Shown here: piece after piece, positions 1-54,999 of the stretch
Layout of the letters: every line of letters starts with the position of its first letter
Position numbering within the stretch: the first letter of the stretch is position 1
Source of the DNA: Cyanobacteria bacterium QS_4_48_99
GTDB taxonomy: Bacteria; Cyanobacteriota; Cyanobacteriia; Cyanobacteriales; Rubidibacteraceae
NCBI GenBank assembly: GCA_003021505.1
Contig: PXPT01000006.1
Coordinates: forward strand, 1-54,999
Length of the DNA stretch: 54,999 nucleotides
Direction of reading: 5' to 3'
Translations under genes and position numbers: made by a program
Notes under the pieces: model-generated
Database searches by the model: none
Seen by the model: only the letters and a program-made list of their open reading frames with translations
What the model was told of the DNA's origin: nothing

Positions 1-2
1 AG

Positions 3-137
3 CCTTGGTGGCAAACAATCAAGACTGCAATTACCAAAGAGCTACCTAAATACAACTTTCGTGTTCCTCGCCGACGCCGCTTTTCAAACATGGTAAACAC
101 TTTGCTGCTCAGCTGCTATAGGATGCAAAAGTTTTAA
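3..137 (+). CDS. C-terminal end of an unidentified protein (partial)
   Basis: An open frame enters from the left edge and runs 44 codons to a TAA at 135-137. The visible residues include PWWQTIKTAI and a basic VPRRRRF stretch. A basic C-terminus of this kind would fit a transposase, but nothing here is diagnostic. A minus-strand frame of about 40 codons overlaps it (stop at 109-111), so the choice of strand is uncertain. Confidence 0.3.
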   Translation, partial: PWWQTIKTAITKELPKYNFRVPRRRRFSNMVNTLLLSCYRMQKF

Positions 138-292
138 GCAACCAGCGGTTAATTTCGCCATCTTCTTCGGTTTGACTGCGTTGCAAAGCTTGTTCGACTG
201 TAGCGATCACTAACCCCGGCACAATCTTATTTTTCTACTCTCCTTATTCGAATCTACCAGTTTCCAGACATGCCCTGGTACCTAAAGAACGA

Positions 293-314
293 CCCCATCC
301 AACTTGGGATGGGG
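293..314. terminator. Hairpin, probable terminator
   Basis: CCCCATCC (293-300) and GGATGGGG (307-314) form a perfect 8-bp stem with a 6-base loop, followed by TTT on the plus strand. It lies beyond the 3' end of the minus-strand glutaredoxin gene. The rest of 138-443 holds nothing I can identify. Confidence 0.45.
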
Positions 315-443
315 TTTCGCTTGCTGAGGCAACCGAACTGGCTTGAATTTTACTTAGTTCCTCTGATGTGGAACGCAAGTAGAGATGCTATTTTTTTAGC
401 TTTGCGGGAGGGTGAATTCCTTCCTCTCTCCTTATCTTTCTGG

Positions 444-776
444 CTACGATGCCAGGGCCACTTCTAGCGTTTGCTGGAGTTCGTTGTTTTGGTAGAGTTC
501 AATCATGATATCTGAGCCACCGATGAACTCACCATTCACGTAAACTTGGGGGATAGTGGGCCAGTTGGAATATTCTTTAATCCCTTGGCGCACTTCGTAG
601 TCTTCCAAAACGTCATGGGTTTCATAGGGAACGCCCAAGGTATTAAGAATCTGCACGACGTTGTTAGAAAAACCACACTGGGGCATGAGCTTTGACCCCT
701 TCATAAAAACCATAATTTTGTTCTGATTGACTAAATTGTCAATCCGCTCTTTCAGTTCTGGTGTCATAGTGGTCAT
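444..776 (-). CDS. grxD: Monothiol glutaredoxin, Grx4/GrxD type
   Basis: This 110-aa protein is a single glutaredoxin domain with the monothiol active site CGFS (about residues 34-37). The glutathione-contacting segments are also present: the WPTIPQVYVNGEFIGG stretch with its cis-Pro, and GGSD. CGFS glutaredoxins bind a [2Fe-2S] cluster with glutathione and act in iron-sulphur cluster transfer and iron sensing in the cytoplasm. The length is normal for the family. The first ATG may be replaced by the one three codons in (MTPELK). The bolA gene lies just upstream on the same strand, 72 bp away. Grx-BolA pairs form mixed Fe-S heterocomplexes, so the pairing supports both calls. Confidence 0.95.
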   Translation of the reverse strand: MTTMTPELKERIDNLVNQNKIMVFMKGSKLMPQCGFSNNVVQILNTLGVPYETHDVLEDYEVRQGIKEYSNWPTIPQVYVNGEFIGGSDIMIELYQNNELQQTLEVALAS

Positions 777-848
777 AGTGATTGCTTACCCTCTTTTGGG
801 ACTCCAAGATTTGCTCTGCGAGTTGAGCGCGTTCTGTTGTTGGTTTTT

Positions 849-1109
849 TTAACCCGCTTGACTAACAGCCTTCCAAGCATCAGGAGTGTAGGTTTTCAAA
901 GCTAGGGCATGAATCGCCTCTGTAGCCATTGCTTCTTGGAGGGCTCCATAGACAAGCTGGTGCTGTTTCACTCTGGTTTTGCCTTCAAACTCAGAAGATA
1001 CCACAATTGCCTCAAGATGGTCGCCGCCCCCCGTCAAGTCCTGGACCTTCACCTGAGCATCGGGCAGTTTAGTTTGAATCATTGTTTTAACCTGCTCTAG
1101 GTTAACCAT
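849..1109 (-). CDS. BolA family protein
   Basis: An 86-aa BolA/IbaG-like domain protein. It shows the N-terminal helix ([15 protein letters not shown]), the [15 protein letters not shown] strand region and the family-typical helix around [11 protein letters not shown] conserved His in that stretch and the GGDH segment are the usual metal-ligand region when BolA binds CGFS glutaredoxins. It is the upstream gene of the bolA-grx pair and is probably co-transcribed with it. Its likely role is in Fe-S or iron homeostasis together with the glutaredoxin. The ATG is preceded by a GGAGGAT ribosome site on the minus strand. Confidence 0.93.
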
Positions 1110-1226
1110 TTATCCTCCCACAATAACGCTGATTGGAATTGTCGTGGTGCTGAGTGTTAAGCAAGGGGCAAAGCTCGGTAGCAGCCTTCCACCCGCAAAC
1201 CTTTTGGTATTCTGCGATCATTGTAT

Positions 1227-1877
1227 CTACTCGTTCGGTTCACTGGAGTTTTCAGGAGTTGGTGAGGCGCTGTCTGTATCCGAGGAAGAATTTGAGGGAG
1301 ACTGGTTGCTATCAGCATTTCCAGGATAAGGAGATTCGACAAACCCGAGTTCAAATAGCTGCTGGTAAGCTTTTTTGCCTAATTCTGTTGTGGGATTTTG
1401 GGAGCGAATTACTTGAACCAGTAAAGGCACCGCGAGTTCAGGCTGCTCATTTGCCCGATGCACCAGGGCAAGCCGATAGGTGGCTTGATCGCGCATTTGA
1501 GCAGTTTTGAGGGCATTTTGTTTCTGAGCATCGGAGAGGCGATTATTAACTCCAGAAAAACTCGAAGACAACTGTTGGTAAAAATTGGAAAGCTGGTTAA
1601 AAACCTGACGAGCTTCTTGCAATTTTTGTGAGGCAGTTTCGTAGTTTCCAGCATCAATGGCTTGGGAGGCTTCTGCCATTAATTGTTGCCCTCCCTTCAT
1701 GCTGAGAAAATTGTCTGAGGAACTCAAGGAGCGAGGATTATTGGGGTTGCCTGAGCCTTCGGAAGGGGCGTTTTTTTCTGGTGTCTGTGACTGTACGGGC
1801 TGTAGGCTCGCAAATGCAAACAACGGGAAGGATAATAAGCAGCTCAGGCTGAGGCGGCGAACAGTTCCTATAAGCAT
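1227..1877 (-). CDS. Exported helical (TPR-like) hypothetical protein
   Basis: The best start is MLIGTVRRLS at 1877, which gives a clean signal peptide ending near QPVQSQT; an upstream in-frame ATG at 1910 would add 11 residues. The mature protein has a Ser/Asn/Pro-rich linker, then helices resembling one or two TPR units (AIDAGNYETASQKLQEARQ and RLALVHRANEQPELAVPLL), and ends in a Ser/Asp/Pro-rich tail. This suggests a periplasmic protein-protein interaction role. No enzyme motif is visible. It lies upstream of bolA on the same strand with a 117-bp gap, so it may be a separate unit. Confidence 0.7.
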   Translation of the reverse strand: MLIGTVRRLSLSCLLSFPLFAFASLQPVQSQTPEKNAPSEGSGNPNNPRSLSSSDNFLSMKGGQQLMAEASQAIDAGNYETASQKLQEARQVFNQLSNFYQQLSSSFSGVNNRLSDAQKQNALKTAQMRDQATYRLALVHRANEQPELAVPLLVQVIRSQNPTTELGKKAYQQLFELGFVESPYPGNADSNQSPSNSSSDTDSASPTPENSSEPNE

Positions 1878-1910
1878 TGAACAATTCGATGGGCAAATGC
1901 CGTGAAACAC

Positions 1911-2347
1911 AACATATATAAACTCCGGCTATCTTACCATTAGTTTTTTGGCATTGGTGAAAGATGGCGATCGCTTTGCTCTAGGGGCGGAGGGGATCCA
2001 TCGGCTAGGCGTGCGTCATCCCTTCTCCGCGTCAGTCCCGAAAGCGTCGCAGCGAGACGGACATCTCAAGGGTGCGAAGTAATTGAGGGGTCGTGGCTTC
2101 AGGTTTCCTCAAGCCTTGATGAACCCCGTCGCACCCCGTGTCCTCCGAAGCGAGCGAGAAAGGGACTCTCCGCACCTCCGCACCTGGGCATCACTGCTTG
2201 TTTCCCCTCTCCTCACTACCCCCCCCACTCAAATAACCTATAACCTTTCCTTTTGGCAATGCCAGTTTTTTGGCAGGGTAGCGGTTGTCGAACTGGCTTG
2301 CAAGTGCTACCAGTTAGAAGTAAGTCTAGCAAAACTTTTCGCTGAAA
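1911..2347. repeat. Gene-free stretch with interspersed palindromic repeat
   Basis: No convincing gene is present. About 2045-2165 is GC-rich and repeat-like. The complement of 2092-2155 reads GGACACGGGGTGCGACGGGG, then TTCATCAAGGCTTGAGG, then AAACCTGAAGCC. This resembles 15431-15475 and, in its GGACACGGGG core, the palindrome at 51066-51106. It looks like a dispersed non-coding repeat family. The part nearest 2348 should hold the promoter of the DUF751 gene. Confidence 0.5.
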
Positions 2348-2551
2348 ATGAAGGACTTCTTTGACAACCTTTCTCGCTTCCCGCGCTTTTTGATTACGAT
2401 TAGCTTGGGTATCTTCTTTGCCCTGTTTCAACGCTTGAAACCACTGCTTGAGCGACCTTTGACTGCAACGGCATTAGTAGGTGTAGTTGTTAGTTGCTTT
2501 GCTTTTGTCTTTTTTACCCTACGAGCAATGCTAGGTTACTCTGTAGTCTAG
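2348..2551 (+). CDS. DUF751 (Ycf33-like) small membrane protein
   Basis: A 67-aa protein with two predicted membrane helices (FPRFLITISLGIFFALF and ATALVGVVVSCFAFVFFTLRAML), separated by a short charged loop. The composition and the start MKDFFDNLSRFPRFLIT match the DUF751/Ycf33 family, conserved in cyanobacteria and some plastids and of unknown function. It precedes rbfA by about 50 bp in the same direction, a common cyanobacterial arrangement that suggests co-expression with ribosome maturation genes. Confidence 0.85.
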   Translation: MKDFFDNLSRFPRFLITISLGIFFALFQRLKPLLERPLTATALVGVVVSCFAFVFFTLRAMLGYSVV

Positions 2552-2603
2552 ATTAGAGTTGGTGTCTCATTTTAGATAGATTATATCTGCAAGGACGAAG
2601 GTC

Positions 2604-2996
2604 ATGGCTACAAGTCGTCGAGTTTCTCGCGTTGCTTCACTTATTCAGCGCGAAGTTAGCCAAATGCTGCTCAATGGCATCAAAGATGACCGAGTAGGGG
2701 TGGGAATGGTAAGCATTACAGATGTTGAGGTTTCTGGTGATTTGCAACATGCCAAGATTTTTGTCAGCATCTATGGCACTGAGGCGGCACAAGCTGAAAC
2801 AATGGAGGGGTTAAAGTCGTCAACTCCCTTCGTGCGCCGCGAACTGGGTCAACGGATACGGCTGCGGCGAACACCTGAAGTGGTATTTTACCAAGATCAC
2901 TCTCTCGAGAGAGGCGATCGCACCCTGACTCTATTAAACCAACTTACTCAGGAACGTGAGAAAGGGGAAACAGAAAACGGCGAGGAAACGGATTAA
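2604..2996 (+). CDS. rbfA: Ribosome-binding factor A
   Basis: A 130-aa protein with the RbfA KH-like fold signature: [20 protein letters not shown] at the N-terminus, [16 protein letters not shown] in the middle, and the [21 protein letters not shown] block near the end. RbfA binds the 30S subunit near helix 1 of 16S rRNA and promotes late maturation and cold adaptation. The acidic tail ([10 protein letters not shown]) is not conserved. It ends 5 bp before the GH3 gene, so the two are probably one operon. Confidence 0.97.
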
Positions 2997-3001
2997 AGTC
3001 T

Positions 3002-4687
3002 GTGGCTAAGTCACTGCCGGATGGGAAAAGTCTCTCCCTGCAAGAACAGATTGCCCAAATGATAGTGGTGCGGGCATCTGGTTATTTGTTCGATCACCAA
3101 ATTCGTTATCCTCACTGGGAGCCTCCAGCGGCAACGCTTCAGCATTGGCTGCAAGATTTAAACCTCGGTGGCGTGATTTTGTTGGGGGGAAGTGCTGGGG
3201 AAATTGCTCTGCGATCACAACAACTGCAAGCTTGGGCAAAAACGCCTTTGTTGATTGCTGCCGACATTGAAGAAGGAGTTGGGCAGCGCTTTGCGGGTGC
3301 TACCTGGTTTCCGCCGCCGATGGCAATTGGAGAGATTGCCAAACAAGATGCCAGCCTCGCCCAATCCTATGCCCAAAAAATGGGGGCTGTTACTGCTGCC
3401 GAGGCGCTAGCGGTGGGAATTAACTGGATATTTGCCCCGGTGGTTGATGTTAATAATAATCCCGCCAATCCCGTTATCAATGTTCGTTCTTTTGGCGAGA
3501 CAGTAGCCACAGTCACTCAACTGGCAACTGCTTTTATTCAGGGGGCGCAAGCATTTCCTGTTTTAACAACTGCCAAACATTTTCCTGGGCATGGAGATAC
3601 AGCAGTCGATTCCCATCTGGATTTGCCCGCTTTGAATGTGCCTGCCTCCCGATTAGCTGCGGTGGAATTGCCGCCATTTGAAAATGCGATCGCGGCTGGG
3701 GTAGATAGCGTCATGAGTGCCCATCTACTCGTTCCCGCCTGGGACTCTCAATTCCCTGCTACCCTATCTCAGCCCATTTTGACAGGCGAGCTACGGCAAC
3801 GGTTGGGCTTTGAAGGTTTGATTGTCACCGATGCTCTGATTATGGGAGCGCTAGCCACCTCTGCCCCTGCTGAGGAAATTCCTATCCTGGCAGTGGAAGC
3901 CGGGGCGGATATTTTATTAATGCCAGACAATCCCGAAAAGGCACTCTCAGCCTTGCTTCAAGCCGTGGAAACTGGACGAATTACGCCGGAGCGGATTCGC
4001 GCTTCCGTAGAGCGCATCTGGGAAGCGAAGCGTAGGGTGATTGCAAGCACAGGAGCAGGGGAAGCAGGGGAGGCAGGGGAGGCAGGGGAAGCAGGGGAAG
4101 CAGGGGAAGAAACCTTTAACCTGCAACCTGCAACCTGCAACCTGTCTCAACTGGCAGCACCGACAGCAAGGACAACCGCTGCTGAAATTGTACGGGAGGC
4201 GATGCAGGTGGGGGGTTCTCCTCCTCTACCCACAGATTCGCCTAGCGGTTCTCGGCGCAATTTGATTGTGGTAGATAATCCCCTCGATTGCGAGTATATC
4301 CATCGCCACGCGCCAGCAGTGGCTCTCCCGAAACAATTGGGCTACGAACCACAACTGCTCGATCAGCAGACGCTCCTGTTAGTCCCAAATAATACTTTTC
4401 AATCAACACTGCTGCAACTGTTTATTCGCGGGAATCCCTTTCGAGGCAGTGCGGGATTAACGCCCAAGGTGCAGGATTGGTTGCAGGCGCGGCTTACCGC
4501 TGGAGAACTCCAAGGGGTAGTCATCTACGGCAGTCCCTACGTTTGGGAATGGTTGCAACCCCAAATCCCACCCCAACTACCTTTCCTATTCTCTTACGGA
4601 CAGATGCCTATGGCACAGGCGATCGCTTGTCGCGTTTTGTTCGGTTTGTCAGGATTTGCTGACTCTCAGTCTGAGGCTTTTTTATAG
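3002..4687 (+). CDS. Glycoside hydrolase family 3 (beta-N-acetylhexosaminidase-like)
   Basis: A 561-aa protein starting at GTG 5 bp after rbfA. Residues about 1-350 form the GH3 TIM barrel, with the NagZ-type loop KHFPGHGDTAVDSHLDLP that carries the His-Asp general acid pair, and the nucleophile Asp in LIVTDALIMGAL. Residues about 395-561 form a second, less conserved alpha/beta domain. NagZ-type enzymes cleave N-acetylglucosamine from muropeptides in wall recycling; the exact substrate is not certain here. Between the domains lies an in-frame low-complexity insert (EAGEAGEAGEAG, then NLQPATCNL), encoded by short tandem repeats at 4048-4146. No signal peptide is seen, so it is probably cytoplasmic. 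Confidence 0.88.
   Translation: MAKSLPDGKSLSLQEQIAQMIVVRASGYLFDHQIRYPHWEPPAATLQHWLQDLNLGGVILLGGSAGEIALRSQQLQAWAKTPLLIAADIEEGVGQRFAGATWFPPPMAIGEIAKQDASLAQSYAQKMGAVTAAEALAVGINWIFAPVVDVNNNPANPVINVRSFGETVATVTQLATAFIQGAQAFPVLTTAKHFPGHGDTAVDSHLDLPALNVPASRLAAVELPPFENAIAAGVDSVMSAHLLVPAWDSQFPATLSQPILTGELRQRLGFEGLIVTDALIMGALATSAPAEEIPILAVEAGADILLMPDNPEKALSALLQAVETGRITPERIRASVERIWEAKRRVIASTGAGEAGEAGEAGEAGEAGEETFNLQPATCNLSQLAAPTARTTAAEIVREAMQVGGSPPLPTDSPSGSRRNLIVVDNPLDCEYIHRHAPAVALPKQLGYEPQLLDQQTLLLVPNNTFQSTLLQLFIRGNPFRGSAGLTPKVQDWLQARLTAGELQGVVIYGSPYVWEWLQPQIPPQLPFLFSYGQMPMAQAIACRVLFGLSGFADSQSEAFL
4048..4146 (+). repeat. Two in-frame tandem repeats inside the GH3 gene
   Basis: A 9-base unit (GCAGGGGAA/GCAGGGGAG) is repeated about six times. 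It is followed by the heptamer CAACCTG repeated about four times (4118-4146). The heptamer recurs outside genes at 48163-48181. Both arrays keep the reading frame and fall in an interdomain linker. Confidence 0.85.
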
Positions 4688-4887
4688 CCTCTGTTAATTT
4701 CACCTGGAATCAATTTCTCTACTGCCCCTCTGTTGCGGGGGTTTCACTTTTGGGCTTAAGGTTAAGGTAATAAGATTTTCCAACAAATCCATCAAGTATT
4801 TGTAGCTAAATATACTGAAAGGGCTTACCACTCGCCCAGATTCAATATAAGATTAGTTATAACCCCTTCGTTTCGAGGCTATAACCC

Positions 4888-5130
4888 ATGAGTGTTGACG
4901 CAGTCGAATCTACCCTGACAATTGGTTACTCCATCGACATAATTCGGGAGGAAGCTCGCCAATTAGTGTACAAAGGCACCATTAGCAGACAGCAGCCTAT
5001 CTATGCCCTTTGCCAATATATTCCAGCCCGCGAGTGGGTTTACGCCGAGCATGAGCTAGAAAGATACGACTTCTTGCTGCGCGATTGCGTTGGTGATTTA
5101 ATTAGTTCGGAATCCTGGAGTAACGATTGA
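4888..5130 (+). CDS. DUF4327 family protein
   Basis: An 80-aa protein typical of the cyanobacteria-specific DUF4327 family. The conserved core YSIDIIREEARQL, RQQPIYALCQYIPAREWV and FLLRDCVGDLIS is all present and the length is normal. Function unknown. It has no signal peptide or membrane helix. It stands alone, with about 200 bp of leader that contains a C/G-rich hairpin at 4723-4741 closing the GH3 transcription unit. Confidence 0.85.
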   Translation: MSVDAVESTLTIGYSIDIIREEARQLVYKGTISRQQPIYALCQYIPAREWVYAEHELERYDFLLRDCVGDLISSESWSND

Positions 5131-5198
5131 TCGAACCCCGATTGAAGCTGCTTCCAATTGAGTAGCCGAGGCATTAACGCTCAGTAAGGCTAACTCCT

Positions 5199-5552
5199 CT
5201 AGCGTTCAGACTCAGATTGACGCAGCTTCTCTAACTCTGTTCGCAGTTCCACTATCTGCTCGATGAGTTGCTGTAGTTGCGACTGGGTTTCGGGATTAGC
5301 TGAGGGAGCGGAGGCGGAAGAAGCGTAGCCGCCAGTTCCCGTTGTGCTTGCGGAGTTACTTTCTTGTTGGCTCAAAAGCTGCTCAAGCAAGCTACGAGCT
5401 TCCTGCTCAGTATTTTCTCCTTTTTGTTCCCATTCCGAAATTGCTTGTTCTCGCTTTTGAGGATCTTGCAGCGTTTCACCCAAGGAAGCGGTGGCTCCCA
5501 AGGCGACGCGAAATCCCTGTTGGACTAATTCAAAAAAACTATTGGCGTTCAT
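5199..5552 (-). CDS. Phasin-like/coiled-coil hypothetical protein
   Basis: A 117-aa protein. The first 65 residues (NSFFELVQQGFRVALGATAS and the following LQDPQKREQAISEWEQKGEN) resemble the short helical phasin-like proteins of cyanobacteria. A Ser/Ala/Thr-rich linker follows, then a C-terminal heptad region (QSQLQQLIEQIVELRTELEK) that should form a coiled coil. Polyhydroxyalkanoate-granule or stress-related roles are possible but not shown. It converges with the DUF4327 gene; an AACGCT/AGCGTT inverted repeat near its stop may be a shared terminator. Confidence 0.65.
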   Translation of the reverse strand: MNANSFFELVQQGFRVALGATASLGETLQDPQKREQAISEWEQKGENTEQEARSLLEQLLSQQESNSASTTGTGGYASSASAPSANPETQSQLQQLIEQIVELRTELEKLRQSESER

Positions 5553-5663
5553 GTTTAGTGGTAGCTGGTTGCGATTGGTTATGGGGAAACAGCTCTTCTC
5601 TAACTAGTCGGGGAATTTGGGAGCGCTCGTACCAGAATCCTGTGTAGGCGGAATCCAGCAGAT

Positions 5664-6008
5664 TCAAAACTTCTTGTCCTGAGTGAAGTTACCGAACCCT
5701 GCGTGAAAAATGACAAGGTTTTTGTTAGTATCCTTTCCGTCTTTAGAGCGGTGGATGATGCGATAAACTTCGTATTCTTCACCATTATAGAGTGATAGTT
5801 CGCATGTTGGAGAAATTGACATTACTTGAATGCTATGTTCAGGTGGCTCACTCTCTTTAGATAACGCCTTGGGAAAACCTCCGGCAGCCCGATACGGTTC
5901 TATGTGACCAAGGAACCTCCGCCGAGCATCGGCACTGATAACCAAGGCGTGATGTGCAAAGGAGATAGAAGTAAGGGTGGCTTTAAGAAACTTCTGCCCT
6001 CTGCCCAT
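5664..6008 (-). CDS. Doubtful hypothetical ORF
   Basis: A 114-codon frame in the 580-bp gap before uvrA. The last 53 codons, from an internal ATG at 5822 (MSISPTCELSLYNGEEYEVY), look more protein-like than the first 60. I do not recognise a family. It may be the end of a degraded gene. The rest of 5553-6132 holds nothing else I can support apart from the uvrA leader. Confidence 0.3.
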   Translation of the reverse strand: MGRGQKFLKATLTSISFAHHALVISADARRRFLGHIEPYRAAGGFPKALSKESEPPEHSIQVMSISPTCELSLYNGEEYEVYRIIHRSKDGKDTNKNLVIFHAGFGNFTQDKKF

Positions 6009-6132
6009 CTTATCCGTTGGCGAGGAGATAGGGTAACTGTGCCTGAAATCGGACAGGCGATCGCAAAAAAAAACGATGTAATTACAAACAACAGCGCTAT
6101 TATTGTTAAGGACTGTTACGCGCTCTGCCGTT

Positions 6133-9100
6133 ATGTCTCACCGTGCCGATCTTTCTGAGGAGCTACCTACAGAATCTCCCAACGGACATCAGCCTCGCCC
6201 CGACTCTCACAACGCGATTCGCATTCGCGGCGCTAGGCAGCACAATCTGAAAAATATTAACCTGGAACTGCCGCGCGATCGCCTGCTTGTTTTCACAGGT
6301 GTATCTGGTTCTGGCAAGTCTTCCCTTGCCTTTGACACCATCTTTGCGGAGGGACAGCGCCGCTACGTCGAGTCCCTCAGTGCCTATGCACGGCAATTCC
6401 TCGGACAAGTAGATAAGCCGGATGTGGATGCGATTGAGAACTTGTCTCCGGCAATCTCGATAGATCAGAAGTCAACTTCTCATAACCCCCGCTCTACGGT
6501 AGGGACTGTCACTGAGATTTACGACTACCTGCGGCTATTATTTGGACGGGCAGGAGAACCCCATTGTCCGATTTGCGATCGCAATATTGCCCCGCAAACG
6601 ATTGATCAGATCAGTGATCGCATCATGGAACTCCCTGAACGCACCCGCTTCCAAATCCTTGCCCCAGTGGTGCGGGGGAAAAAAGGCACGCACCAGAAGC
6701 TACTTTCTAGTCTTGCCGCCGAAGGTTATGTCAGGGTGCGGGTAAACGGCGAGGTGCAAGAGCTGTCTGAAGCGATTGAATTAGATAAAAATTATACACA
6801 CCACATTGAAGTCGTTATTGACAGGCTCATCAAAAAGCCAGGTATTGAGGAGCGTTTAGCAGATTCCCTCTCCACTTGCTTGCATCTTTCCCAGGGACTT
6901 GCCATTGTCGAGGTATTAAATGATACATCCAACCAGGCAGCCGGAGTCTGGAATGATAGTAAGTATATAACAAAAGCTGCGGAAAATGCCAGTTATTCCT
7001 CTCAAAAATCCCAGCAAGAAATCGTCTTTTCCGAAAACTTTGCTTGCCCAGAACATGGGGCAGTAATGGAGGAATTATCCCCACGACTTTTTTCCTTTAA
7101 TTCCCCTTACGGCGCTTGTTCCCATTGTCACGGATTGGGAAGTTTGCGTACCTTTTCCCCGGAGTTGATTGTGCCCTATCCGGACGCTCCAGTTTATGCG
7201 GCGATCGCACCTTGGTCAGATAAAGACAACGCCTACTATCTCTCCCTACTCTACAGCGTGGGGCAAGCCTATGGCTTTGAAATCCAAACTCCCTGGAATC
7301 AGCTCACTGCTCAGCAGCAGCAGGTTCTGCTTTATGGCAGCGACGAACCCATCTTCATTCATGCCGATTCTCGAGGTTCACGGCGAAAAGGTTACTATCA
7401 GGACTATCCCGGCGTTATCTCCATGCTGGAGAGTGACTTGCGGACAAGTTCTGAAACCTACAAGCAGAAACTAGAACAGTATCGCGTTAACCAAACCTGC
7501 GAAGTCTGTCACGGCAAGCGCCTAAAACCGGAATCCCTCTCGGTGCGCTTGGGACAATACCGGATTACTGATTTGACGGAAGTTTCCATTGGCGAGTGCC
7601 TGAAGCGGACTAACCAACTGCAACTCTCGACTCGGCAAGCCCAAATTGGGGAACTTGCCCTCAAAGAAATCAAGGCGCGGTTGCAGTTTCTCCTTGATGT
7701 TGGTTTGGATTACCTTACCCTCGACAGGGCGGCAATGACCCTCGCAGGTGGAGAAGCACAGCGAATCCGGCTAGCCACGCAAATCGGTTCGGGACTCACA
7801 GGCGTGCTTTATGTGTTGGATGAACCGAGTATTGGGTTGCACCAGCGAGACAACGGACGCTTGCTGAATACGCTGAAGAAACTACGCGACTTAGGTAACA
7901 CCTTAATTGTGGTTGAACATGACGAAGAAACGATTCGCACCGCCGATGAAATTATTGATATTGGTTCAGGCGCAGGCATTCATGGTGGGGAAATTGTTGC
8001 CCAGGGAAATATCGAGACAGTAATTCAAACGCCTAATTCCATCACCGGGGATTACTTAGCTGGGCGGCGATCAATTCCCACCCCAACCGAACGACGCCCA
8101 GGCAAGGGACGTTCTTTGCTGCTCCAAGATGCCCACCGCAACAACCTCCAACACATCGACACCGAAATTCCTTTAGGTAAATTTATCTGCGTCACAGGGG
8201 TTTCTGGTTCGGGTAAATCCACTCTCATTAACGAACTACTTTATCCAGCCTTGCAACATCACCTCGGGCGCAAAATTCCTTTTCCTAATCAATTGGGGGC
8301 AGTGAAGGGACTAAGTGCAGTCGATAAAGCAATTGTGGTTGACCAATCGCCGATTGGGAAAACCCCTCGTTCTAATCCTGCCACCTATACAGGCATTTTC
8401 GATCCCATTCGGGCAGTGTTTGCAGAAACAGTGGAAGCCAAAGCCAGAGGTTACAAGCCCGGACGATTTTCTTTCAACGTTAAGGGGGGACGCTGCGAAG
8501 CTTGTGGTGGGCAAGGAGTGAATGTGATTGAGATGAACTTCCTACCGGATGTTTATGTGCAATGCGAAGTGTGCAAAGGGGCGCGATACAACCGGGAAAC
8601 TTTGCAGGTGAAATATAAGGGGTATTCGATTGCCGATGTCTTGAATATGACGGCGGAAGAAGCCTCGCAGGTATTTGAAAATATTCCGAGGGCAGCAACT
8701 CGACTGCAAACTTTAGTAGATGTGGGATTGGGTTACGTGCGTTTAGGACAACCTGCCCCCACGCTTTCTGGCGGTGAGGCACAGCGGGTAAAATTGGCAA
8801 CCGAACTCTCTCGCCGCGCAACAGGAAAGACGCTTTATCTCATTGATGAACCAACAACGGGCTTATCATTCTACGACATCGATCAGTTGTTGAATGTGTT
8901 GCAACGCTTGGTGGATAAGGGCAATTCTGTGTTGGTAATCGAACACAATTTAGATGTGATTCGTAGTGCGGATGGAATTATTGACTTGGGACCAGAAGGT
9001 GGCGACAGCGGTGGCGAGGTTATTGCTACGGGAACGCCAGAGGAAGTGGCGGAGAATCCCAACTCGTATACAGGGCAGTATTTGAAACGAGTGTTGCAGC

Positions 9101-9141
9101 AGCATCCACCTCGGATAACTGCTGCAGAGACTTCGGGTTAA
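6133..9141 (+). CDS. uvrA: Excinuclease ABC subunit A
   Basis: UvrA, the damage-recognition ATPase of nucleotide excision repair. Two ABC ATPase modules are seen: Walker A GVSGSGKSS near the N-terminus with signature LAGGEAQRIRLA, and GVSGSGKST in the second half with LSGGEAQRVKLATELSRR. Three CxxC zinc sites are visible (CPICDR, CEVCHG, CEACGG with CEVCKG). I prefer the ATG at 6133 (MSHRADLSEEL) over one ten codons upstream. At about 1,002 aa it is slightly longer than usual because of an N-terminal extension and an insert (NDSKYITKAAENASYSSQKS). In the second Walker B region, the common DEPTTGLHF reads DEPTTGLSF. Confidence 0.98.
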   Translation: MSHRADLSEELPTESPNGHQPRPDSHNAIRIRGARQHNLKNINLELPRDRLLVFTGVSGSGKSSLAFDTIFAEGQRRYVESLSAYARQFLGQVDKPDVDAIENLSPAISIDQKSTSHNPRSTVGTVTEIYDYLRLLFGRAGEPHCPICDRNIAPQTIDQISDRIMELPERTRFQILAPVVRGKKGTHQKLLSSLAAEGYVRVRVNGEVQELSEAIELDKNYTHHIEVVIDRLIKKPGIEERLADSLSTCLHLSQGLAIVEVLNDTSNQAAGVWNDSKYITKAAENASYSSQKSQQEIVFSENFACPEHGAVMEELSPRLFSFNSPYGACSHCHGLGSLRTFSPELIVPYPDAPVYAAIAPWSDKDNAYYLSLLYSVGQAYGFEIQTPWNQLTAQQQQVLLYGSDEPIFIHADSRGSRRKGYYQDYPGVISMLESDLRTSSETYKQKLEQYRVNQTCEVCHGKRLKPESLSVRLGQYRITDLTEVSIGECLKRTNQLQLSTRQAQIGELALKEIKARLQFLLDVGLDYLTLDRAAMTLAGGEAQRIRLATQIGSGLTGVLYVLDEPSIGLHQRDNGRLLNTLKKLRDLGNTLIVVEHDEETIRTADEIIDIGSGAGIHGGEIVAQGNIETVIQTPNSITGDYLAGRRSIPTPTERRPGKGRSLLLQDAHRNNLQHIDTEIPLGKFICVTGVSGSGKSTLINELLYPALQHHLGRKIPFPNQLGAVKGLSAVDKAIVVDQSPIGKTPRSNPATYTGIFDPIRAVFAETVEAKARGYKPGRFSFNVKGGRCEACGGQGVNVIEMNFLPDVYVQCEVCKGARYNRETLQVKYKGYSIADVLNMTAEEASQVFENIPRAATRLQTLVDVGLGYVRLGQPAPTLSGGEAQRVKLATELSRRATGKTLYLIDEPTTGLSFYDIDQLLNVLQRLVDKGNSVLVIEHNLDVIRSADGIIDLGPEGGDSGGEVIATGTPEEVAENPNSYTGQYLKRVLQQHPPRITAAETSG

Positions 9142-9186
9142 GTCGGTGGGCAACAATAATGATGAACCGCAAATACGAGGACACGG

Positions 9187-9206
9187 GTGCCGAATTATTT
9201 CGGCAC
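9187..9206. terminator. Terminator between uvrA and the PEP-CTERM gene
   Basis: GTGCCGAA (9187-9194) and TTCGGCAC (9199-9206) form a perfect 8-bp stem with a TTAT loop. Runs of T follow on the plus strand (TTTGAGTTTT). It sits between two convergent genes. Confidence 0.7.
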
Positions 9207-9272
9207 TTTGAGTTTTCCGTAGCAAAGAACACGAAGAAAATCTTTGCTCCTACAGCGTTTTGCAGTCGCTCA

Positions 9273-10544
9273 CTAAGATTGTAGTTTCCGTCTGCGCCTC
9301 AGCAGTGAACCTGCACCAAAAGCACCAAATGTTAATATGCCCAACGTAGAAGAAGGTTCAGGAACAGCCGTTGTACTGTCAACCCGAACGAGTTCCCCTT
9401 CTCCTGGAATTGAGCCTTTGTTAGTCACATAAACGCTACCATTAGGGCCAAGTTTAACGTTGGTAGGATAGACTAAACCATCTTGACCATCGGCAACCAC
9501 AGTGCGAGTGCCATCAGGAGCAATTTTGACGAGCGCACCAGCAGGATTGCCCTTCCAGAGTGACTCTACAGAGTGTTCTAGGGCATACAAGTTGTTCTGC
9601 TTGTCAAAAGCCACGTCAACGAGCTGCGTAAATCCATCAGCATAAACTTGTTCGCCATCAGCTCCCACTCGATAGATTTGTGCTTTATCTTCTGGAAAGG
9701 GAAAACCTGTTAATTCGCTGACATAGGGACTACCATCGGAGTCAACTGCCACACCTGTGGGAACTGATTGTAGAGAAAGATCTTCTGGCGAGAACGAACC
9801 CTCTGGTACTTCAGAAGTGGGCGTGGGCAACTCCTCACGCGGCGGAAGGGTGGGGTTCTCTAAAGTGCGAGCCTCAAACACAGCTTCATTGTTCAAATTA
9901 CTTCCGTCTGCGTCGACACTCAACAAATTGTTTCCACCTGCATCAACCACATAGGTGGTATCTTCCTGAACTGAAAAACTAAGCGGGTTGCTCACTAAAT
10001 CGTTACCATCAGGATTGTTGCGACTTTCATAGCTGGCAAAGTCGGCAATCTCGGTGTAGGAATTGTTTTCAAAATCAACATCAACAAGTCGCCCTAAATC
10101 AGAAGCTTTGGGTTGCTCCGGAGTATCTAATTGTGAATCGCGTAAGTTGGGATTAGCAGCATATCCCATTAGAAGCTTAGGGTCTCCCTTAGAATCAAAT
10201 CCGATATCGTGAGGACCTGCCGCCTCTGTACCATTGGGCGCTGCAAGAGAGGGAAGATTGGTGAGTACGCGCTCCTGCTTGCCATTCTGAATTTTTGTCA
10301 CTGCACCAGAAGTGCCGTAACATAATTCCCCGCCTTGTTGACTAGGAGAGGAAACGCACGTTCCGTCTCCTCCTGTACCTGCCTCTGTGACGTAAATAGC
10401 CCCGTCAGAACCAAAGCTAACTCCCCGGGCATTATCTAGCCCGGTGGCAAGTTTGGTTAGCGCTGCTGCTTCTGCCGCTTGTTGTCCAGAAATAGCGGCA
10501 ACACAAAAGGTTAGAAGTGTAAGGGAAAATTGCTTAGATTTCAT
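9273..10544 (-). CDS. ScyD/ScyE-like PEP-CTERM beta-propeller protein
   Basis: The preferred start is the ATG at 10544 (MKSKQFSLTLLTFC), which gives a signal peptide ending AAEAAA; an in-frame ATG at 10616 would add 24 residues. The mature part carries repeated NHL/SMP-30-like blades (ARGVSFGSDGAIYVTEAGTG, VDVAFDKQNNLYALEHS, TNVKLGPNGSVYVTNKGS). It ends with a PEP-CTERM sorting signal: VPEPSS, a hydrophobic helix, then RRRRK. This matches the ScyD/ScyE family, some members of which lie in scytonemin clusters. No other scytonemin gene is near, so the function stays open. It is expected at the cell surface or envelope. Confidence 0.85.
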   Translation of the reverse strand: MKSKQFSLTLLTFCVAAISGQQAAEAAALTKLATGLDNARGVSFGSDGAIYVTEAGTGGDGTCVSSPSQQGGELCYGTSGAVTKIQNGKQERVLTNLPSLAAPNGTEAAGPHDIGFDSKGDPKLLMGYAANPNLRDSQLDTPEQPKASDLGRLVDVDFENNSYTEIADFASYESRNNPDGNDLVSNPLSFSVQEDTTYVVDAGGNNLLSVDADGSNLNNEAVFEARTLENPTLPPREELPTPTSEVPEGSFSPEDLSLQSVPTGVAVDSDGSPYVSELTGFPFPEDKAQIYRVGADGEQVYADGFTQLVDVAFDKQNNLYALEHSVESLWKGNPAGALVKIAPDGTRTVVADGQDGLVYPTNVKLGPNGSVYVTNKGSIPGEGELVRVDSTTAVPEPSSTLGILTFGAFGAGSLLRRRRKLQS

Positions 10545-10813
10545 TCCTTCCAGATTCGCTAGTGGTTTTGGGTAAGTTTGCGTTCCCACTGGTACAGACT
10601 TATTTATAGTTACCATATACTCACCTTAAATAGGAAGTGGGTAACAAGTGAGGTGTTAATCTGTAACTCATTTAAATCAAACGCCAGTTCGACAAAAAAC
10701 ACCTCCCTTTTTGGTTACTTTGGAAGGAATAAATTTAATTTAGTCTTTGTCTATGGAAAGTGCTTCCCATACCCAGGATATGTCTTGTGAGGCGTCGCTC
10801 TACTAAGGGTATA

Positions 10814-11755
10814 CTACAATTGCGAATAGTTCATAATCAGTAGTTCGTTAATTTTTCCCCGCTTTTGGGCATCACTGTTAATCATTCTATTTGCCTTAAC
10901 GCACTCGATATGGTATCCAGCGTAGGCATGCTCGAAAAAGCGATCGCGTGGATTGGTATTTTTAGGGTCAGAGTTACTCAACATCAACTTAGCACCCTTT
11001 TGATCTAGCTTCTGAAAAAAAGATGCGAGGCGTATTTGAGAGTCGTCGTCAAAGTCGGATTTAGAAAATTGTGTAAAGCTTGAGGTTTGACTGATGGGGC
11101 GATACGGCGGATCGAAGTAGACAAAGGATTCCGAATCAATCCCATCTTCACAGCTTGTAAAATCGCCATAACGAATCTCTGTCGCTTGTAAAATTTTGGA
11201 AATTTGAAATAGGTTGTCTTTAAAGCAAATTTTTGGTTTTTTATATCGACCAAAGGGAACATTAAATTCGGATTTCGAATTAACACGAAAAAGACCGTTA
11301 AAACAAGTGCGATTTAAAAAGATGAATTGAGCTGCTCGTTCTATCCAATCGGCACTAAACTTCGTGAAGTCTGTGGTAGAGTGACTAGCATTAAATTGAG
11401 AGCGAACTTCATAAAAAAATTTTTTCTGTCCTTCCCAACTAAGTTGAAAATACTGAGACTCAATTTTAGCGAGTTTTTTAACCAAGCTATCTACATCTTG
11501 CTGAACAGTGCGATAGACTAAGATTAGTTCTTCGTTGAAATCGCAAATTAAAAACCTCTCAACGTGGTAGTTTTGAGCAATGTGAAACAAAACTGCTCCT
11601 CCTCCCACAAATGGCTCTACGTACTGACTAATTTTGCCCAGCTTGAGTTCAATCGGTAAATAATAATCTATTTGCTCAATTAATTTACCTTTACCACCAG
11701 CCCACTTTAAAAACGGTGGGGCTTTTTTTGAAAATGATTCCACGTCAAAAAGCAT
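10814..11755 (-). CDS. Dam-type DNA adenine N6-methyltransferase
   Basis: A class alpha (D12) adenine methylase. Motif I is FLKWAGGKGKL, the AdoMet region continues with YVEPFVGGGAVLFH, and the catalytic motif IV is YFDPPYRPI. The SQTSSFTQFSKSDF stretch resembles DpnII/Dam enzymes that modify GATC. The likely start is MLFDVESF at 11755 (an upstream ATG at 11794 adds 13 residues). In cyanobacteria rich in GCGATCGC sites, such enzymes are often solitary, but here a 157-aa gene lies 92 bp upstream in the same orientation and may be a partner. Specificity is inferred from the family. Confidence 0.93.
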   Translation of the reverse strand: MLFDVESFSKKAPPFLKWAGGKGKLIEQIDYYLPIELKLGKISQYVEPFVGGGAVLFHIAQNYHVERFLICDFNEELILVYRTVQQDVDSLVKKLAKIESQYFQLSWEGQKKFFYEVRSQFNASHSTTDFTKFSADWIERAAQFIFLNRTCFNGLFRVNSKSEFNVPFGRYKKPKICFKDNLFQISKILQATEIRYGDFTSCEDGIDSESFVYFDPPYRPISQTSSFTQFSKSDFDDDSQIRLASFFQKLDQKGAKLMLSNSDPKNTNPRDRFFEHAYAGYHIECVKANRMINSDAQKRGKINELLIMNYSQL

Positions 11756-11847
11756 GACTAACAAAGTATAGTATAGAAAAATGCTTGCTATCAACTAGGG
11801 TATTTTACCATTATTAGTCATTTTTATATAAAATTAATCTCAAAAGT

Positions 11848-12321
11848 TTATCTATATGAAGCTGTACTCACTACTGAGAATATATCTGCTTCACTGAGGA
11901 AACGCTGAAAGAGTTTCAAATTCATATTTCCATGGGGATAGTTTGTCTTTTCTTGAATCATGATCAGTTCTGTAGCCACTAAAATAAATTCAACCGAATA
12001 TTCACCATGAGCATTTAAGGGTTGAAAGTGTGAAGTGTGTATGGGCGAAAATACTTGTAAACTAGGAGGACTAGAAACAGATGGTTGAACTTGCCCTATC
12101 ACTTGATTAACAAAGTGCTCAACTAGTCGTTGAGTTAGTTCTCTGTTTCCTTTGCGCTTCAAATAGAGATCTATAATGAAATGAATATGCTTAGGTGTTC
12201 TCTGCCTCTTTCCTGGTTCGCGATACCTAACTACAAAGTCGTGTGGACTCTTGCTACCTTGGGACACATAAATAATAACGCCTGTATTGGTTCTGTAGAT
12301 TTGGTGGAGGTCAGGCCACAT
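11848..12321 (-). CDS. Unidentified protein paired with the DNA methylase
   Basis: A 157-aa protein, upstream gene of a two-gene unit with the Dam-type methylase. It contains TPKHIHFIIDLYLKRKG, a helical RELTQRLVEHFVNQVIGQV segment, and near the C-terminus EFILVATELIMIQEKTNYPH. I do not recognise the family. It is smaller than known DpnII/MboI endonucleases, and no clear PD-(D/E)xK, HNH or GIY-YIG motif is visible. It could be an unusual cognate nuclease, a regulator, or unrelated. No signal peptide or membrane segment. Confidence 0.6.
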   Translation of the reverse strand: MWPDLHQIYRTNTGVIIYVSQGSKSPHDFVVRYREPGKRQRTPKHIHFIIDLYLKRKGNRELTQRLVEHFVNQVIGQVQPSVSSPPSLQVFSPIHTSHFQPLNAHGEYSVEFILVATELIMIQEKTNYPHGNMNLKLFQRFLSEADIFSVVSTASYR

Positions 12322-12456
12322 TAGTTAGTTTTAATGAAACTTAGTCCATAGAGCATAACATCTAGATCTTATTCAGACCTGATTTATCAAGTAGTTCTTA
12401 AGAGGCGAGATGACAGTTGCGTTTAAGCTTTCGCAACGAATTTGGTATCTGGCTGC

Positions 12457-12612
12457 CTACTTATGCAGTGCTGCCCGAATCGGTCTAATGCCATGTTTGA
12501 CAATCATCGGCATCATATGAAGTGGATAATACAGCAGAGAAAGTCCTTTGGGAAGGTTCAGCAATGCCCAGTATGCTTGATTAGGGGTTTGGGCAAAGTA
12601 CAAACAGCTCCG
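12457..12612 (-). pseudogene. C-terminal remnant of an unidentified protein
   Basis: A minus-strand frame ends with TAG at 12457-12459 and reads LYFAQTPNQAYWALLNLPKG then LSLLYYPLHMMPMIVKHGIR. The composition is clearly protein-like, but there is no start codon or N-terminal part. The upstream side runs into a repeated 15-mer (TCCGTAGCCAGTGGA, near 12610-12640). I read it as a degraded gene tail downstream of the methylase region. The rest of 12322-12738 shows no other gene. Confidence 0.4.
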
Positions 12613-12738
12613 TAGCCAGTGGAGTCCGTAGCCAGTGGAGACAGTACCTAACTCTGTCGAGAGGGCATTCCCTCATTTTCCAAGCGGGAACTCACTGGAG
12701 CTTGAGGCGATAGTGGGGATAAGGTTTTTATAAAGCTT

Positions 12739-14547
12739 TCACCTGTAATGTTGGGCTTGGGTTTCAAACAAGTGGGCATAGGTTCCGCACTGCTGCATCA
12801 GTTCCTCATGAGTGCCGCTTTCAGTGATTTTCCCTTTTTCCATTACCAAGATGCGGTCAGCCATTTTGACAGTTGATAAGCGATGAGTGACGAGAATGGC
12901 AGCCTTACCTTCGATCAGTTGGCGGAACTTCTTAAACACTTCGTATTCAGCCTTAGGATCCAAAGCACTGGTGGGTTCGTCTAAGACAATGATTTGGCTA
13001 TCTCGTAGAAATGCGCGCGCGAGAGCCACTTTTTGCCACTGACCAATGCTGAGTTCTTCCCCTTGGTCAAACCAATTACCTAAAATGTTTTCGTATCCTT
13101 GGGGCAAACTCGTTATGACCTCATCAGCACCAGCTTGACGTGCCGCTGCCGTAATTTCTTCATGTTCGCGTGGATAATCGGTGTTCCCCAACCAGATATT
13201 TTCCCGAGCGCTGAGATGATACTTGGCATAATCTTGGAAAATGACGCTGGTTTGGCGACGTAAATCTTTTGTGGCAAATCGGCGCAGGTCAATGCCATCG
13301 CAGGTAATGTTTCCCTCGCTAGGCTCATATAGGCGGCACAACAGTTTGATTAGCGTGGTTTTGCCAGAACCATTCTCGCCCACTAAAGCGACGACTTCCC
13401 CTGGTTGAATGGTGAGGTCAATCTCTTTAAGAGTCTTTCGGAGACTTGTAGCATACTGAAAACTCACCTGATTAAAAGCGATGCCAGTTTGCATGGGGTT
13501 GGGAATAGTCTCGGGATGGGTGGGTTCGGTGAGCTTGGGCTTGAGGTTAAGAAATTCGTAAAAGTTGGACAGGAATAGGTTGTTTTCGTAGAGTCCTGCC
13601 ACACCCGTTAACATTTGCCGAAGAAAGCCCTGGGCACGCTGAAATGCTTGGTAATACATCACCAGAGAGCCTAGGGTAATGGAGCCTTGTACTGCCAGAT
13701 AAGCGACTAGAGCGAAGGAGCCAAATACTGCGAAGGTGGCGCAAGTCTGAGTTGCTAACTCCAACATGGAACGCCTAGTTGCGATCGCCAGTCTTTCCTT
13801 ACGCAGAGAGTAGCGCAATTTGCGAAACCGCTGCCTGAAAAGGGTTCCTAAATCAAACAAGCGGATTTCTTTGGCATGCCCGTCATCCGTGAGCATCCAA
13901 CTAAAATACTGTGCCTGCCTCTCTGCCCAAGTGCGCTTGCGCTGCCAAGAATACATTTGGTCAGCAGATTTTAAACGCACCCAGATTCCCGGAACAGCCG
14001 CAACGAACAGAATAACTGCAATGCCCCAATGAAGCGAGAACAACAAACCCGCGATCGCTACTAGTGAGATACCACTTCTCACTATCTGTGCCAGATTATT
14101 TACAATGCGAGTCGGGCGGAAAGGCGCTTCTCGTTGAGCGCGGTGAAGCGTATCGTAATATTGCGAACTCTCGTAATATTCCAGATCCAACTCGATGGAG
14201 TGGGAATGGAGAATATCGTATACGTAATCCGTAACTACCTCAGCCTGGGCTTGGTTGACCAGATTCGCTAGGGAACGGCAAAAGGCACTCACTAGAGCCA
14301 CTACACCTGCAAGAGCTATGAAAGGTAGGACACCCCCGAAAGCAATTTCTCCCCCTGGAGCTTCTAAAGCAGTTTCCACTGCATCCACAATGAGCTTCAT
14401 GAGATAAAGTGATAGCAATGGTAACGTGCCCTGCACGACTTGAAGCACCACATTGGCGATCGCCCAACCCGGTCCACTTTTCCAAACCAGGCGCAATGCA
14501 CGCCTAAGGCGCAATGTCTGCTGGATTTTCCGTTTTAGCTGTTGCAT
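12739..14547 (-). CDS. ABC transporter, fused permease and ATPase
   Basis: A half-size ABC exporter of about 602 aa from the ATG at 14547 (MQQLKRKIQQTL); the ATG at 14625 would add 26 residues. The N-terminal six-helix permease domain (about 20-320) is followed by the nucleotide-binding domain: Walker A GENGSGKTT, signature LSIGQWQKVALARAF, Walker B IIVLDEPTSALD, switch His in LVTHRLS. In the signature the usual SGGQ reads SIGQ, as in some peptide and lantibiotic exporters. Substrate unknown. It is not close to the peptide gene at 32667, so I do not link the two. Confidence 0.92.
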   Translation of the reverse strand: MQQLKRKIQQTLRLRRALRLVWKSGPGWAIANVVLQVVQGTLPLLSLYLMKLIVDAVETALEAPGGEIAFGGVLPFIALAGVVALVSAFCRSLANLVNQAQAEVVTDYVYDILHSHSIELDLEYYESSQYYDTLHRAQREAPFRPTRIVNNLAQIVRSGISLVAIAGLLFSLHWGIAVILFVAAVPGIWVRLKSADQMYSWQRKRTWAERQAQYFSWMLTDDGHAKEIRLFDLGTLFRQRFRKLRYSLRKERLAIATRRSMLELATQTCATFAVFGSFALVAYLAVQGSITLGSLVMYYQAFQRAQGFLRQMLTGVAGLYENNLFLSNFYEFLNLKPKLTEPTHPETIPNPMQTGIAFNQVSFQYATSLRKTLKEIDLTIQPGEVVALVGENGSGKTTLIKLLCRLYEPSEGNITCDGIDLRRFATKDLRRQTSVIFQDYAKYHLSARENIWLGNTDYPREHEEITAAARQAGADEVITSLPQGYENILGNWFDQGEELSIGQWQKVALARAFLRDSQIIVLDEPTSALDPKAEYEVFKKFRQLIEGKAAILVTHRLSTVKMADRILVMEKGKITESGTHEELMQQCGTYAHLFETQAQHYR

Positions 14548-15886
14548 TCCTACACAATTAGCTGTATGCTGCCGACAGTTCGCGGATGCGAGCCAGGGGA
14601 AACTGAGCTGACACTTGCTCAGCAATTTCGTGATCGCTTCTCGCTTCTATCCCCTAATCAATTGGAGAAGGTAGATAAAGGCTAGGTTTCATCGGTAGCT
14701 TGGCAAAGAGCTATGACTGTTTGGCTAGCCGCTCATTGCCCCCACCGCTATTTTTGGGCACCCTCGGTAAAATATGCAGGTATATAAATGTTAACTACTT
14801 TCTGCATTTATTAATAAAATCCCTCCTTCATATTATAAGGAAAAATAGAGGGGTTAAATTATGTATTTTTACTTGGCAGTTTACTGAATTTTGCTTTATA
14901 AAGCTTCCTAAAATTCCTAGCTACATCAAAGTATTAGTTGCCATCTATCAAGATGCCACTCCTGGGTCTACAATCCGGAAATATTTGGTGATCGCTCTCT
15001 TGATTTTAGGTAGCATTTTGACATTTATGGTACACTAGTTTATGCCCTATTACGGGAGCACCTATCATCGGATTAGTCACTTCTGGTTATGACAGATGGT
15101 ATATTTCATAAGGAAGAAGAAATTACTGACTAATTCTGGTACTCTGGTAAATTCTGAAAAATACACGGGGTTCGAGGAAAATTCTAATCCGTTGAAACCT
15201 AACAATGACTCTATAGAAATAAAACAAATTGTCTTCTAGTTGAAAAGCTTGGCTGGTTTGACTTCTGAAGTCACTGTGTTGGCAACATGCCCTGCATTCA
15301 AGGGGCTACTAGCACTAATCAGGACTTACAAGCCGGAGTCTCTCCCTTGCCTCTCTCTTCTGGAGTGTCCTTTTTTTCTGTGTTCTCTGTTGAGGCGGCG
15401 CTCACAAGCTTCCCAAGGATTTCTAGGAAGACAAGGACACGCGACGGGGTTCATAAAGGGGCTAGGAAACCTGAGGTGTCGACTGGCGAGCTCTCCTCTC
15501 CAGCTCGAGAGCGCCGTTGCCCCTTCAATTACTTCACCACCGTGAGGAGGGGCTGTGTGCGCCACCTGCGGGTACACCTTGTAAGCCCCGTCTGTCCTTC
15601 GGCGCCTTGCGAACCGACGGCTCGCCCCTACTCTGTGGTTCGTCAACTAACCTCTGCTAATCCCGAGGGAGCGCGAGATTTCTAGCAGACTCATGTTGCA
15701 ATTAGTAAAGGCATGCAAAGAATTTTTTATCTGCTGTAACTAAAAAAAATTGCCGCGAGGACAATTAAACTAAGCAAAGCTAGGGGAACCCAGAAATTAG
15801 AAGGCTCAATCATTGTTCTCTAAATTAGTCATTCACGTTGATTAGAATTTAAAAAATCCTTAAAAAGCTTGCTATAAGAGCCAACT
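14548..15886. repeat. 1.3-kb gene-poor stretch with dispersed repeats
   Basis: No confident gene is found except a possible 28-codon frame at 15727-15813. Several long frames in 15240-15685 overlap on both strands and are GC-rich, so I treat them as repeat artefacts. The segment 15431-15475 (GGACACGCGACGGGGTTCAT and following) resembles the complement of 2092-2155. An exact 18-base match, ACACGGGGTTCGAGGAAA, occurs at 15163-15180 and at 51068-51085. The part at 14780-14870 is AT-rich and may hold regulatory sequence. Confidence 0.5.
15727..15813 (-). CDS. Possible 28-aa single-helix membrane peptide
   Basis: A minus-strand ATG-to-TAA frame reads MIEPSNFWVPLALLSLIVL then AAIFFSYSR. It has a short polar N-terminus, one clean hydrophobic helix and a basic C-terminus, the layout of small photosynthetic or respiratory membrane subunits. 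It matches none of PsbM, PetN, PetL, PetG or PsaI that I know. A weak purine stretch (AGAGAACA) precedes the ATG. It diverges from the membrane ferredoxin fusion gene, 74 bp away. Confidence 0.35.
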   Translation of the reverse strand: MIEPSNFWVPLALLSLIVLAAIFFSYSR

Positions 15887-18460
15887 ATGACCTCTCCAAA
15901 CTTGGTGACGTGGCTAAAAGAGCGAACAGCACTGAGCATTCTTCCGCAAGAAGTGCTAGAGGCAGTCGCCCCTTTTCTAGAAGAGCGAGTTGCCCCTGCC
16001 AACCAACACCTCGTGGTAGAAGACACCCAGCCTGTGGGACTTTATATTCTCCAAGAAGGTCACTTAGAAAGCAATAAGTCTGACCGCCTTGCCCAGGGCA
16101 CTCCCAACCGGGGCAAAACTGTGAACTTGCTTCCAGGGGCGCTGATTAACTTACAAGCGCTGGCGTTAAACCAACGTACCAGGGAAACGGTTTTGACCCA
16201 AAGCGAATGTAAACTGTGGTTCATCCCTGCTGACCAATTTCGCGCCCTAGTTGCCCAGCACCCCGAGATCACCCAAGTTTTTTCTCAACAGCTTGCAGAG
16301 GAACTTGCTCAGGTCTCCTCACAACTCAGCTTTGAACAAGAACGTGCCTACATTTTACGACCCTATCTAGTCACTAAAGCCAAGCGGGGGATTGTCGGCA
16401 GAAGCCGTTACGCCGTGCGACTGCGGCAGCAAATTCAACAAGCTTCCCAAGAGCGCCAGTCTGTTCTAATTTTTGGCGAACCGGGATTGGAAAAAGACAA
16501 CAAAGCAGCACTGATTCACTACGGTTCTTCTTATCGGCGAGAACCAATTATTAAAGTCGAATGCAGCAAACTCCAAGCTAGTGGAGCAGAATTGTTTGGT
16601 CGCGCTGGGGGCAAACCAGGGTTAATTGAGGCGTTAGGAGAAGGCACTCTCGTCCTTAACAATCTCCACGAACTTCCCTCGGAGTTGTGGGAACCCATAA
16701 CTAACGTATTGAAAATGGGAACCTACACACCTGTCAGCCGCCCAGGGGAGATGCGGGCAAGCCAGCAAACGTCTCAGGTTCGCGTCATCCTGATTTCGGA
16801 GAAAGCACTCCCCGAGATTGACTCGCTTGTGGGGCATAGCATTAAAGTCCCGCCGCTGCGGGTACGAAAGTCAGACCTCGGCGACCAACTCAAATACTAT
16901 ATTAGCCTCATCTGCCGCGAAAAAGGAATTCGCAAACCCCGCGTAACGCCAGAAGCCCTGGGGCAGTTGCAAGCCTATGATTTCCCCAACAATCTCACCG
17001 AGTTGGAAAGTATTGCCGAGAGGGCGATTGTGCAGTTACAGGGGGGTTCGGAACTCACTGAAGAAATTGTCTGGCCCTCCCAGAGCAAGAAAAAGCGAGT
17101 TCGCCTCAATCTCTTAAATGCCTCCCCCAGCTTTCGGCGCTTTCTGCGTAGTCCCTGGTGGCCTGACCGCCTCAACTACTGGTTTGTTTTGCCAGCATTT
17201 GCCTTTGTGGTTGCCATTCTCTTCCTTGGTCCCCAGACGCGCGATCAAAATTTTGCTCTTAACTTATTCTGGGCGTGGTGGTGGCCCCTGGTGCTGATTG
17301 GTTTTCCTTTTGTGGGACGACTCTGGTGTGCCATTTGTCCATTCATGATCTACGGGGAAGTTACCCAGAAACTCTCTCAGTGGCTATTTCCCGGTAAACT
17401 CAAAGGCTGGCCCCGACAGGCGGGTGAAAAATGGGGTGGATGGTTTTTGTTTGGCTTATTTGCCCTAATTTTATTGTGGGAAGAACTCTGGGATTTGGAA
17501 AATACCGCTTACCTCTCCGCTTGTTTGCTGCTGTTAATTACTGCCGGGGCAATGATTTTCTCGGCGATTTTCGAGCGTCGCTTTTGGTGCCGCTATCTCT
17601 GCCCGATTGGGGGTATGAATGGGATGTTTGGCAAGCTGTCGATGACCGAGGTTCGGGCGCGGCAAGGCACTTGTTCGGCAGAATGTACGACGTACCAATG
17701 CTACAAAGGCGGTCCTCAAAAAGGAGAAGGGATGGAAACGGGAGGCTGTCCCCTCTACTCTCACCCAGCGCAGATGCAAGACAATCGGGATTGCGTACTC
17801 TGCATGACTTGCCTGAAAGCCTGTCCCCACCGCTCAGTGGAAGTGAATTTGCGTCCTCCAGGGGTGGAGCTGTGGACAACGCACAAGCCTCGCAGTTATG
17901 AAGTAGCACTACTGCTATTACTTTTAGATGCTGTTTTTCTACGCCGCTTACCAGAATTACAGTCTCAGTTAGGCATAGAGCTAGATTTGAGCCAATTCTG
18001 GGTTCATTTTGGGGTTTCTGTAGCAGCCTTGAGCCTTCCTGCTGTAATTCCCTTCCTCGCGCATGGCTTGATATGGCTATCTGACCAACTTGCCCGAACC
18101 TTTGACCCCCAAACTTTCAATCCCAAGCCGCGAGCTTTTATCGAGTTAGCATATGGGTACTTGCCATTGGTGCTAGCAGCGAATCTGGCTCATTATCTCC
18201 GATTGGGGTTAGAAGAAGGGGGAAGATTGTTGCCTGTTGGTTTTGCTACATTTGGTTTGAGTGGCGAACAATTGCCAGTCTTGGTGGCTCACCCGGCAGT
18301 CCTTGCTTTCTTACAAGGAACAACGCTAATCGCTGGGGTGCTTTTATCCGTAATTCTGGCTCAAAAAATTGCGCGTCAGCCGCTGAAATTTCTCCTCCCG
18401 CAACATCTCGCAACTGTGATGCTGAGTGTTAGTTTCTGGCTAATTATTGTCGGCTATTGA
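15887..18460 (+). CDS. Fusion: cNMP-binding, degenerate sigma-54-type AAA+, membrane polyferredoxin
   Basis: An 857-aa protein with three parts. Residues about 1-150 form a cyclic-nucleotide-binding-like beta barrel. Residues 165-395 align with the AAA+ domain of sigma-54 activators (ELFGRAGGKPGLIEALGEGT, VPPLRVRKSDLGDQLKYY), but key residues are gone: the Walker A region reads GEPGLEKD, Walker B ends LNN (258-259) instead of DE, and the sigma-54-contacting GAFTGA loop is absent. Residues 430-857 are NapH/NosR-like, with several membrane helices and Cys clusters RLWCAICP, CRYLCP and CVLCMTCLKACP. It is probably a redox membrane protein with a sensory head that has lost ATPase activity. No DNA-binding domain is visible. 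Confidence 0.85.
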   Translation: MTSPNLVTWLKERTALSILPQEVLEAVAPFLEERVAPANQHLVVEDTQPVGLYILQEGHLESNKSDRLAQGTPNRGKTVNLLPGALINLQALALNQRTRETVLTQSECKLWFIPADQFRALVAQHPEITQVFSQQLAEELAQVSSQLSFEQERAYILRPYLVTKAKRGIVGRSRYAVRLRQQIQQASQERQSVLIFGEPGLEKDNKAALIHYGSSYRREPIIKVECSKLQASGAELFGRAGGKPGLIEALGEGTLVLNNLHELPSELWEPITNVLKMGTYTPVSRPGEMRASQQTSQVRVILISEKALPEIDSLVGHSIKVPPLRVRKSDLGDQLKYYISLICREKGIRKPRVTPEALGQLQAYDFPNNLTELESIAERAIVQLQGGSELTEEIVWPSQSKKKRVRLNLLNASPSFRRFLRSPWWPDRLNYWFVLPAFAFVVAILFLGPQTRDQNFALNLFWAWWWPLVLIGFPFVGRLWCAICPFMIYGEVTQKLSQWLFPGKLKGWPRQAGEKWGGWFLFGLFALILLWEELWDLENTAYLSACLLLLITAGAMIFSAIFERRFWCRYLCPIGGMNGMFGKLSMTEVRARQGTCSAECTTYQCYKGGPQKGEGMETGGCPLYSHPAQMQDNRDCVLCMTCLKACPHRSVEVNLRPPGVELWTTHKPRSYEVALLLLLLDAVFLRRLPELQSQLGIELDLSQFWVHFGVSVAALSLPAVIPFLAHGLIWLSDQLARTFDPQTFNPKPRAFIELAYGYLPLVLAANLAHYLRLGLEEGGRLLPVGFATFGLSGEQLPVLVAHPAVLAFLQGTTLIAGVLLSVILAQKIARQPLKFLLPQHLATVMLSVSFWLIIVGY

Positions 18461-18501
18461 GCAAAAGTTCAACTAGTTTTTATTGAGTGGAGGAATTGGA
18501 T

Positions 18502-19127
18502 ATGTCCAATACTCCACTCATTTATTTTGTGGCATGGAAACTTAAAAAAACGATGCAAATTCACCAAAAACGCTACTACTCCCCAGAAGAGTATTTAAAA
18601 CTAGAAAGAAAAGCAGATTACAAAAGTGAGTATCACCATGGCGAGATTTTGCCAATGGCTGGTGGTTCTCCCAACCACAATCAGATAGCAGGAAACTTAT
18701 ATGCCGCACTAAATTTCACTCTCAAAGTACAGCCCTACAGGGCATTCATCAATGATATGCGCCTATGGATTCCTCGAAAGCGGCTCTATACTTATCCCAA
18801 TGTGATGGTAACTTCTAGCCAACTTGAGTTTGCTGAAGGGCGTAAAGACACGATTACTAATTCTCTAATGATTGCAGAGGTGTTATCAGAGTCAACTGAA
18901 AAATACGACAGAGGGGAAAACTTCAAAGCTTATGGAACGATTCCTAGCTTGAGCGAATATATCCTCATTAATCAATACAAAATGCAAATAGAACAATTTT
19001 CTAAAACACCAGAGCAAAATGGCTTTTGTCTGAGTATGTTTATGAAAATGCGGTGTTGACTTTAACTTCTGTACCTTTCCAAATCTCTTTACTAGACATT
19101 GACGATTGCGTCGAGTTTGCTTCGTAA
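18502..19127 (+). pseudogene. Uma2 (DUF820) family protein, frameshifted
   Basis: An Uma2-type PD-(D/E)xK-fold protein. The intact-frame part covers QKRYYSPEEYLKLERKADYK, GEILPMAGGSPNHNQIAGNL and LMIAEVLSEST. The expected YPDV catalytic motif reads YPNV, so the conserved Asp is lost. Near 19015-19019, a one-base loss in an A run throws the frame to an early stop at 19057. The correct C-terminus (WLLSEYVYENAVLTLTSV, then PFQISLLDID) continues in another frame to TAA at 19125-19127. The start could be GTG 18487, ATG 18502 (preceded by GGAGG) or ATG 18553. Uma2 proteins are abundant in cyanobacteria and their role is unclear. Confidence 0.85.
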
Positions 19128-19164
19128 GCTACCTGAAAAATGATTAAGCATAGGGACAATTGAA

Positions 19165-20382
19165 ATGGATATTCTAGAAAGCGTCAAAATGGCATCCACC
19201 ACCTTGGTGGCGAACAAACTGCGTAGCAGCTTAACGATGCTGGGCATTATTATTGGCAACGCTTCTGTGATTGCCATGGTAGGGATTGGCCAGGGAGCGC
19301 AGAAATTGGCAGCCGAGCAGTTTCAATCGCTAGGACCCAATACACTGTTTGTTGTGCCAGGCTCACAAGAAAGTCGCAGCACCAGTTTTGATCAGCCCAA
19401 AACGCTAGTACTAGAAGATGCCAAAGCGATCGCTTCCCGAGTGCCAACAGTGGCAGAAGTTGCCCCCCAAATTAGCGCTACCCAAGTGATAACCTATCAG
19501 GGTCAAAATAGCAAAGATTCCGTTATCGGAACGACACCGGAGTATCTCCAGGTAAGGAGTTTTGAGGTTGCCAAGGGGCGGTTTATTCGCGACGTTGACA
19601 TGAGGCGCAATAACCAAGTGGTAGTGCTGGGTTCAGAATTAGCAAACGAATTGTTCCCCTATCAAAACCCAATTGGGAAAAGGCTGCGCATCAAGAATAC
19701 CAGTTTTGAGATTGTGGGCGTACTAGAATCGAAAGGCTCTTTTCTAGGCAATAACCAAGATAACCGAGCTTATATTCCCTTAACAACAATGGCAAATCAA
19801 TTAGTGGGAAGCACTTCTCCTTATGGAACTGAACTGACTTTTATTTCTATATCTGCTAAGGACAAGGATAGTATTCGCGCTGCCCAGTTTCAGATTAAAA
19901 ACTTGCTGCGGCTGCGGCACAACATTACTGGCGAAGATGATTTCGATGTTCAAAGCCAGCAAGACATTCTCAAAATTGTGGGAAGGGTAACAGGCGGATT
20001 AACAATTATGCTAACAGCGATCGCCGGAATTTCTCTAGTTGTTGGCGGCATTGGTGTCATGAACATTATGCTTGTTTCTGTCACTGAACGCACCCAAGAA
20101 ATTGGACTGCGAAAAGCAGTTGGTGCCAAAGAGCAAGATATTCTCACTCAATTTTTGATTGAAGCGGTGATTCTCTCTGCTGTGGGTGGTGCTTTCGGTA
20201 CGCTTATTGGCGTTGGCTCTATAGTGCTGGTAGGAATCTTTAGCCCCTTGCCGGCTGGTGTTTCTCCTGTCGCAATAATTCTTGCTGTGGGAGTTTCTGG
20301 CGGAATTGGTCTTTCATTCGGCGTAATTCCGGCGCGACGGGCGGCAAAACTTGACCCAATTGTCGCCTTAAGAAGTGCCTAA
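19165..20382 (+). CDS. MacB/FtsX-type ABC transporter permease
   Basis: A 405-aa permease of the MacB family. One N-terminal helix follows MASTTLVANKLRSSLTMLGI. A MacB_PCD periplasmic domain spans about 45-245. Three C-terminal helices of the FtsX domain follow (ITGGLTIMLTAIAGISLVVG onward), including the conserved MNIMLVSVTERTQEIGLRKA and PARRAAKLDPIVALR. Such permeases pair with an ATPase and a membrane-fusion protein to drive tripartite efflux or export from the periplasm. Neither partner lies next to it here, so the partners must be elsewhere or the gene is orphaned. Confidence 0.93.
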   Translation: MDILESVKMASTTLVANKLRSSLTMLGIIIGNASVIAMVGIGQGAQKLAAEQFQSLGPNTLFVVPGSQESRSTSFDQPKTLVLEDAKAIASRVPTVAEVAPQISATQVITYQGQNSKDSVIGTTPEYLQVRSFEVAKGRFIRDVDMRRNNQVVVLGSELANELFPYQNPIGKRLRIKNTSFEIVGVLESKGSFLGNNQDNRAYIPLTTMANQLVGSTSPYGTELTFISISAKDKDSIRAAQFQIKNLLRLRHNITGEDDFDVQSQQDILKIVGRVTGGLTIMLTAIAGISLVVGGIGVMNIMLVSVTERTQEIGLRKAVGAKEQDILTQFLIEAVILSAVGGAFGTLIGVGSIVLVGIFSPLPAGVSPVAIILAVGVSGGIGLSFGVIPARRAAKLDPIVALRSA

Positions 20383-20423
20383 GCTAAAAAGTTTTTAATC
20401 AACTATTACTAGGGATAAACATT

Positions 20424-21011
20424 ATGAACGCCACAACTAATTTGCCACCAAAGCTAGAATTAAAAATTAATTTAACGGATAAGCAATTTTGGGAATTGTG
20501 CCATGATAACGGCGAGTTTCAGTTTGAACACACCGCCCAAGGAGAAGTGATTATCATGCCTCCCACAGGCGGTAATACTAGCAGACGCAATATTAAAATA
20601 GCTACTCAACTAGAAAATTGGAGTCGCCAGAACAATCTCGGTGAAACTTTTGACTCCAATGGTGGCTTTAAACTGCCCAACGGTGCTAATCGCTCTCCTG
20701 ATGCTTGTTGGGTAAAACGTGATCGCTGGGAGGCTTTAACCCCAGAACAACAAGAAGATTTTGTGCCTTTATGTCCCGATTTTGTGGTGGAATGGCGCTC
20801 TCCTAGTGATGCCCTCAAAACTTTACAAGATAAAATGCAAGAATACATCGACAACGGTGCTAAATTGGCTGGGTTAATTGACCCCAAAAGGGAAGTTGTA
20901 GAGATTTATCGCCCTAATCAAGAAGTAGAAGTTCTGGAGAGTCCGAATTCGGTATCTGGGGAAGATGTACTACCGGGATTTGTCTTGGATTTAGCACAAA
21001 TTATGTCATGA
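20424..21011 (+). CDS. Uma2 (DUF820) family protein, intact
   Basis: A 195-aa Uma2-type protein with a complete PD-(D/E)xK-like set. The pattern is RSPDACWVKRDRWEALTPEQ, then CPDFVVEWRSPSD, then a conserved Lys (ALKTLQDKMQEYIDNGAKLA) and LIDPKREVVEIYRPNQE. Family members are predicted restriction-endonuclease-like proteins, and their biological role is not settled. It follows the MacB permease by 41 bp. Its stop overlaps the ATG of a 55-codon frame (ATGA at 21008-21011). Confidence 0.92.
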   Translation: MNATTNLPPKLELKINLTDKQFWELCHDNGEFQFEHTAQGEVIIMPPTGGNTSRRNIKIATQLENWSRQNNLGETFDSNGGFKLPNGANRSPDACWVKRDRWEALTPEQQEDFVPLCPDFVVEWRSPSDALKTLQDKMQEYIDNGAKLAGLIDPKREVVEIYRPNQEVEVLESPNSVSGEDVLPGFVLDLAQIMS

Positions 21012-21175
21012 GGAGCAAATTGAGGATTGCTCGGGATAATGAAGTTGATCGCGTTAAGATATCCAACCTATTCTCAGAGTTTGGATACCTTCTTCAGCAA
21101 TTTGTCCCTCTATTGAAGCAACAGGAGTTAGCTAATAGTCAAGTTTATCTTTCTCCGAGGATGCTGGAGTTATAG
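21008..21175 (+). CDS. Small protein coupled to Uma2 (candidate)
   Basis: A 55-aa frame starts at an ATG that overlaps the Uma2 stop codon (ATGA), the usual sign of translational coupling. It reads MRSKLRIARDNEVDRVKISN, then LFSEFGYLLQQFVPLLKQQE, and ends PRMLEL. Amphipathic helices are likely. I do not recognise it. It may be a genuine small partner or the remains of a longer gene. Confidence 0.4.
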   Translation: MRSKLRIARDNEVDRVKISNLFSEFGYLLQQFVPLLKQQELANSQVYLSPRMLEL

Positions 21176-21248
21176 GTTTGCCGGGGACAATAAATCCTGG
21201 ACAGCTCTTTCTAGCGCTTTGTATCTTTGATTAACAAAACTTTCCACG

Positions 21249-22828
21249 TTATTTTTTAAGAGATTGATAAGCTGCCTCACTGATAAAGTGGCTCCGTAAA
21301 GTTTCTAATAATTTAGCTTCATTTTGGCCATGCTGTTCTAGACACTCTTTGAGAAACTCCGATGGTAATTTGTTCTTTTTTTCAGCATTTGTTGTTTTCG
21401 AGATTAGCGTCCGATTCAACAGAGAGTCTACCGAATCTGTTTGCCCATAAACAGACTTAGGAAAAATATGATCATCTTGGCACTTGTTAAGGTCTGCTGG
21501 CTGTCCGGTAAGAAAATCTTTAGACCCTTGATGCGCAATTAATCCCATCAAACCCCGATGCAAAGTTGAACGACTTTTTTCGAGTGTTATGTTTAGGGGG
21601 TGAATCGATATCCTCTGTAACCATTCGGGAGCACTGCCTTGATTTTCCAGCCAACTGCCAATCTCTCGAAAGTCTTTATAACTTTTTGTTTCTACTGCAT
21701 TATCATAACGCTGACTAAGGACACTTCCCCAGTACCAACAATCCAACTTGCGGTAAGCTTCTGCTCCTACTGAAGTTGTTTCGATTTTATGCAATAGGGC
21801 AGCTAAAGGTACAATTAAAGTTGTGTAGGGAATCCATCTCTGATCGAACGCACCGTAGCCAGAAACAGAAGTAATTCTCTGGTGTGCCTGCACAATCGCT
21901 CTAACTGCTTCGTTCCAAAGGGTTTCAAAGTTTTCAGCCTCCATTTCGCCTACCATTTTTAGGAGACTACTTTTACGAGGCTCTTTACCTTACAACAAAG
22001 CAATTAGTCGTAGCAAAAATTCGGGCTTAACGATTGCTTCCTTTATGGACAAGTGGTTCTCTCGCGCTGTCTCCCATAATTCCCGCAAACGAACGCCATT
22101 ACGGTAAAGTTTAGCTACAGCTAAATCAAAAAGTGAAAGACTGACACCAGTTCTATTAATGCGCTCAAAAATGTTAACAATATATTCTTCGCTAGTTTCT
22201 GGTGCCAAGGAAATAACTGGAACCATAAATTTTTGCAAGCGTTCATAGAACTTTTCAAAAACTTTTAATTCCTCTTCTCGCCAGATAGACTGTTCTTTGT
22301 AAAGCCATTTGTTGAAACTACTTGAGTCTCGTAAACGCGAAAAAGGTAAGGCTTTGTGAGTATCAACAAGTTGGTCTAACTCTGCTTTGTGTTTAGTATC
22401 TCTTTCTGATACACCAACGACAGCGCTTTCCAAGTCGTTTTCTAGAATTGATTCAAGGCGCAGATAAAACCGATGGGGATACTTTGCCCTTTGCAGGGGA
22501 ATGTCTGGTTCATAAAGGGCATAAAACAAAGAAGTAATTCGCTGTTGACCATCCAAAACCAGTCTAACTGTTGCCTGTCGGTGAGACTGTATTTTTACTC
22601 CCTCTACAGGTCTAAAGGGAAACATGGCATTTTCACTGGGCGTATCTAGCATAAAAAAATGCCCATAAAATATCCACGCAAAATTGAAGTCAAAAGATCC
22701 TGAATTCCATCACGTTCCCAAACAAAAGAGCGCTGAAAATCAGGAATGACTACTTTGGCACGACGAGCATCTTCAATAATTCGTAGAAGATTATCTGGAT
22801 TGGCTTTTGGTGATTCGACAATTTCCAT
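21249..22828 (-). pseudogene. GmrSD-type (DUF262-DUF1524) restriction protein, inactivated
   Basis: Three fragments make up one protein. The N-terminal piece from MEIVESPKANPDNLL (22828) carries the DUF262 motif IPDFQRSFVWE. After a one-base loss in the A/T run at 22653-22659, the frame shifts and continues with LVLDGQQRITSLFYAL (the DGQQR nucleotide-binding motif). A TAA stop at 21990-21992 interrupts the same frame (LLRLIALL-stop-GKEPRKSS; one change from CAA). The final piece has the DUF1524 HNH-like motif DDHIFPKS. Intact GmrSD proteins are NTP-dependent type IV endonucleases that attack modified phage DNA. With two independent lesions, this copy is almost certainly dead. Confidence 0.9.
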
Positions 22829-22892
22829 AGATGTGTGGATTGCTACCTTTGCTCGATCTTGGGATGCGATCGCGCCTTTGTCCTCAGTGAAA

Positions 22893-24128
22893 TTACGAAC
22901 TTGCTTCCGCGACTGCCTCAATCGCTGCCTCAAGCGCGATCGCTACATGCGTCCAGTGAGTTCCCCCTTGACAAAAGACAATGTAAGGCTCTCGTAGGGG
23001 TCCATCGGCAGAAAACTCGGAGGTACTGCCATCGATAAACGTGCCTCCAGCCATCACTAATTCACTCTCATACCCCGGCATTGCTGCTGGGACAGGGTCG
23101 AGGTAGGAACCCACAGGAGAATGCTGCTGAAGCGCCCGACAGAAGGCAATCAGTTTCTCTGGTGATCCTAACTGGATGGCTTGAATCACGTCGCGATGAC
23201 CGACATTCGGTGGTGGATTCACTTTGTAGCCTAATTGGTCAAACACATAAGCACTCAAATGAGTCCCTTTGAGTGCTTCTCCTACCATTTGCGGCGCCAG
23301 AAATAATCCTTGAAATAAGAGGCGATTTTGGTTGAACGTTGCCCCACCCTCACTACCGATTCCTGGTGCGGTTAAGCGACAAGCCGCCGCCTCTACTAAG
23401 TCTGCTTTACCAGCAACATAGCCCCCCGCAGTAACAATCGTGCCACCGGGATTTTTAATCAGAGAGCCTGCAATCAAATCAGCACCGACATCCGGGGGTT
23501 CTCGCTTTTCGACAAACTCTCCATAGCAGTTATCTACCAAACAAATTGTGTTAGGATTTTGCTGTTGGATGAGCTCGACAATTTTTTGTATATCAACAAT
23601 GGACAAACTCTGCCGCCAGGAATAGCCACAGGAGCGCTGAATAAAGGCTAGGCGAGTTTGGTCATTAACAGCTCTTTCTAGGACTTCCCAATCTATAGTT
23701 CCCTGATCAGATAAAGGAATTTGGCGGTATTGAATGCCAAAATCGATCAGAGATCCTTGCCCTTCTCCGCGTAAACCGATTACTTCTTCTAATGTGTCGT
23801 AGGGAGAACCCGCAACTGCTAACATTTCGTCTCCTGGACGGAGAACCCCAAACAAAGCACAAGCGATCGCATGAGTTCCCGAAACAAACTGCCCTCGCAC
23901 TGCTGCGGCTTCAGCACCCATTACTTGAGCAAATACTCGGTCTAAAGTCTGTCGCCCAAGGTCATCGTGTCCGTAGCCACTAACACTTGCAAAATGATGA
24001 ATGCCGAGCCGATGATTTTGGAAGGCTTCTAGCACTTTTTGGAGATTTTGCTTGACTTGGGCATCAATTTCATCAAAGATCGGGGTTAGTGCTTTTTCTG
24101 CCTCCTTAAGCAACTTCAAATTGTTCAT
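22893..24128 (-). CDS. Methionine gamma-lyase family PLP protein
   Basis: A 411-aa fold-type I PLP enzyme of the Met_gamma_lyase family, formerly called aluminium-resistance protein. Visible features are GYGHDDLGRQTLDRVFAQVM, the cofactor-binding region FVSGTHAIACALFGVLRPGD, the Asp of LVDNCYGEF, and the likely Schiff-base Lys in GSLIKNPGG. Members probably act on sulphur amino acids or cystathionine-like substrates by C-S lyase chemistry; the substrate is not established for cyanobacteria. Length is typical. The dead GmrSD gene begins just past its 3' end. Confidence 0.9.
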   Translation of the reverse strand: MNNLKLLKEAEKALTPIFDEIDAQVKQNLQKVLEAFQNHRLGIHHFASVSGYGHDDLGRQTLDRVFAQVMGAEAAAVRGQFVSGTHAIACALFGVLRPGDEMLAVAGSPYDTLEEVIGLRGEGQGSLIDFGIQYRQIPLSDQGTIDWEVLERAVNDQTRLAFIQRSCGYSWRQSLSIVDIQKIVELIQQQNPNTICLVDNCYGEFVEKREPPDVGADLIAGSLIKNPGGTIVTAGGYVAGKADLVEAAACRLTAPGIGSEGGATFNQNRLLFQGLFLAPQMVGEALKGTHLSAYVFDQLGYKVNPPPNVGHRDVIQAIQLGSPEKLIAFCRALQQHSPVGSYLDPVPAAMPGYESELVMAGGTFIDGSTSEFSADGPLREPYIVFCQGGTHWTHVAIALEAAIEAVAEASS

Positions 24129-24234
24129 TAGCCACTTTGATAACGAGATTTTCGTTAGTTTTCAACTAGAATTGCCAAATTCTTGTAATCGCCAACCAGA
24201 ATTTTACTAATCAATTTCGTACTTAGGTTACTGC

Positions 24235-25053
24235 ATGACTGTTGCCACTTCCAATTCCAATAAAATTCGTCCCGATTGGAGAATTATCGCTTACATGGCT
24301 ACGATTCACCTCGTTGCCTTACTTGCCCTTTTGCCCAGTAACTTTAGCTGGTCAGCAGTTGGGATAGCGTTGTTGCTTTATTGGGTCACTGGCGGGTTGG
24401 GAATTACGCTAGGATACCATCGCTTAGTAACTCATCGGAGTTTCCAGACTCCCAAGTGGCTGGAATATTTCTTAGTGTTGTGCGGAACCCTTGCTGCTCA
24501 AGGCGGTCCCATCCGATGGATTGGCACCCACCGCCAGCATCACGTCCATTCCGACAATGAGCCTGACCCCCATGATTCTAATCAGGGCTTTTGGTGGTCT
24601 CACATGGGCTGGATGCTCCATGAGGTTCCTTCCGATGCCGAAATTCCTCGCTATACCAAAGATATTGGTGATGACCCGGTTTATCGATTCTTGGAAAAGT
24701 ATTTTATCCCTCTCCAGGTCGTTTTAGGGTTACTTCTCTACGCATTGGGAGGATGGTCCTTCGTGGTTTGGGGCATTTTTGTGCGCCTGGTTGTTGTGTT
24801 CCACTGCACCTGGTTTGTCAACAGTGCTACCCATAAGTTCGGCTATCGCACTTTTGAGTCTAAGGATCAATCAACCAACTGCTGGTGGGTGGCGCTACTG
24901 ACTTTTGGGGAAGGTTGGCATAATAACCACCATGCCTATCCATACTCTGCCCGTCACGGGATGCAGTGGTGGGAGATTGATACCACTTGGATGACGATTC
25001 AGCTTTTGCAAGCCCTGGGTTTAGCAAAAAAGGTGAAGCTAGTTCGGAAATAG
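24235..25053 (+). CDS. desC: Acyl-lipid/acyl-CoA delta-9 desaturase
   Basis: A 272-aa membrane di-iron desaturase with all three histidine boxes: HRLVTHR, HRQHHVH and HNNHHAY. Two pairs of membrane helices flank the boxes, as in DesC. The enzyme puts the first double bond at carbon 9 of stearoyl chains in membrane lipids, important for cold adaptation and photosystem repair. Length and box spacing are standard for cyanobacterial DesC. It diverges from the PLP lyase gene, with about 105 bp between the start codons. Confidence 0.95.
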   Translation: MTVATSNSNKIRPDWRIIAYMATIHLVALLALLPSNFSWSAVGIALLLYWVTGGLGITLGYHRLVTHRSFQTPKWLEYFLVLCGTLAAQGGPIRWIGTHRQHHVHSDNEPDPHDSNQGFWWSHMGWMLHEVPSDAEIPRYTKDIGDDPVYRFLEKYFIPLQVVLGLLLYALGGWSFVVWGIFVRLVVVFHCTWFVNSATHKFGYRTFESKDQSTNCWWVALLTFGEGWHNNHHAYPYSARHGMQWWEIDTTWMTIQLLQALGLAKKVKLVRK

Positions 25054-25145
25054 CTCAACTTTCCTACCTGAGTTCAGAATTCGGGTGGGAATTGCATTTC
25101 AACGCTAGCTATGAAGTTGCTTAGTTGATCTCACCCAACACTCAA

Positions 25146-25187
25146 CACAAAAACGGTAAGACTGAATCTTCACTCAGCCTACCGTTC
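25146..25187 (-). terminator. Terminator of the metallophore-type operon
   Basis: AACGGTA (25152-25158) pairs with TACCGTT (25180-25186), with an inner CTGA/TCAG pairing. Read on the minus strand, the hairpin is followed by TTTTTGTG. It directly abuts the stop codon of the Apd1-type gene, and it also sits between that gene and desC, which converge. Confidence 0.75.
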
Positions 25188-26178
25188 ATTCCACTTGGAC
25201 AAGGTGACTGACGCGATACTGCTTCGCGGCTTGCAAAGACATTTCATCTCCCGACTTAGGTGCCGTCGTTACCTCACCGCTGACTTCCACCCTAGCTTCA
25301 TACGCACCGGATTTGCTGCCATCGGGGGTAGTAAAGTCAATGCGTACTTCTGCCCACGTTTCCTCCTGTTCATCTATCCCCAGCACCTGCCCAGCTTTGT
25401 AGTAGTCAATCCAGTCCCAACCCTGTTGCATCCAAATTTCGCGCTCGGCAATTTGCTCCCATTTGGTTAGACCAGTCCAACCGCGATAAAACTGACGCAA
25501 ACCTAAAACTGAGCCATTCCGCTGCACTAAGAGATCCAGCATCTCTGGCTCTAAATGCCCCCAGTAGCGCCCTTCGGGAAAATCAACTAGGGTGGGCGCA
25601 AACCGATGACCCCCAAAGTGACTGACGCGCCATACCCGAAGCTGTCCTTGGGAGTTAGCGGCGTATTGCGATCGCAACTTTTTATAAATGGGATAGCCAA
25701 ACCTACCACAAGCGGCATCGTGATTAGCATGCGTGCAAACCATTAACTCTCGGATGTGGCTTGTCTGTTGCTGATATTGCTCAAAATATTGCAATTGCTC
25801 GGGTTGCTTCAGAAGTGCTTTTGCTAAGGGATAAATCTGCTCTTCTGGCAGAAGGAATTCCTGTTTCTGGAACTTCGCAAAGAGTCTGGCGGGGCGTTGA
25901 TAGTAAAGTACGCGCGTCGCATGGGGATAGGAATATTCCCGGTCAGGAGCAATTAGCAACGGTCTAACTTTGATGCCATGCTCTTGGCGCAGTGCTGTCA
26001 GCATCTCGATAACTGGTTGCAGGGTAGAATGCTGCCCAATTTGGGGCGACCAAGGTTGAGCCATTTCCACCAGCAGCCAGTGGTCAAATGTTCCCACTGA
26101 GGCAATGGGGTCTTCTCCATTGGTTTTGGAAACCACTGAGCAAAAGCGACAATCAGTGAGGGCATAATTATTAGACAT
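25186..26178 (-). CDS. Apd1/sucrase-ferredoxin-like [2Fe-2S] protein
   Basis: A 330-aa Suc/Fer-like (thioredoxin-fold ferredoxin) protein. It carries the ligand pattern known from yeast Apd1: C148-x8-C157 (CTHANHDAAC) followed by H187-xxx-H191 (HFGGH). An extra CxxC lies at 10-13. Cys2His2 [2Fe-2S] proteins of this family are redox proteins of uncertain physiological role. As the last gene of a siderophore-type operon, 34 bp after the exporter, it may reduce ferric chelates in the cytoplasm or help load or redox-tune the product. This role is inference from position. Confidence 0.88.
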   Translation of the reverse strand: MSNNYALTDCRFCSVVSKTNGEDPIASVGTFDHWLLVEMAQPWSPQIGQHSTLQPVIEMLTALRQEHGIKVRPLLIAPDREYSYPHATRVLYYQRPARLFAKFQKQEFLLPEEQIYPLAKALLKQPEQLQYFEQYQQQTSHIRELMVCTHANHDAACGRFGYPIYKKLRSQYAANSQGQLRVWRVSHFGGHRFAPTLVDFPEGRYWGHLEPEMLDLLVQRNGSVLGLRQFYRGWTGLTKWEQIAEREIWMQQGWDWIDYYKAGQVLGIDEQEETWAEVRIDFTTPDGSKSGAYEARVEVSGEVTTAPKSGDEMSLQAAKQYRVSHLVQVE

Positions 26179-26211
26179 ATTCGTTTCCTCGCCTATGGTT
26201 AGTTAGATGAG

Positions 26212-27510
26212 TCATGCAGTCGTGGCACCGCCACTGGGCACACTGTCCTCTACCTCCCGTAAGCTGGGGAAGGCATATCCACCTAGACCAATTAGCACTA
26301 GGCAAATGGAACTCATTACATACAGAAATGCCATTCCTGCCCCTGGGTTAGTGCCAAAGATGCTGCCGAGTAGGGGGGCAAGAGTGCCTCCTGGCATCAT
26401 GGCTGGTTCCACAACGTAGTCTGCGAGTGGCGCGGCAATTAATTTTGCGATTGGCGAAAGGGCAAGCGCGAACATCCGGCGGGAGGCAAATACACGCCCT
26501 TGCAGGTTGGGTTCTACTTTCAAGCGCCAGATGGCATCGCTGCAACTACTTTTTAAGGGAAAGTTTAGCGAGGAGCAGAATTGGGCAGGGAGCCAGATTA
26601 ATGGCGTTCGAGCCAGACCGAAGATAGTTTTGCTGATGCCAGCCCCCACCATGCCCAGTAGAAAACCCTGAATCCGGCGCTTGGGACCCCCCCAGGTAGT
26701 TACAATCACTGCCCCGACAACCCCGCCAATTCCTGCTGCTGAAGAGATGGTTCCTAACACTCTGGCATCATTCCCGGTGCGCGCCAGAATCATCGGTCGG
26801 AATAAGGCACCGCCAAAATCATGGGCAAAAACGAATAATGACTCTGCGATCAGCAAAGCCCACAAACCCGGGCTAGCGAAAATGTAGCGGAAACCGAATT
26901 GAAGTTCTTGCCAGATATTTTTGGGATCTTGGCTTGTCTGTTCCGGGAGAGGAGGTTGCGGGATATGGACGAACAGCACCGTGCTAATGGCGATCGCAAA
27001 AGTGGCAATATCAATCAGTAAAATCCCCAACAGTCCGATGACATAATAGAGTGCCCCTGCCAACGCGGGAGCAATAATAATCGAGCCGTAATGGAGAACA
27101 GAACCCATGCTGCTAGCACGGGTATATTGCTGCCTGGGAACCATTAGGGTAATGGAGGCGGAGTAGGCTAAACCTTGGAGTTGGTTAAAAGCCCCGTTAA
27201 TGATGCCAATTGCGTATAAGTGCCAGATTTGCAAATTGCCGCTGACATAAAGCAAGAGGATGGCAACGGTAGACAGAACAGTAATCGTATCGCCCACAAT
27301 CAACAGCAGCTTGCGGTTCCAACGGTCTACGATTATCCCAGCAAAAGGAAGAATCAAGAGACGCGGTATTTGAGTAGAGACACTTACTAAAGCTAATGTG
27401 GTCGCCTCACCCGTAATTTCCCATGCCCAGATACCAAGGGCAAAGCCAGTCATTTTGCTGCCAAAGGTGGATACGAGTTGACCAAGCCAAACGATGATAA
27501 AGGTACGCAC
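26212..27510 (-). CDS. MFS exporter, EntS-like
   Basis: A 432-aa, twelve-helix major facilitator of the EntS/MFS_3 type. It starts MRTFIIVWLGQLVSTFGSKM, and the first-loop motif FAGIIVDRWNRKLLL is well preserved. EntS family members export siderophores such as enterobactin; others export drugs. It lies 24 bp after the siderophore-binding lipoprotein gene and 34 bp before the Apd1-type gene, so one transcript is likely. In this locus it is the best candidate for releasing the peptide product across the inner membrane. Confidence 0.9.
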   Translation of the reverse strand: MRTFIIVWLGQLVSTFGSKMTGFALGIWAWEITGEATTLALVSVSTQIPRLLILPFAGIIVDRWNRKLLLIVGDTITVLSTVAILLLYVSGNLQIWHLYAIGIINGAFNQLQGLAYSASITLMVPRQQYTRASSMGSVLHYGSIIIAPALAGALYYVIGLLGILLIDIATFAIAISTVLFVHIPQPPLPEQTSQDPKNIWQELQFGFRYIFASPGLWALLIAESLFVFAHDFGGALFRPMILARTGNDARVLGTISSAAGIGGVVGAVIVTTWGGPKRRIQGFLLGMVGAGISKTIFGLARTPLIWLPAQFCSSLNFPLKSSCSDAIWRLKVEPNLQGRVFASRRMFALALSPIAKLIAAPLADYVVEPAMMPGGTLAPLLGSIFGTNPGAGMAFLYVMSSICLVLIGLGGYAFPSLREVEDSVPSGGATTA

Positions 27511-27533
27511 TTATAGAATTTAGAACTCGATTC

Positions 27534-28535
27534 TCAATTGGACTCCAGTAGAAGCTCGCGAATCTGGTCAATCATCAGCTTGGCAGCAATTGGTCCGTAA
27601 GTCCGGCTCCAAAGTTGATAATCGACGAAGTAGACTTGTTGGGTTTGACTGGCTGGAAGTTTACGTAAGAGGGAGTTTTCTTCCCACTTTTTTCTCACCT
27701 GCGCTACACTACTATTCCCACTCGCCATGACAAAGATAATATCAGCATCCTCCGCAAGCTGGGGCAGGGCTTCGAGCGAGATTAATTCTGCTTGCTTGTC
27801 AGTAGGAGTTACGAGTGGGAACCCTAAATCCTCAAGCAAGCCACCGGCGTAACTTTCACCACTGTCTACGCCGAAGCCACTCATGGAGGGATTGTAGTCC
27901 AGTAGTAAAACCTTTTTTTGTGAAGCCACAGGAGCGAGATCAGCGCGAGCCTCAGCAACTCGTTGCTCGTGCGCCTTAATTACTTGCTGTGCCTTCTCTT
28001 CGCGCCCTAGGGCTTGAGCAATTTTTTTAAGGCTGCTCTTCCACTCTTCGTCCTCTGAACCCGTAAACAGCAAGGTAGGTGCAATCCTAGAGAGATTGGC
28101 AAATTTTTGCGAACTGGTTCCCTCCCCCAAAATTAGGTCGGGGTTCAACTTAACCAAAACTTCTAGGGAAGGCTCGTTACGGGTGCCGACGTTGATGGGG
28201 TTGCTGTTGACATACTTGCCCAGATATTTGATTTGTTGGAGTTTTTCACCAAAGTTATTAGAACCGATATAGCGCGTTTCTGCATAACCCGCAGGTTGCA
28301 CGCCCAGAGAGAGTAGAATACCTAGCATATAGGGTCCTAGGGCGACAATTTCGGTGGGATGACCACAAATTTTAGTTTGACCCGCTTCGTGTTTAATCGC
28401 CTGACATTCAGCTTCCGAGGACTGCAAATTATTGGTCGCATTGGGAGCAGAATTACTGCCACAACTTGTCGCCAGAGCAATAGTAAGCGTTACTGGCAAA
28501 AACAACTTAGTGAAACGATCAATTTTCTGCACCAT
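27534..28535 (-). CDS. Iron-siderophore substrate-binding lipoprotein
   Basis: A 333-aa FecB/FhuD-type periplasmic binding protein. A lipoprotein signal ends at LATSCG (Cys about 25). The binding-protein fold follows (EIVALGPYMLGILLSLGVQP, LEVLVKLNPDLILGEG). It would receive a ferric chelate from the outer-membrane receptor and pass it to an inner-membrane ABC permease. No FecCD permease or FecE ATPase gene is in this window. The ATG overlaps the stop of a decayed acetyltransferase frame (TAATG at 28537-28533), a relic of translational coupling. Confidence 0.93.
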   Translation of the reverse strand: MVQKIDRFTKLFLPVTLTIALATSCGSNSAPNATNNLQSSEAECQAIKHEAGQTKICGHPTEIVALGPYMLGILLSLGVQPAGYAETRYIGSNNFGEKLQQIKYLGKYVNSNPINVGTRNEPSLEVLVKLNPDLILGEGTSSQKFANLSRIAPTLLFTGSEDEEWKSSLKKIAQALGREEKAQQVIKAHEQRVAEARADLAPVASQKKVLLLDYNPSMSGFGVDSGESYAGGLLEDLGFPLVTPTDKQAELISLEALPQLAEDADIIFVMASGNSSVAQVRKKWEENSLLRKLPASQTQQVYFVDYQLWSRTYGPIAAKLMIDQIRELLLESN

Positions 28536-28730
28536 TATGTTTGGCTTGTCACTATAGTCCTACTTCCAAGAGCCATTTCCATTCTGATGTGAGGAATGCC
28601 CAGCGACTCAAAGGGTTGCCCTTTTTTCGCAAAGCCTTGCTTTTTGTAAAACTCCCATGTACTCATCCAGGAATTTAGCGTTAGGTTCAGAAACTTTTCT
28701 GCCTTTGCCCTTAACTTAAGCGAATTTTTA
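28535..28730 (-). pseudogene. C-terminal remnant of a GNAT acetyltransferase
   Basis: Between the receptor and the binding protein, a minus-strand frame without its N-terminal half reads AEKFLNLTLNSWMSTWEFYK, then KQGFAKKGQPFESLGIPHIR, ending MEMALGSR and a short tail. This is the typical C-terminus of a GNAT N-acetyltransferase (FYKKxGF, PHIRM). About 65 codons remain, too few for a working domain of about 140 residues. The stop overlaps the next gene's start (TAATG). A former operon member has been lost. Confidence 0.75.
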
Positions 28731-28742
28731 CCTCACTATTTC

Positions 28743-31307
28743 TCAGAAAGTATAAAAGGCATTGACCGTAATCGTGCGCGGTGCTCCAGGAAAAACAATA
28801 TCTTCGCCATACCCACCTGGGAAATACACCTCATCAAAAACATTTTTGACATTCACTGCCACTTCTAAGTCGTCGACAGTGTAGAACAATGCCAGGTCTG
28901 CTTTAACGTAACTGGGTAGGTTCACATTCTCGTCGGCAGAGATATCGGTTTCTCTCTCAGCGACGTAATTTAAACCACCGCCAACGCCGAAATTGCTGTT
29001 CGGGAAATCATACCGAGTCCAGAGACCTGCGGAATTCTTGGGCGCATTGGGCAGCAACTCACCCACATTATCTGGGTTGGTATCTTCTGTTACTCGCGCA
29101 TCGTTATAGGCGTAGTTGGCGATAACTCTCCAGTTCTCAGTAATTAAGCCCGTGATGCTCAACTCAATTCCCTTACTTTCCGTTTCGCCCAGTTGTATCG
29201 ACCTGTCTGGGTCTTCTGGGTCAGCAACGAGAATGTTTTGCTTGGTAATCCGGTAGAAAGCCAGGGTGGTGCTGAGTCGATCTTCCAGCCAGAAAGCCTT
29301 TACCCCTGCCTCAATCTGCTCACTTGTTGTGGGGTCAAAGGGACCTCCTTGTTCTGGAGTCTGATCCGAAGTATCTTGTGGGGAAAAACCTTCACTGTAG
29401 CTGCTATAGAAGGAAAGATTATCTGAGGGTTGATAGACGATTCCACCTCGCAGGGTTAGGTCGCTATCGGACTGCTCTTGTTCGCTCTCTACATCTCCTG
29501 AGGTCGTTAGCTCTGTGAATTCTTGGTCGAAGCTATCGTAGCGAATGCCCACCAGTCCCTTCCATTGGGGACTGAACTCGATTTGATCCTGAGCGTACAC
29601 ACCGTATACGAACTGCTCCGATTCAAACAGGAATTCCGAGTCGAAAACGTAATCTTCTGGCACGTCTGCCTGTCCATAGATGGGGTCAAAGATATCGAGT
29701 GGAGGAACCGTGCCATCTTCAGAGATGGGACTGGCAAACCTGTTGGGAGACCCCTCAGATGTGGTTCGCGTTGCATCTGCCCCTAGAAGAATCTTGTGAG
29801 CAACGGGACCAGTTTCAAGGTTTCCAATCAGATTGACATTGAATGTGTAGCTGCTGTCACTTAAAACCTGGTTGCGATACTGGCGCTTGATGGTGCGACC
29901 GTCATCCAGGAATCCCCTTGGTTCGTGATAGTTGTTAGTGTAATCGCTCTGGGCATACCTTGCTGCTGCCTCCAACTTCAAATCTTCACTAAACTCGTGT
30001 TCTAGGTCTAGTTGCAGCGCAGAGCCTTCACTTTTTGCGATGTCGCCCGGCTCATTAGTGGTAAAATCAATCGGGACAGCGGATACATCACCGCCAGGGG
30101 CAGCAATACCGCGATCGCGTTGACCCTCTCGATCCTCATCGTAAAATATTGCTGTAAAGTCAAGTGTGGTTGCATCGCCTATCCGCCAGGTGAGAGAGGG
30201 ATAAATCGACTTATATTTTAACTCCTGAAAATTTCGGAAACTATTGGAATCTTCGTAGGCAAGGATAAGGCGATAGAGGAGAGTTTCACTCTCATTTAAC
30301 GGTCCAGTGGAATCAAGCTGGAGTTCTAGCTGATCGAAAACACCGGGGGCGAGTTCCTGACTACCAGGAGCAACTTTCACTTCAGTGAAGGGGTCTTCCT
30401 GGGGTTTCTTGGTGACAATGTTAACCAGTCCACCTGGCTCAAGCTGTCCGTAAAGAACTGAAGCGGGACCTTTCAGGACGTCCACCTGCTCCACATTGTT
30501 CAATTTCAGAGGAGCAAATTTATCGAAGGGATTACCTCTTAGACCGTTATAAATAATGCTGTCCTCTTGCAATCTAAAGCCTCTGAGAGCAAAATCCTGA
30601 TAATTGGGAGAGGAGAACTGGTTCAATCCACTAACATTGCGAGTAATATCATCCAAGGTATCGGCATCCTGGTCTTCAATCACCTCTTCTGGCACTACCT
30701 CAATGGACTGAGGAATATCTAGCATCGGAGTCTCTGTCCTCGTTCCAGTTGTCGCCTCATCAACCAAATATCCTTCTTCTCCCACCGCAGGCACAACTAA
30801 CTCAATCGCTTCCTCACCCGCTGCGCTTGGTGCTGTCGGAGCAGGGGGTTCCGCTTGTGGTGTTTCTGGTGTTGGGGGCGCTGGCAGAGTCTCAGCCGCA
30901 GCAGAAGGAGACCTTACACTGAGTGCTAGTCCTTGTGCGCTTTCGATAACTTCTGCACTCGGCACTGCCTCTGTACCCGTCACGGTCACGCGGACACTGT
31001 TAGGATTTTGCTGTACTACCGTGACCTGAGCTACTCCAGAGGCGGGATTATTCTCACGGAAGCCTTTGTCCTCTGGTAAACGTAACTGGGTATTAGGGAT
31101 GTCTATCGCCAAGGTTCTGCCAAACCTAGTTTTAAAAACTTGAGGCTGCTCTTCACTGGGTGTTTCCAAAATCACTTCCAACCCACTGTCAGTGGGATCA
31201 AGCCGCACGCCAGTAACTTGCCTCGCTTGGGCAAAAGCAGGCTGAGTAGACACTAAAATGCAAGTATTTGCAACTAAAAAAACGCTGGTTACTCCTAAAT
31301 TTTTCAC
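28743..31307 (-). CDS. TonB-dependent siderophore receptor with AMIN domain
   Basis: An outer-membrane receptor of about 854 aa from the GTG at 31307, preceded by AGGAG and giving a normal signal peptide ending QPAFAQA. A longer frame from ATG 31385 would overlap the oxygenase gene. Order: AMIN domain (about residues 27-135 of the mature region), a Pro/Ala-rich linker, plug domain (TPMLDIPQSIEVVPEEVIED, GPASVLYGQLEPGGLVNIVT) and a 22-strand barrel ending NAFYTF. AMIN-plug-barrel receptors of cyanobacteria import ferric siderophores. It starts 47 bp after the oxygenase stop, in the same operon. Confidence 0.95.
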   Translation of the reverse strand: MKNLGVTSVFLVANTCILVSTQPAFAQARQVTGVRLDPTDSGLEVILETPSEEQPQVFKTRFGRTLAIDIPNTQLRLPEDKGFRENNPASGVAQVTVVQQNPNSVRVTVTGTEAVPSAEVIESAQGLALSVRSPSAAAETLPAPPTPETPQAEPPAPTAPSAAGEEAIELVVPAVGEEGYLVDEATTGTRTETPMLDIPQSIEVVPEEVIEDQDADTLDDITRNVSGLNQFSSPNYQDFALRGFRLQEDSIIYNGLRGNPFDKFAPLKLNNVEQVDVLKGPASVLYGQLEPGGLVNIVTKKPQEDPFTEVKVAPGSQELAPGVFDQLELQLDSTGPLNESETLLYRLILAYEDSNSFRNFQELKYKSIYPSLTWRIGDATTLDFTAIFYDEDREGQRDRGIAAPGGDVSAVPIDFTTNEPGDIAKSEGSALQLDLEHEFSEDLKLEAAARYAQSDYTNNYHEPRGFLDDGRTIKRQYRNQVLSDSSYTFNVNLIGNLETGPVAHKILLGADATRTTSEGSPNRFASPISEDGTVPPLDIFDPIYGQADVPEDYVFDSEFLFESEQFVYGVYAQDQIEFSPQWKGLVGIRYDSFDQEFTELTTSGDVESEQEQSDSDLTLRGGIVYQPSDNLSFYSSYSEGFSPQDTSDQTPEQGGPFDPTTSEQIEAGVKAFWLEDRLSTTLAFYRITKQNILVADPEDPDRSIQLGETESKGIELSITGLITENWRVIANYAYNDARVTEDTNPDNVGELLPNAPKNSAGLWTRYDFPNSNFGVGGGLNYVAERETDISADENVNLPSYVKADLALFYTVDDLEVAVNVKNVFDEVYFPGGYGEDIVFPGAPRTITVNAFYTF

Positions 31308-31353
31308 AACACTCCTCAACAAAATATTCAAAACACAGCAAATATTGATAAAA

Positions 31354-32550
31354 TTAGCTAGCAATCGCTTGCTTACTGGGATCACTCTCTAAAAAGATAA
31401 TTCCCTCAGTTAGCAGGTAGGATAATAGAGGGACTATTTCTTTTTCCCAGTCGAAACCTGGTAGCCATTTGGAAACGTCGTATCCAGTAAAGAATTCTTG
31501 ACTGAAAAAGTTCTCTATAAAATCAGTTGTTACACCTTGTAAATTGACTTCTTTACCACCGACTATTATTTGATAAGAGGAGTCTCCTGTTTTAAAAATG
31601 TATGTTCTTTGAAATTTGGGGATTTTAAATGTTTGACCAATTTCTAATGAAGATGCATAAAATCCTGCTTGGTAAGGCAAAGAGTATCCGGCAATAGGAG
31701 TCTCCAAGCTGGCTAGATGTTTGGTATAATCAATATCTATTCTCTCTTGATTAGCAAGATAACTGCTTAGATTTTGGAGTAAACTATGTACGTATCCTTT
31801 GAGAGTTTCGGATTCAGGACTGGTAATTAATGGTGGCATATTTTTTCGCCATTCTTCGTGTTGCTTCAATTCATCAACAAGCCATTCTAAAAAGTCAACT
31901 CCTGTTTTTACGTGTATTCCTACAGTTAGATGTAATGATGGTTGATCTAGGGCTACTGCATAGTGCCAATGACCGCGCGGAATATACAGTACGTCACCCG
32001 GCTTTTGAACACACTTTAAGTAAGGCTCTTCTTCAGGAGGCGAAAAGAATGAAGACTTGTCATCAGGTGAAGGATACTTTCGAGTATCTGGAAATATATG
32101 CCACTCTTTGGTTCCATCTACCTGGAGAATGAAAACTTCGTGCCCGTCGAAGTGGCATGGAAATCCCTTGGTTCCTGGCCAAGAGCAATACGCATTCGTT
32201 TGTACTCGATGACCTAAGCCCAAGTCATACCTCAGTGCCGAAACTAAGTCCGCAATTTCTGGAATTAGCTTGCTTACCCGATCTATAATCAGAGTAGCAC
32301 CTTTTTCCTTACATTGTTTGACTGGATTATGGCATTCGCTTTCTCCTAAGACTTTTCCATCAACAGCTAGGCGTAGATCGGGATATTGGAATTCGTGATG
32401 ATTCAACAAATGGGTTAACTTTTCCCAAGAAAACAACTGATTAAAGTTCTTGCTCTCTGTATTCGGAATATGGATGCCTTGTTCAGTCCAGTAAGTCTGA
32501 AAAAAATGTTCAATTCCATAGGGAGATAAGATTTTTTTTAAAGTTTCCAT
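31354..32550 (-). CDS. JmjC/cupin-type 2-oxoglutarate oxygenase (ROXA-like fold)
   Basis: A 398-aa protein. Its JmjC double-stranded beta-helix (about residues 85-225) shows the Fe(II) triad H133-x-D135 (CHFDGH) and H196 (PRGHWHYA), with the GDVLYIPRGH and SLHLTVGIH blocks of the PF08007-type (ROXA/MINA) family. A C-terminal region ending VPLLSYLLTEGIIFLES resembles the winged helix of these enzymes. Known relatives hydroxylate ribosomal proteins. Here the gene starts 117 bp downstream of a 59-aa peptide gene, has its own AAGGA site, and leads a siderophore-uptake operon. Peptide hydroxylation, for example on Asp, is my inference. Confidence 0.88.
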   Translation of the reverse strand: METLKKILSPYGIEHFFQTYWTEQGIHIPNTESKNFNQLFSWEKLTHLLNHHEFQYPDLRLAVDGKVLGESECHNPVKQCKEKGATLIIDRVSKLIPEIADLVSALRYDLGLGHRVQTNAYCSWPGTKGFPCHFDGHEVFILQVDGTKEWHIFPDTRKYPSPDDKSSFFSPPEEEPYLKCVQKPGDVLYIPRGHWHYAVALDQPSLHLTVGIHVKTGVDFLEWLVDELKQHEEWRKNMPPLITSPESETLKGYVHSLLQNLSSYLANQERIDIDYTKHLASLETPIAGYSLPYQAGFYASSLEIGQTFKIPKFQRTYIFKTGDSSYQIIVGGKEVNLQGVTTDFIENFFSQEFFTGYDVSKWLPGFDWEKEIVPLLSYLLTEGIIFLESDPSKQAIAS

Positions 32551-32604
32551 TTTTGTTCCTTATTAATCTTGATAAAATCAGTTTTTATTTCACACACAGA
32601 TACC

Positions 32605-32630
32605 CATCCCCCCGTCGAGAGGGGACGGAT
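32605..32630 (-). promoter_or_regulatory. Hairpin between peptide gene and oxygenase
   Basis: On the minus strand ATCC-GTCCC and GGGGGGAT (32630 to 32605) fold into an imperfect GC-rich stem around a CTCTCGAC loop. There is no T-run directly after it. It lies between the short peptide gene and the long enzyme gene, where RiPP operons often have a partial terminator or RNA-stabilising stem that keeps peptide mRNA in excess. Confidence 0.5.
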
Positions 32631-32666
32631 ATAGATGCAGCGCTGCTACTAGATGTTAGCTATTTT

Positions 32667-32846
32667 TTAGCCGTCGCCGCCATCTCCACCTTCTTGGGCA
32701 AGACCAAGTGCAGAGCTAGACTTTGATGGAGTATAGACGCTGGTTTGCGGACCAACTTCTTTTACTTCAACTGCAATCCGACCTGCACTTTTTTCATGCA
32801 AGTTGTCCGTTTTGCGTTGCTCTGCCACTTTTGGCTGTACTGACAT
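32667..32846 (-). CDS. 59-aa candidate precursor peptide (RiPP-type)
   Basis: A 60-codon ATG-to-TAA frame, start at 32846, preceded by a perfect AGGAGG eight bases upstream. It begins MSVQPKVAEQRKTDNLHEKS, then a segment rich in Val and Glu (GRIAVEVKEVGPQ), a Ser/Thr stretch (TSVYTPSKSSSALGLAQ), and it ends with the acidic, flexible EGGDGGDG. There is no Cys, signal peptide or membrane helix. The layout is a charged leader plus a repeat-like C-terminal core (GGD-GGD), as in ribosomal peptide precursors. The next gene is a JmjC oxygenase. I propose Asp or Glu in the tail as modification sites. I know of no named family. The gene itself is well supported by its ribosome site; the role is inferred. 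Confidence 0.75.
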   Translation of the reverse strand: MSVQPKVAEQRKTDNLHEKSAGRIAVEVKEVGPQTSVYTPSKSSSALGLAQEGGDGGDG

Positions 32847-33180
32847 GTTTTCAACCTCCTAAGTTTCATGGTTGACAACACCCTTGAGAGGTGCTGTCTC
32901 TTGGTTAGAAGCTTCTATTTTTGATGATATGCAATTTCAACAAAAGCCTGTTGTCGCAAACGGATTTTTTTTTGTCTGATCGGGATCTTTTTGACGATGA
33001 CGATATAGACCCCTAGCAAAATCCGCTTCCATACTCTTCACTAAAATTTTTCTGCATAGGCATTTCTGGGGTAAAAACATTACCTAATCACCCCCCTCAG
33101 GTTGGAGATGATGGTCACTCTAAATGCAGTAAATAACTATGTGGCAGGTAAATGATTTGGTCAAGGTATTCATTCTCAAA
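32847..33180 (-). promoter_or_regulatory. Promoter region of the peptide-oxygenase-receptor operon
   Basis: No gene is seen here. The minus strand carries AAATCCGTTTGCGACAACAG (32967 to 32948), and the plus strand carries AAATCCGC (33018-33025), so similar words face each other about 50 bp apart. ATTTCCGC words are arranged as an inverted pair upstream of the AraC-type regulator gene (35118-35125 and 35164-35171). These are candidate sites for that regulator. I see no convincing Fur box. Confidence 0.4.
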
Positions 33181-33495
33181 TCAAAATTCGGCAAGGAAAA
33201 TTAGTTCATCAACATTTTCACCAAAGCTCAATTTAGGATTGAGAATAAAAATTCCTGGCACGTGATGACCTTCGGCGATGTGGTTAGCTAAGTGAACGGG
33301 CATGGATATGCGATTATTTGTCACCAACACCAACCCATACTCCTCGCACCATTTCAGAATTTCTGGATCTAAAGTGCCGAATGAGGGAGCGCCTGGTTCG
33401 CCAACCACCCAATTGACTAGTTCAAAATTGCATCGAGTGAGTGGAGTTTTGTAGCCGGGATCTACGTTTTCATCCAGCAGATATTTGAGAGTCAT
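33181..33495 (-). CDS. DUF5615 PIN-like toxin
   Basis: A 104-aa PIN-fold (Mut7-C/DUF5615) protein. It starts MTLKYLLDENVDPGYKTPL with the first acidic residues of the site (LLDENV), has EYGLVLVTNNRISMP in the middle, and a HHVPGIFIL strand. Members are predicted RNases that act as the toxin of a pair with a DUF433 protein. The DUF433 gene lies directly upstream and overlaps the start, but it is broken. The toxin reading frame itself is intact. Confidence 0.85.
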   Translation of the reverse strand: MTLKYLLDENVDPGYKTPLTRCNFELVNWVVGEPGAPSFGTLDPEILKWCEEYGLVLVTNNRISMPVHLANHIAEGHHVPGIFILNPKLSFGENVDELIFLAEF

Positions 33496-33824
33496 GCGCT
33501 CTCTTTTCGGCTTCTTTTTGGGTTCTCAACTTTCGCAACCGTAGCGCTGATGGGGAGGGGGTGAGTTGTTGAGCTTTCAGTTGTTGGTGATGCCATTCTA
33601 GCCACTTGGCAACATACTTACTGACAGCTTTCTTGTTATCTAAATAATAGAGGATAATGGCATATACTTGTTATCTAGTGAGGGAGAGATAAGTTTGGGT
33701 AATTTCTTCAGGAGTGCGATCACGATGGATAAAATCGTAGAGAACAGTTTCAATTCCCACTTCTAGTGCCTTTGATACGAATATCATCGGGAGGCAGAAA
33801 GTCGAAATAATCTTCTAATTGCAT
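33470..33824 (-). pseudogene. DUF433 antitoxin, inactivated
   Basis: The gene starts MQLEDYFDFLPPDDIRIKGT. An extra base near 33758-33765 shifts the frame; the correct continuation is IETVLYDFIHRDRTPEEITQ. In that frame a TAA at 33672-33674 interrupts TYLSLTR-stop-QVYAIILYYLDNKK. The rest runs to KYVAKWLEWHHQQLKAQQ and beyond the DUF5615 start. DUF433 proteins are helix-turn-helix antitoxins. Two separate lesions make this copy inactive next to an intact toxin. Confidence 0.85.
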
Positions 33825-33879
33825 TGCTCAATTTTCACCTATTGCTTGACCTGAGTTTCAGCATCATCAAGAATTTTGG

Positions 33880-34000
33880 TTTGGGATTTTGGATGCGTCC
33901 CTTCTCCGGCAGTCCTTAGTCCGTAGTCGGTAGTCCTGTTTTGGCTAACGCTCACAAAGCTTTACTAATAACTAATGACTGTTGACTAATGACTAACTAA
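33880..34000. repeat. Heptamer-type short tandem repeats
   Basis: Degenerate short repeats: TTGGGATTTTGG, then AGTCCTTAGTCCGTAGTCGG, then TAATAACTAATGACTGTTGA and TAATGACTAAC. These are typical STRR sequences of cyanobacterial intergenic DNA. GGATTTGGGATTTGGGATT, a related heptad, occurs at 49519-49537. No gene is seen in 33825-34060. Confidence 0.7.
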
Positions 34001-34060
34001 AATTGTCAAATTATTAATCCAAAATCGAGTGATATATTGCTTTTGACTCTGCCAACTAGT

Positions 34061-35074
34061 CTAATGCAAGCTCGTTCTATAAGACTTAGGCGTGATCCCA
34101 AATTGTCGCTTGAACGCATGACAGAAGCGACTCTGGCTAGCATAGCCGACAGCACGCGCCACGCTAGCAACACTCAGCCCTTGCTCTGCCAATAGTTGTT
34201 TAGCCATCTCCATGCGGTGAGCCAGCAAACACCCGAATACAGTCGTCCCAAAAACCTCACGAAAGCCTCGCTTCAGCTTGTAATCATTGAGTCCTACCTG
34301 CTGCGCCAACTCTTGCAACGAGGGGGGAAACTCTAGGTTTTGGATTAAAATCTCTTTAGCATGATGCAGCCGTTCCATGTCATCGGCTTGAACAATGCTT
34401 GATTTTGCGGACTTTTTGTCATTATCCACCCATTGAGTTAATTGTAAGGCGAGCAGTTCCAAGGTTTTGCTTTCAAGGTACATCCGTTTTGTCATCCCTT
34501 GGTAGGGGCAGCTCAGGATTTGCTGCAAGGCAACCTGCATGGCGTGGGTTGTCACTCCCAAAGGCTGGTGGAAACGCTGCACGGAGTTATTTTCAATTAG
34601 CTGCTGTAATTGATTCGGTAAAGATTCAAAGCTTGTACTAAAAGCCCTGAAAATGTCAAGTTGTATGCTGATTCTGACTAGATGTAACCGCTGTTTGGGC
34701 TGCCACTGCTCAATTTCTTCGATATCTGGGAGAAAAAACAGATAGTTTTGACCACCACCTTCCTCATAATCGCCTTTCACACCTTGAACGCCGGGAGTAA
34801 GTACCCTGTGACTTCCGGAAAGATAAAATTTGGAAATTAGTGGCTTGGACGCAGAGTGCAGAGACTCTATGCTGAATGGCTTGTAGTAATGATTATCGAT
34901 AATTTCCAGATGGAGTCCGGGGCGTAGCTCCACCATCTGACAAAAATTGTTACTAAATCGGTGCTGGTACTTCTGGATTAAATCGAATCCGTTACAATTA
35001 CGGACAACCTCTCCCCTTTCGATACTTTCTTGCCGCAGTTCGCGCCACTCTGCGCGTGTCAGAGTTTTCGTCAT
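34061..35074 (-). CDS. AraC family regulator, PchR-like
   Basis: A 337-aa regulator. An N-terminal ligand-binding region (about 1-230) is followed by a C-terminal AraC double helix-turn-helix (LQELAQQVGLNDYKLKRGFR and SVASVARAVGYASQSRFCHA, ending FKRQFGITPKSYR). The overall shape and SLQELAQQVGLNDYKLKRGF match PchR-type regulators that sense siderophores and switch on TonB receptor genes in cyanobacteria. It sits upstream of the peptide-oxygenase-receptor operon, separated only by the toxin-antitoxin pair. An inverted ATTTCCGC pair lies upstream of its start. Confidence 0.92.
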   Translation of the reverse strand: MTKTLTRAEWRELRQESIERGEVVRNCNGFDLIQKYQHRFSNNFCQMVELRPGLHLEIIDNHYYKPFSIESLHSASKPLISKFYLSGSHRVLTPGVQGVKGDYEEGGGQNYLFFLPDIEEIEQWQPKQRLHLVRISIQLDIFRAFSTSFESLPNQLQQLIENNSVQRFHQPLGVTTHAMQVALQQILSCPYQGMTKRMYLESKTLELLALQLTQWVDNDKKSAKSSIVQADDMERLHHAKEILIQNLEFPPSLQELAQQVGLNDYKLKRGFREVFGTTVFGCLLAHRMEMAKQLLAEQGLSVASVARAVGYASQSRFCHAFKRQFGITPKSYRTSLH

Positions 35075-35446
35075 TTTATTGATGTCTAGTTAGACTAAGT
35101 CCCAACAAGCTAGTAGTATTTCCGCAAAAAGATGAGATTTTTTTGCATTAACACTAAACTATAGCGGAAATCTGGTTTTTTGTTAAGGCAATTTGTGAGA
35201 CATTAGCGGCGCGATCGCTTCGATATCGTAGTGCAGAGTAATCGCTAAACCCGTGCCACTCAGCAAATGATAATGACACCCTTCAAGGCGATCAGGGATT
35301 TTAGTTCGCTTTCCCTACCATTTTCCCTTGCTGGCATAGATAAATCACCTTGAGGTTCCATAATACTCACCATAATCACTCAACAGGGGCAGCAGAGAGC
35401 GGGCAAAATGGGATAAAACCATCTTTATTTCCTGCCTGTACTCGAA
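35075..35446. promoter_or_regulatory. Divergent leader with inverted ATTTCCGC pair
   Basis: ATTTCCGC at 35118-35125 and its complement GCGGAAAT at 35164-35171 face each other, spaced 38 bp, upstream of the AraC-type gene. They are possible autoregulatory sites. Further up, a minus-strand frame ending TAA at 35183-35185 reads LEGCHYHLLSGTGLAITLHY then DIEAIAPLMSHKLP and looks like the tail of a lost gene; I could not identify it. Confidence 0.35.
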
Positions 35447-36963
35447 ATGTCTGGAGTGAACTCGAAGTATTTATACGACTTTCCTTCCCTACCGTTGATC
35501 AATTGGGAAAGACTAGCTTACGAGTACGCCACCCCAGCACGGCAAACTAGAGTTGCAGAACCGGGAGGATCTTACCAGTCCCCACCCTCAGGAACCCCCA
35601 GAATTCCGCCCTCGATTCAACTGCGGCAGTATCAGCGCCAAGCCGTTTCAAGCTGGTTTTCCAACCAAGGGCGGGGCACCCTGAAAATGGCAACCGGAAG
35701 TGGCAAAACAATCGTGGCATTAGTGATCGCCACCGAACTCTATCAAAAAATCGGCTTGCAAGTCATACTGGTAGTTTGCCCTTACCGTCACCTTGTCACT
35801 CAATGGGCGCGAGAATGTGAGAAATTCCACCTTAAACCCCTCCTCGCCTTTGAAAGCGTTCGCACCTGGCAACGTCAACTGTCCACCCAACTCTATAACC
35901 TTCACTCCGGTAGCCAGCCTTTTCTCACTCTCATCACGACTAACGCCACCTTGATGGCATCGGGGTTGCAATCCCAACTGAAGTTTTTCCCCGATAAAAC
36001 CCTCATTGTGGGAGACGAGGCACATAATCTCGGTTCGCGTCGCTTAGAAGAAAGTCTCCCCCGCAACATCGGATTACGTCTTGCCCTTTCTGCTACTCCC
36101 CAACGCTACTTTGACAACGAGGGAACCGAAGCAATCTTTAATTATTTCGGCGCGGTATTACAGCCAGAATTCACCCTCGCAGACGCAATTCGCCAAGGGG
36201 CATTAGTGCATTACCTTTACTATCCCATCTTGGTAGAACTCACCGAATCGGAAACCCTTGCTTACGCCAAACTCACTAAGCGGATTGGCTGGGCACTTAA
36301 CGATAATGACGATTGGGCGAGCAATGATACTTTAACATCACTATTAATGCAGCGATCGCGCTTAACAGGTGCAGCCGCGAACAAGCTAGAAGCACTGCAT
36401 CAACTTATGTCTGGGCGCTTGTATACTAGCCACACCCTCTTCTACTGCGGCGATGGTGATGTCGAGACAGATATTTCCCACTACAATCGCCAACTGGCAG
36501 CCGTTACCCACCTTTTAGGAACCCAACTAGGCTATCGCGTCAACACCTATACTGCCGAAACTTCCCTCGAACAGAGAGAAGAAATACGCAGACAATTTGA
36601 AAGCGGCGAGTTGCAAGGATTAGCCGCCATTCGTTGTTTAGATGCATTCGTTGTTTAGATGAAGGTGTGGATATCCCAGCGATTCAAAACGCCGTAATTT
36701 TAGCCAGCACAGGCAACCCCCGCCAGTTTATTCAACGCCGAGGACGAATTTTGCGCCCTCATCCCGGCAAGGAACGCGCCACCCTATTTGACATGATTGT
36801 CATGCCACCCAATTTAGAACGCGAAACTTGGGAAGTAGAACGCAATCTGCTACGCAAAGAATTGAAACGCTTTATCGAGTTTGCCGACTTAGCGGATAAT
36901 GCAGCAGAAGCGAGAACTCAATTATTTGCACTCCAAGAAAAATATCAACTGCTAGATTTATGA
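35447..36963 (+). pseudogene. Dnd-linked-type DEAD/DEAH helicase, split by a 17-bp duplication
   Basis: A superfamily 2 helicase. Motifs: YQRQAVSSWF, Walker A ATGSGKT, GDEAHNLG (DEAH), LALSATPQR, and in the second part the C-terminal helicase IRCLDEGVDIPAIQ and FIQRRGRILRPHPGK. It resembles helicases that accompany phosphorothioation (dnd) genes. A perfect tandem copy of CATTCGTTGTTTAGATG (36628-36644 and 36645-36661) shifts the frame and stops translation at 36656-36658. Removing one copy restores a continuous 499-aa protein (IRCLDEGVD). The last 100 residues can otherwise be made only from an internal start near 36634. Confidence 0.88.
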
Positions 36964-37093
36964 ATAAGAAGGCAAGAGGCAAAGGGCAAAAGGGCTAACG
37001 TTTACTTTAGCCTTTAGTTTCTTATTGTTTACTTAAGCCTTTAATATGAGTGCCTTCTTTACAATCCTAGTTATTTTAATCTCCTTTTATGTG

Positions 37094-37267
37094 ATGACAA
37101 ACGAACCCAACTTTAACAACGCACAAGAACCCATCACGGAAGCCTCTCCCGAAGTTCACCAAATCCTTGAGCGAACTTTGCAAGTTGAAAAAGATAAAAT
37201 TCATCTAAAAACGCCTCGTAATATTAACGAAGATATCCTCAAAATTATTAAAGAAGTTATTCAATGA
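37094..37267 (+). CDS. Small protein between helicase and DndD-like gene
   Basis: A 57-aa protein from ATG 37094 (MTNEPNFNNAQEPITEASPE); an ATG at 37046 would add 16 hydrophobic residues. The C-terminal part (VHQILERTLQVEKDKIHLKT, PRNINEDILKIIKEVIQ) is helical. Its stop overlaps the next gene's ATG (ATGA at 37264-37267), which indicates translational coupling. It may be an accessory subunit of the DndD-like ATPase. I do not know a named family. Confidence 0.7.
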   Translation: MTNEPNFNNAQEPITEASPEVHQILERTLQVEKDKIHLKTPRNINEDILKIIKEVIQ

Positions 37268-39327
37268 AGCTAATTTCGTTCAGACTTTGCAACTTTCGTC
37301 AGTTCCATGGCAAAACTCCAGAAATTATCCTTGCCCGTAACGAAGGCAATACCACTATCATTCACGGTAATAACGGTGCAGGAAAAACCACCCTACTGAA
37401 TGCCTTCACTTGGGTACTCTACGAAAAATTTACCGCTGCATTTGCCTCCAGCGAACAACTGGTAAACAAACGAGCAATTACAGAGGCAGTTCCGGGAAAA
37501 TCAGTAGAATGCTGGGTGGAAATTACTTTCGAGCATGATTACAAACGTTACCAGTTGAAGCGCCAATGCTATGCCCGCAGAGGAGAAACAATTGATTATA
37601 CTCCCACTCAAATCTTCATGCTGGTGGCAGGAGACGATGGGCGTTGGATGCCGCCGATGCAACAGCCAGAAGATATAATTGGACAGATTTTACCGGAAAC
37701 TTTACATCAGTATTTTTTCTTTGATGGAGAACGTATCGATCACATTATTCGCTATGAAAAGAAGACAGAAATTGCTGAAGCAACCAAGGAACTTTTAGGA
37801 ATTAAAGTTTTAGAGCGCTCTGTGGAACATTTAAAGAAAGCAAAGCGGACGCTGGAAGAGGAACTAAAGGCAATTGGCGATACAGAAACTCAGCAATTAT
37901 TACAAGCGCAATATCAACTGGAACAAGAGCGCGATCGCCTACATCAGCGTCAACAGGAAATTCTCCAAGAAATTGCACGCCAAGAAGAATTTAAGAAGAC
38001 AATTAGTGATCATTTACTCGAACTTAATAGTGCCGAAAAGGTACAGCAATTTAAAAACCAACTAGAAGCGCAAGAAAAATCGACTCAACAAAACCTAGTC
38101 CAAGCCAAGAAAGCCTTAAAACAGGCAATCTCTACCCGTGGCTATACCGTTTTCTTATCAGATATAACTGCCCAATTCCATACTCTTGTGGACGATTTAC
38201 GGGAGAAAGGCGAGTTACCTGCGGGAATTAAACAGCAGTTTGTTAATGAATTGTTAGAGCGGAAACGTTGTATCTGCGGCACGGAATTAACAGAAGAAAG
38301 CCATGCTCATCAGATGGTGGAGGCTTGGAAAGAAAGAGCGGGAATTGCAGAGGTAGAGGAAGCAGCAATTCGCATGGAAACTCAAGTAGGAGAACTGGAA
38401 AAACAAGCACCGGAATTTTGGCAAGAAGTTGACAGTCAGCAAGCCCAGATCAATCACTTGCGAACTGAACTAGGGCGAATCGAAAATGAACTAGATGAAG
38501 TTAAAAATAAGCTGAGAGCTTACCCAGATGAAGATATTCAGAAGTTACAAAAGCAACTGGATGCCGCAGAAGAGACTATCCGAGAATCAAGTTTAGAGCA
38601 AGGCAGAAACCAACAAGAAATTGAGCGCCTTACTGCTGAATTTGAGGAAAAAGGCAAGCAAATTGCCAAGCATCAAATGAAAGAAGAAAAACAACTCCTA
38701 GCTCGGCGGCGCATTCAAGCCACTCAAGAATCGATAGAGCGGTTTATAGAAGTAAAAGCACGCATAGAGCAGCAGTTCCGCGCTTCTTTGGAAAAACGAG
38801 TACAGGAAATATTTGCCTCGATTTCCTTTACCCCCTATCTACCCAAGCTCAGTGAAAAGTATGAGCTAACCCTAGTAGAAAATACTGCTGAAAAAGAAGC
38901 ATCTGTTGCTGCATCAACTGGGGAAAATCAGATTCTTAGCCTCTCATTCATCGGCGGCATTATTGATCGAGTTCGGGAGTGGAGTCAGCGAAATACTCTC
39001 ATGGGACCTGATAGTAGCACATTCCCAGTAGTGATGGATTCTCCGTTTGGAAGTTTGGATGAAATCTATCGGCGGCAAGTCGCAAGTTCGATTCCGAAGC
39101 TAGCGAATCAGTTAGTTGTTTTGGCGACAAAAACTCAATGGCGAGGCGAAGTTGCCCAAGAAATGGCAGACTATCTTGGCAGAGAGTACGTTTTGGTTTA
39201 TTACTCTCCCAAGCCAGATTGTGAAGAAGATGCGATTGAAATCAATGGGATTCGCTATCCGTTAGTGCAGCGCAGTGCTAACGAGTTTGAATACACCGAA
39301 ATTATCGAGGTAAAGCGTGATGGCTAG
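37264..39327 (+). CDS. DndD-like SMC/RecN-type ATPase
   Basis: A 687-aa ATPase. N-terminal Walker A HGNNGAGKTT (about 34-43) and Q-loop region are followed by long coiled-coil arms (about 190-500), interrupted near residue 335 by a KRCICGTEL segment resembling a zinc hook. The C-terminal head has the signature-like NQILSLSFIGGI and Walker B FPVVMDSPFGSLDE (about 590). This matches DndD, an ATPase of DNA phosphorothioation, and its relatives in other defence cassettes. No dndA, B, C or E is in the window, so it may belong to a separate helicase-small protein-ATPase system. The reading frame is intact. Confidence 0.9.
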   Translation: MKLISFRLCNFRQFHGKTPEIILARNEGNTTIIHGNNGAGKTTLLNAFTWVLYEKFTAAFASSEQLVNKRAITEAVPGKSVECWVEITFEHDYKRYQLKRQCYARRGETIDYTPTQIFMLVAGDDGRWMPPMQQPEDIIGQILPETLHQYFFFDGERIDHIIRYEKKTEIAEATKELLGIKVLERSVEHLKKAKRTLEEELKAIGDTETQQLLQAQYQLEQERDRLHQRQQEILQEIARQEEFKKTISDHLLELNSAEKVQQFKNQLEAQEKSTQQNLVQAKKALKQAISTRGYTVFLSDITAQFHTLVDDLREKGELPAGIKQQFVNELLERKRCICGTELTEESHAHQMVEAWKERAGIAEVEEAAIRMETQVGELEKQAPEFWQEVDSQQAQINHLRTELGRIENELDEVKNKLRAYPDEDIQKLQKQLDAAEETIRESSLEQGRNQQEIERLTAEFEEKGKQIAKHQMKEEKQLLARRRIQATQESIERFIEVKARIEQQFRASLEKRVQEIFASISFTPYLPKLSEKYELTLVENTAEKEASVAASTGENQILSLSFIGGIIDRVREWSQRNTLMGPDSSTFPVVMDSPFGSLDEIYRRQVASSIPKLANQLVVLATKTQWRGEVAQEMADYLGREYVLVYYSPKPDCEEDAIEINGIRYPLVQRSANEFEYTEIIEVKRDG

Positions 39328-39464
39328 TTCTTCCCCACAAACCACATTAAGTCTGTCATTGTTTTTGAAAAATGGTATTACCCCAAACGTTTGACGTGAT
39401 GATTGAAGATTTAGTGGAAATTCTGGAAGAGTAGGTGATCGCACCGTCGATGTAGATGCCATAA

Positions 39465-39494
39465 AAAATCCCCCACCGAAAGGCAGGGGATTTT
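39465..39494. terminator. Bidirectional terminator, DndD-like gene / psaB
   Basis: AAAATCCCC (39465-39473) and GGGGATTTT (39486-39494) form a perfect stem with a 12-base loop. T-rich sequence follows on the plus strand (TTTTCTTTTC) and on the minus strand (TTTTTTAT). It serves two convergent genes. Between 39328 and 39464 I see only an unsupported 20-codon frame. Confidence 0.85.
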
Positions 39495-39544
39495 CTTTTC
39501 GTTACCTATCGTTACCTACAACAGGCTAGGTTTCAGCGAAAGCG

Positions 39545-41758
39545 TCAACCAAATTTACTCGCTGTCGAGGCAATCAGGAAAGCCGCGTAGGTGAGGATGT
39601 AACCCACCGAGAAGTGAGCTAAACCAACCAAACGACCTTGGACGATGGACATGGCAACAGGCTTGTCCTTCCAGCGAACCAGGTTCGCCAAAGGAGTCCG
39701 CTCGTGCGCCCAAACCAGCGTTTCGATCAACTCTTGCCAGTAACCTCGCCAGGAGATTAGGAACATGAAACCAGTCGCCCAAACCAGGTGTCCAAACAGG
39801 AACATCCAAGCCCAGACAGATAGGTTATTCATGCCGAAGACGTTGTATCCGTTGATTAACTGGGCAGAATTGAGCCAGAGGTAATCCCGCAGCCAGCCCA
39901 TGAGATAGGTGGAAGACTCGTTGAACTGAGCAACGTTGCCTTGCCAAATGCCCAGATGCTTCCAGTGCCAGTAGAACGTTACCCAGCCTATGGTATTCAG
40001 CATCCAGAACACAGCCAGGTAGAAGGAGTCCCAAGCGGAGATGTCGCAAGTTCCGCCGCGACCAGGTCCGTCGCAGGGGAAGCTATAGCCGAAGTCTTTC
40101 TTATCCGGCATGAGCTTGGAACCGCGAGCATCCAATGCGCCTTTAACCAGGATTAGGGTGGTGGTGTGCAAACCAAGCGCGATCGCGTGGTGAACCAAGA
40201 AGTCACCAGGACCAATCGTCAAGAACAGAGAGTTAGTCCCGCTGTTGATTGCATCTAGCCAACCTGGTAGCCAGGCAGCACCCGCATTGGAGGCAAGGCT
40301 ATCGGGATTGGACAACAGAACATCCATTCCATACAGCGCCTTACCGTGAGCAGCTTGGATGAACTGAGCAAAGACTGGCTCGATCAGAATTTGCTTTTCT
40401 GGTGTTCCGAAGGCGACGACCACGTCATTGTGGACGTACAGACCCAGCGTGTGGAAACCCAGGAATAAGGAAACCCAGCTCAGATGAGAGATAATCGCCT
40501 CTTTGTGCTTTAGCACCCGGTCGAGAACATTCCCCTTATTTTGCTCCGGGTCGTAGTCTCGTACCAAGAAGATGGCACCGTGGGCAAACGCTCCCACCAT
40601 GATGAAACCAGCAATGTACTGGTGATGGGTATAGAGGGCTGCCTGGGTCGTGAATGCCCTTCCCATGAAGGCGTAGGGCGGCAGGGAGTACATGTGCTGC
40701 GCCACCAGGGAAGTGGCTGTACCCAATGCTGCTAGTGCTAACGCCAACTGGAAGTGCAGGGAGTTGTTGATGGTGTCATACAATCCCTGGTGCGGCAGGT
40801 TAAACTGACCTTCGGTCTCTTTGCCAAAGAAATTCTTGGCATTGAGCATCTCCTTGATGCTGTGACCAATCCCGAAGTTGGTCCGATACATGTGACCGGC
40901 GATGATAAAGATGACCGCGATCGCCAAGTGGTGATGCGCCATATCCGTCAGCCACAGGGACTCCGTTTGGGGATGGAAGCCACCTAAGAAGGTCAGAATT
41001 GCCGAGCCAGCACCTTCGGAGGTTCCGAAAATATGGTTCGCCGTATCCGGGTTTTGGGCGTATGCTCCCCAATTCCCCGTAAAGAACGGCGCTAACCCTT
41101 CTGGGTGTGGCTTCACGGAAAGGAAGTTTCCCCAACCCACGTGCTGCCCCCGAGATTCGGGAATCGCCACGTGAACCAAGTGACCAGCCCAAGCTAAAGA
41201 GCTGACGCCGAACAGACCAGCTAAGTGGTGGTTCAGGCGAGGTTCAGCGCTCTTGAACCAGGAGAGGCTAGGACGGAACTTGGGTTGTAAGTGCAGCCAT
41301 CCGGCAAACAGGAACAGTGCCGAAAGCAGCAAGAGGAACACCGACCCCATGTAGAGGTCACTGTTTTCCGTCATACCAATGGTGTAGAACCAGTGATAAA
41401 CCCCAGAGTAAGCAATATTTACCGGGTTAGCAGCACCCCCTTGGGTGAAAGCATCGACTGCCGGGTCGCCGAAGTGAGGGTCCCAAATTGCGTGAGCAAT
41501 GGGACGGACATTGAGCGGATCTTTGATCCACTGCTCGAAGTTACCTTGCCAGGCGACGTGGAACAGGGTGCCAGAAGTCCACAGAAAGATGATGGCGATG
41601 TGACCAAAATGGGAGGCAAAAATCTTTTGGTAAAGATTCTCCTCGGTCATGCCATCGTGGCTTTCAAAATCGTGAGCTGTGGCAATCCCGTACCAGATCC
41701 GACGGGTTGTCGGATCTTGAGCTAGGTCCTGGCTAAATTTTGGAAATTTAGTGACCAT
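39545..41758 (-). CDS. psaB: Photosystem I P700 apoprotein A2
   Basis: A 737-aa core subunit of photosystem I. It shows eleven membrane helices, the [20 protein letters not shown] start, many chlorophyll-binding His pairs ([20 protein letters not shown]), and the FX loop [17 protein letters not shown], whose two Cys ligate the shared [4Fe-4S] cluster with PsaA. The end reads [10 protein letters not shown]. It binds P700 and the A0/A1 cofactors in the thylakoid membrane. It is the second gene of psaA-psaB, 131 bp after psaA, co-transcribed. Everything is normal for the family. Confidence 0.99.
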
Positions 41759-41889
41759 ATCTCTTTAGGAATTCTCCTCGCTAGTAAATGAGGTTAAAGC
41801 TGTCATCTTTGGCTATCTCCTGGAACCGAAGTTCCAGGAAGTAAGGGTCTCAACTCGGCAATGCGAGTTTGCCCATTTTATGGCACGAC

Positions 41890-44142
41890 TCATCCCACCG
41901 CGATTATTCGCGCCAGGAAAAACGCCCAAATCGTAACAATCGATCCCAGGAGGTAGTGAGCTACCCCAACAGCCCGTCCTTGAATGATACTCATCCCGCG
42001 AGGCTGGATAGCTGGGGCAACTTTCAGCTTGTTGTGCGCCCAAACAATGGACTCAATCAGTTCTTGCCAGTAGCCGCGACCACTGAACAGGAACATCAAG
42101 CTGAAGGCAAAGATGAAGTGACCGCCTAGGAACAGCAAGCCGTAAGCTGAGAGTTCTGAACCATAGGAATTGATCACCTGAGCCGACTGCGCCCATTGGA
42201 AATCGCGCAGCCAACCGTTAATTGTGATGGCGCTGGTAGCAAAGTTACCAGCAGTGATGTTAGACACTGTGCCATCGGGGGCTACCGTTCCCCAGACATC
42301 TGATTGCATTTTCCAGCTAAAGTGGTAAACCACAATCGACAGGGAGTTAAACATCCAGAACAGCCCCAGGAAGACGTGATCCCAGCCCGAAACTTGGCAA
42401 GTACCGCCGCGACCGGGACCGTCGCAGGGGAAGCGGAAGCCTAGCTCGGACTTGTCGGGAATCAGACGAGAGTTGCGAGCAAACAGCACACCCTTGAGCA
42501 GAATTAGGGCAGTGACATGGATGGTGAACGCATGGATATGGTGCACCATGAAGTCTGCCGTTCCCAGCTCAATGGGCATCATGGCTACCTTCCCCCCGAC
42601 TTCTACCACACCGCCACCGAAGGCATAGCTAGCAGGTTCTGCTGCATTAGGAGCAGTTGCCCCTGGCGCAAGGGTATGAAGATTTTGAACCCACTGGGCA
42701 AATATGGGCTGGAGTTGAATCGCCGTATCCGAGAACATGTCTTGAGGGCGACCCAAAGCTCGCATGGTGTCGTTGTGGACATAGAGACCGAAGCTATGGA
42801 AGCCCAGGAAGATGCAGACCCAGTTCAGGTGAGAAATGATCGCATCTCTGTGGCGCAGGACTCGGTCTAAGAGATTATTGACATTATTAGCCGGGTCGTA
42901 ATCTCGCGTTAGGAAAATCGCCCCGTGAGCCCCAGCGCCAACCACCAGGAAGCCGCCAATCCAGATGTGATGGGTAAATAGGGACAACTGCGTGGCATAA
43001 TCGGTTGCCATGTAGGGGTAGGGCGGCATGGCATACATGTGATGCGCCACGATAATCGTGAGCGAACCGAGCATCGCCAGGTTAATTGCTAACTGGGCGT
43101 GCCAGGAGTTAGTCAGGGTTTCATAGAGACCCTTATGACCTTCACCAGTAAAGGGACCTTTATGAGCTTCCAGAATCTGCTTGATGCTGTGCCCGATGCC
43201 CCAGTTGGTGCGGTACATGTGACCTGCGATGATAAACAGAACCGCGATCGCCAAGTGGTGGTGCGCCGTATCGCTCAACCACAAGCCACCCGTTTGTGGG
43301 TTTAAGCCACCCTTGAAGGTAAGGAAGTCGGCGTACTCTCCCCAATTCAGGGTGAAAAACGGTTTTAAGCCCTGAGCAAAACTGGGATACAGCTCTGCCA
43401 TCAAACTCTTATTCAAGATGAATTCGTGGGGCAGGGGAATGTCTTCTGCTGCTACCCCACTATTCAAGAGCTTGTTCACTGGCAGAGCAACGTGAATCTG
43501 GTGCCCCGCCCAAGACAGGGAACCAAGACCGAGCAATCCGGCTAAGTGGTGGTTCAGCATCGACTCCACGTTCTGGAACCACTCCAGTTTGGGAGCGCGC
43601 TTGTGATAGTGGAACCAACCAGCAAACAGCATCAGTGCAGCCATTACCAACCCGCCGATCGCGGTGCAGTAAAGCTGGAAGCTACTGGTGAAACCGGAAG
43701 CTCGCCAGAGATAGAAGAAACCAGAGGTGATCTGGATTCCCTGGAACCCGCCACCCATTTCGCCGTTGAGAATTTCTTGACCGACAATTGGCCACACCAC
43801 TTGGGCACTAGGCTTAATGTTGGTGGGATCGCCTAGCCAAGCTTCGTAGTTGGAGAAGCGAGCGCCATGAAAATACATGCCGCTCAGCCAGATGAAAATA
43901 ATCGCTAAGTGACCAAAGTGAGCACTGAAGATTTTCCGAGAAACATCTTCTAAGTCACCTTGACTATCAAAATCGTGAACCTCGGAGTGAAGGTTCCAAA
44001 TCCAGGTTGTGGTTTTGGGACCCTTTGCCAGGGTGCGGTCAAAGTGACCCGGTTTCGCCCACCTCTCAAAGGAAGTCGACACCGGATTTTTATCTACCGC
44101 TACCCTGACTTTTTCCTCTCTTTCCGGAGGACTAGTCGTCAT
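41890..44142 (-). CDS. psaA: Photosystem I P700 apoprotein A1
   Basis: A 750-aa subunit from the ATG at 44142 ([20 protein letters not shown]), chosen over an ATG at 44217 because it matches the family N-terminus and has an AGAGGAGAG ribosome site. Eleven membrane helices, the His-rich [20 protein letters not shown], and the FX motif [19 protein letters not shown] are present, and it ends ARIIAVG. With PsaB it forms the reaction-centre heterodimer. Lead gene of psaAB. No unusual insertions are seen. Confidence 0.99.
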
Positions 44143-44512
44143 ATAGGCTCTCCTCTCTAGACAATTAAGAAAACATTTCCCAAGGGAAATCGTTTTTGAA
44201 GCAACAAACGCAAGCAATCACTGCGATTTGGAAGCAAGCGGATGCCCGTTCTGATATTAAAAGGAACACCTTACTTGTAAATCATAGAGCTGTTTTACCG
44301 AAGCTGTGGCGGGGATTTAACAATATTTAAAATCGGCTCAACACTTGACAGAGTCAAGCTTCTAAGCTCAACTACCCTGCAGACAAGTCAACTCAAACTG
44401 ACCATTTTTAAACAAAACGCAACAATTCGTTAAGCGGTGAGGAGTTCCTAAAACTCGTAACGTACTTTTGCCTTCTAGAATGAGCATGTGGATCGTAACA
44501 GGAGGGGATTGC
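44143..44512 (-). promoter_or_regulatory. psaA promoter region
   Basis: The divergent leader between psaA and the lipoprotein gene. On the minus strand a TTTACAAG word (about 44282-44274) resembles one half of an HLR1 (RpaB) element, known to control psaAB in other cyanobacteria. A proper second half at the right spacing is not evident, so this is weak. The AT-rich stretch at 44240-44345 is the probable core promoter. Confidence 0.3.
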
Positions 44513-45862
44513 GTGTTGGTGACGATGTTTGTAAGGGTGACGCTGTCGTGTTTAATGGTAGTCGTTTTGAGCTGGGGATTGAGCGGTTGTGGCGATCACA
44601 GCGACACTTCCGAGCCATCCGAGACTGGACTAGCCTCGCAAGCCGCGCAGGCAGCACAAATCGCCGAAGTTGCTCCTCCCCCAGTCTTTCAACAACTTCG
44701 CCCAAGCCTAGACAGCTATCAGCCTCAGGTGACAATTCTCACCCCAGAAGCTAACCAAGTGCTCGAAGACACCACCGTGAGTGTGCAAGTCCAACTCCAG
44801 GACTTACCCACCTTTAAAGACGCAGAATTAGAGATGGGACCCCATCTGCACGTCATTTTAGACGATCAACCCTATCGAGCCGTTTACGAGCCAGACCAAC
44901 CGATTGTCTTTGAAGACCTTTCCCCTGGAACCCACACCCTGCGGGTATTCGCGTCCCGTCCTTGGCATGAAAGCTTCAAAAACGAGGGAGCCTATGACCA
45001 AAGGACATTTCACCTCTTTACAGAAACCCACAAAAATACCCCTGACCCCTCCAAACCACTGCTTACCTACAGCCGCCCCAAGGGCAGCTATGGAGCCGAG
45101 CCGATCATGCTCGACTTCTATCTTGCCAACGCACCGCTACGCCTAGTCGCTCAGGAAAATCCAGACAATAACATTATCGATTGGCAAATTCGAGTGACTG
45201 TTAATGGTCAGAGCTTTTTGCTCAATGACTGGTTGCCTGTTTACTTGGAAGGCTTCAGGCAAGGCACTAACTGGGTGCAACTCGAATTTCTAGACGAGGA
45301 GGGCAATCTAGTAGAAAATGCCTTCAACAACACGGTGCGGTTGATCACCTACGAATCTGGTGGTCAAGATAGCCTCTCGAAGCTGGTGCGAGGCGAACTC
45401 TCAGCAGAAGCAGCGCGTGGAATTGTCGATGCCAGCTATAGCGCCCAGCCCACTCCCCAGGTAGAGGAGCAGAGGAGCAGAGGCGCAGAAGAAAAAGACG
45501 CGCAGACGCGAGGACCCGGGGACGCGGGGACGGAAGAAACCTCCCCATCCCAAGATGTAGAATCGAGCGCTCCCACCGAAGCGAAACCAACCGATGAACC
45601 CCGTGGCGAAAAGCGGCTGACTCCTGAGAAACCAACTACGCTACCAGAAATCATCGAAGAGTCACCTTCACCAGAGCCAAAGGAAGAAGATTCTCAGGAC
45701 AAATCCTCTCAATCAGATCAATCAGAATCGAGTGAGCTGGTTCCGAATTCGGCAACGCCCTCGGAAGCTGGCGAGAGTGGTGAAGTAGGAAAGCAAAAGC
45801 CCTCGGCTGAAGCACCGGGGAACTATAGCAGTTTGCGAGTTCCCGAGGTACACCTTGACTGA
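44513..45862 (+). CDS. Predicted lipoprotein with beta-sandwich and acidic tail
   Basis: About 449 aa from GTG 44513, placed 8 bases after AGGAGGGG; alternatives are TTG 44468 and ATG 44525. A lipoprotein signal ends LSWGLSGCGD. The middle region resembles Ig/DUF-type beta-sandwich modules (VTILTPEANQVLEDTTVSVQ, HLHVILDDQPYRAVYEPDQP, PGTHTLRVFASRPWHESF). The last 150 residues are a disordered Ser/Glu/Pro-rich tail carrying a repeat-derived EEQRSRGAEE segment at 45464-45490. Envelope-anchored with unknown function. An AAAGGGGAG/CTCCCTTT hairpin (45871-45902) follows as terminator. Confidence 0.75.
   Translation: MLVTMFVRVTLSCLMVVVLSWGLSGCGDHSDTSEPSETGLASQAAQAAQIAEVAPPPVFQQLRPSLDSYQPQVTILTPEANQVLEDTTVSVQVQLQDLPTFKDAELEMGPHLHVILDDQPYRAVYEPDQPIVFEDLSPGTHTLRVFASRPWHESFKNEGAYDQRTFHLFTETHKNTPDPSKPLLTYSRPKGSYGAEPIMLDFYLANAPLRLVAQENPDNNIIDWQIRVTVNGQSFLLNDWLPVYLEGFRQGTNWVQLEFLDEEGNLVENAFNNTVRLITYESGGQDSLSKLVRGELSAEAARGIVDASYSAQPTPQVEEQRSRGAEEKDAQTRGPGDAGTEETSPSQDVESSAPTEAKPTDEPRGEKRLTPEKPTTLPEIIEESPSPEPKEEDSQDKSSQSDQSESSELVPNSATPSEAGESGEVGKQKPSAEAPGNYSSLRVPEVHLD
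45464..45536 (+). repeat. GAGGAGCAGAG-type short repeats in coding sequence
   Basis: GAGGAGCAGAGGAGCAGAGG followed by GCG-rich units (GGACCCGGGGACGCGGGGAC) lie in frame in the lipoprotein tail. The first unit is the same as that at 48109-48151 in the M16 peptidase gene. Confidence 0.8.
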
Positions 45863-45870
45863 AATCAGGC

Positions 45871-45902
45871 AAAGGGGAGCATGTTAAAGGAAATCTCCCT
45901 TT
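45871..45902 (+). terminator. Terminator after the lipoprotein gene
   Basis: AAAGGGGAG (45871-45879) pairs with CTCCCTTT (45895-45902), with one bulge. It lies 8 bp after the stop codon. The rest of 45903-46182 carries no gene that I can see and must hold the apcD promoter. Confidence 0.5.
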
Positions 45903-46182
45903 ACCCCAAAACCCTTCCCAATTGGTCATTTTATCTTGTGAAGCAACAAAAGCGCCTTAAAACCCCTGCCCCTCCAACGTTCAAGCAGATGTCAACTACG
46001 ATACAGTGAAGCTATCGCGCTTGCTGCCCAACCTTATTTTTGATCAAAATGTGGCAACCATGCCGCAAATTGGTATTGCAGGGCTTGAGTTTGCTTGATT
46101 GTTGACGCAGTATTTTTTCTCTTCCCTAGTGACCCCAAAATCGCTAAACTACAAGTGTGATTGGATTGACAAACTCGATATT

Positions 46183-46668
46183 ATGAGCGTAGTTAGCCAA
46201 GTTATTCTTCAAGCAGACGACGAACTTCGATATCCCAGCACCGGTGAACTCAAAAGCATCGATGCATTTTTAGAAACTGGTGAGCAGCGGATTCGGATTG
46301 CCCAAACCCTAGCAGAAAACGAAAAAAAGGTTGTAGACCAAGCAAGTAAACAACTCTGGCGTAAACACCCCGAATACATTGCTCCTGGTGGAAATGCTTA
46401 TGGCGAGCGTCAAAGGTCGCTTTGCATAAGGGATTACGGCTGGTACTTGCGGCTGATCACCTACGGTGTCCTAGCAGGCGACAAGGAACCGATTGAAAAA
46501 ATCGGTCTAGTGGGAGTGAGAGAAATGTACAATGCTCTCGATGTCCCGGTTCCTGGAATGGCTGATGCAATTACTTGTCTCAAAGAAGCTTCTTTGGAGT
46601 TACTCAGTGCAGAGGATGCCTCAGAAGCAGCTCCCTACTTTGATTACATCATTCAAGCGATGTCTTAG
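46183..46668 (+). CDS. apcD: Allophycocyanin alpha-B (terminal emitter)
   Basis: A 161-aa phycobiliprotein from the ATG at 46183 ([20 protein letters not shown]). An upstream in-frame ATG at 46099 has no family support. The chromophore Cys lies in [14 protein letters not shown], and the [19 protein letters not shown] region and the C-terminal FDYIIQAMS match ApcD rather than ApcA, whose N-terminus differs (MSIVTKS). ApcD is a red-shifted terminal emitter in the phycobilisome core, passing energy mainly towards photosystem I. It stands alone, as usual. Confidence 0.96.
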
Positions 46669-46825
46669 TTCTAACGTTTAGCTACCGTCGGCTATCGGTT
46701 CTGGGAGTGGAAGGTAATGGCTAAGATTATCTCTCTGGATGAGGGCTGATAGCTGACAAGGCTAAGAAGATTAGCCCACCTTCGCTATTGTTCTGATTAG
46801 TCTCGCAAATAACAAACATAAACGA

Positions 46826-48157
46826 ATGCAGCAAACGATAGAACTAACGCAGCAAAATCAGCAGGTTCATCGCACCGTTTTGGATAACGGCATCACTGTG
46901 CTGTTAGTCGAAAATTCCGCCGCTGATATTATTTCTGGTCGCATTTTTCTAAAAAATGCTGGGGCAAGGGGAGAATCCAGAAAAAAAGCCGGATTAGCTC
47001 ACCTATTGTCTACTGTGTTGACCAAAGGAACCCAGCAGCTTTCAGCAGAAGAAATTGCAGATCGCGTCGAATCAGTTGGGGCAGGTCTCGGCGCAGATGC
47101 CGCTGCGGATTACTTTTTACTCACTCTGAAGACAGTCTCTGCTGATTTTAGCGAAGTTTTGCAGTTGCTTGCCGAAATTATGCGATCACCCACCTTCCCA
47201 GAAGCGGAAGTGGAACTAGAGAGAAACTTTACTCTCCAAGATATTCGTCAAGCGCAAGAACAACCTTTCAGCGTCGCTTTCGATCAGCTTCGGCAGGGGA
47301 TGTATCCCCATCACCCCTATGGAGTTTCCCTTATAGGCACTGAAGAGACAGTCGCTGGGCTTACTCGCGCTGAAATGCAGCAATACCATCAAACTTATTT
47401 TCGCCCTGATAATCTTGTTATTAGCCTCTCAGGTCGCCTAACCCCAGAAGAAGCAACTACAGTCGTCGAGCGAGTATTTGGCGATTGGCAATTTCCCAAC
47501 GCACCGCTTCCCTCTCCGCAACTGCCTGCCTTAACGCCTCATCCGTGCCAGAAAAGCACACCGCAAGACACCCAACAGTCGATTGTGATGTTGGGCTATC
47601 TTGCATCCTCTGTGCATAATGCCGACTATCCCGCCCTGAAGTTGTTGAATAATTACCTTGGTAATGGTCTTTCCAGTCGGTTGTTTGTGGAACTGCGGGA
47701 AAAGCGAGGCTTGGCTTATGAAGTTTCTGCTGTTTATCCCACCCGTTTAGATCCTTCCCAGTTTGTCGTCTACATGGGCACCGCGCCGGAAAATACCGAT
47801 ACTGCCGTAGCTGGTTTAGCTCAAGAACTCGAGCGCCTCTGCACCACTCCACTCACGCCAGAGGAACTGAAAGCTGCCCAAAATAAGTTACTCGGTCAGT
47901 ACGCCCTAGGTAAACAAAGCAATGCCCAAATTGCCCAAATTTTCGGTTGGTATGAAACCCTAGGACTAGGAATTGAGTTTGACACTCACTTCCAGCAAAA
48001 TGTTGCCAATGTCACTCCTGAGATGGCACAGCAAGTCGCTCGCCGCTATTTCCAGATTGAACCTTATCTCTCTTTAGTGGGTCCAGCGGGAGCTGTAGAG
48101 GGACAAGGGGAGCAGAGGAGCAGAGGAACAGAGGAGCAGAGGAGCAGAGGAAAATAA
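46826..48157 (+). CDS. M16 peptidase-like protein, probably non-catalytic subunit
   Basis: A 443-aa M16 (pitrilysin/processing peptidase) family protein with both half-domains. Active members have the zinc motif HxxEH; here the matching segment reads AHLLSTVLTKGT, so the catalytic Glu and second His are missing. A regulatory glycine-rich-loop-like region is present (YLGNGLSSRLFVELREKRGL, AYEVSAVYPT). Cyanobacteria often have a catalytic and a non-catalytic M16 pair, and this would be the latter. The tail (EQRSRGTEEQRSRGK) comes from short repeats at 48109-48151. Confidence 0.9.
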   Translation: MQQTIELTQQNQQVHRTVLDNGITVLLVENSAADIISGRIFLKNAGARGESRKKAGLAHLLSTVLTKGTQQLSAEEIADRVESVGAGLGADAAADYFLLTLKTVSADFSEVLQLLAEIMRSPTFPEAEVELERNFTLQDIRQAQEQPFSVAFDQLRQGMYPHHPYGVSLIGTEETVAGLTRAEMQQYHQTYFRPDNLVISLSGRLTPEEATTVVERVFGDWQFPNAPLPSPQLPALTPHPCQKSTPQDTQQSIVMLGYLASSVHNADYPALKLLNNYLGNGLSSRLFVELREKRGLAYEVSAVYPTRLDPSQFVVYMGTAPENTDTAVAGLAQELERLCTTPLTPEELKAAQNKLLGQYALGKQSNAQIAQIFGWYETLGLGIEFDTHFQQNVANVTPEMAQQVARRYFQIEPYLSLVGPAGAVEGQGEQRSRGTEEQRSRGK

Positions 48158-48182
48158 ACCAGGAACCTGCAACCTGCAACCG
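48109..48182 (+). repeat. Short repeats at the 3' end of the M16 gene
   Basis: GAGCAGAGGA units (48109-48151) encode the tail of the peptidase and contain its last codons. They are followed after the stop by the heptamer array AACCTGC (48163-48181), which also occurs inside the GH3 gene. Confidence 0.85.
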
Positions 48183-48185
48183 ATA

Positions 48186-48665
48186 ATGGGCGTTTACACC
48201 CTAGAGCAACTGCAAACTATGATCGCTGCTTATCCCGGCCAGTGGCGACCCTTAGTCTTCACAAACGGCTGCTTTGACCTTTTGCACGTCGGTCACGTGC
48301 GCTATTTAAAAGCAGCCCGATCCTTGGGGCAATCGCTTGTGGTGGGAATCAATAGCGATCACTCTGTCAAAACAATTAAGCCTCCCCAAACAGGATTCCC
48401 GCCTCGACCAATCATCGACGAACATCAGCGAGCAGAAATCCTTGCTTCCCTCAAACCCGTCGATGGAGCGATAATTTTTTCAGAAACCACTGCCATGCCC
48501 CTAATCGAAGCCCTCCAGCCTGAAATCTATGCCAAAGGAGGCGATTACACCCCCTCACCCCTCCCAGAAGCCCCAGCCGTTCGAGCCTATGGAGGACAAA
48601 TCGAGTTAGTGAAAGTAGAAATCCCCACCTCTTCCACCGCCATCATTCAGCGCATCCTTCCATAG
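48186..48665 (+). CDS. rfaE2: Heptose-1-phosphate adenylyltransferase-like nucleotidyltransferase
   Basis: A 159-aa cytidylyltransferase-fold enzyme. The HxGH-type motif is FTNGCFDLLHVGHVRYLKAA, and the ISSTS-like region is PTSSTAIIQRIL. It matches the RfaE domain II/HldE C-terminal family that makes ADP- or GDP-heptose or related sugars for the envelope. Exact substrate uncertain. It starts 28 bp after the M16 gene, possibly in one operon. Confidence 0.88.
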   Translation: MGVYTLEQLQTMIAAYPGQWRPLVFTNGCFDLLHVGHVRYLKAARSLGQSLVVGINSDHSVKTIKPPQTGFPPRPIIDEHQRAEILASLKPVDGAIIFSETTAMPLIEALQPEIYAKGGDYTPSPLPEAPAVRAYGGQIELVKVEIPTSSTAIIQRILP

Positions 48666-48793
48666 TTTCTTGGCGTTCTTTGTGTCTTGGTGGTTCACTC
48701 GCTCTCTCGACTCCCTTCTACACTTATATGGTTGTCCTAGGCAACCCTTAACCCCTACGTTAATAACTGCAATCATCTACGAGCGATTGTTTT

Positions 48794-49507
48794 ATGAGTA
48801 ACTCCCATACCGCTTCCGTCCAAGACATCGCCGAATTACGTCGCCAGTTTCAATCCGAGTCAGAAAAAAATCAACTCCAGCTCGTCCCTAAACTCATCAG
48901 TGCTGGCGAACCGGGATTAGAAGTGTTGATAGAATTTTTGCAGAACCATAATTCCTCAGCTAACCTCGTCGCTGGTAAAGCCTACCAAGCTCTCTATCAA
49001 GCAAATACTTCCAAAACTCAAACATTTCTGCAAACCTACTTTCCCGATGGTGTTGTGCCACTGCAATCGGAGCGCAACATTGACTACCAGCCATTGCAGC
49101 AGTTACTCGCCCAACAAGACTTTCAGGCAGCCGATCGCCTCACCTTACAAAAACTCTGCGAACTAGCTGGACCCGCAGCCGTCCAGCGAAAGTGGCTGTA
49201 TTTCACCGAAGTCGAAAACTTCCCCACAACTGATTTGCAAACCATCGATGCTCTCTGGTTCCTTCACTCAGAAGGGAAATTTGGCTTTTCTGTGCAGCGG
49301 AAAATTTGGCTATCTGTAGGCAAGGACTTCTCGAAGCTGTGGCCCAAAATTGGCTGGAGAACTGACAAGGGCTGGACTCGCTATCCCAACGGATTTACCT
49401 GGGATCTCAGCGCCCCGAAGGGTCATCTTCCTTTGTCTAATCAGCTACGAGGAGTGCGCCCCTTTGCTTCCTTAATGTCTCATCCTGCCTGGACAAAGGA
49501 GTCGTGA
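48794..49507 (+). CDS. gun4: GUN4, magnesium chelatase activator
   Basis: A 237-aa protein. The N-terminal HEAT-like helical domain (about 1-85) is followed by the GUN4 core (FPDGVVPLQSERNIDYQPLQ, DFQAADRLTLQKLCELAG, IDALWFLHSEGKFGFSVQRK, GWTRYPNGFTWDLSAPKGHL). It binds protoporphyrin IX and Mg-protoporphyrin and stimulates Mg-chelatase at the chlorophyll branch. The conserved Trp and Arg of the tetrapyrrole pocket are visible. The length matches cyanobacterial homologues. Confidence 0.96.
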   Translation: MSNSHTASVQDIAELRRQFQSESEKNQLQLVPKLISAGEPGLEVLIEFLQNHNSSANLVAGKAYQALYQANTSKTQTFLQTYFPDGVVPLQSERNIDYQPLQQLLAQQDFQAADRLTLQKLCELAGPAAVQRKWLYFTEVENFPTTDLQTIDALWFLHSEGKFGFSVQRKIWLSVGKDFSKLWPKIGWRTDKGWTRYPNGFTWDLSAPKGHLPLSNQLRGVRPFASLMSHPAWTKES

Positions 49508-49683
49508 CCTAAGAATTTTGGATTTGGGATTTGGGATTAAGAATAACTACAGGTTTCCACTCTTGTATGGTGCAACCTCCCCCTGCTGCCCAAAAACCCC
49601 AACTTAGTATGAGATTGTCTTGGGAGCGAATATAGTCTAGAGTTTGAACTCGGAGTATTAATCCTCGATGGGGAGGGCAAACC
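49508..49683. repeat. Heptad repeat in the gun4-ictB spacer
   Basis: GGATTTGGGATTTGGGATT at 49519-49537 is a short STRR. The remaining spacer has no gene and likely holds the ictB promoter. Confidence 0.5.
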
Positions 49684-51099
49684 ATGAACTCTGCCTGGGC
49701 TAGATTTGCGTTTTTGGATTTGTCCCTGTATCGGTGGCGGAGAGCGAGTTATTTACACCAACCGGTGGGGCTTTTGCGGCATTGGCGGCAGGGAAGCTGG
49801 CTACTGCAATGGGCGGAGCCAATTGGGGCATTGCTCATTAGCTTAGTGTTTGCCCTAGGACCCTTTGTTTCCACCAGTTTAATTGGGGTTCTGCTGTTGG
49901 CTGGTGCTGCTTACTGGGTGTTGTTGACGCTCTCGGATGACGTGGCAGGAGTAACGCCAATTCACCTGTTAGTGCTGCTGTACTGGGGCATTGCCACCGT
50001 AGCAACCGCTTTCTCGCCAGTGAAGCAGGCAGCCTTCAAGGGTTGGGCAGAGCTAACGCTTTATTTGCTGCTATTTGCCCTTGCTGCCAGGGTACTGCGA
50101 TCGCCTCACCTACGTAGCTGGATTGTAACGCTCTTTCTGCTGGTTGCGCTGGTTGTCAGTGTTTATGGGGCGCGGCAGGAGTTTTTTGGCGTGGAGCAGT
50201 TGGCAACCTGGACTGACCCGGACTCCAAGTTAGCAGGAAATACCAGGGTTTATAGCTATCTAGGCAATCCCAATCTTTTGGCAGGATACCTCTTGAGCGC
50301 GATCGCTTTTAGCGTTGCCGCTGTTTTCATTTGGCGGAGTTGGATGCAAAAAGCCTTGGCACTAACCATGGTTGTGGTTAATTTTGCCTGCTTGTATTTC
50401 ACCGGCAGTCGCGGCGGCTGGGTGGGAATGCTGGCATTAATCTTGATTTTTCTGCTTTTGCTGCGCTACTGGTGGGATGCTTATTTGCCTCGCTTTTGGC
50501 GCAGGTGGTTGTTGCCGATAGTTTTCGGCGGCATGGCGGGATTAATCATCCTGGCAATGATATTTGTGGAACCCCTACGCCTGCGGGTGATGAGTATCTT
50601 TGCTTGGCGGGAGGATAGCAGTAATAACTTCCGCATCAATGTCTGGGCAGCGGTGTTTGATATGATTCGTGATCACCCCTTGATTGGCATTGGTTCTGGT
50701 CATGATGCCTTCAACAAAGTCTATCCCCTCTATCAGCGCCCTAACTACAATGCTCTGAGTGCTTATTCAATTTTTCTCGAAACTGCTGTGGAGACTGGTT
50801 TAATTGGGTTAGGCTTTTTTCTATGGCTAATTGCGGTCATCTTTAACCAGGGGATGCGCCGAATAGGGGAGATGCGCTCTTTAGCGAATCGGGAAGGGTT
50901 TTGGTTGATCGCCGCGATCGCAGCAATGGTAGGAATGCTCGCCCACGGTTTAGTAGATACGGTGTGGTATCGTCCTCAAATTAATAGTCTCTGGTGGTTA
51001 ATGGTAGCGATCGTCGCTAGTTATTATCCCCACTGGCGGTCTTCAAGGGAGAGACGCGCAGACAAGGACACGGGGTTCGAGGAAACCTCGAACCCGTGA
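49684..51099 (+). CDS. ictB: IctB family membrane protein
   Basis: A 471-aa membrane protein with ten to twelve helices, in the O-antigen ligase/IctB superfamily. It starts MNSAWARFAFLDLSLYRWRR, and its Wzy_C-type region has the conserved YFTGSRGGWVGMLALILIFL and IGIGSGHDAFNKVYPLYQRP. IctB was first proposed as a bicarbonate transporter, later questioned; a role in carbon metabolism is not settled. The last codons (ADKDTGFEETSNP) and the stop come from the palindromic repeat at 51066-51106. Confidence 0.9.
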   Translation: MNSAWARFAFLDLSLYRWRRASYLHQPVGLLRHWRQGSWLLQWAEPIGALLISLVFALGPFVSTSLIGVLLLAGAAYWVLLTLSDDVAGVTPIHLLVLLYWGIATVATAFSPVKQAAFKGWAELTLYLLLFALAARVLRSPHLRSWIVTLFLLVALVVSVYGARQEFFGVEQLATWTDPDSKLAGNTRVYSYLGNPNLLAGYLLSAIAFSVAAVFIWRSWMQKALALTMVVVNFACLYFTGSRGGWVGMLALILIFLLLLRYWWDAYLPRFWRRWLLPIVFGGMAGLIILAMIFVEPLRLRVMSIFAWREDSSNNFRINVWAAVFDMIRDHPLIGIGSGHDAFNKVYPLYQRPNYNALSAYSIFLETAVETGLIGLGFFLWLIAVIFNQGMRRIGEMRSLANREGFWLIAAIAAMVGMLAHGLVDTVWYRPQINSLWWLMVAIVASYYPHWRSSRERRADKDTGFEETSNP

Positions 51100-51106
51100 G
51101 ATGTCC
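51066..51106 (+). repeat. Near-perfect palindrome supplying the ictB stop
   Basis: GGACACGGGGTTCGAGG, AAA, then CCTCGAACCCGTG and, after AGA, TGTCC form a long hairpin. It carries the exact 18-mer found at 15163-15180, and it may double as a terminator. The following 51110-51290 is rich in GTGAGG and CCTCAC words that could fold on themselves. Confidence 0.75.
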
Positions 51107-51290
51107 GTGCGGAGATGGGGTAACCAGGAGAGGGTAAGTGAGGAGTGAGGGGTTGCGACTCAAAGAGGTGAAGAGTGAGGGAGTGAGGAGGTAAATGGGC
51201 TTGTTTGCTCGAAGAATTTATTCCTATTTCCCACTCTGGAACGCTTTCACGCCCTCATGCTCTCACTGCTTCCCCAACCCTGTCACGCAC

Positions 51291-52418
51291 TCACACCCTC
51301 ACTTCTCCAAGTAAGTAACGCTCTATAACCTTCACAATCCGCTGTGCGGCGTAACCATCCCCAAACGGGTTAATTGCCCCTGCCATTGCCTGATAAGTAG
51401 TGGGATCGCTCAACAACTGACTCGCTGCCGCTACAATCTGCTTGGGGTCCACTCCCACCAGTTTAGCGGTTCCTGCCGCGATCGCTTCCTGTCTTTCGGT
51501 TGTTGCTCGCAGCACTAGCACGGGCTTTCCTAAGCTGGGCGCTTCTTCCTGTAAGCCACCCGAATCAGTAAGCAGTAAATAACAGTGCTGAATTGCTCCC
51601 ACTAGCTGGGCATAGTCAAGCGATTCGCATAAAAAAGCGCGGGGATGATTCCCAAAAAAAGCTTGCATGGGTTCTCGAACAGTAGGATTGCGATGGAGGG
51701 GTAACAACAAAGCTGTATCAGGGAAGTGATCCAAAATCAGGCGAAATCCCTGAGCAATGTTTCGCAGCGGCTCTCCCCAGTTTTCTCGCCGATGGACAGT
51801 TGCCAGCAGGACGCGGTAATTTCCCCACTCTAAGCCAGGAACCGGACACTCAGGCTGACGCTGTGCCATTTCTAGCAAGGCATCAATCACGGTGTTTCCG
51901 GTGTGATGAATCTCCCCTGCCACCCCAGAATGCCTGAGATTTTCCACTGCCGCTTGCGTGGGTGCAAAATGAAGCTGAGTGAGTTGGGAAATCAAACGCC
52001 GATTTGCTTCTTCAGGATAGGGATTGAATAAATCATTAGAGCGCAAACCTGCTTCGACATGACCTATGGGAATTTTTTGATAAAACGCAGCTAAGGCAGC
52101 AGCAAAGGCTGTCGTGGTATCTCCCTGAACCAAAACCATGCTGGGGTGGATTTGCTTGAAGATCTTTTCTAGCCCCTGCAAACTGCCACTGGTAACATCA
52201 CTTAAGGTTTGCCCCTCACGCATGATTTTTAAGTCTTGGTCAGCACTTAGCTCGAAAAGTTGCATAACCTGCTCAACCATTTCGCGATGTTGACCTGTTA
52301 ACACCACATGCGCTTGGATTGTTTCGAAGCGGCGAAACTGCTGAATGACCGGAGCAAGTTTAATTGCTTCGGGACGAGTTCCTAGCGTGATGCCAATCGA
52401 GACAGTTGATGCATTCAT
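51291..52418 (-). CDS. wecB: UDP-N-acetylglucosamine 2-epimerase (non-hydrolysing)
   Basis: A 375-aa GT-B-fold epimerase. The start MNASTVSIGITLGTRPEAIK is typical. GQHREM, HVEAGLRS, NTVIDALLEM, TVHRRENWGEP and TDSGGLQEEAPSLGKPVLVL are all present. It interconverts UDP-GlcNAc and UDP-ManNAc for surface polysaccharides. It converges with ictB. No frameshift is seen. Confidence 0.95.
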   Translation of the reverse strand: MNASTVSIGITLGTRPEAIKLAPVIQQFRRFETIQAHVVLTGQHREMVEQVMQLFELSADQDLKIMREGQTLSDVTSGSLQGLEKIFKQIHPSMVLVQGDTTTAFAAALAAFYQKIPIGHVEAGLRSNDLFNPYPEEANRRLISQLTQLHFAPTQAAVENLRHSGVAGEIHHTGNTVIDALLEMAQRQPECPVPGLEWGNYRVLLATVHRRENWGEPLRNIAQGFRLILDHFPDTALLLPLHRNPTVREPMQAFFGNHPRAFLCESLDYAQLVGAIQHCYLLLTDSGGLQEEAPSLGKPVLVLRATTERQEAIAAGTAKLVGVDPKQIVAAASQLLSDPTTYQAMAGAINPFGDGYAAQRIVKVIERYLLGEVRV

Positions 52419-52683
52419 TCTTATTCACTGTTGAGTAGAGCCGTTATTGCCGTGGCAAGTGAAGAGTAGCGATCGCAGCCCATTTGCTTTCGCCGTAGGT
52501 GTTAGGGAGAGTAAGGCAAGAATCGCGCTTGCGCCCGCAGCGATAATAGTACGATATAAGTCGCTACGACTGCATTTGCTCAACTGCATCTCTAGAATTG
52601 TCCAGTTTCTGCCATGCGAGATAAGCAATCTCTAGCCATCTGAGCGAATATCGAAAATAAAGAAAATTGCTAGGGGAAGTGTA

Positions 52684-53631
52684 ATGAAAGCAGTGATATT
52701 CCACCAGTATGGTGATACGGAGGTCTTGCAGTATGCAGACGTAGAAAAGCCTCAAATTAAGAGCGACCAGTTGCTAGTTAAAGTTTATGCTAGCAGCGTC
52801 AACCCCATTGATTGGAAGATTAGGAAAGGAATGCTGAAAGTCTTGACGGGAAACCGATTCCCGATGGTGTTGGGGTTTGATGTTTCGGGAGAAGTGGTGG
52901 AACTCGGCGAGAAGGTAACTCACTATAAAAAAGGGGATTTGATCTATGCTCATCTGGCTCAGTTGACCAAAGGAACTTATGCTGAATATGCAGCCGTTTC
53001 TGCCCAGGCTGCTGCCTTCAAGCCCAATGCTATTACCCACGAACAAGCAGCCGCAACGCCGCTAGCAGCTCTGACTGCTTTGCAAGCTTTTCGGGATCAA
53101 GGCAAGATTCAGCAAGGGCAAAAGGTGCTGATTAACGGTGCTTCTGGCGGAGTAGGGACGTTTGCTGTTCAGATTGCCAAGGTTATGGGGGCGGAGGTGA
53201 CGGGAGTTTGTAGTGAGAAAAATCTAGAATTGGTGAAAACGCTGGGCGCTGACTCTGTTATCGATTACACCCAGCAAGAGTTTACCAAAGATGTAGCGAA
53301 GTACGACATCATTTTCGATGTGGTGGGCGATCGCTCCTTGTCTCAATGTAAGCAGGTTTTGCAACCCCAAGGGGTTTACATCACTACCCAGCCTACTCCC
53401 GCAAGTTTACCCCAGATTTTTCTCACCCTACTTAGTCCTGGTCAAAAAGCTAAACTTATTGTCATGCGCTCTAGTGGCAAAGATCTACAATACCTCAAGA
53501 ACCTCATCGAAGTCGGTAAAGTGCGACCAGTGATTGACCAGGTGTATCCGCTCTCGGAAGTGGCAGCGGCTCATGCTTACAGCGAACACGGACATGCAGT
53601 CGGCAAAATTGCGATTTCCGTTGCCAGTTAA
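52684..53631 (+). CDS. MDR family NADP-dependent oxidoreductase (quinone-reductase-like)
   Basis: A 315-aa zinc-independent medium-chain dehydrogenase. It starts MKAVIFHQYGDTEVLQYADV after an AGGGGAAG site. The GroES-like catalytic domain is followed by the Rossmann motif GASGGVGTFAVQIAKVMGAE and by TGVCSEKNLELVKTLGADSV. It lacks the structural zinc Cys cluster, as quinone oxidoreductases do. Substrate unknown; reduction of quinones or reactive carbonyls is typical of the group. Confidence 0.9.
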   Translation: MKAVIFHQYGDTEVLQYADVEKPQIKSDQLLVKVYASSVNPIDWKIRKGMLKVLTGNRFPMVLGFDVSGEVVELGEKVTHYKKGDLIYAHLAQLTKGTYAEYAAVSAQAAAFKPNAITHEQAAATPLAALTALQAFRDQGKIQQGQKVLINGASGGVGTFAVQIAKVMGAEVTGVCSEKNLELVKTLGADSVIDYTQQEFTKDVAKYDIIFDVVGDRSLSQCKQVLQPQGVYITTQPTPASLPQIFLTLLSPGQKAKLIVMRSSGKDLQYLKNLIEVGKVRPVIDQVYPLSEVAAAHAYSEHGHAVGKIAISVAS

Positions 53632-53813
53632 CTACTCCTAACGGTGGCGTAGCGACGCAGGAAGCATTTCAGGCTCGAAGGACACTTTCCTGCCGAGACT
53701 TGCTCTATGTTCCACTCCGGGTTCTACCTAGGAGCTGTGGTGTTATCAAAAGCGGATTTCCGTCGGTTTTTCCGATTTTTCAGTCCATAAACTGTACCCT
53801 TGAACCTCTCCCG

Positions 53814-54820
53814 TTAAAGCGTAAGCTTAACGGGAGATTCCTGCTTCAAGCTCTTGGCTAGGCTGATCGCCCCCGCTAGACCGCCTCCACAGGCTTTTTG
53901 TTTAATGTCCACGGGCGTTCCGACCGCAGACAGTCCTCTATCTCGAATTACTTTAGCACTGACTACATCTCTAGAGTTTGTATACCCACACTCAGGGCAG
54001 TGGTGAACTCTCATGCTAAGAGTCTTTTTACCAGTGTGTATCCCGCATTTAGAACACTCTTGAGAAGTCCCGTCTTTGTCTACTTTGGCAAAGTACACAT
54101 CTCGCTTCCAACATACCCACTGCAAAATACCTACAAACTGCCCAAATCCAGCATCAGCAGAATGCTTAGACAACATTCCTCTCTGCCAAGTTCGAAAGTC
54201 TATATCCTCTGCAAATATCATCCCCGTGCCATCGCAAAGAGGATGAGCTAGCTTAAAGTGATCATCCTTGCGAGTATCAGAAATATGCTGGTGTAATCGA
54301 GCTATTTTACGATTGAGTTTGTGACGGTTATTTGACCCTTTCTTTTTGTTTTTTTTAACTTGCGTTGCAGTAATTTCAACTTGCGTTGCAGAGTCTTTAA
54401 AAACTTAGGTCGATTGTCTTCTACTCCATCACTGGTGGCTACAAACTTATCAAAACCTAAGTCTATTCCTAGAGAGTGTCCACTAGGGAAAAGTTGAGAT
54501 ACATTGACATTCAATTGAAGAAAAAATAAGACAAAATAACCAGAAGCTTTACGAATAACTCTGGCTTGCTTAACTTGAAATCACTCTGGAATTTTTCTCG
54601 ATTTTATGAACTTTACAGACCCTACTTGAGGAAGGTTGATGTAATTATCTTGGATAACGTTTTTACCCAGTTGAGGATAAACGTAAGAGCGCATACGGTA
54701 TTTGTTTTTGAAACGAGGGAATCCTAAGTTTTTCTTGTTCATATCAGCAAAAGCCCTGTCTAGACTCTTTAAAACCTGCTGGAGAAGTTGGGCATTTACC
54801 GATTTGAGGTTAGTGTTCAC
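53814..54820 (-). pseudogene. IS200/IS605-type TnpB (OrfB), decayed
   Basis: Remains of a TnpB RNA-guided nuclease. The N-terminus is missing (it begins SVNAQLLQQVLKSLDRAF). A TGA at 54581-54583 replaces a Trp codon in IPE-stop-FQVKQARVI. A frameshift near 54340 in an A run separates LGIDLGFDKFVATSDG (RuvC-I Asp) from RKIARLHQHISDTRKDD. The last part has the RuvC-II Glu (FAEDIDF), the zinc ribbon CSKCGIHTG/HCPECGYTN, and the final Asp (SRDVVSAKVI). No tnpA is seen. It cannot make a full protein. Confidence 0.88.
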
Positions 54821-54999
54821 CTAAGTACAGGACAAAAAGTACCACCTCCAAAAACTGCTCGAATTTGCGATCCAAGTTGAGCACGATAAGAGCGGAGATA
54901 GTCAACTCCATAGCGAAAAAGGCTTTTGGCTCTGCGACCATGAAATTTGATTAGTAATGGTTGAGCTTGGTGCAACCACTCACCGCTGCGCAAAGCCCA
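54817..54999 (-). mobile_element. C-terminal end of a DDE-type transposase (partial)
   Basis: A minus-strand frame enters from the right edge and reads WALRSGEWLHQAQPLLIKFH, then GRRAKSLFRYGVDYLRSYRA, ending CPVLR and TGA (54819-54817). It resembles the C-terminus of IS4-type transposases. Its stop lies exactly where the truncated TnpB frame begins, so this element probably interrupted the TnpB gene. Only about 60 residues are visible. Confidence 0.55.

Follow-up and report, generated by a model that had tools for sequence, protein, structure and literature searches.

The JmjC protein BipG is an ornithine hydroxylase of biphenomycin RiPP biosynthesis (PMC12707348). The system described here would likewise set a JmjC Fe(II)/2-oxoglutarate hydroxylase on a ribosomal peptide precursor, but BipG targets ornithine within a multi-enzyme cluster, whereas in our system the JmjC protein stands alone, brings an RRE-like domain of its own and is paired with Asp-rich cores. 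JmjC domains (PF08007) to which RRE folds are fused have been reported, and bacterial homologues are said to occur in RiPP-like contexts (PMC12710340); our protein likewise joins this Pfam domain to a fold predicted to be RRE-like, but in the part of that paper available to us the fused RREs come from fish and algae, and no precursor, core or function is described. SmaO, a graspetide-linked hydroxylase cited in PMC13097080, shares Asp beta-hydroxylation in a RiPP with the chemistry proposed below, but it belongs to a different cluster. Siderophores with beta-hydroxy-Asp are established in cyanobacteria, where they are made by NRPS (PMC12628792). The cyanochelins and others of this kind are cyanobacterial and use beta-OH-Asp as an iron ligand, a likeness that extends to the window product by analogy only, and they are of NRPS/PKS origin, in contrast to the ribosomal precursor proposed here. 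The bis-histidinyl [2Fe-2S] proteins Apd1 and Aim32 (PMC8482512, PMC11126956) have the CX8C...HX3H motif of our Suc/Fer-like partner, but they are yeast proteins of uncertain role with no RiPP link. The ribosomal oxygenases NO66, MINA53 and YcfD resemble the window JmjC protein in joining JmjC to a C-terminal winged helix and in their HxD...H triad, but their substrates are ribosomal proteins modified at His or Arg, and their identity to it is about 20%. To our knowledge, none of the three is paired with a short peptide gene.

The window, that is, the whole stretch of 54,999 nucleotides analysed here, is an entire contig of a 3.6-Mb cyanobacterial genome (Cyanobacteria bacterium QS_4_48_99), whose family also holds a Halothece MAG. 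One strand carries, in this order, the genes of the precursor, the JmjC protein, a TonB receptor, a FecB-type protein, an EntS-like MFS transporter and a Suc/Fer-like protein (Table 1), separated by 116, about 46, 207, 23 and 33 nt; the second of these gaps assumes that the receptor starts, as is likely, at a GTG with AGGAG, 46 nt past the JmjC stop codon. One criterion for a siderophore biosynthesis and transport locus, namely receptor, binding protein and transporter genes in one operon, is thus met. Neither the iron-transport genes nor the MFS transporter figured in the earlier sequence-only reading of this DNA. The statement of that reading that no protease or peptidase-containing ABC exporter lies nearby holds for the neighbours scanned, and no protease gene was seen in the operon, which leaves room for a protease acting in trans, but the EntS-like transporter of the same operon had gone unmentioned.

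Table 1. Coordinates of the operon's features, numbered from the first letter of the window
Feature	Position	Strand	Basis
Ribosome binding site AGGAGG	32855..32860	minus	8 nt before ATG; read from sequence
Precursor peptide gene, 59 aa, MSVQPKVAEQRKTDNLHEKSAGRIAVEVKEVGPQTSVYTPSKSSSALGLAQEGGDGGDG	32667..32846	minus	ORF, profile match and purifying selection in relatives
Leader motif RIAVEVKEV, putative strand bound by RRE-like domain	32754..32780	minus	Alignment with relatives
Putative core GGDGGDG, preceded by QE	32670..32690	minus	Alignment with DxDG[GS]D cores
Hairpin of 14 bp in the precursor-JmjC gap, without U tract	32600..32632	minus	RNA fold, -33.2 kcal/mol for 126-nt stretch, z=-2.9
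JmjC (PF08007) 2-oxoglutarate oxygenase, putative peptide hydroxylase	31354..32550	minus	JmjC_2 E=1.2e-25
RRE-like domain, C-terminus of JmjC protein	31381..31638	minus	PDB matches McbB, TigE, PbtF RRE, TbiB1, PqqD
TonB-dependent siderophore receptor with AMIN domain	28743..31307	minus	TIGR01783 E=2.4e-118, over cut-off; PF11741
FecB-type Fe(3+)-siderophore binding protein	27534..28535	minus	PF01497 E=1.5e-30; Fe-dicitrate SBP model below cut-off
Putative exporter of the MFS family, EntS-like	26212..27510	minus	TIGR00900 E=2.2e-52 and EntS 3.1e-18, both below cut-off; MFS_1
Suc/Fer-like thioredoxin-like [2Fe-2S] protein, putative electron donor or ferric-complex reductase	25186..26178	minus	PF06999 E=1.4e-33
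Terminator-like hairpin past the operon's last gene	25159..25180	minus	Consensus scan

The hairpin between precursor and JmjC genes is possibly an attenuator or an mRNA stabiliser, and the number of terminator-like sites in the region was close to the shuffled mean. The best Fur box ahead of the operon matched at 13/19 positions, which is chance level for the window. An AraC-type regulator is encoded upstream (34061-35074), and a 40% identical one occurs at a related locus in genome G386. Other observations in this genome include a DUF5615-like ORF upstream of the operon (33181-33495; PF18480 below cut-off), possibly a toxin-antitoxin remnant; helicase-like ORFs together with an ORF for a 687-aa SMC/DndD-like ATPase (35447-39327), possibly DNA modification or defence genes; and, elsewhere in the window's genome (G000:C70:3882-5067), a further MFS gene copy that is broken and 65-76% identical.

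The short ORF at the head of the operon is a genuine precursor gene. The 59-codon frame, its AGGAGG at the claimed distance from the ATG, the absence of Cys and the QE-GGDGGDG tail were all found as the sequence-only reading had described them. The last seven residues consist of Gly and Asp only, and no other side chain occurs beyond Glu52. When a profile was built from 31 precursors of other genomes, with the window peptide left out, the ORF ranked first among 1,664 ORFs of the window (E=5.6e-5). It was also recovered at E=9.5e-13 in a profile search of nine whole genomes of its family, for which the alignment included the window peptide itself. In those nine genomes, precursor and intact JmjC genes either co-occurred or were both absent (9/9).

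In about 30 cyanobacterial genera, an ORF of 40-66 aa precedes the same JmjC gene. These peptides share a leader strand (S)KIQVEVKEI, in which I24 of the window precursor is invariant across the alignment, and, at the C-terminus, a core whose unit DxDG[GS]D occurs in one to three copies, as in Brasilonema (LNTDADGSDLNTDADGSDLSS) and Okeania (NFDADGGDRNFDADGGDRNFDADGGDRHH); in the multi-core precursors, NFDADGGDR or LNTDADGSD is repeated two or three times, and most relatives total about 3, 6 or 9 Asp. Two criteria for a RiPP precursor, a short conserved ORF adjoining a modifying enzyme across genomes and a conserved leader followed by a variable or repeated core, are both met. Run against 100 loci, some of them repeats of the same genome, with 31,884 short ORFs in all, the family profile matched 55 ORFs upstream of JmjC genes at E<=1e-6; the sole match elsewhere was a second precursor at the locus of genome G372 (L032). 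The training set overlaps many of the 55 ORFs, so that the sensitivity is partly by construction, but the absence of matches elsewhere is not.

The sequence-only reading had proposed an alignment of the ORFs before homologous JmjC genes as a check on the leader and the core Asp residues. Both are kept in the family, usually with three Asp per unit, but the window core departs from this with two Asp and one Glu. Homologous loci lacking the ORF, or with random substitutions and stops in it, would have refuted the proposal; instead, the ORF is present in them and under purifying selection. With the leader motif kept, the Asp cores repeated, the occurrence confined to sites before JmjC genes, and an RRE-like domain in the JmjC protein, the idea of a leader-plus-core precursor tied to JmjC is borne out, and the window ORF is very probably the precursor for the neighbouring enzyme.

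A second branch of the JmjC family is paired with precursors of a different kind (class II), which are 95-150 aa long and carry Asn/Ser or Asp/Gln/Asn repeats. They lie upstream of JmjC at L034, L035, L106, L107, L111, L114, L116 and L120, with a signal-peptide-like start, a VEVVNLK-type motif and long Asn-Ser or Asp-Gln-Asn repeats. At 13 loci of this type a convergent gene of about 279 aa comes next, which in L034 had a weak, sub-threshold match to nucleotidyltransferases. Far outside the cyanobacteria, two Streptomyces loci (L122:8001-9161 and L124:8001-9173) have a JmjC gene with a short upstream ORF ending in NLEVDQKDV.

The JmjC protein satisfies what defines a PF08007 2OG oxygenase, the HxD...H triad and the jelly-roll fold. 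Its iron triad (H133, D135 and H196) is invariant over 56 sequences, and its AlphaFold (AF2) model (pLDDT 92.8) has ribosomal-oxygenase architecture, with MINA53 and NO66 as best PDB matches. No RRE family came up when the C-terminal domains were scanned in isolation against Pfam, and fold comparison was therefore used. The C-terminal domain matched McbB, TigE, ThcOx, LynD-type heterocyclases, the PbtF RRE, TbiB1, PqqD, MccB and NisB at Z of about 5 to 7.4, with the RREs at about 6 to 7.4. With the ribosomal oxygenases' own C-terminal domains set aside, RiPP enzymes and RREs make up the majority of its PDB matches. Those of NO66, MINA53 and YcfD, however, match it equally well or better, and the fold alone is therefore no proof of leader binding. 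The type of the matches is telling and agrees with PMC12710340, but Z values of this size are not proof by themselves.

A single-sequence scan of genome contigs with the JmjC protein returned no relatives, and a profile scan of contigs did. Of 386 genomes in the phylum, 24 contain relatives of the protein, which also occur at 80 named loci, among them Scytonema, Brasilonema, Moorena, Symploca, Microcoleus, Tychonema, Okeania, Trichodesmium, Nostoc, Halothece and others, besides the two Streptomyces. Among more distant members of the JmjC family, that of L033 lies within a YcaO/ThcOx/Nif11 cluster, and that of L040 has PqqD and asparagine-synthase genes next to it, an arrangement like that of lasso clusters. 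In L083, L084 and L123, the main JmjC copy is adjoined by extra ones that are partial or in tandem.

The usual third gene encodes the Suc/Fer-like protein, which stands next to JmjC, following it on the same strand, in 54 of the 100 loci. All 52 full-length sequences (over 300 aa) contain the CX8C...HX3H motif that defines a [2Fe-2S] Suc/Fer protein, and no solved structure matching it by sequence was found. Its role is inferred, and the protein would fit either as a donor of electrons to the oxygenase or as a reductase acting on a ferric product. Two other neighbours recur. A GNAT acetyltransferase gene is convergent to the cassette at 43 of the 100 loci (e.g., L031:9412-9870 and L032:12277-12717) and could be either a modifier of the product or a neighbour by chance; it was left out as a fourth cassette part, the window genome having no close copy. 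In L031, L073, L077, L080 and L099 (Trichodesmium, Okeania), TRAP transporter genes (DctM confirmed; DctQ-like) precede the precursor gene and share its strand.

The analysis shows the gene, its family, the pairing, the predicted folds and the operon layout, and the chemistry is inferred. In the inferred first step, the leader strand IxVEVKE would dock on the neighbouring JmjC protein at its RRE-like C-terminal domain. The JmjC domain, using Fe(II) and 2-oxoglutarate, would then hydroxylate the Asp residues of GGDGGDG, the C-terminal core, with the beta carbon as the most likely site; target and position are both inferred. The Suc/Fer-like [2Fe-2S] protein may supply electrons to the oxygenase or to a metal product. 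In the window operon the product is perhaps a metal ligand handled by the EntS-like transporter, the TonB receptor and the FecB-type protein; metal binding and export are presumed here from the neighbouring genes. We lean towards this account as a whole (a JmjC-RRE precursor, leader docking, Asp hydroxylation and a possible metal ligand), which leaves leader removal unexplained.

Could the conserved signal be something other than a translated peptide, such as a regulatory RNA or a leader of the JmjC gene? The strong hairpin in the precursor-JmjC gap speaks for it, but the ORF has a consensus RBS and synonymous changes exceed replacements several-fold in relatives (pS 0.09-0.28 against pN 0.01-0.02 in Okeania; pS 0.31 against pN 0.07 in the pooled Microcoleus group). 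Repeat copies within precursors also differ silently while being repeats at the protein level. An RNA signal is thus highly improbable, and a chance or purely untranslated ORF was ruled out by the selection and family evidence. Asp beta-hydroxylation is the simplest reading, because the cores of both branches share Asp or Asn, the window core holds only Gly and Asp, and related oxygenases (FIH and the ribosomal oxygenases) hydroxylate beta carbons. We regard it as the likeliest chemistry and as reasonably probable, and no modified product is known. What counts against the Asp reading is that the nearest solved JmjC relatives, NO66, MINA53 and YcfD, act on His or Arg, and BipG modifies ornithine; the enzyme might then modify another precursor residue or perform a different reaction. 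Set against that, Asp or Asn is common to all core types seen, and the window core offers no other side chain after Glu52, so that a non-Asp target or another reaction appears unlikely.

The position of the precursor gene at the head of an iron-uptake operon raises the idea of an iron-scavenging peptide made by the ribosome: JmjC/RRE would beta-hydroxylate Asp in DxDG[GS]D, the EntS-like MFS transporter would export the product, the TonB receptor and FecB-type protein would recover it, and a Suc/Fer-like reductase or light would free the iron. The three Asp usual in a DxDG[GS]D unit would in principle suffice for six-coordinate Fe(III). As evidence for the window, three Asp per core for hexadentate iron was dropped; it fits most relatives, but the window core has two. 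The same RiPP family might instead yield a peptide that is no siderophore but, inside the cell or secreted, binds metal or calcium or serves as a signal, with the iron-uptake genes a separate cassette that landed here by chance, and to this we give an even chance. Even unmodified, the DxDGxD pattern is already like calcium-binding loops. Most other family loci have no siderophore transport genes near the cassette, and in about fifty class I loci the precursor is accompanied by JmjC and Suc/Fer-like genes but by no TonB, FecB or MFS gene. The MFS transporter is frequent without JmjC (54/373 genomes), with relatives up to 64% identical in genomes where JmjC was not found, and the window genome has NRPS and IucA/IucC genes of its own elsewhere. 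A chance cassette accords less well with the layout of the window, where the iron genes sit between the JmjC and Suc/Fer-like genes with short gaps, or with the recurrence of the link. In G372, a related genome, two precursors flank the TonB and FecB genes ahead of JmjC, a 52% identical MFS is close by, and this genome (99% complete) has no NRPS condensation domain and no IucA/IucC, the classical siderophore synthesis domains. In the JmjC tree, the window falls on a different branch from the Halothece/G372 pair with good support (97/93), so the iron link, in different layouts, probably arose twice and looks recurrent rather than inherited once. In G386, a JmjC gene lacking its N-terminal part and without a precursor (L132:9434-10228) stands among TonB, FecB, MFS, PKS and AraC genes, and NRPS condensation domains are encoded on the contig of this decayed copy. 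For the window operon, a role in iron handling is a serious possibility that falls short of an even bet; a ribosomal beta-hydroxy-Asp metallophore is plausible, not shown, and somewhat doubtful; and the full route from hydroxylation to iron release remains a doubtful proposal.

No precursor model for JmjC-paired peptides exists in NCBIfam or Pfam, and no description of a JmjC/Asp RiPP, a RiPP siderophore or a link between Suc/Fer and siderophores was found in the open-access papers searched. JmjC-RRE peptides, as we propose to call them, are apparently an undescribed RiPP family. They define, from genomic evidence, a minimal RiPP system of one precursor and one JmjC enzyme with a built-in RRE-like domain, which spans about 30 cyanobacterial genera, Trichodesmium and Moorena among them. 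They also provide a candidate substrate for the bacterial JmjC/RRE branch, which in 2025 had been noted only as RiPP-like. The hypothesis of a ribosomal siderophore can be tested by expressing two genes, and if the product does bind iron, siderophores would not be limited to NRPS and NIS chemistry.
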